A stretch of 43,906 nt of DNA. Origin: an uncultured Chloroflexota bacterium. Lineage in GTDB: Bacteria > Chloroflexota > Anaerolineae > Anaerolineales > Villigracilaceae. The stretch covers positions 1 to 43,906 of the forward strand of contig CAIWRB010000128.1 in the NCBI GenBank assembly GCA_903914955.1, in the 5' to 3' direction. Shown here in pieces: positions 1 to 43,906 of the stretch. The notes beneath the pieces are model-generated. The model was not told where the DNA came from. It worked only from the letters and a program-made list of their open reading frames with translations, and searched no databases. The position numbers and the translations under genes were made by a program. The first letter of the stretch is position 1. Each line of letters begins with the position of its first letter.

Positions 1-159
1 CGGCGTCGTTCTTTCCAATTTGTTGACTGTGATTTTTTCTTTGACATGCTATAGTTTTAGCACATCAAAAAAGTTTAGCTAACTATGAGACGCTCAGTAG
101 GTATTGGCAATGGTGATGCAATTTGAGATCAAAAATTGTTGATACGCAGTCAGAGAATT

Positions 160-408
160 TTAAAATTTCTCTTTGGCTGATTGCTCCAAAATATTGAACC
201 CCATCTCTGTCAATCGCCTCAATTCGGATCTGTGAACAGGTCTGCCATTCTCGAGCTTGTCCAGCATTCTGAGCAATGCCCCGCGGACTCCGCTTGCGCG
301 ATGCGCCCAAACTGAATCAGCTGAGATCCTTTCAAGCCGGGCAAGCAGTAGTCGTAAGAGGTCAAGAGGTGGGAATTCATCCATGTTAATTAAAAAGATC
401 AGGCACAT
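160..408 (-). CDS. Small hypothetical protein, 82 aa (74 aa from the second Met)
   Basis: A short protein whose composition looks like real coding sequence: amphipathic, Leu/Arg-rich, with a central ISADSVWAHRASGVRG-type segment and a C-terminal RRLTEMGFNILEQSAKEK helix. I recognise no domain and assign no function. The second Met, at 384, gives MDEFPPLDLL and is the more protein-like start; neither start has a clear ribosome binding site. It is divergent from the purine operon promoter and shares no obvious context with it. It could be a small helical adaptor. A conserved homologue in other Chloroflexota would confirm it. Confidence 0.5.
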   Translation of the reverse strand: MCLIFLINMDEFPPLDLLRLLLARLERISADSVWAHRASGVRGALLRMLDKLENGRPVHRSELRRLTEMGFNILEQSAKEKF

Positions 409-657
409 TGCTCAAATTTGAATATAACTGACGGGCGGTTTTTATTTGCTGAAGAAATGGATCGCATTGTGATATCCGCTGGCGATGGGATTGTGTGCCA
501 CGCTATAGCTCAATTTTTTTGTTGATTATAACCATGATGTTCTTCAGTTACTATCCTTTTTGAATTACTGACAGTAACAAATATGCAAGAAGGAAATCTT
601 GGAATGTTTATAGCTCTGAATATCTGTGCACCTTAATTTTCAAAAGTGAAAATCTAT
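409..657. other. Intergenic region without recognisable gene
   Basis: AT-rich stretch between the small minus-strand gene and the purine operon promoter. I see no credible ORF, RNA gene or long inverted repeat here. It presumably holds the upstream part of the divergent control region. Confidence 0.5.
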
Positions 658-686
658 TTGACATCCGTCCCTTTTTTTGCTACACT
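658..686 (+). promoter_or_regulatory. Sigma-70-type promoter of the purine operon
   Basis: TTGACA at 658-663, a 17-bp spacer, and TACACT at 681-686 preceded by TG at 678-679 (extended -10). The predicted start of transcription is near 693, about 45 nt upstream of the first deaminase start at 738. This is one of the best promoter matches in the window. Confidence 0.75.
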
Positions 687-690
687 ATAA

Positions 691-703
691 GTTGTCAGAC
701 AAC
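691..703. promoter_or_regulatory. Perfect palindrome GTTGTCAGACAAC, candidate GntR operator
   Basis: Two 6-bp arms, GTTGTC and GACAAC, around a single central base. It fits the TnGTnnnACnA pattern of GntR-family operators. It lies over the predicted transcription start of the purine operon, so a bound repressor would block initiation. The obvious candidate protein is the HutC-type GntR regulator encoded at 4840-5553 in the same operon. Confidence 0.65.
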
Positions 704-737
704 TAAGCAACCGCTAATCACTAACGGGAAACAGGTT

Positions 738-2117
738 ATGACAACTCTCCTCATAAAAAACGCGCACATTGTCACCATGGACGACCATCAACGGGAGATT
801 CCCGAAGGTGGTCTCTTTGTTCGAGACGGCATCATTCAACTGGTTGGCTTGACCGCTGACCTTCCTCAAACCGCCGATGAAGTCCTCGATCTCAAAGGGC
901 ACATCGTATTACCGGGTCTTGTCAACACCCATCATCATTTTTATCAAACGCTCACGCGCGCCGTGCCTGCCGCGCAAGATGCCAATCTTTTCAACTGGCT
1001 TAAAACTTTATATCCGATTTGGGCGCGCCTGACGCCCGATGATATTTTTATTTCGACTCAGACCGCATTGGCAGAACTGGCTCTTTCGGGATGCACAACC
1101 GCAGCGGATCATCTCTACCTTTTTCCGAACGGATCAAAACTGGACGATGAAATTGCCGCGGCTTCCGAGATCGGGATGCGCCTGCAAGCATCGCGCGGTT
1201 CGATGAGTCTGGGCGAATCCAAAGGCGGACTCCCACCCGATTCAGTTGTAGACACAGAAGAAAATATTCTCAAAGATTCACAACGCCTCATCGAAAAATA
1301 TCACGATCCAAAAACTGGCGCGATGACTCAGATCGTGCTCGCGCCGTGTTCGCCATTCAGTGTTAGTGGTGACTTGATGAAACAATCTGCGAAAATGGCG
1401 CGGGCATATGGCGTGCATCTGCATACGCATCTCGCCGAGACCGAAGATGAAGAACAATTTTGCCTGGATAAGTTTGGATATCGTCCCGTTGGTTATATGC
1501 AATCAGTAGATTGGATCGGCGATGATGTTTGGTTCGCGCACGCCGTCTGGGTCAATTATGAAGAAATCAGAGTCTTCGCCAAACATAATTGCGGTGTGGC
1601 GCATTGTCCCACCTCAAATATGCGGCTCGCCTCAGGCATTGCTCCTGTCAAGGAATATCTAAAAGCTGGTGTGAACGTTGGCCTCGGCGTGGACGGCTCC
1701 GCCTCCAACGATGGTTCGCATCTTCTGGCTGAAGTTCGCAATGCGATGTTGGTGTCGCGTGTCAAAGATGGTATGACAGGCTTCTCGCTTTCGAATGATC
1801 CCAGCCGCAAACTGATGACTGCTCGCGAAGCGCTTCACCTTGGCACGCGCGGGGGAGCGGCAGTGCTGGGACGTAAAGATATCGGCAGTCTTGAATCAGG
1901 TAAATGTGCCGACTTCTTCGCTGTGAATTTGAATCGGATTGGATATGCCGGCATGCACGACCCTGTCGCCGCCGTTGTCTTTGGTCAACCAGCCAATGTG
2001 GATTACACCGTGGTCAATGGAAAATTTGTTGTCAAGCAAGGTCAGCTCGTTACAGTGGACGAACGCAAGTTGGTTGAAAAACATAACCTCGCCGCGAAAC
2101 GATTATTGTCGGGATAA
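738..2117 (+). CDS. 8-oxoguanine/guanine-type deaminase (ATZ/TRZ amidohydrolase family)
   Basis: A 459-aa cytosolic metal-dependent amidohydrolase. The N-terminal composite beta domain leads into LPGLVNTHHHFYQT (metal-binding His 65-67), then HTHLAETEDE near residue 230, HAVWV, and GVDGSASNDGS near 325. This motif set and length match 8-oxoguanine deaminase, which converts 8-oxoguanine to urate; guanine, or another aminopurine, as substrate is equally possible from sequence alone. It is the first gene of the purine locus, so it would supply oxidised purine bases to the downstream pathway. It plays the aminohydrolase role that SsnA plays in enterobacterial purine clusters, but its sequence resembles the 8-oxoguanine deaminase group more. 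GGGAAACAGG lies just upstream of the ATG. Confidence 0.85.
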   Translation: MTTLLIKNAHIVTMDDHQREIPEGGLFVRDGIIQLVGLTADLPQTADEVLDLKGHIVLPGLVNTHHHFYQTLTRAVPAAQDANLFNWLKTLYPIWARLTPDDIFISTQTALAELALSGCTTAADHLYLFPNGSKLDDEIAAASEIGMRLQASRGSMSLGESKGGLPPDSVVDTEENILKDSQRLIEKYHDPKTGAMTQIVLAPCSPFSVSGDLMKQSAKMARAYGVHLHTHLAETEDEEQFCLDKFGYRPVGYMQSVDWIGDDVWFAHAVWVNYEEIRVFAKHNCGVAHCPTSNMRLASGIAPVKEYLKAGVNVGLGVDGSASNDGSHLLAEVRNAMLVSRVKDGMTGFSLSNDPSRKLMTAREALHLGTRGGAAVLGRKDIGSLESGKCADFFAVNLNRIGYAGMHDPVAAVVFGQPANVDYTVVNGKFVVKQGQLVTVDERKLVEKHNLAAKRLLSG

Positions 2118-2212
2118 ACTGCACGAAAAACAGTCTCTCTTCTTGCAAGGCGCACTACGTTTGCATATGGAGAAAGTGAAACGATAATTACCTGGGTAAA
2201 TAGGAGAAAATA

Positions 2213-2677
2213 ATGGTAGATAAAATTCTTAAAATTGCTGCAGGTCAAGATCTGTTTGGTGAACATCGTGGTCTCGGTATCAGTGAAATTTCCTTCAAGG
2301 TGATGCCGAAGGAAAGTAGTGATCTTTTAGTCATTGAGAATACTTTTCACGCGAAAGGCGGTCCCGCGAAGCATTTGCATTACGATCAGGATGAATGGTT
2401 TTATGCCGTCGAAGGTGATTTTATTGTTGAGGTTGGGCTGGAAAGATTCACCCTGAAGCCTGGTGAATCTCTGCTTGCGCCCCGCAAAATTCCTCATGTC
2501 TGGGCGTACACCGGAGACGGCCCACGTGGCAGGATGTTGATCACATTTATGCCCGCAGGCAAAATGGAAGGTTTTTTCCGCGAGGTAACAAAGGCTAACG
2601 CCATGCCGCCGCAAGATCCGCAATTGTGGAAAGCTCACGGCATGGAATTGCTTGGTCCGCCGTTGAAATTGGAATAA
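2213..2677 (+). CDS. Cupin-domain protein
   Basis: A 154-aa single-cupin protein. Cupin motif 1 is seen as KHLHYDQDEWFYAVEG near residues 54-69, with two His and one Glu as metal ligands. Motif 2 is PGESLLAPRKIPHVW near residues 83-97, giving the last His. It follows the deaminase and has the good ribosome site AGGAGAAAATA. No substrate can be read from sequence. In this operon it might act on a purine ring-opening product or serve as a small-molecule binding protein. Cupins are too diverse for a firmer call. Confidence 0.8.
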   Translation: MVDKILKIAAGQDLFGEHRGLGISEISFKVMPKESSDLLVIENTFHAKGGPAKHLHYDQDEWFYAVEGDFIVEVGLERFTLKPGESLLAPRKIPHVWAYTGDGPRGRMLITFMPAGKMEGFFREVTKANAMPPQDPQLWKAHGMELLGPPLKLE

Positions 2678-2706
2678 TAATATTGTCGGTGAAAAGCCAA
2701 ACCTTT

Positions 2707-3018
2707 ATGAATGCCTTCATTGTTCAAATTATCTTTGGCTGGCCTTTTGTTGCCCTTTCTTTAATCCTTTCGGTTGTCGGTATCATTTTTCAAAGGCCTG
2801 CGCTTGTATTTTTTGGTGCTTTGCTTGTTGCTCCGTTCTGCTATTATCTGAATGGCACACCCAGGTTTAGCGGAGTTGCCCTGCTTCTGCCAATCTTTCA
2901 GGCTGGATCTGCGTGGGCTGTAAAAGAAGAAAATGAAACGTGGCCATGGGTCTTGCTAACTCCTACCGTTGCGATCATTTTATGGCTGATCTTGGTAGGG
3001 TTGATAACCAACCCATAA
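2707..3018 (+). CDS. Small membrane protein, unknown function (103 aa)
   Basis: About four hydrophobic segments: near the N-terminus (FIVQIIFGWPFVALSLIL), then around residues 30-50, 55-75 and 85-101. The reading frame is open from 2626, but that would overlap the cupin gene by 50 bases. The Met at 2707 begins directly before the first membrane segment and is preferred, although its ribosome site is weak. It lies between the cupin and adenine deaminase genes, presumably co-transcribed. I do not recognise the family. Confidence 0.55.
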   Translation: MNAFIVQIIFGWPFVALSLILSVVGIIFQRPALVFFGALLVAPFCYYLNGTPRFSGVALLLPIFQAGSAWAVKEENETWPWVLLTPTVAIILWLILVGLITNP

Positions 3019-3042
3019 GATATAGTATCAAAAGAGAGATAA

Positions 3043-4833
3043 ATGTCATCTTCCATAAAACTAACTCGTTCACTCGTAGATGTTGCCATGGGACGCGCCC
3101 ATGCCGATCTTGTCATCCGCGGCGGAAAATGGGTCAGCGTGCAATCAGGTGAGATCATTCCCGGCACAGATGTTGCTGTTGTAGATGGTCACGTAGCGTA
3201 CGTCGGCTCGGATGCGAGTCACACCATTGGCGATAAAACAAAAGTCGTCGATGCCGAGGGATGTTATCTTGTACCCGGGCTTCTCGACGCGCACATGCAT
3301 GTTGAGTCAGGTATGGTCACGGTCACCGAGTTTGTGCGGGCTGTGGCAGTATGCGGCACAACCGGCATGTTCGTTGACCCGCATGAGATCGCGAATGTTT
3401 TTGGTCTCAAAGGCGTCAAGTTGATGGTAGATGAAGCGCAAAAACAGCCGATCCATGTTTGGGTACAAATGCCTTCGTGTGTACCATCCTCGCCGGGTTT
3501 TGAGACACCGGGCGCTTCGATCGGTCCCAAGGAAGTGTCCGAAGCGATGAAATGGAAAGGTATTATCGGGCTCGGCGAGATGATGAATTTCCCCGGCGTT
3601 TTCAAAAGTGATAAGAAATTACTTGATGAAATGTCTGCTACTCACGCCGCTGGAAAAACCATCGGCGGACATTATGCCTCGCCCGATCTTGGTCTGCCGT
3701 TCCATGGTTATGCCGCCGGTGGAGCGGAGGACGACCATGAAGGCACACGCCTTGAAGATGCCGTTGCCCGCGTGCGACAAGGCATAAAAGTCATGCTGCG
3801 TTATGGTTCTGCCTGGCATGATGTTTCGATCGGAATAAAAGCCATCACTGAAAAGAAATTGGATTCGCGTCGCTTCATCCTTTGTACCGATGACTCACAT
3901 GCCGCAACGCTCACCGAAGAGGGTCACATGGATCGCGTTCTGCGCCATGCGATTAGCGAAGGTCTCAATCCGATGACTGCCATTCAAATGATGACCATCA
4001 ATTCCGCGGAGCATTTTGGTCTCACTAAAGAAATGGGCATGATCGCACCCGGCCGTTGGGCAGACGTGGTGCTTGTGAAAGACTTAATGAATTTCAAAGC
4101 TGAGATGGTCATCGCAAAAGGACAGATCATTGCCGAGAATGGAAAATTGATGATCAATCTGCCTGCGCTAAAATATCCCAAATGGGTCACCAAGTCTGTG
4201 CATTTGAAGGCAACTCTCAAGCCACAGGATTTTGCCCTTCGGACGAGAGCAGCTAACGGGTCTGAAGTTGATGCGCATGTCATTGGTGTGATCGAGAATC
4301 AGGCGCCGACCCGTCATCTCAAGATGAAAGTCATCGCTCAGGATGGCGAAGTCAAATCAGATTTGAAACGTGACCTCGCGAAGATCGCCTTGGTGGAACG
4401 TCATCGCGCGACGGGCAAGGTTACGGTGGGTTTGGTACATGGATTTGAATTCACAAGAAATTGTGCGGTCGGTTCGACCGTGGCACATGACAGCCATCAC
4501 ATGCTGGTGGTCGGCACGGATGATGAGTGCATGGCGATTGCCGCGAATGAATTGGCGAAGTGCGGCGGTGGTCAGGTGGTGGTTATGAATGGTCAAGTGA
4601 TCGGGCTGGTGAATCTTCCAATCGCGGGTTTGATGTCGAATGAACACACCGATATCGTGGCGAAGAAAGTCGCATCCGTGCTTGAAGGTTTCAAAATGTG
4701 CGGAAGTGAACTGAACAACCCAAACATGCAATTGAGTTTGCTTGGATTGGTAGTGATCCCCGAGCTGCGCATTTCAGATAAGGGACTTGTGGATGTGACG
4801 AATTTTGATTTTGTATCTGTATTGGATGATTGA
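3043..4833 (+). CDS. ade: Adenine deaminase
   Basis: A 596-aa enzyme of the AdeC type that hydrolyses adenine to hypoxanthine and ammonia. Visible family hallmarks are PGLLDAHMHVESGMVT near residues 83-98, DPHEIANVFG near 110-120, GHYASPDLGLPFHG near 208-220, and CTDDSH near 283. The C-terminal domain contains TRNCAVGSTVAHDSHH. The length matches characterised bacterial adenine deaminases. It feeds hypoxanthine to the xanthine dehydrogenase-type enzyme encoded at 16.2-19.9 kb. The start is preceded by AAAGAGAGATAA, and its stop lies 6 bases before the regulator gene, so the two are translationally close. Confidence 0.92.
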   Translation: MSSSIKLTRSLVDVAMGRAHADLVIRGGKWVSVQSGEIIPGTDVAVVDGHVAYVGSDASHTIGDKTKVVDAEGCYLVPGLLDAHMHVESGMVTVTEFVRAVAVCGTTGMFVDPHEIANVFGLKGVKLMVDEAQKQPIHVWVQMPSCVPSSPGFETPGASIGPKEVSEAMKWKGIIGLGEMMNFPGVFKSDKKLLDEMSATHAAGKTIGGHYASPDLGLPFHGYAAGGAEDDHEGTRLEDAVARVRQGIKVMLRYGSAWHDVSIGIKAITEKKLDSRRFILCTDDSHAATLTEEGHMDRVLRHAISEGLNPMTAIQMMTINSAEHFGLTKEMGMIAPGRWADVVLVKDLMNFKAEMVIAKGQIIAENGKLMINLPALKYPKWVTKSVHLKATLKPQDFALRTRAANGSEVDAHVIGVIENQAPTRHLKMKVIAQDGEVKSDLKRDLAKIALVERHRATGKVTVGLVHGFEFTRNCAVGSTVAHDSHHMLVVGTDDECMAIAANELAKCGGGQVVVMNGQVIGLVNLPIAGLMSNEHTDIVAKKVASVLEGFKMCGSELNNPNMQLSLLGLVVIPELRISDKGLVDVTNFDFVSVLDD

Positions 4834-4839
4834 GGAAGT

Positions 4840-5553
4840 ATGTCAAATTTTCCGTTTCAACGTTTACAAATTGATCTTGCCGCTTTGATCGCGCGCACAC
4901 CTGCGGGTCAACGCCTGTTGTCTGAACCTGAACTGTCGAAGGAACTTGGCGTTTCGCGCGCCACTCTGCGTGAAGCGATGCGTTCTTTTGAAACGCAGGG
5001 CTTGATCCGTCGCAGGCAGGGATCTGGAACTTTTGTCGTCGGTAAATCGCCCGCGTTGGATAGCGGCCTTGAAGTGCTTGAAAGCCTTGAGACCATGGCG
5101 AAACGTTTGGGGTTTGAAGTGTCGGTCAGCAAATTGAGCGTTGAAGCTGTCTCGGCAGATGAAGAACTTGCGGCTGTCTTGAATGTTTCTCCGGGTGCGC
5201 GTTTGACCCGTGTGCAGCGTGTGGTGAATACAGACAGCCGCCCGGTTGCTTATCTTGTGGATATTTTGCCGGAAGAATTATTGCACTCCGAAGATCTGCC
5301 CACAAATTTTCACGGCTCAGTTCTTGACTTTTTGCTGGGTCGCGGTGATTCTTTGTCATCTTCCCGTGCCAATGTCAGCGCCATCGGCGCAACCGCAGAT
5401 GTTGCCAAGGCACTTGAGATTCAGCGTGGCGATGTTTTGTTGCATTTCTATTCGCAGTTGTTCGATGTCAACGGCAAGATCGTCGATTATTCGTTGAGTT
5501 ACTTTATCCCCGGATATTTCCACTTCCATGTTGTGAGGCGGGTGGGAAACTAA
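4840..5553 (+). CDS. GntR-family (HutC/UTRA type) transcriptional regulator
   Basis: A 237-aa regulator. The N-terminal winged helix-turn-helix spans roughly residues 10-68, with SEPELSKELGVSRATLREAMR followed by the wing RRRQGSGTFV. The C-terminal ~150 residues match a UTRA ligand-binding fold (ARLTRVQRVV, RPVAYLVDILPEE, YSLSYFIPGYFHFHVVRR). It sits inside the purine operon, immediately after adenine deaminase. It probably represses the operon through the palindrome at 691-703 and is released by a purine or catabolic intermediate. The ligand is unknown. Confidence 0.88.
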   Translation: MSNFPFQRLQIDLAALIARTPAGQRLLSEPELSKELGVSRATLREAMRSFETQGLIRRRQGSGTFVVGKSPALDSGLEVLESLETMAKRLGFEVSVSKLSVEAVSADEELAAVLNVSPGARLTRVQRVVNTDSRPVAYLVDILPEELLHSEDLPTNFHGSVLDFLLGRGDSLSSSRANVSAIGATADVAKALEIQRGDVLLHFYSQLFDVNGKIVDYSLSYFIPGYFHFHVVRRVGN

Positions 5554-5563
5554 CTTTGTTGAA

Positions 5564-5598
5564 AAGTTTGCAGGTTGGAATTACCAACCCGCAAACTT
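5564..5598. repeat. Intercistronic hairpin upstream of ygeY
   Basis: Arms 5564-5578 and 5584-5598 pair at 14 of 15 positions around a 5-base loop. No T-run follows on the plus strand, so it is not a standard terminator. It ends 22 bases before the ygeY start and may set mRNA stability or processing between the regulator and the ygeY-ygeW pair. Confidence 0.7.
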
Positions 5599-5620
5599 GT
5601 AACTTATTAAGGAGAAAATA

Positions 5621-6820
5621 ATGACAGACAAAATTCAAGAAATTCAAAAGCGTGTGGACGCCTCCCGCGAGGACATCATAAAATTCATGCGCGAGATCTG
5701 TGCCATCCCTTCCATGGAATCGAAGATTGGTCCCGTTGGCGAGCGCATTCAAGCCGAGATGAAAAAGCTTGGCTACGATGAAGTCCGTTTTGACAAAATG
5801 GGGAACACCGTCGGGCGCATTGGTAATGGCAAAAAAGTGATCGTCTTTGATTCACACATCGACACTGTTGGTGTGGGTGACCCAAGCGAATGGGAATGGG
5901 ATCCATTTATCGGCAAAGTTGAAAATGGTATTCTCTATGCCCGCGGCGCATGCGACGAAAAAAACAGCACGCCCGGCATGATTTATGGTCTCGCTATTGC
6001 GCGTGACCTCGGTCTGCTGGATGGTTGGACAGCCTACTACTTCGGCAACATGGAAGAATGGTGTGACGGCATCGCCCCCAACACCTTCGTCGAAGTTGAC
6101 CCGAAGATAAAACCTAATTTCGTAGTCATCGGCGAGCCGACCAAAATGAAAGTTTATCGCGGTCACAAAGGCCGTCTTGAAATGAAAGTAACGGCCAAGG
6201 GCAAGTCCGCGCATGCCGCGAGCAATCACCTCGGCGACAATGCCATTTATAAACTACTGCCCGTCATCGCAGGCATTCGCGATCTCGAACCCAAACTTGG
6301 CGACCATGAATTTTTAGGTCACGGCAAGATCACGGTTAGCGATATGCACGTTCAGACGCCATCCCTTAACGCAGTCCCCGACGAAGCCATCATCTATATC
6401 GATCGCCGCATGACCTTTGGCGAAACAAAAGAACAAGTCAAGAAACAGGTCGAAGATCTGATTCCCGCCGAATTCAAAGATTCGGTCAAAGTGGAAGAAC
6501 TTTTCTACGACGAACCATCTTATACCGGCTTTGTTTTCCCCGTTGATAAATATTTCCCAGCCTGGGCTTTGGATGAAGGACATCCGCTCGTAACTGCGGG
6601 ACAGTTGGCACGCACAACGATCGGACTTACTGATGCCCCAAGCAGCAAGTGGAATTTCTCCACGAACGGCATTTACTGGGCTGGGAAAGCGGGCATCCCG
6701 TCTATTGGGTTTGGTCCCGGCGACGAAGAGACTGCTCACACTGTCAGAGATTCTGTTTCGCTCGATGACATGGTCAAAGCGACAGAATTTTATGCGATCC
6801 TTTCGTCGTTGATCAAATAA
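5621..6820 (+). CDS. ygeY: YgeY-family M20 metallohydrolase (purine/selenium-linked)
   Basis: A 399-aa M20 peptidase/deacylase-fold enzyme. Zinc ligands and neighbours are visible as FDSHIDTVG (His79, Asp81), GACDEKN (Asp112), GNMEEWCDG (Glu145/Glu146), GEPT (Glu172) and a C-terminal ETAHTVRD His. These are the hallmarks of the YgeY group, found in anaerobic purine-degradation and selenium-linked clusters, where it hydrolyses an amide of a ring-opened purine product. Here it lies directly before the ygeW-type and carbamate kinase genes, consistent with such a pathway. The ribosome site AAGGAGAAAATA is ideally spaced. The exact substrate remains unproven. Confidence 0.88.
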   Translation: MTDKIQEIQKRVDASREDIIKFMREICAIPSMESKIGPVGERIQAEMKKLGYDEVRFDKMGNTVGRIGNGKKVIVFDSHIDTVGVGDPSEWEWDPFIGKVENGILYARGACDEKNSTPGMIYGLAIARDLGLLDGWTAYYFGNMEEWCDGIAPNTFVEVDPKIKPNFVVIGEPTKMKVYRGHKGRLEMKVTAKGKSAHAASNHLGDNAIYKLLPVIAGIRDLEPKLGDHEFLGHGKITVSDMHVQTPSLNAVPDEAIIYIDRRMTFGETKEQVKKQVEDLIPAEFKDSVKVEELFYDEPSYTGFVFPVDKYFPAWALDEGHPLVTAGQLARTTIGLTDAPSSKWNFSTNGIYWAGKAGIPSIGFGPGDEETAHTVRDSVSLDDMVKATEFYAILSSLIK

Positions 6821-6852
6821 ACCCGCAAACAAAAAAACAAGGAGACTAAATT

Positions 6853-7842
6853 ATGCAAACAAATTTTCGTGGACGTGATTTGATCGGCGATCTCGACTTC
6901 ACCAAAGAGGAAGTTGAAACTGTTTTGGAAGTTGCCTGGGATCTAAAGCGCAAACGCGCACTCGGTGAGCCGCATCCATACCTGCGTGATAAGGTGCTGG
7001 CGATGTTGTTCTTCTTCTCATCCACGCGCACCCGCGGATCATTCGAAGCGGGCATGGCGCAGCTTGGCGGGCATGGCGCGTTCATCGACAGCAACACCAC
7101 CCAGATTTCGCACGGCGATACACCTATTGAGATCGGCGAGATCTACGGGCGCTATTTTGACGGCATTGCCATTCGTCATTGTGACTTTGGTGATGGCAAC
7201 AAATATTTGAACGATGTAGCCAAATCCAGCCGCGCTCCTGTTTTAAACATGCAATGTGATATTTACCATCCCTTTCAATGTCTTGCCGACCTGATGACCA
7301 TCATGGAAAAAAAGGGCAAGGATCTGCGCAAGAAGAAAATCGTAGTCTCCTGGGCGTACGCGGCTTCCTACCTCAAGCCGATTTCCGTTCCGCAGTCGCT
7401 TATTCTTCAGATGCCGCGTTTCGGTATGGATGTGACGCTTGCGTATCCGCCCGAGTTTCCACTCATGCCTGAGATCGTGGAGCAGGCCAAAGAGCAGGCA
7501 AAGATCGCAGGCACCAACTTCGAAATTATTGATACCAAAGATGGTATGACCGAAGCCTGCAAGGATGCGGATGTCATCTATGCCAAATCCTGGGGACCTC
7601 TTTTGACCACGACAGATAAAGTCGAAGGCAAAAAACTTCAGGACATGTACAAGAACTGGTTAATGGATGATGCGAAACTTAAGGTCGCCAAACCCGGCGC
7701 GATCTACATGCACCCGTTGCCCGCTGATCGTGAAGTAGAAGTCACCAACAGTGTCTTGGATGGTCCGCAGTCAGTGGTCTTTGACGAAGCCGAAAATCGC
7801 CTGCACGCGCAAAAAGCCGTCATGGCGTTGACGATGGGATAG
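6853..7842 (+). CDS. ygeW: Knotted carbamoyltransferase, YgeW family
   Basis: A 329-aa carbamoyltransferase. The carbamoyl-phosphate loop is SSTRTR (56-61). Other family features are QISHGDTPIEIGEIYGR, LNMQCDIYHPFQCLADL near 135-150, VVSWAYAASYLKPISVP near 165-180, and YMHPLPADREVE near 288-300. The YMH-LPAD and QCDI-HP segments resemble YgeW more than ornithine or aspartate carbamoyltransferases. It is shorter than enterobacterial YgeW (about 396 aa), lacking N-terminal and internal extensions. In the catabolic direction it would phosphorolyse a carbamoyl compound to carbamoyl phosphate, which the next gene's product converts to ATP. An anabolic carbamoyltransferase is less likely in this context. 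Confidence 0.85.
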   Translation: MQTNFRGRDLIGDLDFTKEEVETVLEVAWDLKRKRALGEPHPYLRDKVLAMLFFFSSTRTRGSFEAGMAQLGGHGAFIDSNTTQISHGDTPIEIGEIYGRYFDGIAIRHCDFGDGNKYLNDVAKSSRAPVLNMQCDIYHPFQCLADLMTIMEKKGKDLRKKKIVVSWAYAASYLKPISVPQSLILQMPRFGMDVTLAYPPEFPLMPEIVEQAKEQAKIAGTNFEIIDTKDGMTEACKDADVIYAKSWGPLLTTTDKVEGKKLQDMYKNWLMDDAKLKVAKPGAIYMHPLPADREVEVTNSVLDGPQSVVFDEAENRLHAQKAVMALTMG

Positions 7843-7859
7843 TTAGTCAGATAGTTTAT

Positions 7860-7902
7860 TGGTCTGCTAGTTGGCTCGTTAGATCAGCCAACTAGCAGAC
7901 CA
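7860..7902. repeat. Perfect 17-bp intercistronic hairpin downstream of ygeW
   Basis: Arms 7860-7876 and 7886-7902 are perfect reverse complements with a 9-base loop. It lacks a T-tract, and the next gene starts 18 bases later. Together with the hairpin at 5564-5598 it brackets ygeY-ygeW, which suggests segmental mRNA control rather than termination. Confidence 0.8.
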
Positions 7903-7919
7903 GAAGACTAGGAGAATCT

Positions 7920-8873
7920 ATGACCAATAAACTCGCTGTAATCGCCATCGGCGGCAACTCACTCATCATTGATGAAAAAAATGTAAGTGTTGAAAGCCAG
8001 TATAAAGCCGCAAAAGAGACAGCTCTCCACATCGCCGACATGATCGAGCAAGGCTGGGAAGTGGCCATCGGTCACGGCAACGGCCCGCAGGTTGGTTTCA
8101 TCCTCAGACGCTCTGAAATCGCCGCGCGAGTCGAAGGTATGCACGAAGTCCCGTTGGATGTGTGCGGCGCTGACAGTCAGGGTGCGATCGGGTACGCACT
8201 CCAGCAGAATTTGCAAAATATTCTTTATCAACGCGGTATCAAGAAAAAAGTAGTAACGATCGTCACACAGACTCTCGTGGATAAAGCCGACCCGGCCTTT
8301 GCGAAACCAGCCAAACCCATTGGCGGATTCATGACCAAGGAGGAAGCTGAGCGCCGTCAGCGTGAGCAAGGCTGGAGCGTGGTCGAAGATGCAGGTCGCG
8401 GCTGGAGGCGGGTGGTCGCTTCGCCTCTGCCGAAAGAGATCGTCGAACTCGAAACAGTGGAAACTCTGCTCGAGAAAGGCATCATCACCATCACTGTCGG
8501 AGGCGGCGGAATTCCAGTCATTGACCCCGGCGATGGCAATTACGAAGGCATCGCCGCTGTCGTGGATAAGGATTACGCCTCGTCACTATTGGCTCAAAAA
8601 ATTAAAGCGGACCTTTTCGTTATCTCCACTGCTATTGAAAAAGTTGCCATAAACTTTGGCAAGCCCGATCAAAAATGGCTGGACAGAATCACGCTCGCCG
8701 AAGCCAAGGCTTATCTTGCCGAAGGCATCCACTTTGCCAAAGGCTCCATGGCTCCCAAGATTCAAGCTGTGATCTGGTATCTGGAGAATGGCGGCAAGGA
8801 AGCGCTCATTACCAACCCTGAAAATATTGGCCGCGCACTAAAAGGTGAAACAGGTACCTGGATCGTTGCGTAA
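7920..8873 (+). CDS. arcC: Carbamate kinase
   Basis: A 317-aa amino-acid-kinase-fold enzyme making ATP, ammonia and CO2 from carbamoyl phosphate and ADP. Family motifs are VIAIGGNSL near residues 7-15, IGHGNGPQVG near 51-60, DVCGADSQGAIGY near 82-94, ITVGGGGIPV near 193-202, VVDKDYASSLLA near 216-227 and FAKGSMAPKIQA near 275-286. The length is typical. It follows the ygeW-type gene and completes substrate-level phosphorylation from purine nitrogen. The ribosome site ACTAGGAGAATCT overlaps the end of the hairpin region. Confidence 0.94.
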   Translation: MTNKLAVIAIGGNSLIIDEKNVSVESQYKAAKETALHIADMIEQGWEVAIGHGNGPQVGFILRRSEIAARVEGMHEVPLDVCGADSQGAIGYALQQNLQNILYQRGIKKKVVTIVTQTLVDKADPAFAKPAKPIGGFMTKEEAERRQREQGWSVVEDAGRGWRRVVASPLPKEIVELETVETLLEKGIITITVGGGGIPVIDPGDGNYEGIAAVVDKDYASSLLAQKIKADLFVISTAIEKVAINFGKPDQKWLDRITLAEAKAYLAEGIHFAKGSMAPKIQAVIWYLENGGKEALITNPENIGRALKGETGTWIVA

Positions 8874-8878
8874 CGCTG

Positions 8879-10897
8879 ATGAAAAAATGGATCGGACGTT
8901 TGAGTGAAATAAAATTTACAACACGCAGCAGCGTGTGGTTCATGCTTTTAATTGCCGCGCTGACCTATGGCTTGTTCTTTTGGAAGCGCGGTTTTTATTG
9001 GGATGAATTTCCCTGGGCCTGGATCTATTATCGACTCGGCCCGGATATGCTAACAAAAACGTTCTCAACCAGCCGCCCGTTTTGGGGGATGATCTACCAG
9101 CTAACCATGCCAGTCATTGGACCGAATCCATGGATCTGGCAATTGCTGGCTATGATTTTACGCTGGGTCACAGCGCTCTTGTTCTGGTCGATCCTGCGCC
9201 TGTTATGGCCAGAACATCCACGACCCGCGTTGTGGGCAAGTTTACTTTTTCTTGTTTATCCGGGCATGGGTCAGCACTTTATCTCCATGATGTACAGCCA
9301 TTTTTACATCGTGTTGTCGTTTTATTTGTTGTCACTTTATCTATCCCTGCTGGCATTACAGTCTGAAAAATACCGCGTAATTTTATTCATTGCTTCCTAT
9401 TTATTTGCCGCGATCAATTTGTTGACAATGGAATATTTTTATTTTCTTGAGTTTGCGCGGATCATTTTGTTTTGGCAAATGTTCGGTAGAATGAAAAAAG
9501 TCCGTTTGCAAAAAACGATTCTATACTTCATACCTTATTTGATGATCTTTCTCGGCGTGACCTTTTGGCGCATGTTCTTCTTCACTTTCCAAAACGCCAG
9601 CTACAAATATGTATTGTTGGATGCCCTTCGGAATGATTTTCCCAGCGGTTTGTTGCTTCTGGTCAATAATATCGCCATTAGCTTTTGGCGGACAATATTT
9701 GAAGTGTGGATTTATTCTTTTGGCACCATCGGTTTGACTGGCTTTGGCCCGCTCACAATAACCTTGATGCTGGTTCTATTATTCTCAGTCATTTTGCTGG
9801 TCGGATTATTTCTTTTCAAGTTCGCATCTCCCGCCGATTCAAATGATCGTGACTTCGCAAAAAAAGCCGGCTTGATCGGTCTCGTCTTTTGGGGACTCTC
9901 AGGCGGGTCAGTTTGGATCATTGGGATTGTGCCTCAACTTAATTTTTCAATTGACCGTTTCATGCTGCCCTTTATGATGGGGTCGAGTCTGATCTTGGCT
10001 TGCTTGATCGCGTTAATCAAAAGTCAACGCACGCAAATGATACTGCTCGCATTATTGATCGGCTTCGCTGTTAGCAGACAATTTCGTTTGGAAGAGGTTT
10101 TTCGCAGTGACTGGAAAACCCAACAGGATTTATTCTGGCAAATGTCCACGCGCATTCCCGCGTTGGAAAAAGGAACCATCTTAATTTCAAATGATCTGCC
10201 CGTCACTTATTTTTCCGATAACTCATTGACCGGCCCGCTAAACTGGATATACAGCCCGCCGGGCGAAATGAATGTGATCCTTTACTTTGCCTCTGTCCGC
10301 ATAGGGAAAACTTTGACAAGCCTCGAGCCTGGGCAGCCGCACGAACATTATTATGTAGGCCCCACGTTTTATGGAAATACATCCAATATCGTTTTATTTA
10401 ATTATGACCCTCCCGGCTGTCTGCATGTGATCGATCCTGAAATTGATGAAGGCAACCGCTTGCTGCCGGAATTATTAAGAGATAATGCGCAATATTCCAA
10501 TCAAAATGTGATTTTGTTTGATCGAAAAGCAGTCCTGCCGAAACAATTTTATAATGAGGAACCGCAGCATCGCTGGTGTTTTTATTTTACACAAGCAGAA
10601 TTGGCCCGCCAGGAAGGGGATTGGGATCAGGTGGTGAAACTTGGTAACAAAGCTTTTACTTTAGCTGATCATCCAAACGACCCTGAAGAATATTTCGTTT
10701 TCATTGAAGGATATGCCAACACAGGAGATTGGGAAAAAGCGGTAGAATTATCTCAAGTTTCCTATAAGATATCGAAGAATTTCGTTAGGCCAGCCCTTTG
10801 TAAACTATGGGCTCGTATTGAGCGTGATACAAAAAGTGCACTTGAGCAGAAAGTCACTTTAGATAAAGCACGAAATATTTTTGAGTGTTTACCTTAA
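8879..10897 (+). CDS. Large polytopic membrane protein, possible GT-C-fold glycosyltransferase
   Basis: A 672-aa protein with about 10-12 hydrophobic segments in its first ~420 residues, then a soluble ~250-residue tail with helical, TPR-like stretches (QAELARQEGDWDQVV, EGYANTGDWEKAVELSQ). A WDEFPW segment (residues 40-45) right after the first membrane helix resembles the acidic first-loop motif of GT-C membrane glycosyltransferases; this is suggestive only. It begins 5 bases after the carbamate kinase stop, with no clear ribosome site, so translation may be coupled. It has no evident link to purine metabolism and seems more AT-rich than its neighbours. Function unknown. Confidence 0.7.
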   Translation: MKKWIGRLSEIKFTTRSSVWFMLLIAALTYGLFFWKRGFYWDEFPWAWIYYRLGPDMLTKTFSTSRPFWGMIYQLTMPVIGPNPWIWQLLAMILRWVTALLFWSILRLLWPEHPRPALWASLLFLVYPGMGQHFISMMYSHFYIVLSFYLLSLYLSLLALQSEKYRVILFIASYLFAAINLLTMEYFYFLEFARIILFWQMFGRMKKVRLQKTILYFIPYLMIFLGVTFWRMFFFTFQNASYKYVLLDALRNDFPSGLLLLVNNIAISFWRTIFEVWIYSFGTIGLTGFGPLTITLMLVLLFSVILLVGLFLFKFASPADSNDRDFAKKAGLIGLVFWGLSGGSVWIIGIVPQLNFSIDRFMLPFMMGSSLILACLIALIKSQRTQMILLALLIGFAVSRQFRLEEVFRSDWKTQQDLFWQMSTRIPALEKGTILISNDLPVTYFSDNSLTGPLNWIYSPPGEMNVILYFASVRIGKTLTSLEPGQPHEHYYVGPTFYGNTSNIVLFNYDPPGCLHVIDPEIDEGNRLLPELLRDNAQYSNQNVILFDRKAVLPKQFYNEEPQHRWCFYFTQAELARQEGDWDQVVKLGNKAFTLADHPNDPEEYFVFIEGYANTGDWEKAVELSQVSYKISKNFVRPALCKLWARIERDTKSALEQKVTLDKARNIFECLP

Positions 10898-11034
10898 AAG
10901 TTTATAATGTAACTTTCCATGCAAAGTTGGCTCTTTTTTGTAAAATTGTCCTGATAAAATAAAAAGGAGGTTGAAGTCAAATACTATAATGCAAGTGCCG
11001 AATGTAAAGTTCAAATTTCATAAGGAGAAGAAGA

Positions 11035-12318
11035 ATGCGTAAAAATATTTCCCGCCTCGCGATCATCGCGTTGGCACTCATGCTCGTCCTTTCAGCTTGC
11101 GGTGGCGCTAAACCCGCTGCAACAGAAGCCCCTGTCGCTGCAACTGAAGCCCCCGTCGCTGCGACTGAAGCCCCCGTCGCTGCGACTGAAGCCCCCGTTG
11201 CTCAAGAAGGCTTCCAGATCCCCGAAGTAGTCGCTGGCAAATTTAATGTCGCCATGGTTCTCATTGGACCGCACGATGACGGTGGTTGGTCTCAGTCCCA
11301 TTACGAGGGCCTGGTCTATATTCAGGAGAATGTTCCGAATGTGAATATTGCTTACATTGAAAACGTTCCTGAAGGCGCTGACTCTGAACAGGTATTCCGC
11401 AGCCTTTCCCGCAAGGGCTTCAACTTGATCTTCGGTACATCCTTTGGCTTCGGTGACCCAATGGAAGTTGTGGCAGGCGAATTCCCTGACACAATGTTCA
11501 TCCATAACACCGGCATTAAATCCAACTTCACCAACTTTGGCAACCTGATGGGCGCCATGGAAGATATGAAGTATCTGGCTGGTATGCTGGCTGGCGCGCG
11601 CGCCAAACAAGACGGTAACCCCAAACTTGGTTATATGGCTACCTTCCCGATCCCCGAAGAAATTCGCCTTGGCAACGCCATTGCACTCGGTATGAGGAAG
11701 ACCTGCCCCGAATGTACTATGGATGTCCGCTGGCTCAACACCTGGCATGATCCCATTATCGAAAAAGAAGCCGCTGCTTCTCTCTTTGATGCGGGTGCGC
11801 AAGTCGTATTCACCGGCGCGGATACCCCCGCCGTTGCTGACGTTGCCCAGGAAAAAGGCAAGTGGGGCGTGACCTATGACTGGTTCGGCTCCTGCAAGGT
11901 TGAGCATTGCCTCACCGCTCCGTACTGGGTATGGGGCCCAATTTATGCAGGCATCACTGAAAAAGTGATCGCAGGGACTTACGTTCCAGGGTACGATTAC
12001 TTCGATGCAGAGACCGGTGCTTTGGGTCTGTTTGGCTTTATGGAAGGCCAGACCATGCAGCCCGGCGTTGCTGATCTTGATCCTGCAGTGATCGCGGAAG
12101 TGAAAGATATTCTTGCCAAGATGGTCGCTGGTAAATTCACTCGTTTTGATGTGTTCACAGGCCCCATCAATGACAGCCTGGGTAACGTAGTTTTGCCCGC
12201 TGGTCAAAGCCTCAAACAAGTTGACCTCGATGCGTTCCCGGAATTTGGCTTGCCATGTACGATTCCGGTTTGTATGAAGTGGTGGGCCGAAGGCATTACC
12301 GCCGAATTGCCCAAATAA
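11035..12318 (+). CDS. BMP-family ABC transporter substrate-binding lipoprotein
   Basis: A 427-aa exported lipoprotein. The signal peptide ends in a lipobox, LVLSAC, with Cys22. A low-complexity linker with four AATEAPV repeats precedes the mature domain, which matches the Bmp/PnrA (PF02608-type) family: VAMVLIGPHDDGGWSQSHYEGL near 70-90, FGTSFGFGDPMEVVAGEFPD near 135-155, and GAQVVFTGADTPAVADVAQEKG near 255-275. Family members bind purine nucleosides outside the membrane. Its own start has the strong ribosome site AAGGAGAAGAAG. It is followed by a partial terminator, then the ATPase and two permeases, so it is the receptor of a nucleoside importer that feeds this locus. Confidence 0.93.
   Translation: MRKNISRLAIIALALMLVLSACGGAKPAATEAPVAATEAPVAATEAPVAATEAPVAQEGFQIPEVVAGKFNVAMVLIGPHDDGGWSQSHYEGLVYIQENVPNVNIAYIENVPEGADSEQVFRSLSRKGFNLIFGTSFGFGDPMEVVAGEFPDTMFIHNTGIKSNFTNFGNLMGAMEDMKYLAGMLAGARAKQDGNPKLGYMATFPIPEEIRLGNAIALGMRKTCPECTMDVRWLNTWHDPIIEKEAAASLFDAGAQVVFTGADTPAVADVAQEKGKWGVTYDWFGSCKVEHCLTAPYWVWGPIYAGITEKVIAGTYVPGYDYFDAETGALGLFGFMEGQTMQPGVADLDPAVIAEVKDILAKMVAGKFTRFDVFTGPINDSLGNVVLPAGQSLKQVDLDAFPEFGLPCTIPVCMKWWAEGITAELPK
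11116..11199 (+). repeat. Four tandem 21-bp repeats encoding the lipoprotein linker
   Basis: Four copies of 21 bases, each encoding AATEAPV, at 11116, 11137, 11158 and 11179; copies three and four are identical. They form a flexible tether between the lipidated Cys and the binding domain. Copy number is likely to vary between strains by slippage. Confidence 0.9.
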
Positions 12319-12330
12319 CCTTTTGATAAA

Positions 12331-12364
12331 AGAGCCAGGACTCGCAAGGGTTCTGGCTCTCTTT
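12331..12364 (+). terminator. Hairpin with short T-run after the binding-protein gene
   Basis: AGAGCCAG (12331-12338) pairs with CTGGCTCT (12353-12360), followed by CTTTG. The T-run is weak, so it probably terminates only part of the transcripts. This would give more binding protein than ATPase and permease, a common arrangement in ABC importer operons. Confidence 0.65.
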
Positions 12365-12452
12365 GTATAAATTGCCCTGTGAAGTTGGAAATGAATTTCA
12401 AGAAATTACAGGCAATCTCAATATATTTTGATTTTAGCGCAGGAGCAACTCA

Positions 12453-14039
12453 GTGACAGAACAAACCTCCTCAACAGAACAAAAACTTATTATCGAAATG
12501 CGCGGCATTGTCAAACGCTTTCCCGGAGTATTGGCAAATGACCATGTTGATTTTAAGTTATTGCACGGCGAGATACACGGCTTGCTTGGCGAGAACGGCG
12601 CCGGTAAAAGCACCTTGATGAATGTGCTGGCTGGGCTCTACCGTCAGGAAGCTGGAACAATTCTGGTTAATGGGGAACCGAAAATTTTCTCTTCGCCGCG
12701 CGACGCAATAAAATCTGGCATCGGTATGGTGCATCAACATTTTATGCTGGTGCCGTCACAAACAGTCACTGAAAATGTATTACTAGGTCTGGATGAACCG
12801 CGCTTTATCATGCGTTTACCCGATTATGATTCCAATATCGCAGAATTGGGTGAACAATTTGGTTTGAAGGTGGACCCGCGCGCGAAGGTCTGGCAATTAT
12901 CGGTGGGGGAACAACAACGTGTTGAAATTCTAAAAATGCTATATCGCGGTGTGGATGTGCTTATCATGGATGAGCCGACTGCTGTTCTTGCGCCGCAGGA
13001 AATCGAAGGTTTATTTGATACCTTGCGAGCCATGATCGCTCAGGGGAAATCAGTTATTTTTATTAGTCATAAATTACAGGAAGTCAGCGCCATCGCCGAC
13101 CGCGTTAGCGTTTTGCGAAAGGGAGTTGCTACAGCTTCCGGTGTAGCTTCAAAAGGTGTTTCTCGTCAGGAGTTGGCGCGTTTGATGGTTGGGCGTGATA
13201 TTATTTTTGCGCTTGATAAGAAACCCTGTCAACCTGGTGAAATTGTTTTGGATGTTCGTGATATTTATGCTGAAAATGATAAGGGCTTGCCCGCACTGCG
13301 CGGGCTTTCGCTCAACGTCCGCGCGGGTGAGATCGTGGGCGTGGCTGGCGTGGCCGGCAACGGTCAGAGCGAGCTTTCGCAAGTTATCTCCGGGATGCGT
13401 CAATGCAAAAAGGGGCAAGTTTTGCTTGGCGGGGATACCGTTAGCAATCATAGTACTTTATTTGGAATTCAACATGGCATGGCTTACGTCCCTGAAGACC
13501 GCAACCACGTCGGTAGCGCCCCAAATTTAAGCATCACAGATAATATTATTATGAAAAAATACCGCAAGTCGCCTATTTTGAAAAACGGCTTGCTGGATAT
13601 GAAAGCGGCGACAAAACTCGCCAATGAACTTAAGCAAGCCTACGATATTATTGTGCCTAATGTTTCCACCCCTGTTCGATTATTATCCGGTGGAAATCTT
13701 CAACGAGTGATCCTGGCGCGTGAGATATCCGGATTGCCATCCTTCATGGTCGCGGTTCAACCTACCCGTGGGCTGGATGTTGGCGCGATAGAAGGAGTCC
13801 ACCGATTACTGCTGACTCAGCGAGAGGCTGGTGCGGCGGTTCTGCTGGTCTCTGAAGAATTGGAAGAACTACTTTCGTTATGTGACCGTGTTTATGTGAT
13901 CTACGAAGGAAAGATTATGGGGGAGATAATGATCAAGGGCGAGGGACACGATGAAGGGCTGGTCGATACGATCGGTCAAATGATGACGGGTACCCCGCTT
14001 GATCAAATCCAAAAAGAAGGAGTTGTCGCAAATGGCTGA
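12453..14039 (+). CDS. Nucleoside ABC transporter ATPase (two fused ABC domains)
   Basis: A 528-aa ATPase with two nucleotide-binding domains, as in the sugar/nucleoside importer family (RbsA, BmpA-system type). Domain 1 has Walker A GENGAGKST (46-54), signature LSVGEQQRVE near 150 and Walker B VLIMDEPTA near 169. Domain 2 has the degenerate Walker A GVAGNGQSE near 302, which lacks the Lys as usual for this family, and signature LLSGGNLQRV near 410. The start is GTG with the ribosome site GCAGGAGCAA. It overlaps the following permease gene by 8 bases and energises the importer. Confidence 0.93.
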   Translation: MTEQTSSTEQKLIIEMRGIVKRFPGVLANDHVDFKLLHGEIHGLLGENGAGKSTLMNVLAGLYRQEAGTILVNGEPKIFSSPRDAIKSGIGMVHQHFMLVPSQTVTENVLLGLDEPRFIMRLPDYDSNIAELGEQFGLKVDPRAKVWQLSVGEQQRVEILKMLYRGVDVLIMDEPTAVLAPQEIEGLFDTLRAMIAQGKSVIFISHKLQEVSAIADRVSVLRKGVATASGVASKGVSRQELARLMVGRDIIFALDKKPCQPGEIVLDVRDIYAENDKGLPALRGLSLNVRAGEIVGVAGVAGNGQSELSQVISGMRQCKKGQVLLGGDTVSNHSTLFGIQHGMAYVPEDRNHVGSAPNLSITDNIIMKKYRKSPILKNGLLDMKAATKLANELKQAYDIIVPNVSTPVRLLSGGNLQRVILAREISGLPSFMVAVQPTRGLDVGAIEGVHRLLLTQREAGAAVLLVSEELEELLSLCDRVYVIYEGKIMGEIMIKGEGHDEGLVDTIGQMMTGTPLDQIQKEGVVANG

Positions 14040-15153
14040 GTCAAGATCTATCAAACAAAGAACGCCCCTGCGCATTCGCGTTGAACCGCGTTTAAGTGAA
14101 CCGCCCGCCTGGTTTCCAGCCGTAGTCTCTTTTAGCGCGATCCTCGTGGCGTTGATCCTGGGAGGCATCCTAATTTCATTCGCGGGCGGCGACCCGATTC
14201 GTTCTTATATCCATATTGCCAAGGCTTCATTTGGCGACATCGGCGTGCTTTCAGACACGATCGTCAAAGCGACTCCGATCATTTTGGCGGCTCTGGCTTG
14301 CTCGGTTGCGTTCCGAATGAAGTTATGGAACATCGGCGCCGAGGGACAATTCATTATGGGCGCGTTCGGCGCGAGCGCGATTGTACTTGCACCTGTGCTG
14401 CCCGCCGAGACTCCGCGCTGGATATTTATTCCGGTGATGATGCTGGCAGGCATGGCCGCCGGCGCTTTATGGGGATTCATTCCCGGATATTTAAAAGCAA
14501 AGTTTAATGTCAATGAGATCATCAGCACATTGATGTTGAATTATGTGGCTGTGGCATGGGTAAACTTTTGGATCTTCGGCGTTTGGACGGAAGGTGGTTT
14601 CCAGATGTCACCCAAGTTTCCGGTGGCTGCCAACCTACCGCGTTTGACCGATTTCGCCAAGACTTTCCCGATCTTTCGCGGACTAACTACTCACCTAGGC
14701 CTGGTGATCGGAATCGTTGCTGCGATCATTTTGTGGTTCATTATTTTTCGCAGCCGCTGGGGTTATGAGATCCGTTTGATCGGTGATAATCCCCAGGCGG
14801 CACGCTATGCCGGGATTGATATCACCAAGAATGTTATCTGGGTGATGATGTTATCAGGCGCACTCGCTGGGTTGGGCGGCATGTCTGAAGTGACGGGTGT
14901 CGTTCACCGTTTGCAGACTGCTCCTCTTGCGGCCGGGTATGGATTTACAGGAATCATCGTAGCGTGGCTGGCGAAATTAAATCCGCTGGTTATTATTGTG
15001 GCTTCCGTATTGTTCGGAGCGTTGATCCTTGCGGGGCGTGAAATTCAACCTTCAGGCGTGCCCAAGATGATCCAGGGAATAATTCTGGTGTGTCTCATCG
15101 CCAGTGATTTTCTGCTTCGCTATCGAATCGTCATTGAACGCGGGGAGGAATAG
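14032..15153 (+). CDS. Nucleoside ABC transporter permease 1
   Basis: A 373-aa inner-membrane protein of the branched-chain amino acid/ribose-type permease family (BPD_transp_2). It has a cytosolic N-terminal ~40 residues, then about 8-10 membrane helices, with AFRMKLWNIGAEGQFIMGAFGA near 90-112 and GDNPQAARYAGID near 250-262, the contact region for the ATPase. The frame is open from a TTG at 13999, but the ATG at 14032, preceded by AAGGAG, is the better start. It overlaps the ATPase stop and is co-translated with it. Confidence 0.92.
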   Translation: MAESRSIKQRTPLRIRVEPRLSEPPAWFPAVVSFSAILVALILGGILISFAGGDPIRSYIHIAKASFGDIGVLSDTIVKATPIILAALACSVAFRMKLWNIGAEGQFIMGAFGASAIVLAPVLPAETPRWIFIPVMMLAGMAAGALWGFIPGYLKAKFNVNEIISTLMLNYVAVAWVNFWIFGVWTEGGFQMSPKFPVAANLPRLTDFAKTFPIFRGLTTHLGLVIGIVAAIILWFIIFRSRWGYEIRLIGDNPQAARYAGIDITKNVIWVMMLSGALAGLGGMSEVTGVVHRLQTAPLAAGYGFTGIIVAWLAKLNPLVIIVASVLFGALILAGREIQPSGVPKMIQGIILVCLIASDFLLRYRIVIERGEE

Positions 15154-15156
15154 GCC

Positions 15157-16125
15157 ATGGACTTCACAGTTATTTTACAGGCAGGAATTGCAAGCGGAAC
15201 GGTTCTGTTGTTTGCAACCATTGGTGAATTATTTTCCGAGCGGGCTGGTGTGTTAAATCTTGGTGTGGAAGGCATGATGCTGATCGGCGCGATGAGCGCG
15301 TTTAGCACCACCATCGCCACGGGTAATCCGTGGTTGGGTGTGCTGGTAGCCATGCTCTTTGCGGGGCTTATCAGCCAGATCCATGCTTTTATTGTGATCA
15401 CCTTGCAGGCGGATCAGGTTGTAAGCGGCCTCTCGCTCACTTTTCTGGGAGCAGGCATCAGCTTGGTATTAGGCGAGGGATTAAGCAAGGCTGGGACGGT
15501 TGCACTTTTGCCAGATTTTTCGATCCCGCTGCTTACCCTTATCCCGATCATTGGGAAAATATTTTTCACCAATCAAAGCATTCTGGTTTACTTTGGTTAT
15601 TTGCTGGTGCCATTATCGTGGTATTACATAAATCGTACGCGCCCGGGGCTGCACTTGCGCGCTGTAGGTGAGTATCCCTCCGCCGCGGATGCGTTGGGCA
15701 TCAATGTTTTTCGAATGCGCTATTTCTATGTTTTTGTTGGCGGTATGTTGGCGGGACTGGCTGGCGCGACGATCAGTCTTGCTGTTTCGCCGGGTTGGTT
15801 TAGCGAATTGACTACGGGCGGGCAGGGTTGGATCGCCATCGGGTTGGTTATCTTCGCTCAATGGGATCCTTTCCGTGCGGCAGTTGGTGCATATGCTTTC
15901 GGTGCGCTGCGCCGCCTCATTCTGGATATTCAAGGGCCGCTTGTTTTATTGGGATTTGCCAATCCTTTTTATTACAATCCATATCTTGGATTCTTCCTGC
16001 AAATGCTTCCGTATCTTTTCACAGTCGTTGTCTTGGTAATCGGTTCGCGCGAAGCCATGCGCAAGCGCATCGGTGCGCCTGCCGCGCTGGGTAATCCTTA
16101 TGTGCGCGGTGAACGCGGAAAATAA
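15157..16125 (+). CDS. Nucleoside ABC transporter permease 2
   Basis: A 322-aa permease paired with the preceding one to form a heterodimeric channel. Features are ATIGELFSERAGVLNLGVEGMM near residues 20-41, typical of the second permease of BMP-dependent systems, the loop GEYPSAADALGINVFRMRY near 170-188, and about eight hydrophobic helices. It begins 3 bases after the previous stop, with GGGGAGGAATA as ribosome site. It is the last transporter gene before the oxidoreductase subunits. Confidence 0.92.
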   Translation: MDFTVILQAGIASGTVLLFATIGELFSERAGVLNLGVEGMMLIGAMSAFSTTIATGNPWLGVLVAMLFAGLISQIHAFIVITLQADQVVSGLSLTFLGAGISLVLGEGLSKAGTVALLPDFSIPLLTLIPIIGKIFFTNQSILVYFGYLLVPLSWYYINRTRPGLHLRAVGEYPSAADALGINVFRMRYFYVFVGGMLAGLAGATISLAVSPGWFSELTTGGQGWIAIGLVIFAQWDPFRAAVGAYAFGALRRLILDIQGPLVLLGFANPFYYNPYLGFFLQMLPYLFTVVVLVIGSREAMRKRIGAPAALGNPYVRGERGK

Positions 16126-16135
16126 TAAAAAAAAT

Positions 16136-16197
16136 CCATCGGTTCGGTGGTCGCTCGCTGGCGTGTGCAGAGCCAGCAGCGGCGTTGGGTAAACCCA
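16136..16197 (+). promoter_or_regulatory. Structured leader of three small hairpins upstream of the xanthine dehydrogenase genes
   Basis: Three successive inverted repeats lie in the 113-base gap: CCATCG/CGGTGG (16136-16141/16145-16150, one G-U pair), GCTGGC/GCCAGC (16157-16162/16172-16177), and TGGG/CCCA (16186-16189/16194-16197). The rest of the gap is unremarkable. It could be an RNA leader controlling the molybdoenzyme genes, or simply GC-rich spacer. I could not match it to the molybdenum-cofactor riboswitch by eye. Confidence 0.35.
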
Positions 16198-16238
16198 TCG
16201 AAAAGTACCGCCGTCCAAAATATAAAAGGACACCACCT

Positions 16239-17111
16239 ATGAACCTATGGCAAGAATATAAACGGCCTGCTTCCATATCAGAAGCCATTCAAGACCTCAC
16301 TTCTGCGTCTGGTCCTGTCATGCCCATTGCGGGCGGAACAGATCTCCTGCTTGATTTGAAGCAAGGCCGTCACGCCCCCATCCACACATTAATTGATTTA
16401 ACTTTTGTTCCGGAGATGTCTGTCCTCGAATTAAGAGGGGATGAACTCTATATCGGAGCCGCCGTTCCAGTCAACCGCGTTGCACTTGACCCGCTAACCG
16501 GTCTGCACGCCCAGGCATTGGTCGAAGCCTGTAACTTGATCGCGGGTCCGCAAGTTCGCAACACCGCCACGCTTGGTGGTAATGTTGCGCACGCTCTCCC
16601 CGCCGCAGACGGAACCATCGCCCTGACCGCACTCGAAGCGCAAGCCGAAGTCGCCAGTCCCACAGGGACACATCGTATGCCGTTTACGTCTCTTTTTCTT
16701 GGCCCTGGAGAATCAGCAATTAATAAAAACTCGGAGATCATTGTCGGCTTTTATCTCAAAAAAACTAAAAAGGGACAATCTTCGTGTTTCAAGCGCATCA
16801 TGCGGCCGCAAGGCGTAGCGCTTCCTATTTTAAATTGTGCTGTTTGGCTTGAACGTGATGGAGATGTCGTCAAAGATATTCACATCGCTGTTGGACCCGG
16901 CGGGCCAATTCCTTTCCGCGCTACCGAAGCAGAAGATGTCCTGCGTGGACAATCCTTCAACGAAGAGATTTTTACCCGCACACTCGAATCACTTCTCGTA
17001 CAAGCCAAATTCCGCACCAGTGCCCGCCGCGCCAGCGCAGACTACCGCAAGCATATCGTTGGTGGATTATTTAGTGATGTATTTGAAGCTGCGTGGAAGC
17101 GCGCAGGATAA
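16239..17111 (+). CDS. xdhB: Xanthine dehydrogenase-type FAD-binding subunit
   Basis: A 290-aa FAD subunit of a molybdenum hydroxylase (CO_deh_flav N-terminal and C-terminal domains). FAD-binding segments are MPIAGGTDLLLDLKQG near residues 29-44, LYIGAAVPVNRV near 70-81 and GPQVRNTATLGGNVAHALPAADG near 104-126. The C-terminal domain has FKRIMRPQGVALPILNCAVW. The Met at 16239 after AAAAGGACACCACCT fits homologous starts starting NLWQEY; the frame is open further upstream. The next gene encodes the FeS and molybdenum part, so the enzyme would have the usual FeS-Mo plus FAD composition. Confidence 0.9.
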   Translation: MNLWQEYKRPASISEAIQDLTSASGPVMPIAGGTDLLLDLKQGRHAPIHTLIDLTFVPEMSVLELRGDELYIGAAVPVNRVALDPLTGLHAQALVEACNLIAGPQVRNTATLGGNVAHALPAADGTIALTALEAQAEVASPTGTHRMPFTSLFLGPGESAINKNSEIIVGFYLKKTKKGQSSCFKRIMRPQGVALPILNCAVWLERDGDVVKDIHIAVGPGGPIPFRATEAEDVLRGQSFNEEIFTRTLESLLVQAKFRTSARRASADYRKHIVGGLFSDVFEAAWKRAG

Positions 17112-17122
17112 GGATTAATGGT

Positions 17123-19918
17123 ATGTCAAAAATAAACCTTTCAGTTAATGGGAAAGATTATTCACTCGGATCTGTCGCGGGCGAAACTTTATCGACCCTA
17201 CTTCGCGATCGGCTTCGTCTCACTGGCACAAAGATCGGTTGTGAAGAAGCCGAGTGCGGCGCGTGCACCGTCCTTGTGGATGGAGAGCCGATGATGTCCT
17301 GTGTCTATCCTGCCGAGCGCGCCGATGGTAAGAACATCGTCACTATCGAAGGACTCGCACAGCGCGTTCATAACGAAATGAAACTTCACCCGTTGCAGGA
17401 AGCTTTTGTTGAACAGGGCGCTGTGCAGTGCGGATTCTGCATCCCCGGCCAAATCATGACTGCGTATGCTTTGCTCAAACGTAATCCAGATCCAAACAGC
17501 GATGATATTCGATTTGCTTTGAAAGATACTCTTTGCCGTTGCGCGGGTTATCCTTCGATTGAAAATGCCATCATCGCCGCGGCCGAAGCCTTACGGACAG
17601 GAGAACCCGTTCAAAAGCCGACGCACATTCCTGATTCAATTCATAATCACAAGACAGTCGGTCATAGTCACTTGCGCCCAGAGGCTGTGGAAAAAGTAAC
17701 CGGCGAAGCCATCTATACCGATGATCTGACATTCGACGGCATGTTGTTTGCCAAAGCCCGCCGCGCCATGATTCCACATGGATTTTTAACCAAGCTCGAT
17801 GTCTCCAAAGCAAAGGCACTCCCCGGTGTGGTTGCGGTTCTAACTGCTGAAGATATTCCAGGCGAACATAATCATGGACTGGTCATCTACGATTGGCCGG
17901 CGATAGTCGGCATCGGTGAACGGGTGCGTTATGTCGGGGATTCAATTGCCATCGTTGCCGCCGAGACTCAGGATATCGCCGAACAGGCGTCCGCGCTGAT
18001 CGAAGCGGAGTTTGACCTCCAGCCCGTCATCACGGATCCAGTTCAGGCGCGTCAGGACGGCGTCCCTCAAATCCACGAAAAAGGAAATTTGCTTAAGCAC
18101 ATCAAAGTTCGCAAGGGTGATATGGATGCGGGTTTTGCGAAAGCCGATCTTGTTTTTGAACACACCTTCCACACGCCGGCCACTGACCACGCTTTCATCG
18201 AGCCCGAGTGCAGCATCGGCGTGCCGCTGGCCGATGGTCGCATGGAAATTTATGTTGGCTCGCAAATTCCGTATCAGGATAAAACACAGGTTGCGCGTGC
18301 GTTGGGTTGGGATGAGTCTCGCATCCGCGTTGTGGGTCAACTGATGGGCGGCGGTTTCGGCGGCAAGGAAGACATTATGGGACAGATCCACGTTGCCCTG
18401 CTTGCGAACGGGACTCAGCGCCCCGTGAAGTTGTTGTTTGATCGCCACGAAAGTTTGCTTGTGCATCCCAAGCGCCACGCCACGCAGATTCGTGTCAAGA
18501 TGGGCGCGATGAAGAATGGCCGACTCGTTGCGGTGGATACCGAACTCTACGGTGACACGGGCGCATATGCGTCGCTCGGCGAGAAGGTGATGACCCGCGC
18601 CACAACGCACGCCGCTGGGCCGTATGACGTGGAAAATGTCCGCGCCGATTGTTACGCCATGTACACCAACAATCCGCCCGCGGGCGCGTTCCGCGGTTTC
18701 GGCGTCACGCAATCTGCATTTGCAGTTGAATCAATGATGGACATGCTCGCTGAAAAATTGGGTATTGACCGCATTGATCTGCGCCGCATGAACGCGCTGC
18801 ACGTTGGAAGTATCACCAACACAGGACAGGAATTAAAAGAGTCCGTGGGCTTGATGGAATGTATTGACCGCGTGAATACGGAGATGCGCAAACACAACTC
18901 GGATCCATTCACGCCGATCACTGATCCTGCCAATCCGAACTTGGTACGCGCCTGGGGCTTTGCCTCTGCCTATAAGAATACAGGGCTCGGCGGCGGCGCT
19001 CCCGACATCTCTGGCGCGGATGTTGAACTATACGAAGACGGCACATTCCAAGTCCGTAGTTCAGCTGCTGAACTAGGTCAGGGACTCGTGACTGTCATGC
19101 GTTTGATCGTCTCCGAAGAAATGGCTGTCGCTCCAGAAAAAGTTCGCGTGCTTGTGATGGACACTGACTTGACTCCCAACGGTGGTCCGACAACTGCATC
19201 ACGCCAAACATTTGTGACAGGCAACGCATCTCGCTATGCCGCAAAGACTCTGCGTGATGAGATCACCGCCACGATGGCGGAGAAATATGATGTGAAGCCC
19301 GAGCAAATTAAATTCAGGGACGGCAGTGTCCACGTCAATGGGACTTCGCTAACTTATGCAGAAATTTATAAAGAAATGAAAGCTCTTGGAAAACAGCCCT
19401 GCGTCCGCTACGAATACGAAGCGCCCAAGACCAAACCGCTCGGCGAAGGCGGCGACATGCACTTTGCCTTTTCATTCGGTGTGCAGGCTGCCGAAGTGGA
19501 AGTCAACAAGTTGACAGGCGAAGTGCGCGTTCTGAAAGTCATCTCAGCCAACGATGTGGGCATGGCGGTCAATCCGCTTGGCTTGCAGGGACAGATCGAA
19601 GGCGGCGTGATGATGGGACTCGGCAACGCTCTCACCGAAGAATTCATCGTCGAGAACGGCAACGTGATCACAGATCATCTTGCCCGTTATCGCGTCCCTG
19701 GTATTATGCTCACTCCAGAGATCACTTCCATCGTTGTCGAGCACCCTGTGGAAGCAGGTCCCTACGGCGCGAAGGGCGTGGGCGAAGTGTGCAGTATCCC
19801 AACCACACCCGCCATCACAAACGCTATCTACAATGCGGTCGGCGTGCGTATTGATAGGACGCCTGTGGATCAGGAGTTGATCGCCAATGCGATATGGGAG
19901 CGGGAAAGTGGGAAGTGA
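17123..19918 (+). CDS. xdh: Xanthine dehydrogenase-type molybdenum hydroxylase, fused FeS and Mo subunit
   Basis: A 931-aa fusion. Residues 1-155 carry two [2Fe-2S] clusters: Cys40, 45, 48 and 60, then Cys103, 106, 138 and 140. From about residue 175 it is a molybdopterin-binding hydroxylase chain: RPEAVEKVTGEAIYTDD, GQLMGGGFGGKED, GAFRGFGVTQSAFAVE, SAAELGQGLVTVM, GGPTTASRQTFVTG and a C-terminal GAKGVGEVCSIP with the likely catalytic Glu. The two-part fusion with a separate FAD protein matches the selenium-dependent xanthine dehydrogenase group, and ygeY/ygeW genes nearby support that. No selD, yqeB or yqeC gene is in the window, so selenium dependence is unproven. It would oxidise hypoxanthine to xanthine and urate. 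Confidence 0.9.
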   Translation: MSKINLSVNGKDYSLGSVAGETLSTLLRDRLRLTGTKIGCEEAECGACTVLVDGEPMMSCVYPAERADGKNIVTIEGLAQRVHNEMKLHPLQEAFVEQGAVQCGFCIPGQIMTAYALLKRNPDPNSDDIRFALKDTLCRCAGYPSIENAIIAAAEALRTGEPVQKPTHIPDSIHNHKTVGHSHLRPEAVEKVTGEAIYTDDLTFDGMLFAKARRAMIPHGFLTKLDVSKAKALPGVVAVLTAEDIPGEHNHGLVIYDWPAIVGIGERVRYVGDSIAIVAAETQDIAEQASALIEAEFDLQPVITDPVQARQDGVPQIHEKGNLLKHIKVRKGDMDAGFAKADLVFEHTFHTPATDHAFIEPECSIGVPLADGRMEIYVGSQIPYQDKTQVARALGWDESRIRVVGQLMGGGFGGKEDIMGQIHVALLANGTQRPVKLLFDRHESLLVHPKRHATQIRVKMGAMKNGRLVAVDTELYGDTGAYASLGEKVMTRATTHAAGPYDVENVRADCYAMYTNNPPAGAFRGFGVTQSAFAVESMMDMLAEKLGIDRIDLRRMNALHVGSITNTGQELKESVGLMECIDRVNTEMRKHNSDPFTPITDPANPNLVRAWGFASAYKNTGLGGGAPDISGADVELYEDGTFQVRSSAAELGQGLVTVMRLIVSEEMAVAPEKVRVLVMDTDLTPNGGPTTASRQTFVTGNASRYAAKTLRDEITATMAEKYDVKPEQIKFRDGSVHVNGTSLTYAEIYKEMKALGKQPCVRYEYEAPKTKPLGEGGDMHFAFSFGVQAAEVEVNKLTGEVRVLKVISANDVGMAVNPLGLQGQIEGGVMMGLGNALTEEFIVENGNVITDHLARYRVPGIMLTPEITSIVVEHPVEAGPYGAKGVGEVCSIPTTPAITNAIYNAVGVRIDRTPVDQELIANAIWERESGK

Positions 19919-19931
19919 TCAGTAATCAGTG

Positions 19932-19970
19932 AAAAAGGACTCTCAGGTTTTTTGCCTGAGAGTCCTTTTT
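19932..19970. terminator. Bidirectional terminator between xdh and the DUF2442 gene
   Basis: Perfect 16-bp arms, 19932-19947 and 19955-19970, with a 7-base T-rich loop. The outer arms are A-rich and T-rich, so it works in both directions, ending xdh on the plus strand and the DUF2442 gene on the minus strand. A close relative lies at 20759-20796. Confidence 0.92.
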
Positions 19971-19976
19971 GATTTG

Positions 19977-20318
19977 CTACTTCATTGCAACACGTGCTTT
20001 TGAAAGTTTCTTTTTCTGAACTGCCGCCACAGCGATATTTTTCTTTTTGCCCCGGGTAGTTTTGCTCTGAGATGGAAATTTCTTTACAGCCTTACTTTCA
20101 AGATAAAGCGTATCATAACTCAGGTCAATTTCCCCTTGCCATTCCACTGAGCCGGATACTACACGTGCTGTTTTGAAAAGAGCGGTATTTTTCCATCGCG
20201 CAAATACGGGTTTGTTGAAATACGGTGTCAAGTCAAAGATGCGTTTTTCGCCATTTTCAAATGTCAATAGCAGGCGGTAGTCTTCCTTAAATTGAATGGA
20301 TTTTACATAAGGATTCAT
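19977..20318 (-). CDS. DUF2442-family protein
   Basis: A 113-aa protein whose N-terminal ~75 residues match DUF2442 (YVKSIQFKEDYRLLLTFENGEKRIFDLTPYF, then WQGEIDLSYDTLYLES). A Lys-rich, basic C-terminal tail of about 38 residues, beyond the usual domain, could contact nucleic acid or be disordered. It lies 8 bases downstream of the DUF4160 gene; the two families are commonly neighbours, and the compact arrangement resembles a toxin-antitoxin or similar accessory pair. No activity is established from sequence. The start has the ribosome site TAGGAGCGCAA. Confidence 0.82.
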   Translation of the reverse strand: MNPYVKSIQFKEDYRLLLTFENGEKRIFDLTPYFNKPVFARWKNTALFKTARVVSGSVEWQGEIDLSYDTLYLESKAVKKFPSQSKTTRGKKKNIAVAAVQKKKLSKARVAMK

Positions 20319-20326
20319 TTGCGCTC

Positions 20327-20557
20327 CTATTTCAATGGGTCAATCTTGAAGACTTCTTCCCCTTTAACTGCCAGCTTCCAATCGGCGTTCAATTCTTCGC
20401 GGCGAATTTCAATCCATGCCAACACAAGACGAGTCTTGCTGTTTGGAAATTTACCAGCAAGTAATTTGCCATCTGCAATGCTAAAGACAGCCTTGTCCCC
20501 TCCATACTCTACATGAATATGGGGAACATGATGCTGTTTATTGTCTGTATAATACAT
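20327..20557 (-). CDS. DUF4160-family protein, probably 5'-disrupted
   Basis: A 76-aa remnant of a DUF4160 protein, with HHVPHIHVEYGGDKAVFSIADGKLL and a C-terminal helix region RLVLAWIEIRREELNADW. Thirteen in-frame codons upstream, at 20596, is an ATG with an excellent ribosome site (TAGGAGAAAATAAC). That frame reads M-P-I-L-S-M-F and then hits TAA at 20573-20575, where relatives usually have an aromatic residue. Translation would have to restart at 20557 without a good ribosome site. So the gene is likely a recent nonsense mutant, a shortened but functional form, or carries a sequencing error. It is paired with DUF2442 downstream. Confidence 0.7.
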   Translation of the reverse strand: MYYTDNKQHHVPHIHVEYGGDKAVFSIADGKLLAGKFPNSKTRLVLAWIEIRREELNADWKLAVKGEEVFKIDPLK

Positions 20558-20615
20558 GCGGACAATGACGCATTAAAACATGGATAGGATTGGCATGTTA
20601 TTTTCTCCTAACCGA

Positions 20616-20643
20616 ATTATATCCCGACTTTTAACGGGATATA
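20616..20643 (-). promoter_or_regulatory. Inverted repeat and -10-like element upstream of the DUF4160 gene
   Basis: TATATCCCG (20618-20626) and CGGGATATA (20635-20643) form a perfect 9-bp inverted repeat with an 8-base centre. On the minus strand a TATAAT (20616-20621) overlaps one arm, 20 bases from the upstream ATG. No good -35 is seen. It may be an operator-promoter for the DUF4160/DUF2442 pair, and it also lies at the junction with the xdh remnant. Confidence 0.4.
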
Positions 20644-20651
20644 TAATTTCC

Positions 20652-20744
20652 ATCTGTGATGCTGTCGGCGTGCGAATTGACAGGACGCCTGTGGATCAGG
20701 AGTTGATCGCGAATGAATTGTGGGAGAGGGAAAACAAGAAGTGA
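20652..20744 (+). pseudogene. 3'-terminal remnant of a second xanthine dehydrogenase-type gene
   Basis: From 20652 the frame reads I-C-D-A-V-G-V-R-I-D-R-T-P-V-D-Q-E-L and continues to I-A-N-E-L-W-E-R-E-N-K-K before TGA at 20742-20744. This matches the last ~30 codons of the intact xdh gene (I-Y-N-A-V-G-V-R-I-D-R-T ... A-N-A-I-W-E-R-E-S-G-K). Several differences are synonymous, as expected for a diverged functional paralogue rather than a fresh copy. Everything upstream is missing and replaced by the DUF4160/DUF2442 module. A related terminator follows, as in the intact copy. Confidence 0.85.
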
Positions 20745-20758
20745 AAAGTAATCAGTGA

Positions 20759-20796
20759 AAAAGGACTCTCAAGTTTTCAAGCTTGAGAGTCCTTTT
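20759..20796. terminator. Terminator after the xdh remnant
   Basis: Perfect 15-bp arms, 20759-20773 and 20782-20796, with an 8-base loop and T-rich 3' arm. It shares AGTAATCAGTGAAAAAGGA and the following CTCTCA with the terminator after intact xdh, so the two descend from one ancestor. Confidence 0.9.
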
Positions 20797-20844
20797 CATG
20801 TCTGCTTGCATATCGGGTAAAATCAGGCGAGGAAAAGGATAATT

Positions 20845-22113
20845 ATGAACAAATTCACCGGCTATCGCTGTTCACTTTGTGGCGCTGAATACCTGCCCGG
20901 TCAGGTCACGTACACCTGTCCGAAGGATGGCGGCAATCTGGATATCATTCCTGATTACGAAGCCATCAAGAAGAAATTCCATCCCGAAGATATTACCTCG
21001 CGGACTGAGTCTTCGCTTTGGAGGTATCTTCCGCTCTTGCCTGTGGACGAACCTGAAGGAGATTCTACTCCACTGCACGCTGCAGGCTGGACGCCCGTAT
21101 TTGCTCTACCGCGACTGGCAGAAAAACTCAACCTCAAGCATCTCTGGTTGAAAGACGAGTCTCGCAATCCAACAGCTTCATTCAAAGATCGCGCCAGCGC
21201 AGTCGTTGTGACTCGCGCGCGCGAACTCAAAGCTGAAGTGGTGGTGACTGCATCCACAGGTAATGCGGGCGCGGCCTTGGCAGGCATGTCCGCTGCAGTG
21301 GGACAGAAGGCAATCATCTTTGCGCCTAAATCCGCTCCGCAGGCCAAGGTGGCGCAGCTGCTCATCTTCGGCGCAAAAGTGATTCTAGTGGATGGAACCT
21401 ACGATGAAGCATTCGATCTAAGCGTCAAAGCCTCGAATGAATTTGGCTGGTATTGCCGCAACACTGGATACAATCCATTTACATTGGAAGGAAAGAAGAC
21501 CGCCGCTTTTGAAATTTGGGAATGGTGGCTGGAAGCTCATCGAGAGTGGCATCAAAAAGACAAACAGCTTGATGATCACGCGCCTCTCACTATTTTTGTT
21601 TCAGTTGGTGATGGCAATATTATTTCAGGTATTCACAAAGGCTTCAAGGATCTGTTTGCATTAGGCTGGATTCAAAATATGCCGCGCATCATCGGCGTGC
21701 AGGCGGAAGGTTCCGCAGCGATTGCAAATGCGTTTAACGCAAACACTGAAATCATCACACCCGTCTCTGCTACGACGATCGCGGATAGCATTTCCGTAGA
21801 TCTGCCACGAGATGGAGTCCGCGCGGTGCGGGCTGTGAAGGAAACTGGTGGAAAATACATCACCGTGACCGATGAGGAGATCATTAAGTCTATTGCGGAA
21901 CTTGGCAGAATGGGAGTCTTTCCCGAACCGGCTGGAGCGACGGCTTATGCGGGTCTGGTCAAAGCGGCAGGTTCGGGCGTCGTCCGAATTGATGATCCAG
22001 TCCTCGTTATGAATACAGGCAGCGGTCTCAAAGATATCCGAGCGGCGATGAAGGCCGTTATCGAAGCGCCGATCATTGAACCAACTTTGTCAGCGGTGAA
22101 AAAATTATTATGA
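20845..22113 (+). CDS. thrC: Threonine synthase
   Basis: A 422-aa PLP-dependent fold-type II enzyme that converts O-phosphohomoserine to threonine. An N-terminal zinc-ribbon-like segment (YRCSLCGAEY with Cys8 and Cys11, then TCPKDG) is typical of one threonine synthase group. The PLP lysine is in NPTASFKDRASAVV near residues 110-124. STGNAGAALAGMSA near 137-150 binds the PLP phosphate, and a C-terminal MNTGSGLKD follows. I considered diaminopropionate ammonia-lyase (YgeX), because purine clusters often contain it, but the zinc ribbon and motif order favour threonine synthase. The start follows GAGGAAAAGG. It overlaps the next gene by 4 bases. Confidence 0.9.
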   Translation: MNKFTGYRCSLCGAEYLPGQVTYTCPKDGGNLDIIPDYEAIKKKFHPEDITSRTESSLWRYLPLLPVDEPEGDSTPLHAAGWTPVFALPRLAEKLNLKHLWLKDESRNPTASFKDRASAVVVTRARELKAEVVVTASTGNAGAALAGMSAAVGQKAIIFAPKSAPQAKVAQLLIFGAKVILVDGTYDEAFDLSVKASNEFGWYCRNTGYNPFTLEGKKTAAFEIWEWWLEAHREWHQKDKQLDDHAPLTIFVSVGDGNIISGIHKGFKDLFALGWIQNMPRIIGVQAEGSAAIANAFNANTEIITPVSATTIADSISVDLPRDGVRAVRAVKETGGKYITVTDEEIIKSIAELGRMGVFPEPAGATAYAGLVKAAGSGVVRIDDPVLVMNTGSGLKDIRAAMKAVIEAPIIEPTLSAVKKLL

Positions 22114-23282
22114 AAAATAAAAATAATATTGCCTGGAGTGATTCTTTTCGCTATGTAGTTGGGATCATCATCTTTATCGCTATTGTTGCGCTGCTGCTAT
22201 ACGCGCACGAAGCTGTTAAGGCGTTGATCATTGCGGCATTTGTAGCATATCTCATCAGCCCTGCTGTCAGCTTATTAATGGACCGGACAAAACTCTCGCG
22301 CATTGCCGCGGTCAACATTGTATATTTCTCTTCATTGATCGTTTTGGTGGGGGTACCTTCCATCTTAACTCCGATCTTTTTTGACGAAATAAAAATTGTC
22401 GCGCAGGATTTGTTGGATCTATCGAATGAGATCAGTGTGATACTTTCGAAGCCTGTGCAGTTAGGCGGAATGGCTTTTCATTTTGAACAACTTGGGGCCA
22501 GCCTGGCGAATGTGCAGAATGTAATTCTGACGCCGCTGCCTGAAAAAGCCTTGGCATTACTTGAGACAACCTCTGTTGGTGTCTTATGGTTTTTGGTGAT
22601 CATCGTGGGCATACATTTATTCATGAGTGAATGGCCGCAGATGCGTGTGCGATTATTGGAACTTACTCCGCCGTCGTATCATGATGATGTGCGTGAATTA
22701 TACAGACGCGTGCGCGGCATATGGATGGCCTACCTGCGCGGGCAGATCGTGTTGATGATCATTGTTGGGATCGTGTTTACGATTGCGTGGATGATCATGG
22801 GGATACCGGGCGCTTTGGTGTTGGGTGCGATCGCGGGGCTCTTCACGCTTGTGCCTGACGTGGGCCCTTTTGTGGCGGTTATGCTGGCAATGTCTGTTGC
22901 TTTATTGGAAGGTTCGAGTTGGATTCCGCTTTCAAATTTTCTGGTAGCGGGCATTGTTTTTGTTGTTTATTTGGTTTTGATCAATCTGAAAAATTTTTGG
23001 CTGCGTCCTTACATTATGGGACGCAGTGTCCATATGAATGAAGCGTTGATATTTATTGCCATTATGGCGGCGACTATTTTGGAAGGTATCATGGGCGCGC
23101 TTTTGGTTGTACCTATTCTGGCTTCGATGATGGTGATCCTTGAATATTTTCGCTGCCGTGTATTGGGGCTGCCGCCCTTTAAGGATGGGGATGATCAGCA
23201 ATTTGTTGATTCACCGCAAAAAATTGGATCATTGCGCCGCACCTTCATCCGCGCGCAGGCTAAAACGAAAAAAGACGTATGA
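22110..23282 (+). CDS. AI-2E family transporter
   Basis: A 390-aa inner-membrane protein with about eight hydrophobic segments. Family signs are an N-terminal two-helix region (IAIVALLLYAHEAVKALIIAAFVAYLISP), a central amphipathic stretch, WMAYLRGQIVLMIIVGIVFTIAWMIMGIPGALVLGAIAGLFTLVPDVGP near 205-255 (in separate helices), and a C-terminal ALLVVPILA helix. AI-2E family members export small molecules or ions; true autoinducer transport is shown for few, so the substrate is open. ATGA overlaps link it to both neighbours in one operon. Confidence 0.9.
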   Translation: MKNKNNIAWSDSFRYVVGIIIFIAIVALLLYAHEAVKALIIAAFVAYLISPAVSLLMDRTKLSRIAAVNIVYFSSLIVLVGVPSILTPIFFDEIKIVAQDLLDLSNEISVILSKPVQLGGMAFHFEQLGASLANVQNVILTPLPEKALALLETTSVGVLWFLVIIVGIHLFMSEWPQMRVRLLELTPPSYHDDVRELYRRVRGIWMAYLRGQIVLMIIVGIVFTIAWMIMGIPGALVLGAIAGLFTLVPDVGPFVAVMLAMSVALLEGSSWIPLSNFLVAGIVFVVYLVLINLKNFWLRPYIMGRSVHMNEALIFIAIMAATILEGIMGALLVVPILASMMVILEYFRCRVLGLPPFKDGDDQQFVDSPQKIGSLRRTFIRAQAKTKKDV

Positions 23283-24211
23283 AAATAATATATTCCATTA
23301 TTGCGCCTATCTATAACGAAATCGATAATCTCCCTGAACTCTATCGTCGCGTAAAAAAAGTGATGGACTCTTCCGGCGAGCCGTGGGAGCTTCTCCTCGT
23401 AGACGATGGTTCAACGGATGGCTCAACCGAAGGAATCCGCGAACTCGCGCAAAAGGACGCAACTGTGCGCCCGATCATTTTTGCGCGCAACTTCGGGCAC
23501 CAGGTTGCCATCACCGCAGGCTGGGATTACGCGCGCGGTGACGCGATTATCATTATTGACGCTGACTTGCAGGATCCGCCTGAAACCATCCTTGAACTTG
23601 CCAAAAAATGGAAGGAAGGCTACGAGGTTGTTTATGCTGTGCGTGGCGAGCGTGAAGGTGAATCATGGTTCAAGAAATTCACCGCCGCCATGTTCTACCG
23701 TTTGATCTACAGCATTACGGATGTGAAAATTCCAGTGGACACTGGCGACTTCCGCTTGATGGATCGCAAAGTGGTGAATGTTCTCAAGCAAATGAAAGAA
23801 CGTCACCGCTTTCCACGCGGCATGTCAGCCTGGGTTGGGTTTAAGCAAATTGGTGTGAAATACAAACGCGCCGCGCGCGTTGCGGGAGTGACGAAATATC
23901 CATTCAGCAAAATGCTCAAGCTTGCGTTGAACGCCATTACAGGCTTTTCATATTTCCCTTTACAAGTTGCCACATATTTTGGATTTGCTTCAGCAGGCGT
24001 TTCCATCCTTGCCATTCCAGTTGTCATTTATATGCGTATCACAGGCTCTGGCGCATTCTTTGGTCAAGCTACAACCTTGATCGCGGTGCTATTCCTCGGC
24101 GGCGTGCAGCTTATCTCTTTGGGTATTCTCGGCGAATATATTGGGCGTTTATACGATGAAGCCAAGGGCAGACCGCTTTATATCGTCCGCGACGCGCCTG
24201 ATGATCAGTAA
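23279..24211 (+). CDS. Family 2 glycosyltransferase (polyprenyl-phosphate sugar transferase type)
   Basis: A 310-aa GT2 enzyme. Motifs are APIYNEIDNLPELYRRV near the N-terminus, VDDGSTDGS near 41-49, DADLQDPPE (metal-binding DxD region) near 93-101 and the acceptor motif DTGDFRLMDRKV near 157-168. Two C-terminal membrane helices lie near residues 230-255 and 262-285. This layout matches the DPM1/GtrB/ArnC group, which transfers a sugar from a nucleotide to a lipid phosphate at the cytoplasmic membrane. It is the third gene of the thrC operon through a 4-base overlap. The donor sugar cannot be deduced. Confidence 0.9.
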   Translation: MKIIYSIIAPIYNEIDNLPELYRRVKKVMDSSGEPWELLLVDDGSTDGSTEGIRELAQKDATVRPIIFARNFGHQVAITAGWDYARGDAIIIIDADLQDPPETILELAKKWKEGYEVVYAVRGEREGESWFKKFTAAMFYRLIYSITDVKIPVDTGDFRLMDRKVVNVLKQMKERHRFPRGMSAWVGFKQIGVKYKRAARVAGVTKYPFSKMLKLALNAITGFSYFPLQVATYFGFASAGVSILAIPVVIYMRITGSGAFFGQATTLIAVLFLGGVQLISLGILGEYIGRLYDEAKGRPLYIVRDAPDDQ

Positions 24212-24283
24212 CCAGTGAATAGTAATCAGTCGGCGGTCTCACGAAAGTAGGCGCGACTTTTTTATCATCCCCATCTTCCCCCC

Positions 24284-25642
24284 ATGAGCCTCTCCTTCCT
24301 AAAAGACCGTACTTTTATCCGTGAATTGCTGGTGATCGCGATTCCCATTTCCTTTCAACAACTCATCAACGCCTCGCTCAATATGATCGACGTCATCATG
24401 GTCGGGCAGTTGGGCGAGACCGCCATCGCCGCGCTTGGTTTATCCAACCAGGTTTTCTTTGTATTAATTCTGATCCTTTTCGGTGCAACCAGCGGCATGG
24501 CCATCTTCACCGCACAATTTTGGGGCAAACAGGAGATCGAACCGATCCGTAAAGTATTGGGCATGAGTCTGATCATCTCTATTACCGTCGCACTCCTTTT
24601 TAGCCTTGCGGCAATCCTCATGCCTGAAACCCTGCTTGGCTTTTATACAAAAGATACTGAAGTCATTCGTCTTGGGAGCAGTTATCTGCGCATTGTCGGC
24701 TTCACATATATTCCAGTTGCAATCGCCACCGCCTACATTGCCGTGATGCGCAGTATTCAATTGATCCGCATCACAGTCATTGCGACCATCTCCGCGTTGA
24801 TCTTCAAGACCATTTTGGGATATGGATTGATCTTCGGAATTGGTGGACTTCCTGCGCTGGGAGTGCGAGGTGCCGCGATCGGCACCGCATCAGGCTGGAC
24901 CCTGGAACTGGTTCTGCTCCTCATCCTGATCTACACCCAGAAGACTCCGCTTGCCGCCAACCCGTTGACATTTTTCTCCTTCGATCTGCCATTTTTTACA
25001 CGCGTACTTAGAACTGTTTTGCCTGCGGTTGCGAATGAACTTTTCTGGTCGGTGGGTATCACAACCTATAATGCTATTTACGCCCACATCGGTACTGATT
25101 CAATTGCCGCGATCAACGTCAACGCGACGATTGAGGAACTTGGCTTCGTTATATTCATCGGGCTTGGCAATGCCTGCGCGGTGATGGTCGGTAATCGAAT
25201 TGGCGCAGGCCGCAAGGACGAAGCCTACGAAATCGTTCGGCGGGTCATCATCCTGGGAATGGCCTTCGCAATGAGCGTTGGTTTAATTGTTTTTTTGCTG
25301 CGCGATGTGATAGTCGGGCTTTATGCACTTTCCCCCAGCGGAGAAAATAATGTCCGTTGGTTATTGCTGGTCATGGCAAGTACTTTGTGGATCCGCATGT
25401 TTAACTTCGCGATCTTCATTGGCGCGCTGCGGGCAGGCGGCGACACGCGCTTTGCGTTGATCATGGAGATATGTTCCATTTGGCTGATCGGAGTTCCAGC
25501 CGCGTATGTAGGCGCGTTTGTGCTCAATCTGCCCGTATATTTTGTTTATCTCATGGTGGTTTTGGAAGAGGTGGCAAAGGCATTCGTGAGCGTCTGGAGA
25601 TTCAGGTCACGAAAATGGATTCACGATCTGGTGAATATATAA
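24284..25642 (+). CDS. MATE-family efflux transporter
   Basis: A 452-aa membrane protein with about 12 helices in two pseudo-symmetric halves. The N-terminal half has IAIPISFQQLINASLNMIDVIMVGQLGETAIAA split over helices 1 and 2, and the second half repeats the pattern (VLPAVANELFWSVGITTYNAIYAHIGTDSIAA). This is the NorM/DinF-type architecture for cation-coupled drug or metabolite export. The start lies in a C-rich stretch without a convincing ribosome site, 72 bases after the glycosyltransferase. A bidirectional terminator follows. Confidence 0.92.
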   Translation: MSLSFLKDRTFIRELLVIAIPISFQQLINASLNMIDVIMVGQLGETAIAALGLSNQVFFVLILILFGATSGMAIFTAQFWGKQEIEPIRKVLGMSLIISITVALLFSLAAILMPETLLGFYTKDTEVIRLGSSYLRIVGFTYIPVAIATAYIAVMRSIQLIRITVIATISALIFKTILGYGLIFGIGGLPALGVRGAAIGTASGWTLELVLLLILIYTQKTPLAANPLTFFSFDLPFFTRVLRTVLPAVANELFWSVGITTYNAIYAHIGTDSIAAINVNATIEELGFVIFIGLGNACAVMVGNRIGAGRKDEAYEIVRRVIILGMAFAMSVGLIVFLLRDVIVGLYALSPSGENNVRWLLLVMASTLWIRMFNFAIFIGALRAGGDTRFALIMEICSIWLIGVPAAYVGAFVLNLPVYFVYLMVVLEEVAKAFVSVWRFRSRKWIHDLVNI

Positions 25643-25652
25643 TAATAATAAT

Positions 25653-25686
25653 AAAGAGGAGCTGCTGTTTTTTGCGGCTCCTCTTT
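25653..25686. terminator. Bidirectional terminator between the MATE and PPOX genes
   Basis: AAAGAGGAGC (25653-25662) pairs with GCTCCTCTTT (25677-25686), extended inside by further GC pairs, around a T-rich loop. It separates convergent genes and can serve both. Confidence 0.88.
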
Positions 25687-25689
25687 ATT

Positions 25690-26061
25690 CTATGCCTGAA
25701 TTATTATGGCAGTATATTTTGCGCCGCCGCGCATTCTGCCGAGTAAGCCGAAGAAGTAGAACATTGCACCATATTTTTTCTTCATCAATACTTCCAGCTG
25801 TTTGATCGTTTCGGGGGATTCATTGGTCTGGGCGCGGGCGTCCAGCCACTCACCTGTGGGTTCTCCTGAAGCTGTCGAAGGCGCAACGCGGACCGTGCCA
25901 TTGTTGCGAATCCGCTTGGCTTTGCCAGACCCAGCCTGGGTCCAGACCTGAAGCATTTCTTCATCCTGCACAAACCAAACGGGAGTTTTGATTCCCTGTC
26001 CATTTTTGCGAAAGGTTTCGATATTCAAATATTGCTGTTTTTCAAATTGTTTGAGATTCAC
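25690..26061 (-). CDS. PPOX-class (FMN/F420-type split-barrel) oxidoreductase
   Basis: A 123-aa small split-barrel flavin- or F420-binding protein. It has the order FRKNGQGIKTPVWFVQDEEMLQVWT, then SGKAKRIRNNGTVRVAPSTASGEPTGEWLDARA, and a C-terminal KKYGAMFYFFGLLGR. The pattern resembles PPOX-class F420-dependent reductases of about 130 aa. I chose the GTG start at 26061 because AAAGGA sits at ideal spacing; the frame is open 10 codons further to a TTG. It is convergent with the MATE gene and separate from the light locus downstream of it on the same strand. Confidence 0.8.
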   Translation of the reverse strand: MNLKQFEKQQYLNIETFRKNGQGIKTPVWFVQDEEMLQVWTQAGSGKAKRIRNNGTVRVAPSTASGEPTGEWLDARAQTNESPETIKQLEVLMKKKYGAMFYFFGLLGRMRGGAKYTAIIIQA

Positions 26062-26288
26062 AGGAGTCCTTTGTATTATTTTGATTTCCAATCATTGAAG
26101 TGCTGCCACTCAATGTTGGATAATAGTAATTTCAAGTCGAAGAAGAGTATAACCGAGGTTTGTTTTGGCGATATATCCCAGGTTGTATTTGTGAGCGTGA
26201 TAATATCCATCAGAGAGGAATTAGCTATGGTAAGAAAAATAAGTTTGCAATGATATAAGGAATAAGCCGTGAGAGGAATCGGCTTTTG

Positions 26289-27257
26289 TCATTTTAGTGT
26301 GGAAAGAAATTCAGTCACGGCTTGCATGAATTCAATTGGTTTTTCTTCATGGGGAAGATGTCCGCTTTGTGCTATTACTTTTAGCATGGCGTTGGGTAAT
26401 TCGTCCGCCAGGCGCAGCGACTGTTCGGTTGGGACGATGCGGTCATCGTCGCCTGTGATGACAAGCGTTGGCACGCTGATTTCAGATAGTCGTTCAACCA
26501 ATCCACTTTCCTGGCTGGAGACTGTGAGCTGCCAGAGTGCCTTGTCCCAGTTTTCAATTTGAAGTGGTTTTTGATAGCCTTCGAAAATAGCGGGTGTGAT
26601 CTTGGATGGATCGTGCCAGGCTGTTTTTATGAATTCAGTTCCCTGTGCCTGAAGTTGACGCGCCAGGAGTGGCCCGAGATGATTCATTTGCGGTGTATTC
26701 AAAATTGGTCTAACCCAGGAGGGCGCGCCGCCGCCCGCGTAAACTGCCGCATCCACAAGGATCAACGCTTGCACGCGTTCTGGGTATTGCAGAGTGACCT
26801 GCATGGAAACTGTTCCGCCTGCTGAATTGCCGATCAAAATTGCTTTTTCGATGTTGAGCTTATCCATTAATCCAATCACAAGATCGACCTGCGCCTGCGG
26901 GCTATAGGGATTTTCCCCTTCCCAGTTTAGCGGGCGTTCGGTCAAACCGAAAGCGGGGCGGTCGTATGCGATCACGGTTCCAAATTTTGATAATGGTTCG
27001 GTCACTTCATGCCATGAGAATAGGCTTGCGCCAAATCCGTGCAGCAGAATAAAAGTGGGTTCGCCTTGTCCGTATGTTTTGTAATGTACTTTAAATCCGC
27101 TCAGTTCAATGAATTGGCTATCCGCGTCTGCTAATTGCTCAACGGATTTTGTGCTTTCGAGTGGCGGCACACTGACAAGGAATGGCCCGATTATTACTGC
27201 AAGGAAAAGTGTGACAAGGATAATTCCGGTGGCGCGTAAAATATTTTTGATCTTCAT
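26289..27257 (-). CDS. Alpha/beta hydrolase with N-terminal membrane anchor
   Basis: A 322-aa protein. Residues 8-30 form one hydrophobic helix, then an alpha/beta hydrolase fold: oxyanion segment ILLHGFGASLFSWHEV near 70-85, nucleophile elbow GNSAGG (Ser near 144), acid GDDDRIVPTEQS near 269-280 and catalytic His in SGHLPHEEKP near 297-306. It is likely an anchored esterase or lipase, or an epoxide- or haloalkane-type hydrolase; the substrate is unknown. Its start overlaps the photolyase stop by 4 bases, making it the last gene of the light-linked run. Confidence 0.9.
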   Translation of the reverse strand: MKIKNILRATGIILVTLFLAVIIGPFLVSVPPLESTKSVEQLADADSQFIELSGFKVHYKTYGQGEPTFILLHGFGASLFSWHEVTEPLSKFGTVIAYDRPAFGLTERPLNWEGENPYSPQAQVDLVIGLMDKLNIEKAILIGNSAGGTVSMQVTLQYPERVQALILVDAAVYAGGGAPSWVRPILNTPQMNHLGPLLARQLQAQGTEFIKTAWHDPSKITPAIFEGYQKPLQIENWDKALWQLTVSSQESGLVERLSEISVPTLVITGDDDRIVPTEQSLRLADELPNAMLKVIAQSGHLPHEEKPIEFMQAVTEFLSTLK

Positions 27258-28612
27258 TTATTTTCCTTTGAAATACTGTATGCTTTCAGTGTTCTTTCTT
27301 TTACGATTCCATGTTCCACAATCGGTTTATCAGGATAGCCCGTCACTTTGATTTTATTTTCCCAGGGCGCGTGAATCTCTTTAGCATTTACCCCGCGCAA
27401 TTCGGTAACCCACTTGCGGATGTAATCTCCGTTCAGGTCGAACTTTGCACTTTGTAAAACAGGATTAAAAATTCTAAAGTATGGCGCGGCGTCTGTGCCT
27501 GTACCCGCTGTCCATTGCCAGCCGCCGTTGTTCGCGGCTATATCACCATCGAGCAGGTTTTCCATGAACCACGCTTCACCCCAACGCCAGTCGATCAATA
27601 AGTCCTTTACCAAAAAGGACGCGACGATCATCCGCGCGCGGTTGTGCATCCAGCCAGTTTCTTTGAGCTGGCGCATTGCCGCATCCACAATCGGCATACC
27701 CGTTATTCCATTTTTCCAAGCGCTGAATTCGGATTCTTTATTTCGCCACGGGATGTTTGCCAGCGAAGCGTTGAAGGCGTTTTTGCTGACATGCGGAAAG
27801 TGGTAGAGGATTTGGATATAGAACTCGCGCCAGATGAGCTCGTTCAGCCAGATTTCCGCCCCAGATCTTTCCCCGGCGCTTTCTGACTTTGCCCAAGCCT
27901 GCTTCGCCGCACTGACAGCTTGTCTCAGCCCGAGCATTCCGAATCGCAGGTATGGCGAGAGTGCGGACGTTCCATCCAAGTCCATGCGATTTCTGGTTTC
28001 AGCATATGCAAATATTCTTTCCGACATAAAATCTGTTAATTGCCGCAGTGCTTTTACTTCACCCGCAGGGAATAATGGATTGCTCTCAAAACTTGGAATG
28101 GCTTCACTTTTAATTCCCGCGGGCGTGTTGAGATATTTTGGCGCAGGAATTAATTTTATGTCCTGTAATAATGATTTCCATACTTTTGAATACGGTGTGT
28201 AAATGGTGTAAGGTTTGCCGTCCGCTTTTTTGACAAACTCGGGATGATGAACGATTTGACCATGGATAAGTTGCAGTGGAAGTTGACTTGCCACAAGCGC
28301 GTCGCGTTTGCGGGCGTAGGGTGTGTAATCTTCTTCAGCGAAAATTGTTGTTGAGTTGGTTTCTTGAATTAGCTGACAAAACACGTCAACGGGTTTGCCT
28401 GCGCGGATGACAAGATATGATCCGCGCGATTGCAAATTTTTATTGAGGGAGGAAAGCCCTTCGTAGAGAAAACTTTGTCGGCGCGGAGATTGAGAGGCGA
28501 ATGCAGGGTCAAGGATAAAGACTGGGATGACGTCACCAAGCCTGAGTGCGGAATGAAGCGTTGGGTTATCAGTCAGCCTTAAGTCGCGGCGAATCCACCA
28601 GATCGAAGTCAT
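27254..28612 (-). CDS. phrB: Class I CPD photolyase (deoxyribodipyrimidine photolyase)
   Basis: A 452-aa flavoprotein that repairs UV-induced cyclobutane pyrimidine dimers with blue light. The N-terminal antenna domain starts TSIWWIRRDLRLTDNPTL. The C-terminal FAD domain has NELIWREFYIQILYHFPHV, WKNGITGMPIVDAAMRQL, TGWMHNRARMIVASFL, WRWGEAWF and ANNGGWQWTAGTGTDAAPY, all diagnostic for class I CPD photolyases. I chose the ATG at 28612 because it begins the conserved domain and forms an ATGA overlap with the upstream gene; the frame is open 37 codons further. Its place in a cluster with heliorhodopsin and a B12 photoreceptor fits light-induced repair. Confidence 0.93.
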   Translation of the reverse strand: MTSIWWIRRDLRLTDNPTLHSALRLGDVIPVFILDPAFASQSPRRQSFLYEGLSSLNKNLQSRGSYLVIRAGKPVDVFCQLIQETNSTTIFAEEDYTPYARKRDALVASQLPLQLIHGQIVHHPEFVKKADGKPYTIYTPYSKVWKSLLQDIKLIPAPKYLNTPAGIKSEAIPSFESNPLFPAGEVKALRQLTDFMSERIFAYAETRNRMDLDGTSALSPYLRFGMLGLRQAVSAAKQAWAKSESAGERSGAEIWLNELIWREFYIQILYHFPHVSKNAFNASLANIPWRNKESEFSAWKNGITGMPIVDAAMRQLKETGWMHNRARMIVASFLVKDLLIDWRWGEAWFMENLLDGDIAANNGGWQWTAGTGTDAAPYFRIFNPVLQSAKFDLNGDYIRKWVTELRGVNAKEIHAPWENKIKVTGYPDKPIVEHGIVKERTLKAYSISKENK

Positions 28613-29271
28613 GCTGTTTTGCGTCGTTTGAAGATTCTGAAAATGATGAATCCTAAAATGACTGCCGCACCTGCGAGCAGATATGCGCCGTGCCCGAAGA
28701 AGAAATGAACTTGCACCCACCAAACTGGGAAGAGAAAGAAATCGCCCACCCCAAATACTTCTGCGCGCCCGCTGTCCATTACATATTTTCCGGCCAGACC
28801 ATCTGGCTGCCAGATGACAAGATAATATTCACCATCGGCGGGCAGGGATATGTCGAGGTTTTGGCGTCCCCAGTAAAGTGTTTGGGTGAACGGCTCGTAG
28901 AAATCGGCGCTGACTTCGGAAGGGAAGATGAGCGCGCCGAGGTTTTCTGGATGTTCAGACGGGAGTTGATCGTGATCAGCTTCGGGCAAGCCAGGACCAA
29001 AGAGCGCCATGTTGACCGAATAATTTTCTAGACCTTTTACTGCGGGGATATTAACACCAGCGTAAAGATTTTGTCCCTGCTTGCATTCGAAGGTGTACAC
29101 GTGGACTTTGTCTGCGGGCAGGCTGCGATAGAAGGCGAAGGATGTGGATAAGTTGTCGATGATTGTGACATCTTCATCGCCCCACATCGGACGATGAGCA
29201 GAGACGCTTGAAACAGGAGCCAATGAAACAAGCGCAATGATGATGAGAATCAACAATCGTTTGAGTTTCAT
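28609..29271 (-). CDS. Secreted or membrane-anchored protein of unknown function
   Basis: A 220-aa protein with a signal peptide (residues 1-25, ending VSSVSA-HRP), an extracytoplasmic region of about 150 residues rich in beta-type segments (VHVYTFECKQGQNLYAGVNIP, DGEYYLVIWQPDGLAGKYV), and a C-terminal membrane helix near 193-212 followed by the basic tail KRRKTA. The pattern GxYYLVIW...GxYV is seen in pre-peptidase C-terminal-like beta sandwiches, but this is only a resemblance. It overlaps photolyase downstream and the next gene upstream by 4 bases each, so it is tightly co-expressed with photolyase. Confidence 0.75.
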   Translation of the reverse strand: MKLKRLLILIIIALVSLAPVSSVSAHRPMWGDEDVTIIDNLSTSFAFYRSLPADKVHVYTFECKQGQNLYAGVNIPAVKGLENYSVNMALFGPGLPEADHDQLPSEHPENLGALIFPSEVSADFYEPFTQTLYWGRQNLDISLPADGEYYLVIWQPDGLAGKYVMDSGRAEVFGVGDFFLFPVWWVQVHFFFGHGAYLLAGAAVILGFIIFRIFKRRKTA

Positions 29272-29906
29272 GTCAATTGACCCTGAACGGTGTTTTGAGC
29301 CTGTACTTTCTTTCCATTGACTTCGAGATCGATCTTGTTGTTGCGATCCAAGGTTAACTTGCCAGTGTTGTTGGCGTTGTCGTTGAAGTTGAGAAAACCA
29401 TAAGCGCGGATGCGAGTACGGCCAATGAGCGAGAGCGCGAGCTCGCTGGTGATAAGGCCGGTTAATTCGGCGGTGTAATCGCCTGACTTGAAATTGAATT
29501 TGGATGGCGCGGGCATGCCGAGTCCGCGCAAGCCAACGGTGGTGCCTGTGATCTCTTCGCTGCCTGAAAAAATGTCTTTGTTGGGCATGACGGCGGTGTA
29601 TGTAATTAAATAATGCGGCGTTGTTGAGACTAATCTGGCAGTGACCATTGCGCCTGTCAGCGGATCTGCTTCGCTCACTTCATCACCTTTTGAGTTGAAT
29701 TGCGGCTGATAGTAAGCGCGCCCGAAAGAGGTGGAGGATGTGACTGCATACATGGCGATGTGCGCGAGGGCTTCAGCAGTTTTATTTTCCGCAATTAATG
29801 CAGGGACAGATATCAGCCGTTGCGTTTTGTGCATACGGCGTACCACATACCCGAGCAGAGTGATGCCATTTGGCGGTAGTTCATAACGGACAATTTGATC
29901 GAACAT
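29268..29906 (-). CDS. Protein of unknown function (212 aa)
   Basis: No signal peptide and no clear membrane helix. The N-terminal third is helical and mildly hydrophobic (ALIAENKTAEALAHIAMYAV). The rest is beta-rich, with GMVTARLVSTTPHYLITYTAVMP-like strands and repeated short Gly/Asn turns (RAYGFLNFNDNANNTGKLTLDRN). I recognise no family. It overlaps the secreted-protein gene by 4 bases and lies 2 bases after the MFS gene in the same operon, so the two unknown proteins may work together beside photolyase. Confidence 0.7.
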   Translation of the reverse strand: MFDQIVRYELPPNGITLLGYVVRRMHKTQRLISVPALIAENKTAEALAHIAMYAVTSSTSFGRAYYQPQFNSKGDEVSEADPLTGAMVTARLVSTTPHYLITYTAVMPNKDIFSGSEEITGTTVGLRGLGMPAPSKFNFKSGDYTAELTGLITSELALSLIGRTRIRAYGFLNFNDNANNTGKLTLDRNNKIDLEVNGKKVQAQNTVQGQLT

Positions 29907-29908
29907 GA

Positions 29909-31129
29909 TTAATCCGAAGCGAGCGTTGGCACAGTTTTATTCTGCTTGAGTGTGGCAACGATGGGATGATTGAATATCGTAAAGTAAACATAAATGCTGA
30001 CTCCGACCATGACGAATGCGCCGAATGCGCCTGGCGCCCATGCGCCAACCTGTTGCAATAAGACGCCGCCGAGAAGTGGGGCAATGATGCGAGTGGAACT
30101 TTCCACTGCCGTGGATAAACCCAGAATGCCGCCGATCTCCTGTGGGGCCACGGCTTTCGTGAGTGTGCTGGAAAGTAATGTGTTGAGCAGTCCGCCTGAC
30201 ATGGCGGTGGGCGTCATGATGATGTATAGCCATAAAACGGATGGAGCCAGCGCCCAGCCAAGTAATGAAATTCCCATCAAGACCACAGAAGCGGTGATCA
30301 GTACATCTTCACGGAAGCGGTTGGTGAGGCGGCCAACGAGAAATCCCTGCACGATGACGGAGAGCACGCCAACATAAGTCAACACAAAACCAGTATCGCG
30401 CGCGCTGAGATTAAATTTAGCGAGCGCATATAACGAGAAAATGGTTTGAAAGATCGCGAATGCCAGGCCGAAGAAGAAACGTGTGATCAGGATCGAACCA
30501 GTGAACGGACGTTGAAACGCGACCAGTAGAGCATTCAAAGAAACGGCTGGACGTTTCTCGGTCATTTGACTGCGCTTCTCTTCGGTGAGTGATTCGGGCA
30601 GCCAGGCGTAGATCAAGATCAGGTTAAGGAATGAGATCGTCGCGGCGGCAAAGGCCGGCACGGCATAGCCCCATTGACTGAGCAATCCGCCGGTGACGGG
30701 ACCGATGATAAAGCCGAGTCCGAATGCCGCGCCGATCATGCCCAATCCCTTTGAGCGATCTTTTGCATCGGTCACATCGGAAATGTAGGCTTGCGCCACG
30801 CTCAAGTTGCCACCCGTCAAACCGTCAATGATTCGGCTGGCGAACAACATCCACAAGGCGTTGGCGAAGCCGAGCAGCAAAAAGCCAAGAAAAGTTCCGA
30901 AGACGCTGAGCAGCAAAATCGGGCGGCGTCCGAAACGGTCAGAGAGTCGACCAAGGATCGGCGCGCCGATCAATTGCATCAATGCGTAGGATGCGATCAA
31001 AATACCAGTCGTGGTTTGATTCGCAGAGAAAGTTTTTGCGTAATATGGCAGTAGCGGCAGGATTAGGCTGAAACCGAGCAGGTCTATGAACACCACTAAA
31101 ATAATTGAGAAGAGACGTTTGTTATTCAT
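29909..31129 (-). CDS. MFS transporter (TetA/DHA1-like)
   Basis: A 406-aa major facilitator with 12 predicted helices. Helix 1 is LFSIILVVFIDLLGFSLILPLLPYY. The loop 2-3 motif A is GRLSDRFGRRPILL near 60-73, and the helix 5 motif is GMIGAAFGLGFIIGPVTGG near 127-145, as in TetA-type proton-drug antiporters. The ribosome site AAAAGGAAAAA lies before the ATG. It overlaps the SDR gene upstream by 8 bases. An exporter for a lipid-derived or toxic compound is a reasonable guess in this cluster, but the substrate is unknown. Confidence 0.92.
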   Translation of the reverse strand: MNNKRLFSIILVVFIDLLGFSLILPLLPYYAKTFSANQTTTGILIASYALMQLIGAPILGRLSDRFGRRPILLLSVFGTFLGFLLLGFANALWMLFASRIIDGLTGGNLSVAQAYISDVTDAKDRSKGLGMIGAAFGLGFIIGPVTGGLLSQWGYAVPAFAAATISFLNLILIYAWLPESLTEEKRSQMTEKRPAVSLNALLVAFQRPFTGSILITRFFFGLAFAIFQTIFSLYALAKFNLSARDTGFVLTYVGVLSVIVQGFLVGRLTNRFREDVLITASVVLMGISLLGWALAPSVLWLYIIMTPTAMSGGLLNTLLSSTLTKAVAPQEIGGILGLSTAVESSTRIIAPLLGGVLLQQVGAWAPGAFGAFVMVGVSIYVYFTIFNHPIVATLKQNKTVPTLASD

Positions 31130-31991
31130 TTTTTCCTTTTATATATTTTGATTGATACACTTTTTGATAGTGCAATTCGAACTCAGGAGTTTTTCCAGTT
31201 TTGGTCAGGTTCTCCCAGCCGACGCGGATCAGGCCGAGCAGGGGAGTCCATGGTTTGAACAACTGGATTTCGGTAAACTCCCTGCGGTTGTTGGTTATTG
31301 TTTTCACCAACTTATCCGCGGCATGTTTGGCAGGCTGACCAAGAAAGCGCAGAACGAAACCAAAGTTCTTCATCAGTTCCCTGCCGCGCTCGCCGACCAC
31401 GATTGGACTCGTAAGCATATCGGTGGTCATCATGCCAGGACTGAATCCCAAAATTTGCACGCCGCTGCCTTTTAGTTCGGTTGCGAGAGTGCGGGTGAAA
31501 GACGTGATCCAGGCTTTCGTCGCACCATAAAGTCCAGTGGGTGAAGCGGGGCGCAGAAAACTTCCGTTGCCATAAATGTTGACGAGCAGACCCTCTTTGC
31601 GCGGCAGCATGTAATGCATGATCGCCTGTGTGCATTGCAACACACCGAGATCGTTTGACAGGAACATATCCAACGCTTCCTGTGGATCCATATCCAGCAT
31701 CATGCCTGCGGCGTTGGAATAGCCAGCGTTGTTGATCCAGATGTCGATTCGGCCAAATTCTTTTATGACATCCTCAACCAATTTGTAGACTTGTTCTTCT
31801 TCGCGGACGTCCATCACAAATCCACTCACGCGACCTTTGGATTGGAGACTGGCTAAAGAATTGTCCACTGCCTGTTGGCTTCTTCCGGTAACGGCGACGG
31901 TTGCTCCCGCTTCGAGCATGGACTCGGCGATGGCGTAACCAAATCCGCGTGAAGAACCTGTTACTACAACGATCTTATTTTTTAGATTCAT
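31122..31991 (-). CDS. Short-chain dehydrogenase/reductase (SDR)
   Basis: A 289-aa Rossmann-fold oxidoreductase. The cofactor loop is VVTGSSRGFGYAIAE (residues 9-23), followed by INNAG near 85-89 and the catalytic YGATK near 155-159. It is of the classical type, with the Arg after the glycine loop suggesting NADPH. A hydrophobic substrate such as a lipid or retinoid is possible because SDR genes often sit in light-regulated operons with photolyase and lipid-modifying enzymes. The C-terminal ~50 residues extend beyond the core and may contact membrane. It overlaps the preceding gene by 4 bases. Confidence 0.92.
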   Translation of the reverse strand: MNLKNKIVVVTGSSRGFGYAIAESMLEAGATVAVTGRSQQAVDNSLASLQSKGRVSGFVMDVREEEQVYKLVEDVIKEFGRIDIWINNAGYSNAAGMMLDMDPQEALDMFLSNDLGVLQCTQAIMHYMLPRKEGLLVNIYGNGSFLRPASPTGLYGATKAWITSFTRTLATELKGSGVQILGFSPGMMTTDMLTSPIVVGERGRELMKNFGFVLRFLGQPAKHAADKLVKTITNNRREFTEIQLFKPWTPLLGLIRVGWENLTKTGKTPEFELHYQKVYQSKYIKGKNE

Positions 31992-32998
31992 GCCGCCTCT
32001 GAAGTTATGCTCTGAGGTTTGCGTTTGAACAGATTAACGATCCAGTTGATGAGTAGGAAGAGGCCGTATAGTACAAAGATAAATAGATAATCAATAACGG
32101 GAATACGAATGACTTCATTCAAGTCACCGAGCCGTCCCATAAAAGCATACGTGCCGACAGTGATGACGATAAACCCGATGGCGAGTCCGCGTTTGGTCCA
32201 GGTACTTAATCCGAGACCATACATTTGAGTGAGGATGATCATTGCGCCGAAGCCGAAGGCGAACATCTGCCAGAAGGCCTGTCCCTGAAAGATGGCAACT
32301 GCTACGCCGTGGATCAACACGAAGGCTTCGAGGAAGAATGTCCAATATTTATTCAAATGGGTGCGATTGAAAATCAGCGCGGATTGGGCGATGATCAGGA
32401 AGTTATAATAGAATCCCATCAAATGCCCGAAGGTGTTGGCGGTCGGGTGATACCAGTAATCGTAAATGATCGCCCACGCAAAAAGGTAGCCGTGATATTT
32501 TTTGACGATCTCGATGAAGGCCGTGTGGAATTTAAACTTCTTGCCGAAGATCAACCCGCGGCGCGGGGTTTCGAGAATAATGATGATCATCAACATGACC
32601 GCCACAGATCCGAGCGCGGTCACTTCGGGTACATCCTGCGCGAGACCGTCATACCATAGTTGAGTCTGTGCTACATGCAGCAGTGCGAATAAAATATTTA
32701 CACCGATCAACGCCCAGTTGAACCATTGCAAATTATTCGTGTACTTTGGTTTCTCGCGTTTGGCGTACCAGATCAATCCCCACACGATCAGGTTATGGAG
32801 AATGTATCCAAGCCAGGCGGTGATGCGCGCCATGTCGCTGCGTTCCACCAACCGCCACGGATAGGCGAATGGGACGGTATGCCCTATAATCTCGAAGCGG
32901 GTCAGGCTGGCGGCGGTAAATCCGATCACAGCCGTCAAAGCGGCGGAAATGAGCACGCCGCCAAGTATCAATTTAAGGGAATTATTTTTTGTTTGCAT
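31988..32998 (-). CDS. Polytopic membrane protein of unknown function (336 aa)
   Basis: About nine hydrophobic helices spread over the whole protein, with an intracellular basic C-terminus (LFKRKPQS). Distinct polar or aromatic motifs are WRLVERSDMARITAWLGYILHN near 48-70, AWAIIYDYWYHPTANTFGHLMGFYYN near 174-198 with a His and Trp/Tyr-rich helix, and IHGVAVAIFQGQAFWQMFAFGFG near 228-250. I recognise no family; the conserved His and aromatic residues inside helices might bind a cofactor. It has its own promoter candidate upstream and starts the SDR-MFS-photolyase sub-operon. Confidence 0.75.
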   Translation of the reverse strand: MQTKNNSLKLILGGVLISAALTAVIGFTAASLTRFEIIGHTVPFAYPWRLVERSDMARITAWLGYILHNLIVWGLIWYAKREKPKYTNNLQWFNWALIGVNILFALLHVAQTQLWYDGLAQDVPEVTALGSVAVMLMIIIILETPRRGLIFGKKFKFHTAFIEIVKKYHGYLFAWAIIYDYWYHPTANTFGHLMGFYYNFLIIAQSALIFNRTHLNKYWTFFLEAFVLIHGVAVAIFQGQAFWQMFAFGFGAMIILTQMYGLGLSTWTKRGLAIGFIVITVGTYAFMGRLGDLNEVIRIPVIDYLFIFVLYGLFLLINWIVNLFKRKPQSITSEAA

Positions 32999-33010
32999 GG
33001 TTTTCTCTTT

Positions 33011-33040
33011 ATAGTATCAGGATGATTCCTGCTGCCACAA
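33011..33040 (-). promoter_or_regulatory. Promoter candidate with a palindrome in its spacer, upstream of the 336-aa membrane protein
   Basis: On the minus strand TTGTGG (33035-33040) and TACTAT (33011-33016) are separated by 18 bp. The spacer contains the perfect palindrome CAGGA-TGAT-TCCTG (33018-33031). Long spacers with an internal dyad are typical of MerR-type regulated promoters, but the -10 is close to the start codon and the match is moderate. Confidence 0.4.
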
Positions 33041-33116
33041 TGATTTGTAAAATTTGAACGATCGATATTCTCCAAAATCCAAAAAACTATTTGCCTGCTT
33101 TTTTAGTAGATGAAAA

Positions 33117-33983
33117 TTACAATCGGGGAATTAATACAGGAGTACTTTTCTTGTAGGACTCATAATCTGCCTGTCCGCCCCATTTTTTATCAGCCTTATT
33201 CTCAAGCAGTGGAACTCCACTGACACGAGTCAGAAGCAAAGTGACAAACACAGGAGAGATCAAAGCGACCCATTGCCAGCCTTGCAGAACAGGTAAGGCG
33301 ATCATTGCCACGCCGACCCACAGAATGATCTCACCAAAGTAATTGGGATGACGGGACCGTGACCATAGCCCTGTTTGGATAAACTTGCCTTTGTTATCAG
33401 GATTCGCGTTGAAGCGGCGTTTTTGAGAGTCGGCGGCAACTTCAATGGCAAAGCCGAAAATCCAAACCAGAAAACCGATAATGGCAAATAGATCCAATTC
33501 CTTGCGGCTGGTGCTTGTAATGGCAACCAGTGCCGCAGCCATCGTGAACGTTACCCACAAACCCTGGATGGTCCAAACGTTTAGAAAACGGATAAAGGAA
33601 GGTTTGATCTCGTCAAACCGATCATCCTTCCCCGCTTTTTGGATGCGACCGAACAGGAAACTGCCCAGTCGGATTGCCCAGATGACGACAAGAGCCGCCA
33701 GTAAAATTGATCTTCCATCAGCGCCTTTGCTAAAAAAAACTGCAATTGCAATGACGGAAATATAAGTGAGACTTCCAGTCAGATCGAAGAATTTTTCAGT
33801 CTGCGCCAAATAGGCCGGGATAAAGACCAGCCACTGGATCAGAAAAGCCAGCCCGACTGAAAAAGCAAATAATGGAACTCCAGCAATCGAAGCCCCACCC
33901 TGACTGCCCGCCAAAGCGACCAGAATGCCGATCAATATCAAAATAGGAAATGCAATTAGTGCATTGCGATCTGTTGTTTTCAT
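33117..33983 (-). CDS. DUF1295-family membrane protein (steroid 5-alpha-reductase-like)
   Basis: A 288-aa polytopic protein of the DUF1295/isoprenylcysteine methyltransferase-like superfamily. There are about six helices. The C-terminal core has FAIEVAADSQKRRFNANPDNKGKFIQTGLWSRSRHPNYFGEI split over residues 178-220, with the hallmark SRHPNYFGE cofactor-binding segment. Family members are NADPH-dependent reductases or methyltransferases of lipids. I chose the ATG at 33983, after GAGGAGAAAATTT, over the frame's earlier start. DUF1295 genes recur in light- and singlet-oxygen-linked lipid modification clusters, which fits here. Confidence 0.85.
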   Translation of the reverse strand: MKTTDRNALIAFPILILIGILVALAGSQGGASIAGVPLFAFSVGLAFLIQWLVFIPAYLAQTEKFFDLTGSLTYISVIAIAVFFSKGADGRSILLAALVVIWAIRLGSFLFGRIQKAGKDDRFDEIKPSFIRFLNVWTIQGLWVTFTMAAALVAITSTSRKELDLFAIIGFLVWIFGFAIEVAADSQKRRFNANPDNKGKFIQTGLWSRSRHPNYFGEIILWVGVAMIALPVLQGWQWVALISPVFVTLLLTRVSGVPLLENKADKKWGGQADYESYKKSTPVLIPRL

Positions 33984-34021
33984 GAAATTTTCTCCTCGTA
34001 TAATTTTTTGTTGAACACGGA

Positions 34022-34702
34022 TTAAAACCCGCGCCGCTGACTTTGCCATGGGGCTGGAGTGTCGTTGCGAAATTCGTCCACGCTGGGGCCGCATAACTGT
34101 CCAAGACGCATGGTTCCATATAGATAGCTGACGATCAACAATAAAATTGTCGCAGGCCAGCCGGTGATGAAGTTGGTGATTGCCAATGAATTGACATTCT
34201 TGCTTTCAAATAGTGAAAATTGCAGAAATAATCGGGCGGCGAAGAAAACTGTCCATGCGAAGGTCACTTCACTGTAGGCAGGCCGGACTTGCGGATGCCA
34301 GTACCAGTCTAATGGCCAGCGGCGGGCGAGGAAGCTTGTCCATGCCACCATGGGTCGGCGGATAACCAGACTTACGATTGTCAGCAGCAAAGTCATACTT
34401 CCGCTGATGAGTCCGGGTAGAAAAAATCCTTCTGATTTTCCAAGGAACCATGCAATGCCAATTGCGATTGCGACACTGCCAACGCCTGCGAGCGCGTACA
34501 ACAAAGATTGTTTGCGGATCACCCGAACGATCGCGATTACAACAGAGAGCGCCAAGGCGCTCCACATCGCGGCTTGAAATCCGACCAGTCCGTTGATCAC
34601 AAGAAAAATGATCGGCGGCAGAATCGCGTCAAGAAAGGAGTTGCGTCCTGCGAATACGATGCGAAGTTCATCCAGTAATTCGCGCCATTTATTTTGTTTC
34701 AT
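34022..34702 (-). CDS. DUF3159-like membrane protein
   Basis: A 226-aa protein with about six hydrophobic segments, arranged as two groups. The second loop has RRPMVAWTSFLARRWPLDWYWHPQVRPAYSEVTF near residues 115-148, resembling the conserved region of DUF3159 proteins. Function is unknown. It lies 3 bases downstream of the DUF1475-type gene and shares the operon of heliorhodopsin and DegV. Confidence 0.75.
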   Translation of the reverse strand: MKQNKWRELLDELRIVFAGRNSFLDAILPPIIFLVINGLVGFQAAMWSALALSVVIAIVRVIRKQSLLYALAGVGSVAIAIGIAWFLGKSEGFFLPGLISGSMTLLLTIVSLVIRRPMVAWTSFLARRWPLDWYWHPQVRPAYSEVTFAWTVFFAARLFLQFSLFESKNVNSLAITNFITGWPATILLLIVSYLYGTMRLGQLCGPSVDEFRNDTPAPWQSQRRGF

Positions 34703-34704
34703 AT

Positions 34705-35031
34705 TTACGCGTGTTTTCCAAGCCAGAATTTACGCCAGTCGCCATTGCTGGATTGGAGTGTAATGAAAGCATATAAACTGCCAGCGAAGAATCCAAGAGT
34801 CATCATTGCGACTGTCCATAGGATGGCGAGGGGGAGGGATTTTTCGCGGTATATGATCCAGACAGAGAAGAGCGTGAATCCAGTGTACAGGTCTACGAGC
34901 GAGACGATGCCCCATGGCATGGCAAACAGTTGACTGCCTTCGCCGAAGAAGTCACCGCGTGTGAATCCGTTAATGAGAACGGTGGTCATGGCAAGCATGC
35001 CGAGTACGGAAATAAGTTTCGCGATTTTCAT
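34705..35031 (-). CDS. Small membrane protein, DUF1475-like
   Basis: A 108-aa protein with three membrane helices (residues 4-22, 38-62 and 68-92). It has a conserved-looking middle segment, MPWGIVSLVDLYTGFTLFSVWIIYRE, and a polar C-terminus ending WLGKHA. The pattern resembles DUF1475. It is 3 bases after DegV and 2 bases before the DUF3159-type gene on the minus strand, so all are one transcript. Function unknown. Confidence 0.75.
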   Translation of the reverse strand: MKIAKLISVLGMLAMTTVLINGFTRGDFFGEGSQLFAMPWGIVSLVDLYTGFTLFSVWIIYREKSLPLAILWTVAMMTLGFFAGSLYAFITLQSSNGDWRKFWLGKHA

Positions 35032-35034
35032 GGT

Positions 35035-35871
35035 TTACTCCTTTGAGATGCAGGCAAATCCAAGCGCGCCGATGCCGAGATGTGCCCCGAGAACGGGGGT
35101 GATTTGAACGATGGACACTACACCTTGCGGGAAGAAAGAGTGAACTTGTTCATAGAGTGCTTCGGCTTCTTCTTGAACACCGGCATGTAGGACTGCCAGT
35201 TTTTCATACGGAGCATATTCGGCCAGCCAAGCTAATAAACGTTCAGTTGCACGTTTTTGTGTGCGTGTGCGGTGAGCGCTGGCTTTGCCCATATTCATAT
35301 GTACCAAAGGTTTGACTTGTAATATTTCTCCAAACCTTGCAATGGCGAAGTTCATTCGTCCACTGCGGCGCAGATATTCAAGAGTTTTTAGTGATGCGAA
35401 GACGTATGTGCGCTTCATCACTTCCTGTAAGGTGGATATGATCTCTTCCATCTTTTTGCCAGTCTGCGCCATCTGTGCGGCTCTTTCAACGAGGAATCCA
35501 GTCCCGAGGCTGAGTTGACTTGAATCCAGCACAGTAACAGGAATGCGGGTAAATTGTTCGGCAGCGATGCGCGCTGATTGGATGGTGGCGCTTAAAGTTT
35601 CTGAGATGTGAATGGACAGAATGGCTTGCGCGCCTTCATCCGCAAGCCGCTCGTAGGTTTGGGAAAAAGTTTCAGGGCTGGGGGTGGCCGTCTTGGGAGA
35701 AGATTGATAGTTTGGCAATCGAGCGTAAAACTCTGCCCGTGACAGATCTATTCCATCCAGAAAAGATTTGTCATCCACGTTAATATGCAATGGGACAACT
35801 GTGATGGCTTGTTGACTCACAATTTCTTCCGGCAAGTCGCAGGTGCTGTCGGTGACAATGGCAATTTTCAA
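35035..35871 (-). CDS. DegV-family fatty-acid-binding protein
   Basis: A 278-aa DegV protein. The N-terminal domain has IVTDSTCDLP near residues 4-13 and KTATPSPETF near 59-68 with a fatty-acid-contacting Ser/Thr region; DSSQLSLGTGFLV lies near 116-128. The C-terminal domain has LEYLRRSGRMN and ends PVLGAHLGIGALGF. DegV/FakB proteins bind fatty acids and, in many bacteria, present them to the kinase FakA; no FakA gene is in the window. It is directly downstream of heliorhodopsin, so lipid metabolism is part of the light locus. Confidence 0.92.
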   Translation of the reverse strand: MKIAIVTDSTCDLPEEIVSQQAITVVPLHINVDDKSFLDGIDLSRAEFYARLPNYQSSPKTATPSPETFSQTYERLADEGAQAILSIHISETLSATIQSARIAAEQFTRIPVTVLDSSQLSLGTGFLVERAAQMAQTGKKMEEIISTLQEVMKRTYVFASLKTLEYLRRSGRMNFAIARFGEILQVKPLVHMNMGKASAHRTRTQKRATERLLAWLAEYAPYEKLAVLHAGVQEEAEALYEQVHSFFPQGVVSIVQITPVLGAHLGIGALGFACISKE

Positions 35872-35901
35872 GGCTTTCTCCTCAAGTAGCTATGTTTCGT
35901 T

Positions 35902-36681
35902 TTATACCGGAGCCAGCGTACCGGCAAAAATCATCCAGGCTAAAACTGTCTTTGCTACCAAGCTTAGGATAATGAAGGCGCGCTCGCCATACAAGTAGTT
36001 TTTCCACGGCCCGATCTTTTTGTATTGAAGGTACATATTGATCGCGAAGGTGTTGAAGAAGACAAACAGCGTCGGGATGATGGCGTAAACAAAAGCGGGT
36101 GGTTTGGCTTCCCCGCCAGATGCGATGGAGCCGAAGAAGTAGAAGAAAATCACCAGCCACGGGATGATGCCGGCAATCGAGCCGAAAGTGAACGGCATCC
36201 AATCCAGTTTTTCCCTGCCTTGATTCAGGCCTTCCATCAACAGACCGAGCAGGTTCATCATGGCATTCAAGCCGAACATTAAGATGATGGCGCCCAGATC
36301 CCAGACTCCGGCTAACATACCAATCAGCACAATCATCACCGAGGAACTGAGGGCATATTCGTAGAAGCGGATGGGATTCTTATTCTGATTCAGATTTTCC
36401 ACATAGCTCGAATAGCCGATGCTTGAAAGGTAAAAATGTGCCACCGCCGAAAGTAGCAGGAAGATTGCCACTGAGGGACCAAGCGGTAATTCGTAGAACA
36501 ATTTGGCTTGTGGAGAAAGCGAGAAGGTCGTGGTATTAAAGCTGAGAAAATTTGTGAAGATGGGGTACGTGGTATCGTTGCTGACGACCCACATAAATAC
36601 ACCCTGAATCAGGTGTAGGAATCCCATGATTAAGTTGAAGCGACGTAGTTTTGAATAGGGCTCATCGTTGGTTGTAGACAT
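35902..36681 (-). CDS. Heliorhodopsin
   Basis: A 259-aa seven-helix retinal-binding photoreceptor of the heliorhodopsin family, which has inverted membrane topology compared with type 1 rhodopsins. Helix 1 starts LRRFNLIMGFLHLIQG (12-27). Helix 3 carries NPIRFYEYALSSSVM with Glu108, the Schiff-base counterion position. WMPFTFGSIAGIIPW (161-175) is the usual helix 5 region. Helix 7 has GERAFIILSLVAKTVLAW, with Lys244 as the retinal attachment site. The ribosome site AAAGGAGTTATACC is strong. It lies between the B12 photoreceptor gene and DegV. No retinal-synthesis gene is in the window. It is more likely a sensor or helper than a pump, since the family shows little or no ion transport. Confidence 0.93.
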   Translation of the reverse strand: MSTTNDEPYSKLRRFNLIMGFLHLIQGVFMWVVSNDTTYPIFTNFLSFNTTTFSLSPQAKLFYELPLGPSVAIFLLLSAVAHFYLSSIGYSSYVENLNQNKNPIRFYEYALSSSVMIVLIGMLAGVWDLGAIILMFGLNAMMNLLGLLMEGLNQGREKLDWMPFTFGSIAGIIPWLVIFFYFFGSIASGGEAKPPAFVYAIIPTLFVFFNTFAINMYLQYKKIGPWKNYLYGERAFIILSLVAKTVLAWMIFAGTLAPV

Positions 36682-36731
36682 TGGTATAACTCCTTTGGAT
36701 TTATGGATTGCTTGTTGTAGGTTTGTTCGAT

Positions 36732-38054
36732 CTAACTGGCTAATTGAGCCTGTTTCTTTAACCAGGTTCTGATCGGTTCGCCCTGATTGTTGATGTGCTT
36801 ATCTACTGCTTTTGAATAAATTTCCATGAAGTATGCCAGTTCTTCTGGCGGCTGTTGGTGTGAATGCATAAGGGTTTTTATCCATTCCATTTCGTCGTTG
36901 ACGTGGTCCATGTCGCCGAGTTGCAGGGCGGCAGAGATGTTGTCGCCTAAAAATTGAATGCCGGTGTTCAGACCTTCAGGATTAATTGAGAAAAGTTGAG
37001 CTAATTCAGTAATGGTACTTTCGATATGAGTCCGATTTGAAATAAAAGCCTGATGCGCGGCTCGATATTCCTGTGAGGCGGTCTTGAGGTTATATGCTTT
37101 GACTTTGCCTTTCAATAATTTCTCAATTTCTTCAAGCGAAGAATCAACTGAGCTTCCCAGAAAATGCCCTGGAATGGTATCCACCAAGTCTGGCCGCGTG
37201 TTGAAAATACGTCCTCCAAAACAGACAGGTAGGCGTTCCTTTGCAAAAATAAAAGCAGTGAGTTGCAGTGCGGCGGCGCTTGTCAAAGTTTGAGCGATGA
37301 GAACTACCAAATTTCCCTTTATCGTTGAGACTGTCTCTTCGAAATAATCAGTAGGGACATTGGCTCCGAGGTAGATCACATTTAATCCGCGGCGGCGCAG
37401 AAGCAGGGAAAGCAGCAATGCTGTGAATGTGTGCCATTCATTTGGCGCACATCCTACGATCACAGTTTGATTGCGAGATGGGACAGGCGACGCGCTGATC
37501 AGTGAGTCGAGGCGACGCATTGCCAGGCCGGAGGCGAAGTGTTCCTGTTGCACAGATGATTTATTTTCGTACCAGAGATTGCCGATCTCAGCCATGCCTT
37601 TTTGCAAAATTTCCATGCAAACAGATTCAACAGGGAACATCGAAAATGCCTGGTTGAGTACCTGCTCGGAACTTGATTCACTAAATTTCATACAAGCCGC
37701 GATCCATTGCGCGCGCAAAGAATCAAGATTCGTGCCAGGCGCGATGTAAATGGCAGGAGTTGCTTGCGCGGAGGAAAATGTCGAAGGGGCAAAACCAGCC
37801 AGCGGGTCTGCACCTGATGCGATTTTTTCATTCCAGGAATCCACTGCGCGTGAGATCGAAAGTCCCTCGGCTTGACGCGCCATTAACCATTTGATGGCCT
37901 CGATATCAAATTGCGAATAGATGCGGTGACCGCCCGTGCTGCGTTTGGGGAATGGAAGACCGTAACGACGTTCCCATGCGCGTAAAGTGTCAGCGGCAAG
38001 GCCTGTTTCTTTTAAGACCACTTTGATATTGTAGGCAGGTATAGTACTGATCAT
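36732..38054 (-). CDS. CarH/LitR-like B12-binding MerR-family photoreceptor regulator
   Basis: A 440-aa regulator. The MerR-type DNA-binding domain is residues 7-75 (NIKVVLKETGLAADTLRAWERRYGLP, then TGGHRIYS). The B12-binding region starts with the helical cap containing Trp161, Glu171 and His172, in the Trp-x9-Glu-His spacing of CarH. The Rossmann part has NEWHTF with His208 as the likely lower cobalt ligand and RRGLNVIYLGANVP. Position 162, next to the Trp, is Tyr where Thermus CarH has the His that binds cobalt after light. Residues ~330-440 form a C-terminal extension absent from typical CarH. It is probably a light-released repressor of its own operon. Confidence 0.9.
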   Translation of the reverse strand: MISTIPAYNIKVVLKETGLAADTLRAWERRYGLPFPKRSTGGHRIYSQFDIEAIKWLMARQAEGLSISRAVDSWNEKIASGADPLAGFAPSTFSSAQATPAIYIAPGTNLDSLRAQWIAACMKFSESSSEQVLNQAFSMFPVESVCMEILQKGMAEIGNLWYENKSSVQQEHFASGLAMRRLDSLISASPVPSRNQTVIVGCAPNEWHTFTALLLSLLLRRRGLNVIYLGANVPTDYFEETVSTIKGNLVVLIAQTLTSAAALQLTAFIFAKERLPVCFGGRIFNTRPDLVDTIPGHFLGSSVDSSLEEIEKLLKGKVKAYNLKTASQEYRAAHQAFISNRTHIESTITELAQLFSINPEGLNTGIQFLGDNISAALQLGDMDHVNDEMEWIKTLMHSHQQPPEELAYFMEIYSKAVDKHINNQGEPIRTWLKKQAQLAS

Positions 38055-38080
38055 AAAAATTCCTATTTATTTGGCTCAAA

Positions 38081-38113
38081 TTGTTTTGTTAATGTTTTGT
38101 CTATATATTGTAC
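38081..38113 (-). repeat. Three 11-bp direct repeats, candidate operator of the B12 regulator
   Basis: Plus-strand units are ttgttttgtta (38081-38091), atgttttgtct (38092-38102) and atatattgtac (38103-38113). The first two agree at 8 of 11 positions; the third shares the TTGT core in the same register. Tandem 11-bp repeats are the known recognition mode of CarH. They overlap the -10 and the start of its own promoter. Confidence 0.6.
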
Positions 38114-38134
38114 TACATATTCCAGAATTGTCTA
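38107..38134 (-). promoter_or_regulatory. Promoter of the B12 regulator-heliorhodopsin operon
   Basis: On the minus strand TAGACA (38129-38134), a 16-bp spacer and TACAAT (38107-38112). The transcript would start about 45 bases upstream of the regulator ATG. The overlapping direct repeats suggest autorepression. Confidence 0.6.
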
Positions 38135-38232
38135 CTATGTTTTATAGAGAGTTTTTCGCGTGAATTTATCCGAACGGGGGTGACTTCGTGTTCGTGGTTC
38201 AGAAGGCAAGGCGAACAGCTAATTTCACTCTA

Positions 38233-38274
38233 AAACCACACAGAGACATTCGCAAAAATGTCTCTGTGTGGTTT
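38233..38274. repeat. Perfect 18-bp hairpin upstream of the SGNH hydrolase gene
   Basis: Arms 38233-38250 and 38257-38274 are exact reverse complements with a 6-base loop. It lies in the divergent region, 9 bases before the ATG at 38284, with only GTTTAATC after it. It is too close to the start to be an ordinary upstream terminator and may act as a leader hairpin limiting translation or transcription of the hydrolase gene. Confidence 0.75.
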
Positions 38275-38283
38275 AATCAACCA

Positions 38284-38961
38284 ATGCAGAGACTGGCATT
38301 AATTGCTTTTTTAGTCCAGATCTCTTGCGGAGGTTCTATGACCGCAACTCCTTCATCAACTCAACCCATTCGATATCTTGCTCTGGGTGATTCCTACACT
38401 ATCGGTGAAAGCGTCGCTGAAAACGAGCGCTGGCCAAGTCAACTGGCGGCAATGTTTGCCGAGAAAAATATTCAAACCGAAGTCACCATCATCGCCCGCA
38501 CAGGCTGGACGACGGATGAACTTTGGCAGGGGATACAAACCGATCCGCCTCAAGGGATTTATGATCTGGTTTCTTTATTAATTGGAGTGAATGATCAATA
38601 TCGAGGGTTAAATGTGGATGATTATCGTGAACAATTTCGATCCTTGGTGAAAAAATCGATTGAGTACGCGGGCGGAGATGCAAACCGCGTTATCGTTTTG
38701 TCCATTCCAGATTGGGGTGTGACACCCTTTGCCGCATATCGAGATCATGAACAGATCGCAAAAGATATTAATGTTTTCAATTCGGTGAATCGCGAAGAGA
38801 CCGAATCCGTTGGCGCACATTATGTCGATATCACACCCATTTCGCGTCAGGCATTAAATGATTCTGCTCTGGTTGCTTTTGATGGATTACATCCGTCTGG
38901 AAAAATGTATAAATTGTGGGTTGAGAAAGCCTTACCCATTGTGTTTGAAATTTTAAAATAG
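38284..38961 (+). CDS. SGNH/GDSL-family esterase, probable lipoprotein
   Basis: A 225-aa hydrolase. Block I is LALGDSYTIGE with the nucleophile Ser near residue 36, block III is LIGVNDQY (Asn), and block V is DGLHPSGKMY with the Asp-x-x-His pair. The ATG at 38284 gives a short hydrophobic leader ending QISCGGSMTATPSS, a plausible lipoprotein signal and Ser/Thr linker, though the lipobox is imperfect. A second ATG at 38338, with GGAGG just upstream, would give a cytosolic form; the choice is uncertain. It likely hydrolyses an ester or acetyl group. It starts a plus-strand run with the VOC and tilS genes. Confidence 0.85.
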   Translation: MQRLALIAFLVQISCGGSMTATPSSTQPIRYLALGDSYTIGESVAENERWPSQLAAMFAEKNIQTEVTIIARTGWTTDELWQGIQTDPPQGIYDLVSLLIGVNDQYRGLNVDDYREQFRSLVKKSIEYAGGDANRVIVLSIPDWGVTPFAAYRDHEQIAKDINVFNSVNREETESVGAHYVDITPISRQALNDSALVAFDGLHPSGKMYKLWVEKALPIVFEILK

Positions 38962-38989
38962 GAAGTAAAATCCAATCCATCGAGGAAAT

Positions 38990-39394
38990 ATGCCCAAGAT
39001 CACAGCTGTCAATCATGTCGCTATCGTAGTGGAAGATATGGAAAAATCTCTTTTATTCTGGCGTGACGCGTTGGGAATTCAATTACATGAACTGCGCGAT
39101 GTCCCTGCGGAACAATCGCAGGTGGCTTTTTTACCTATCGCTGGCGCGGAAGTCGAACTGGTCATGCCCACGACCGGTGATTCTGGCATTGCCAAATATC
39201 TCGCCAAACGTGGACAAGGGATGCATCATCTCTGCCTCGAAGTGGACGATATCGAAGGTATGATGTCACAATTGAAAATGAAAAATATTCGCCTTATTAA
39301 TGAGGAAGTACGTATTGCGGCGGACGGAAAAAAATATGCCTTCATTCATCCTGAGTCCACTGGCGGGGTGCTGGTGGAGTTGTATCAGGTCTGA
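38990..39394 (+). CDS. mce: VOC-family protein, methylmalonyl-CoA epimerase type
   Basis: A 134-aa glyoxalase-fold protein. Likely metal ligands are His9 (NHVAIVV), His near 79 in GMHHLCLEVDD and Glu near 131 in GVLVELYQV. The N-terminal ITAVNHVAIVVEDMEKSLLFW and the C-terminal KKYAFIHPESTGGVLVEL are typical of methylmalonyl-CoA epimerase, which interconverts (R)- and (S)-methylmalonyl-CoA in propionate metabolism. No mutase gene is nearby, so another VOC role is possible. The ribosome site CGAGGAAAT lies just before the ATG. Confidence 0.85.
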   Translation: MPKITAVNHVAIVVEDMEKSLLFWRDALGIQLHELRDVPAEQSQVAFLPIAGAEVELVMPTTGDSGIAKYLAKRGQGMHHLCLEVDDIEGMMSQLKMKNIRLINEEVRIAADGKKYAFIHPESTGGVLVELYQV

Positions 39395-39435
39395 TTTTTT
39401 TGGAGGCCAGCCTTTGACTTTTCAAGCAAGGTCGT

Positions 39436-40887
39436 ATGGAAATCATGGAAGATAATATGGAAACAATTCTAAATGATGAGTGCGGTCTTGTAAAAAATCG
39501 CCTGATCATTGTTGGCGTTTCAGGAGGAGCTGACAGCCTGTGCCTGATGGAGACATTGAGGCAGGCGGGTTATCCCATTCTTGTTGCCCACTTCAATCAT
39601 CAGCTAAGGCCGGAGGCGGAACAGGATGCACTCCTGGTGGAGAAGATCGCCTCGCGTTTAATGCTCGATTGTGTCATTTATGGCGCTGATGTACGCTCCC
39701 ACGCCGATCAGGAAAAGCTTTCCATTGAAGAGGCAGCGCGTAATTTGCGTTATCGGTTCATGTTCAAACTCGCGCGTGAGCGGAATGCTCAGGCGGTTGC
39801 CGTGGGTCACACTGCAGATGATCAGGTTGAAACTGTGCTGATGCATTTTTTGCGCGGCAGTGCACTGACTGGCCTAAAAGGTATGTCGTTTCGGTCTGTG
39901 ATAAAAAGCTTCGATCCGCAAATCCCAATTGTCCGTCCATTGCTAAAGATGCGGCGGGAGGAAACTGTCGAGTACTGCGCGGTCAATGGGCTTTATCCGC
40001 AATATGATTCAAGCAATGACTCGCTTGATTTTCAACGAAATCGCATTCGCCATCTTCTGATCCCCAAACTCGAAAGTTATAACCCAAAATTCCGTCAGGC
40101 CGTTTTGCGCATGGCTGATTCGCTTAAGGGTGATTATGACTTTGTGATGGAAACTTTGGAGAAGGCCTGGCGAGAGACAGTAATAGCCATGGATGAAAAG
40201 ATCATCACCTTTAACGCTGACCTGCTCTCAAAATATTCGGTTGGACTCCAGCGGAATCTTGTGAAACAAGCCATGCAGATTCTTCGCCCCGGGGTGGATA
40301 TCAGCTTCTCCATTCTTGAACGCGCAACCAACAGGATCAATGGCAATTCGCAATCAATGCGGGTTGATCTTAAAGGTGGTTTGCATATGTTCCGCGAATT
40401 AGGCCTTGTTCATATTTGCACCTTGGATGCGGAATTGCCGTTCAATCTTTGGCCGCAAATTATTGACGTGAACGCCGTGCTGGTTTCTGTTCCCGGGCAG
40501 GTTGATCTTGCCGGCGGTTGGAGATTAAATTGCGAACGTTCGCCAATTCCTGCTTTGGCGAAGGAGCAGGCCGAAAGGAATGAGGACCAGTTCCAGGTCT
40601 GGTTGGATGTAGAAAATTTATCAGAATCGTTTGAACTACGGACACGTCGCGAGGGAGATCATTTTTTACCGTTCGGCATGGATGGCCATTCCCAAAAATT
40701 ATCTGATTTTTTCGTCAATGAAAAAGTACCTCAGCGGGCCCGTGAACACTGGCCTTTGTTGTGTGTGGGTGGGGAGATTCTTTGGGTGCCCGGGTATCGC
40801 TCCGCTCATCCATATCGTTTGAAGTCTACAACGCGAAACGTTATCTATTTTTCAGTGACGCGCCCGCCTGATAAGATCATAGAATAA
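39436..40887 (+). CDS. tilS: tRNA(Ile)-lysidine synthetase
   Basis: A 483-aa essential RNA-modifying enzyme that converts C34 of tRNA(Ile)(CAU) to lysidine using ATP and lysine. The PP-loop is VSGGADSLCL (residues 28-37), followed by HFNHQLRPEAEQDA near 54-67, VAVGHTADDQVETVLM near 121-136 and a C-terminal TilS domain with TRREGDHFLPFGMDGHSQKLSDFFVNEKVP split near 405-435. Three in-frame Met codons occur in the first eight residues, so the exact start is uncertain. A bidirectional terminator follows 2 bases after the stop. Confidence 0.94.
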   Translation: MEIMEDNMETILNDECGLVKNRLIIVGVSGGADSLCLMETLRQAGYPILVAHFNHQLRPEAEQDALLVEKIASRLMLDCVIYGADVRSHADQEKLSIEEAARNLRYRFMFKLARERNAQAVAVGHTADDQVETVLMHFLRGSALTGLKGMSFRSVIKSFDPQIPIVRPLLKMRREETVEYCAVNGLYPQYDSSNDSLDFQRNRIRHLLIPKLESYNPKFRQAVLRMADSLKGDYDFVMETLEKAWRETVIAMDEKIITFNADLLSKYSVGLQRNLVKQAMQILRPGVDISFSILERATNRINGNSQSMRVDLKGGLHMFRELGLVHICTLDAELPFNLWPQIIDVNAVLVSVPGQVDLAGGWRLNCERSPIPALAKEQAERNEDQFQVWLDVENLSESFELRTRREGDHFLPFGMDGHSQKLSDFFVNEKVPQRAREHWPLLCVGGEILWVPGYRSAHPYRLKSTTRNVIYFSVTRPPDKIIE

Positions 40888-40889
40888 AT

Positions 40890-40918
40890 AAATCCCCGCC
40901 AGTTTTGGACGGGGATTT
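40890..40918. terminator. Bidirectional terminator between tilS and the recombinase-like gene
   Basis: AAATCCCCG (40890-40898) pairs with CGGGGATTT (40910-40918), with extra internal CC/GG pairing. It separates two convergent genes and can end both transcripts. Confidence 0.9.
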
Positions 40919-40921
40919 TAA

Positions 40922-41821
40922 TTATTTCGTTTCACCATTCAATTGTTTGATCTTCATAAACAACTCGCGCCATTGGATCTTTGACACGCCGAGTTTCTGG
41001 CGGATCGTATCTGATTCGATGCCTGCCTGATAATCGCGCAAAGCACACGTCCAGCGGCACATGTCGAAGGATAAGTGCTTTGTAAGGCCAGCTTCGACAC
41101 CAATATCTTCTAACAAATATTCCAACCTGCGCGGCGACCAAGCGAAGACCTGATCGGCCGGTTGATATTGCGCGAGATATTCCTGATACGCGACGATCCA
41201 ATCCTCTTGCAGATCTATTTTGCGTTCCTTGTAGCGATTCGCCGGGCTGGCATAACGGATGAAAACATGCGGCCCGTTCTTTGCATTCAGGTCGACATGA
41301 TTGATATGGATGCCAAGACATTCGCTTTTTTTGATGCTGGTGGTCAGCAGAAGATAGACAAGTGTGTACATGCGGGCATCCGGTTTTGTCTCGCGGCGGT
41401 GACGGTCAGCGGCGAGCAATACTCTTTCATATTCATCATTCGTGAGTACTTGCGGAAGCGGACTGATGGCGGAGCGCTGCAGAACTTTTTCGGCGGGATC
41501 GATGGTCAGCGTGCCGTATTGGTGCAGCCAGCGGAATAAAGATTTTATGGATGTGATGCGCCGTGAGATTGTCTTGGGACTGCACGGAATACCGCGATCT
41601 TTTTCCATCCATGCGAAGAAGCGGTTGAGGTCATCTGTTGTGATGTCGCCGATGGATTTATCAGGCGCGAGAAATTTTGTGAGCAGCCGAACATCCGAAA
41701 GAAAAGCTTTCACAGTGTGGTGCGAACGACCCTGATCTTGCATGAACATTTCCCAGCCGTTGATGGCGGTGGGGAGCAGGGTCTTGGTGGTGAGATGTGC
41801 AGAATCACTTGTCTTTGCCAT
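40922..41821 (-). CDS. Tyrosine-recombinase-fold protein with degenerate active site
   Basis: A 299-aa protein with the two domains of XerC/D-type recombinases: a core-binding domain (residues 17-105, HTVKAFLSDVRLLTKFL and PKTISRRITSIKSLFRWLH) and a catalytic-fold domain (120-295). The catalytic positions have changed: Arg I is Lys164 (TTSIKKSE), the His of HxLR is Phe252, its Arg is Cys255 (Arg256 is adjacent), the His of LGH is Val279 and the nucleophile Tyr is Phe288. Only the beta-hairpin Lys (Lys198, YKERKI) is kept. It should bind DNA but not cut it. The gene is intact with a strong promoter, so it is a domesticated DNA-binding protein rather than a decaying integrase. Confidence 0.85.
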   Translation of the reverse strand: MAKTSDSAHLTTKTLLPTAINGWEMFMQDQGRSHHTVKAFLSDVRLLTKFLAPDKSIGDITTDDLNRFFAWMEKDRGIPCSPKTISRRITSIKSLFRWLHQYGTLTIDPAEKVLQRSAISPLPQVLTNDEYERVLLAADRHRRETKPDARMYTLVYLLLTTSIKKSECLGIHINHVDLNAKNGPHVFIRYASPANRYKERKIDLQEDWIVAYQEYLAQYQPADQVFAWSPRRLEYLLEDIGVEAGLTKHLSFDMCRWTCALRDYQAGIESDTIRQKLGVSKIQWRELFMKIKQLNGETK

Positions 41822-41862
41822 GGTTGTTTATCCTTTTGAGCCAGCGTGTAGCCTTTTCGTAT

Positions 41863-41891
41863 AGTTTAACGAAATTAATGGGGATTGTCAA
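41863..41891 (-). promoter_or_regulatory. Strong sigma-70-type promoter of the recombinase-like gene
   Basis: On the minus strand TTGACA (41886-41891), a 17-bp spacer and TAAACT (41863-41868). The transcript would start about 35 bases before the ATG at 41821, and AAAGGATAAACAACC gives a ribosome site. Confidence 0.75.
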
Positions 41892-41892
41892 C

Positions 41893-41931
41893 TGGTGAAA
41901 GTAGAATGTTAGCAGAATGGTGAAAGTAGAA
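41893..41931. repeat. Two 14-bp direct repeats next to the -35 of the recombinase-like gene
   Basis: TGGTGAAAGTAGAA occurs exactly at 41893-41906 and 41918-41931, 25 bp apart. The pair sits directly upstream of the -35 element, where an activator or autoregulator would bind. A spacing close to 2.5 helical turns places the copies on opposite faces, so looping or wrapping by a recombinase-fold protein is possible. Confidence 0.7.
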
Positions 41932-41974
41932 AATTTAATCTGAAGATAATACTGATAATTTGTGGATTGTGACT

Positions 41975-43462
41975 TTAATGTGAAAGATCCTGCGGCTGGA
42001 AGCATGGTTCGTAGTCATAGCCGAGGATGACGCGGTATTGCACGGGGCTTTTTGCATCGGGTTGGGAAATTATATTTGCAGAGAACAGGTTGAGGGTAGA
42101 GATGATCGTCTGCCGTTGGTTTGGATCCTGCCCGGATGTGAAATCCACTAGAACGGAAGCTCCGTAGTCACGGCGGTCGGCTTTCGAAATAATGGTTTGA
42201 TAGCCCGCATAATTGAGTCGTGACGCGGCGAGGGTATCCCATGTGTCGAAGGGGACTCCATTTTGCACTTCCACTTTGACAGATTTGCGATCCACAGCAA
42301 ACGTGGAAAGGGTGGTGGCTTCGATCAGCATTTGACTCAGTTCGGCATCGTTCGGTAAAAGCACAGCCGCGCCGCCGGGCGTTGTCCACGAACTGACATA
42401 GGGCGGGCGGATGTAATAGCCGCGAATATTTGCGTTGGTGAAGTTGAGCGCATGCGGTGCCATGCGAAGAATATCTGCTAGACCGAGGTCTGTGATAACG
42501 GTGCTGGAAAGATCGTTGTAAAGCTGTGGAATTTTCCCAAAGGTGCTGGTTTGAAGCGCCTGCCCAAAAATGGCGCGGATCACTTCTTGTTGACGGCGTC
42601 CGCGGTCAAAATCATTGGATTTGGAGCGTGCGCGAGCATACCAAAGTGCGAGGTCACCATCCATGTGGATTTGTCCTGGGCCGACTGTGTAGAGCCACCA
42701 GTTATTTTCATTATATTGATCGTAAGATGGGTCGATCAAACGCCAGTCGGTGTAGGAGCATGCGATGGGAAGTTCCACGCCGCCGAGGGTGTCCACAATT
42801 CGGCGGAAACCGTCAAAATCAACCATGGCGGTATGGTCAATGCGAATGCCAAGGTTATACGAGATCGTGTCTTTGAGCAAGCCTGGTCCGCCTCCGAGGT
42901 AGCCGGTAATCTCTCCGCTTTGATAGGCGGTGTTGACGCGTTGCATTCCAACAGTCGGGATGTAGATCCACAAGTCGCGAGGAATAGATATCAGCGAGAC
43001 CTGTCCTTCCTTTGGCCAGACGACTGCGACAATGATCGTATCAGTGCGATAAGATGATCCGGGCCGCAAATCTGAGCCGATTAGCAGGAAGTTGATGGTT
43101 TCGCTATCCGTGAGGGGTGGCAAGGCTGTCGGGTTGCCTGCCAGTGCATCAGAAGCTGGAGGCGCGGCTGATGTGGGGAAGAGTTGATTAATATCAACTG
43201 TGGCGGTCGCATCTATTGGAGGTATTGGCGAAGGCGAGGGCGTTTCAGAAGGGAAGGCGCTATTGTCAAATGACAAAAGAACTTGCGTCGGCGTATAAAG
43301 AGATGGTTGAAAGGGTGTTGGTGTGGGGGATGAATTCGGCGCAGATGTGATCAACGCAAAAGGCAGTTGCGCTTGTTGAGGGGTTTGAGAAAATGCTCCA
43401 CATGCAGATAACAAAATACCTAGTATTACAAGAGGCACATAATAATGGGGAGATGGTTTCAT
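41975..43462 (-). CDS. LCP (LytR-CpsA-Psr) family lipoprotein with LytR_C domain
   Basis: A 495-aa exported protein. Residues 1-21 are a lipoprotein signal (ILLSAC, Cys21). A Pro/Ser/Thr-rich linker runs to about residue 115. The LCP domain follows, with INFLLIGSDLRPGSSYRTDTIIV near 124-146, ISIPRDLWIYIP near 157-168, a GGGPGLLKDTI segment, and YARARSKSNDFDRGRRQQEVI near 271-291 with the phosphate-binding Arg residues. A LytR_C-like domain (VKVEVQNGVPFDTWDTLAASRL) lies near 395-420. LCP proteins attach polymers from lipid carriers to the cell envelope. A lipidated rather than helix-anchored LCP protein is slightly unusual. Confidence 0.92.
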   Translation of the reverse strand: MKPSPHYYVPLVILGILLSACGAFSQTPQQAQLPFALITSAPNSSPTPTPFQPSLYTPTQVLLSFDNSAFPSETPSPSPIPPIDATATVDINQLFPTSAAPPASDALAGNPTALPPLTDSETINFLLIGSDLRPGSSYRTDTIIVAVVWPKEGQVSLISIPRDLWIYIPTVGMQRVNTAYQSGEITGYLGGGPGLLKDTISYNLGIRIDHTAMVDFDGFRRIVDTLGGVELPIACSYTDWRLIDPSYDQYNENNWWLYTVGPGQIHMDGDLALWYARARSKSNDFDRGRRQQEVIRAIFGQALQTSTFGKIPQLYNDLSSTVITDLGLADILRMAPHALNFTNANIRGYYIRPPYVSSWTTPGGAAVLLPNDAELSQMLIEATTLSTFAVDRKSVKVEVQNGVPFDTWDTLAASRLNYAGYQTIISKADRRDYGASVLVDFTSGQDPNQRQTIISTLNLFSANIISQPDAKSPVQYRVILGYDYEPCFQPQDLSH

Positions 43463-43539
43463 ATAGCTTTGCCGAATATTAAAACAATATTCATGAGTGA
43501 AGGTTTTGTGCCTGAATATTTTATGAAAATAAGAAAAAA

Positions 43540-43906
43540 TTATGGGGCTGGAGATACAAGTATATCTGTTGGATTCGGTATTGAATCCGTGGGAATGTCA
43601 GTCGGGGTGGCTGTTGACGTAGGAATATCAGTCGGGGTGGCTGTTGATGTTGGTGTCACTGGCGTGTTGCTTGGTATAAAGGATGTGGGGCTTGGAGTAC
43701 GCGTGGCTATATTTGGAACCCAGAGATTTTCACCTGCATAGATCGTATCGCTTACCCTGCAGTTTGCTTTTCGCATCAAATCTAATGTTGTGTAATAATT
43801 GTAGCCAATACGAAATAGAGTGTCGCCCGGTTGAACAATGTAGCTACGTACCCAGCCGGTTGCGCCGGGAATACATTTAGCACTGGTGCTGGCACTGGTG
43901 CTGGTA
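43540..43906 (-). CDS. LysM-domain protein, partial (5' end outside the window)
   Basis: The frame is open from the window edge to a stop at 43540. It reads a Thr/Ser/Ala-rich segment, then a LysM domain (WVRSYIVQPGDTLFRIGYNYY, then LMRKANCRVSDTIYAGENLWVP), and a C-terminal Pro/Thr/Ser-rich tail with two nearly exact TSTATPTDIP repeats. LysM domains bind peptidoglycan or related glycans. It lies upstream of the LCP gene on the same strand, so both may act at the envelope. The N-terminus is missing, so further LysM copies or a signal peptide cannot be judged. Confidence 0.85.
   Translation of the reverse strand, partial: TSTSASTSAKCIPGATGWVRSYIVQPGDTLFRIGYNYYTTLDLMRKANCRVSDTIYAGENLWVPNIATRTPSPTSFIPSNTPVTPTSTATPTDIPTSTATPTDIPTDSIPNPTDILVSPAP

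Follow-up and report, generated by a model that had tools for sequence, protein, structure and literature searches.

A DUF4160/DUF2442 module resembling the DhiTA toxin-antitoxin system appears to have been inserted at the 3' end of an intact xanthine-dehydrogenase-like gene (xdh) in an uncultured Chloroflexota bacterium, leaving two copies of the gene's end, one on either side of the module. Judged from the sequence, the downstream xdh fragment is the stranded end of this same gene and not the relic of a second one, because it is followed by the terminator and the PALP leader that follow xdh in genomes where the site is empty (e.g. G015). The features involved lie in the window (the whole stretch of 43,906 nucleotides that was analysed) as follows:

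17093 to 19918, plus strand: xdh, an intact xanthine-dehydrogenase-like molybdenum hydroxylase gene (Fer2, Fer2_2, Ald_Xan_dh_C, MoCoBD_1 and MoCoBD_2 domains)
17123, plus strand: in-frame ATG of xdh
19826 to 19918, plus strand: copy UP, the 3' end in current use by xdh (repeat and codon comparison)
19919 to 19970, plus strand: terminator after copy UP (hairpin 19937-19965)
19977 to 20318, minus strand: DUF2442 protein of 113 aa, DhiA-like putative antitoxin (Pfam E 3e-13)
20327 to 20596 (listed frame 20327-20557), minus strand: DUF4160 protein, DhiT-like putative toxin (Pfam E 4e-21)
20615 to 20648, no strand: AT-rich inverted repeat 5' of the toxin gene (read from the sequence)
20652 to 20744, plus strand: copy DOWN, the putative stranded xdh 3' end, with stop codon (repeat and codon comparison)
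20745 to 20797, plus strand: ordinary xdh terminator (hairpin 20763-20792), then PALP leader
20845 to 22113, plus strand: PALP gene, directly after xdh in empty-site genomes (domain match and congener comparison), with a product that we read as threonine-synthase-like

When searched against the window's own downstream sequence, the end of xdh (19833-19969) matches 20659-20796 over 138 columns with 85.5% identity (E 3.9e-41), and a blind repeat search likewise paired 19826-19951 with 20652-20777 at 85%. The repeat contains approximately the 28 last xdh codons (28-31 in its coding part), the stop codon and the terminator. A sequence-only reading had already reported that an xdh-like gene end and its terminator recur downstream, that the 93 bases concerned belong to an xdh 3' end and that the DUF pair sits exactly between the copies, all of which our searches bear out. 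It had also described long identical blocks alternating with synonymous changes; both of the blocks it quoted are indeed present in both copies, but of the 11 codons that differ only 5 are synonymous and 6 are nonsynonymous. Elsewhere in the same genome (G000) the repeat segment has no match at E <= 0.001, the matches being the two copies and a self-complementary match of the terminator. A dispersed terminator was rejected as the source of the homology, the hairpin pattern as searched occurring at just two sites in this genome, both in the window copies. Terminator-like sequence is also present at other places in relatives.

The DhiTA (DUF4160/DUF2442) system has been described as a toxin-antitoxin system in the accessible text on Dickeya dadantii (PMC8198452), and that on Thermus presents the same domains as a plasmid persistence pair (PMC12724237). 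As in DhiTA, so far as that text describes it, both domains are present in adjacent genes of the window. The window pair differs in falling below the NCBIfam equivalog cut-offs for DhiTA (74 of 100 and 26.6 of 200 bits) and in a toxin frame interrupted by a stop at codon 8, after which 76 aa are open (from 20557) and align to the DhiT model from its position 14 onwards. We infer that the pair is a DhiTA-like toxin-antitoxin module, with DUF4160 as its presumptive toxin. The inverted repeat 5' of the toxin gene, the left part of which is common to the module in G002 and G006, is probably its promoter/operator, and the whole module of ~0.7 kb looks like a unit with its own promoter and terminator. 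The same module occurs at another site (G035:C140), at a gene start and within an 89-column repeat of 84% identity.

In 22 congener stretches the gap between xdh and PALP is 89-114 bp in 9, each with one xdh end, whereas 8 have other genes there and 5 could not be classed. The gap in 79 named loci is <=158 bp in 16 and 786-3631 bp in 14, and no PALP gene lies within reach in the remaining 49. The repeat is thus single, and the insert absent, in 9 of 22 congener stretches and 16 of 79 named loci, and the sequence 3' of the module corresponds to that of the empty site. On this comparison copy DOWN stands where the xdh 3' end ordinarily lies, with the usual terminator and leader behind it, and the module would have entered ahead of it. 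The xdh 3' end is an insertion hotspot. The DUF pair itself is absent from all 22 congener stretches and from 80 named xdh loci, and no donor with the module beside xdh was found in either set, although one may be unsampled.

Modules between doubled gene ends recur at other toxin loci. A rule-based classification found 19 of 90 loci from three toxin families (30 of 43 DUF4160, 30 of 103 BrnT and 30 of 35 ParE matches) to be flanked on each side by a copy of the end of a neighbouring gene, the window locus (L041) being among the 19 and L212 and L213 sharing one insertion point. This compares with none of 30 HSP20 control loci (taken from 145 matches; P 0.0033) and with 6 of 600 random foci in the single-contig genome G025 (P 2.4e-13), the latter control coming from that one genome and 2 of its 6 gene-end matches lying in an integron-like array. 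The 19 still include L058, L062 and L254, and L215, L227 and L234 are doubtful; dropping the first three leaves 16 of 90, and dropping all six leaves 13. Before the rule was applied the repeat pairs were mixed: by eye, L058, L254, L261 and L269 are integron-like, L055 and L062 carry other repeats, and several further pairs are terminators or dispersed repeats. The doubled gene ends around such modules hint at movement without a transposase. A blind repeat scan of 1.2 Mb of G025 returned many pairs resembling paralogous genes and, read by eye, a small number in which doubled gene ends flank cargo of another kind (a sulfatase-like gene and a lipoprotein-like one). The gene-end mode of insertion is not exclusive to toxin-antitoxin genes, and such other cargo counts against the explanation that we prefer.

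That explanation, insertion at the xdh 3' end by a homology-anchored route, we hold at about even chances. Incoming DNA would already have carried the module beside a diverged xdh end, and this end would have served for recombination, presumably of RecA type, with the xdh of the host, while the far side would have been attached by a non-homologous joint slightly inside the end of the host gene; alternatively, a circle carrying one gene end could have integrated by a single crossover. The resulting order would be xdh ending in one copy, the module after it and last the original end, followed by its own terminator and by the leader of the downstream gene. Because the host xdh stays intact, such an insertion should cost little, and later recombination between the copies could remove the module and return the site to its empty state. 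Read by eye, the module edges are not the same from site to site, as is expected of a non-homologous joint. The sequence-only reading had offered two origins for the DUF pair, of which arrival through recombination (or insertion) agrees with this explanation, whereas replacement of the body of a second xdh gene does not.

The closest competitor, which we regard as a serious though somewhat less probable account, is a strict long target duplication, whereby the module was inserted into xdh, the host end was copied in the process and the initially identical copies diverged later. In its favour, another module in G035 is flanked by the xdh end as an exact repeat of 44 bases, and at the BrnT site common to G025 and G032 the two G025 copies are sisters (support 96/92.7), a pattern to be expected from in-place duplication or from subsequent gene conversion. 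In the window, a tree with UP and DOWN as sisters is not rejected (p-AU 0.295), the two are mutually nearest by path (0.16), yet form no clade, and the highest identity of UP in the tree alignment is to DOWN. However, in local alignments of 130-133 columns the two copies are no closer to each other (86.4%) than to the insertion-free sister species G015 (DOWN 91.0%, UP 89.2%), so that they appear about as diverged as species; nor does the longer end branch belong to the displaced copy (UP 0.062, DOWN 0.054). At the toxin loci the best repeat pairs have identities of 76-96%, with none exact, although short-read assembly may hide exact ones.

Two further comparisons bear on the origin of the copies. 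Among six cases for which copies and sisters were compared, at least one sister beat the UP-DOWN identity in four (xdh in G000, the tmk site in G032 and the metG sites in G002 and G035), and none did so at the tmk site in G025 or the metG site in G000; the orthologue comparisons left out loci from other genera (L330, L331, L359-L361 and L431) and, for the L224 gene, partial or distant loci (L449-L457). A mosaic count, a weak and count-dependent test, scored, within the repeat, 5 of 6 sites as native-like in UP to the left of a 29-base block common to both copies, and 10 of 16 as native-like in DOWN to the right of it. With sites outside the repeat included, the totals of this weak test are UP 8 and DOWN 2 on the left and UP 15 and DOWN 11 on the right.

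An assembly artefact, in which two strains were fused in one contig, is improbable. The assembly does consist of 470 contigs, with a contamination estimate of 4.51%, but copies that differ by 14% should not readily be confused by an assembler, and misassembly is made unlikely by the like anatomy found in other assemblies, including the single-contig G025.

The origin favoured by the sequence-only reading, a diverged paralogue or tandem second xdh that lost its body to the DUF pair, accounts for the presence of two xdh 3' ends, but we consider it slightly less credible still. No further xdh match follows xdh in the 22 congener stretches or in 79 named loci with an xdh C-terminus (4 of which have under 1000 bases downstream of xdh); the only such match is in the window and is the remnant itself. 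That reading had expected some sister genomes to keep two full xdh genes or to lack the DUF pair; in these stretches and loci no second xdh follows the first, and all 22 congener stretches lack the pair. The xdh paralogues of the same genome (at least 9 in G000), among the matches listed, are just 34-40% identical, and doubled ends of like kind occur at unrelated genes. A second xdh gene was rejected on these paralogue identities and on the congener and named loci.

An integron cassette with attC sites was likewise rejected and is the least probable origin: an integron-like array does exist in this genus (G025, 382-388 kb), but what is repeated in the window is the end of a gene together with a terminator, and a simple attC rule, insensitive in that it also missed pairs attC-like by eye (L254, L261 and L269), found nothing in the window copies or 31 other pairs. 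A transposon or insertion sequence was rejected, there being no transposase among the frames of at least 60 codons between the copies, which comprise the DUF pair and one overlapping plus-strand frame of 74 codons (20292-20516).

Insertion with long target duplication is said to go back to Nobusato et al. 2000 and Furuta et al. 2010. The accessible portions of later reports describe it for restriction-modification genes of Helicobacter pylori (PMC3874152, PMC1643837, PMC3031569, PMC3154945). The window case resembles what is set out there in having a small addiction-type unit between direct repeats of ~100 bp and a single repeat in the empty-site relative, and differs in that its cargo is a toxin-antitoxin module (in Anaerolineales) and not a restriction-modification unit, and in that the repeats are often gene ends, diverged by 4-24%. 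It may work like the described case without being the same. The open-access literature searched yielded no account of long target duplications at toxin-antitoxin modules. A second parallel is homology-facilitated illegitimate recombination, by which, in the passages available, effector-immunity arrays of the Vibrio cholerae T6SS are displaced (PMC5361080) and orphan Rhs 3' ends are left. There, as is proposed here, one side is anchored by homology, the other is a non-homologous joint and the old 3' part lies downstream; but in those cases an old immunity gene or 3' region is left behind, whereas here a ~90-base enzyme-gene 3' end is left and the gene itself is intact.

A bolder reading, which we consider unlikely, is that Anaerolineales toxin-antitoxin modules travel as 'gene-end cassettes', each linked to one copy of a host gene's end, excised as a circle between the two copies and re-entering at the same gene in another cell. 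They would then move by ordinary homologous recombination, resembling integron cassettes but needing no recombinase, and would leave the target gene intact.

To our knowledge, the way in which solitary chromosomal toxin-antitoxin modules move has yet to be settled. The question becomes testable, through sequence comparison and a simple transformation assay, in a genus where modules are repeatedly found between doubled gene ends, where many relatives have the empty site and where one member is a single contig. For annotators there is also a warning: a short 3' gene fragment next to a toxin-antitoxin gene can mark an insertion and not a lost paralogue.

A blind repeat search of the window found the end of the xdh-like gene again beyond the DUF2442/DUF4160 pair, confirming the repeat that a sequence-only reading had placed behind that pair. 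The genes concerned are:

17093-19918: xdh-like gene (Pfam Fer2, Fer2_2, Ald_Xan_dh_C, MoCoBD_1 and MoCoBD_2)
between xdh and the PALP gene, minus strand: DUF2442/DUF4160 pair
from 20845: start of the PALP gene, the next gene downstream

Carried through the terminator, the alignment of 19833-19969 with 20659-20796 covers 138 columns at 85.5% identity. The segment has no further match in its own genome at E <= 0.001, and a search of that genome for the hairpin pattern returned two sites only, which are both copies. The copy used by the intact gene (19826-19918) is termed UP and the stranded copy (20652-20744) DOWN.

The same reading had taken DOWN for the remnant of a second xdh gene, with the DUF pair replacing its body or arriving by recombination between the copies. 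A second gene was not borne out: in neither the 22 congener stretches nor the 79 of 80 loci from named genomes (an overlapping set) where the xdh C-terminus is present does xdh have another xdh match behind it, leaving the window remnant as the sole case. The reading had expected some sister genomes to keep two full xdh genes or to lack the DUF pair; the pair is absent from all 22 stretches and all 80 loci, and none was seen to keep two xdh genes there. The xdh-PALP gap is 89-114 bp in 9 of the 22 stretches (G015, G009, G027, G020, G006, G017, G025, G026 and G016) and 813-4313 bp in 8, and the PALP gene was not found within the stretch in 5. Among the 79 named loci the gap is <=158 bp in 16 and 786-3631 bp in 14, with no PALP gene within reach in 49, many from more distant relatives and 4 with <1000 bases downstream. 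In the window, DOWN is followed by a terminator, a TATCGGGTAAAAT leader and the PALP start, and the same order, with a TATCGGGTAAAAT-type leader, stands 3' of xdh at empty sites (for example in G015, G009, G027 and G006). Since the sequence after DOWN is that of an empty site, the DUF pair has entered between the xdh body and its old end, and xdh now terminates in another copy of that end. Judged from these comparisons, the remnant belongs to this xdh gene, as its displaced end, and is no leftover of a second one.

The DhiTA toxin-antitoxin system has the domain pair DUF4160/DUF2442 (PMC8198452), and in Thermus such a pair is linked to plasmid persistence (PMC12724237). Matches of the window proteins to NCBIfam DhiT and DhiA score below the equivalog cut-offs, so the pair is named DhiTA-like here; PADLOC gave no match. 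Translated from the full-length start, the toxin gene runs into a stop at codon 8 (window 20572-20596). Its relatives in G035, G002 and G006 lack this stop, and the window gene may be decaying or may start later. Relatives of the module (79-81% DNA identity) lie at other sites in these three genomes, with edges unlike those in the window; as the edges vary among sites, no fixed ends were seen. The G035 module, too, has a long diverged repeat on its flanks (89 columns, 84%), at the start of a gene that is putatively of diacylglycerol-kinase type.

The xdh-PALP interval is a hotspot, with others present besides these named inserts:

L123: BrnT
L145: DUF2281 and a PIN-like frame (by eye), then DUF4926/DUF6883
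L138: MazE-type antitoxin and ParE-like toxin
L125: DUF433/DUF5615
L142, L147: PIN
L184: PIN and MazE
L146, 7846-10283: EcoRI-type methylase and GmrSD/HNH protein
L132: GGDEF
L129: DUF2971
L126: pyridoxamine-oxidase-like protein

Fourteen named loci are occupied and have a PALP gene within reach, and by the author's classing 7 of them are toxin-antitoxin-like (L123, L125, L138, L142, L145, L147 and L184). Paired direct repeats are present in the xdh-PALP interval at 5/7 of these vs 0/7 of the others (P 0.021), some of the pairs being only 30-40-base terminators. G035 has the xdh end again, as an exact 44-base repeat, 660 bp past the gene. At L146 a restriction-type unit shares the hotspot with toxin-antitoxin modules, and in G001:C5 (L098) the interval holds two different toxin-antitoxin-like units parted by the terminator and following sequence, in three copies.

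Recurrence at other toxin loci was examined in 61 genomes, with families assigned by profile only (30/43 DUF4160, 30/103 BrnT and 30/35 ParE matches) and 30/145 HSP20 matches from the same genomes as control. A direct repeat pair (E <= 1e-4, at least 75%) spans the gene at 8/30 DUF4160, 16/30 BrnT and 6/30 ParE loci, and at 2/30 HSP20 loci. A gene-end rule, which requires one copy to contain the terminus of a long frame directed away from the insert, gives 5/30, 11/30 and 3/30 vs 0/30. Pooled, these 19/90 toxin loci, the window locus itself included, compare with 0/30 for HSP20 (P 0.0033) and with 6/600 random foci, all from the first 1.2 Mb of the single-contig genome G025 (P 2.4e-13). Of the 19, L058, L062 and L254 at the least resemble repeats of another kind, and a further three are doubtful. 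At most toxin loci examined no doubled gene end was seen, and gene-end pairs around other cargo are also present in the 1.2 Mb scan of G025. The genomes are mostly metagenome assemblies, where exact repeats may be under-represented. Clear cases, with gene names read from the translations, are:

L214: end of an IleRS-like gene
L228: end of an aldo-keto-reductase-like gene
L050: end of a proC-like gene, around a DUF4160 gene
L232, own genome: end of a metG-like gene
L213 and L212 (G025 and G032): end of the gene before tmk

Orthologues within the genus were compared for four genes with doubled ends. The end is doubled at 2/28 loci for the gene before tmk (tmk 60-111 bp away in 14, 568-1413 bp in 6 and not found in 8), at 3/27 for the metG-like gene, at 1/17 for the L224 gene and at 4/29 for the proC-like gene (L402, L408, L413 and L420), another hotspot; G021 holds an additional proC-like fragment. 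In L249 (G030:C94, 347-1824) small toxin-antitoxin-like genes alternate with at least three copies of a 3' end that by eye is aldehyde-dehydrogenase-like, which looks like a tandem run of insertions at a single gene end. An integron-like array in G025:C1 (L211, 382000-388500) has repeated elements of ~70-170 bp, with GCCCAACGG / GTTGGGC-type cores, among small genes including a HigB/HigA-like pair (by eye).

For the window, we lean towards a route in which the incoming DNA would already have borne a gene end that served as homology, with duplication of the host gene end during insertion close behind. The window copies are no closer to each other than to sisters without the insert, which counts for an incoming end: local alignments give 86.4% for UP-DOWN vs 91.0% for DOWN-G015, 89.2% for UP-G015 and 88.7% for UP-L114 (a second calculation, in the same order, 86.1, 90.4, 86.6 and 87.4). 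Of the two, DOWN, which is stranded, appears more native. Against five relatives, the nearest of the 80 by xdh identity, DOWN is native-like at 10/16 sites right of the shared block and UP at 5/6 left of it, by the author's count within the repeat; with sites beyond the repeat the totals are UP 8 and DOWN 2 on the left and UP 15 and DOWN 11 on the right, so no crossover is proved. Identity of xdh to G002/G015, ~90% before the drop, is 74-81% in codon-alignment columns 1800-2400 vs 82-93% in columns 300-1800 and 2400-2700, and to G009 and G027 it is 83-84% in columns 1800-2100. The gene thus looks mosaic, making between-lineage recombination at xdh plausible. Duplication of the host end draws on the trees: a sister placement of UP and DOWN is not rejected (p-AU 0.295), and each is the other's nearest row by path, without the two forming a clade in the best tree. 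At the tmk site of G025 both copies are sisters (96/92.7), though the insertion point is common to G032; uniting upstream copies across genomes is rejected there (p 0.026), as is uniting downstream copies (p 0.012), so either conversion took place between the copies or each originated in its own genome.

Insertion with long target duplication is known for restriction-modification genes (PMC3874152, PMC1643837, PMC3031569 and PMC3154945). Homology-facilitated illegitimate recombination that displaces the 3' part of a gene has been proposed at Rhs loci and at the immunity arrays of the Vibrio T6SS (PMC5361080). Searches of an open-access library brought up no paper recognised as a description of toxin-antitoxin modules with long target duplications.
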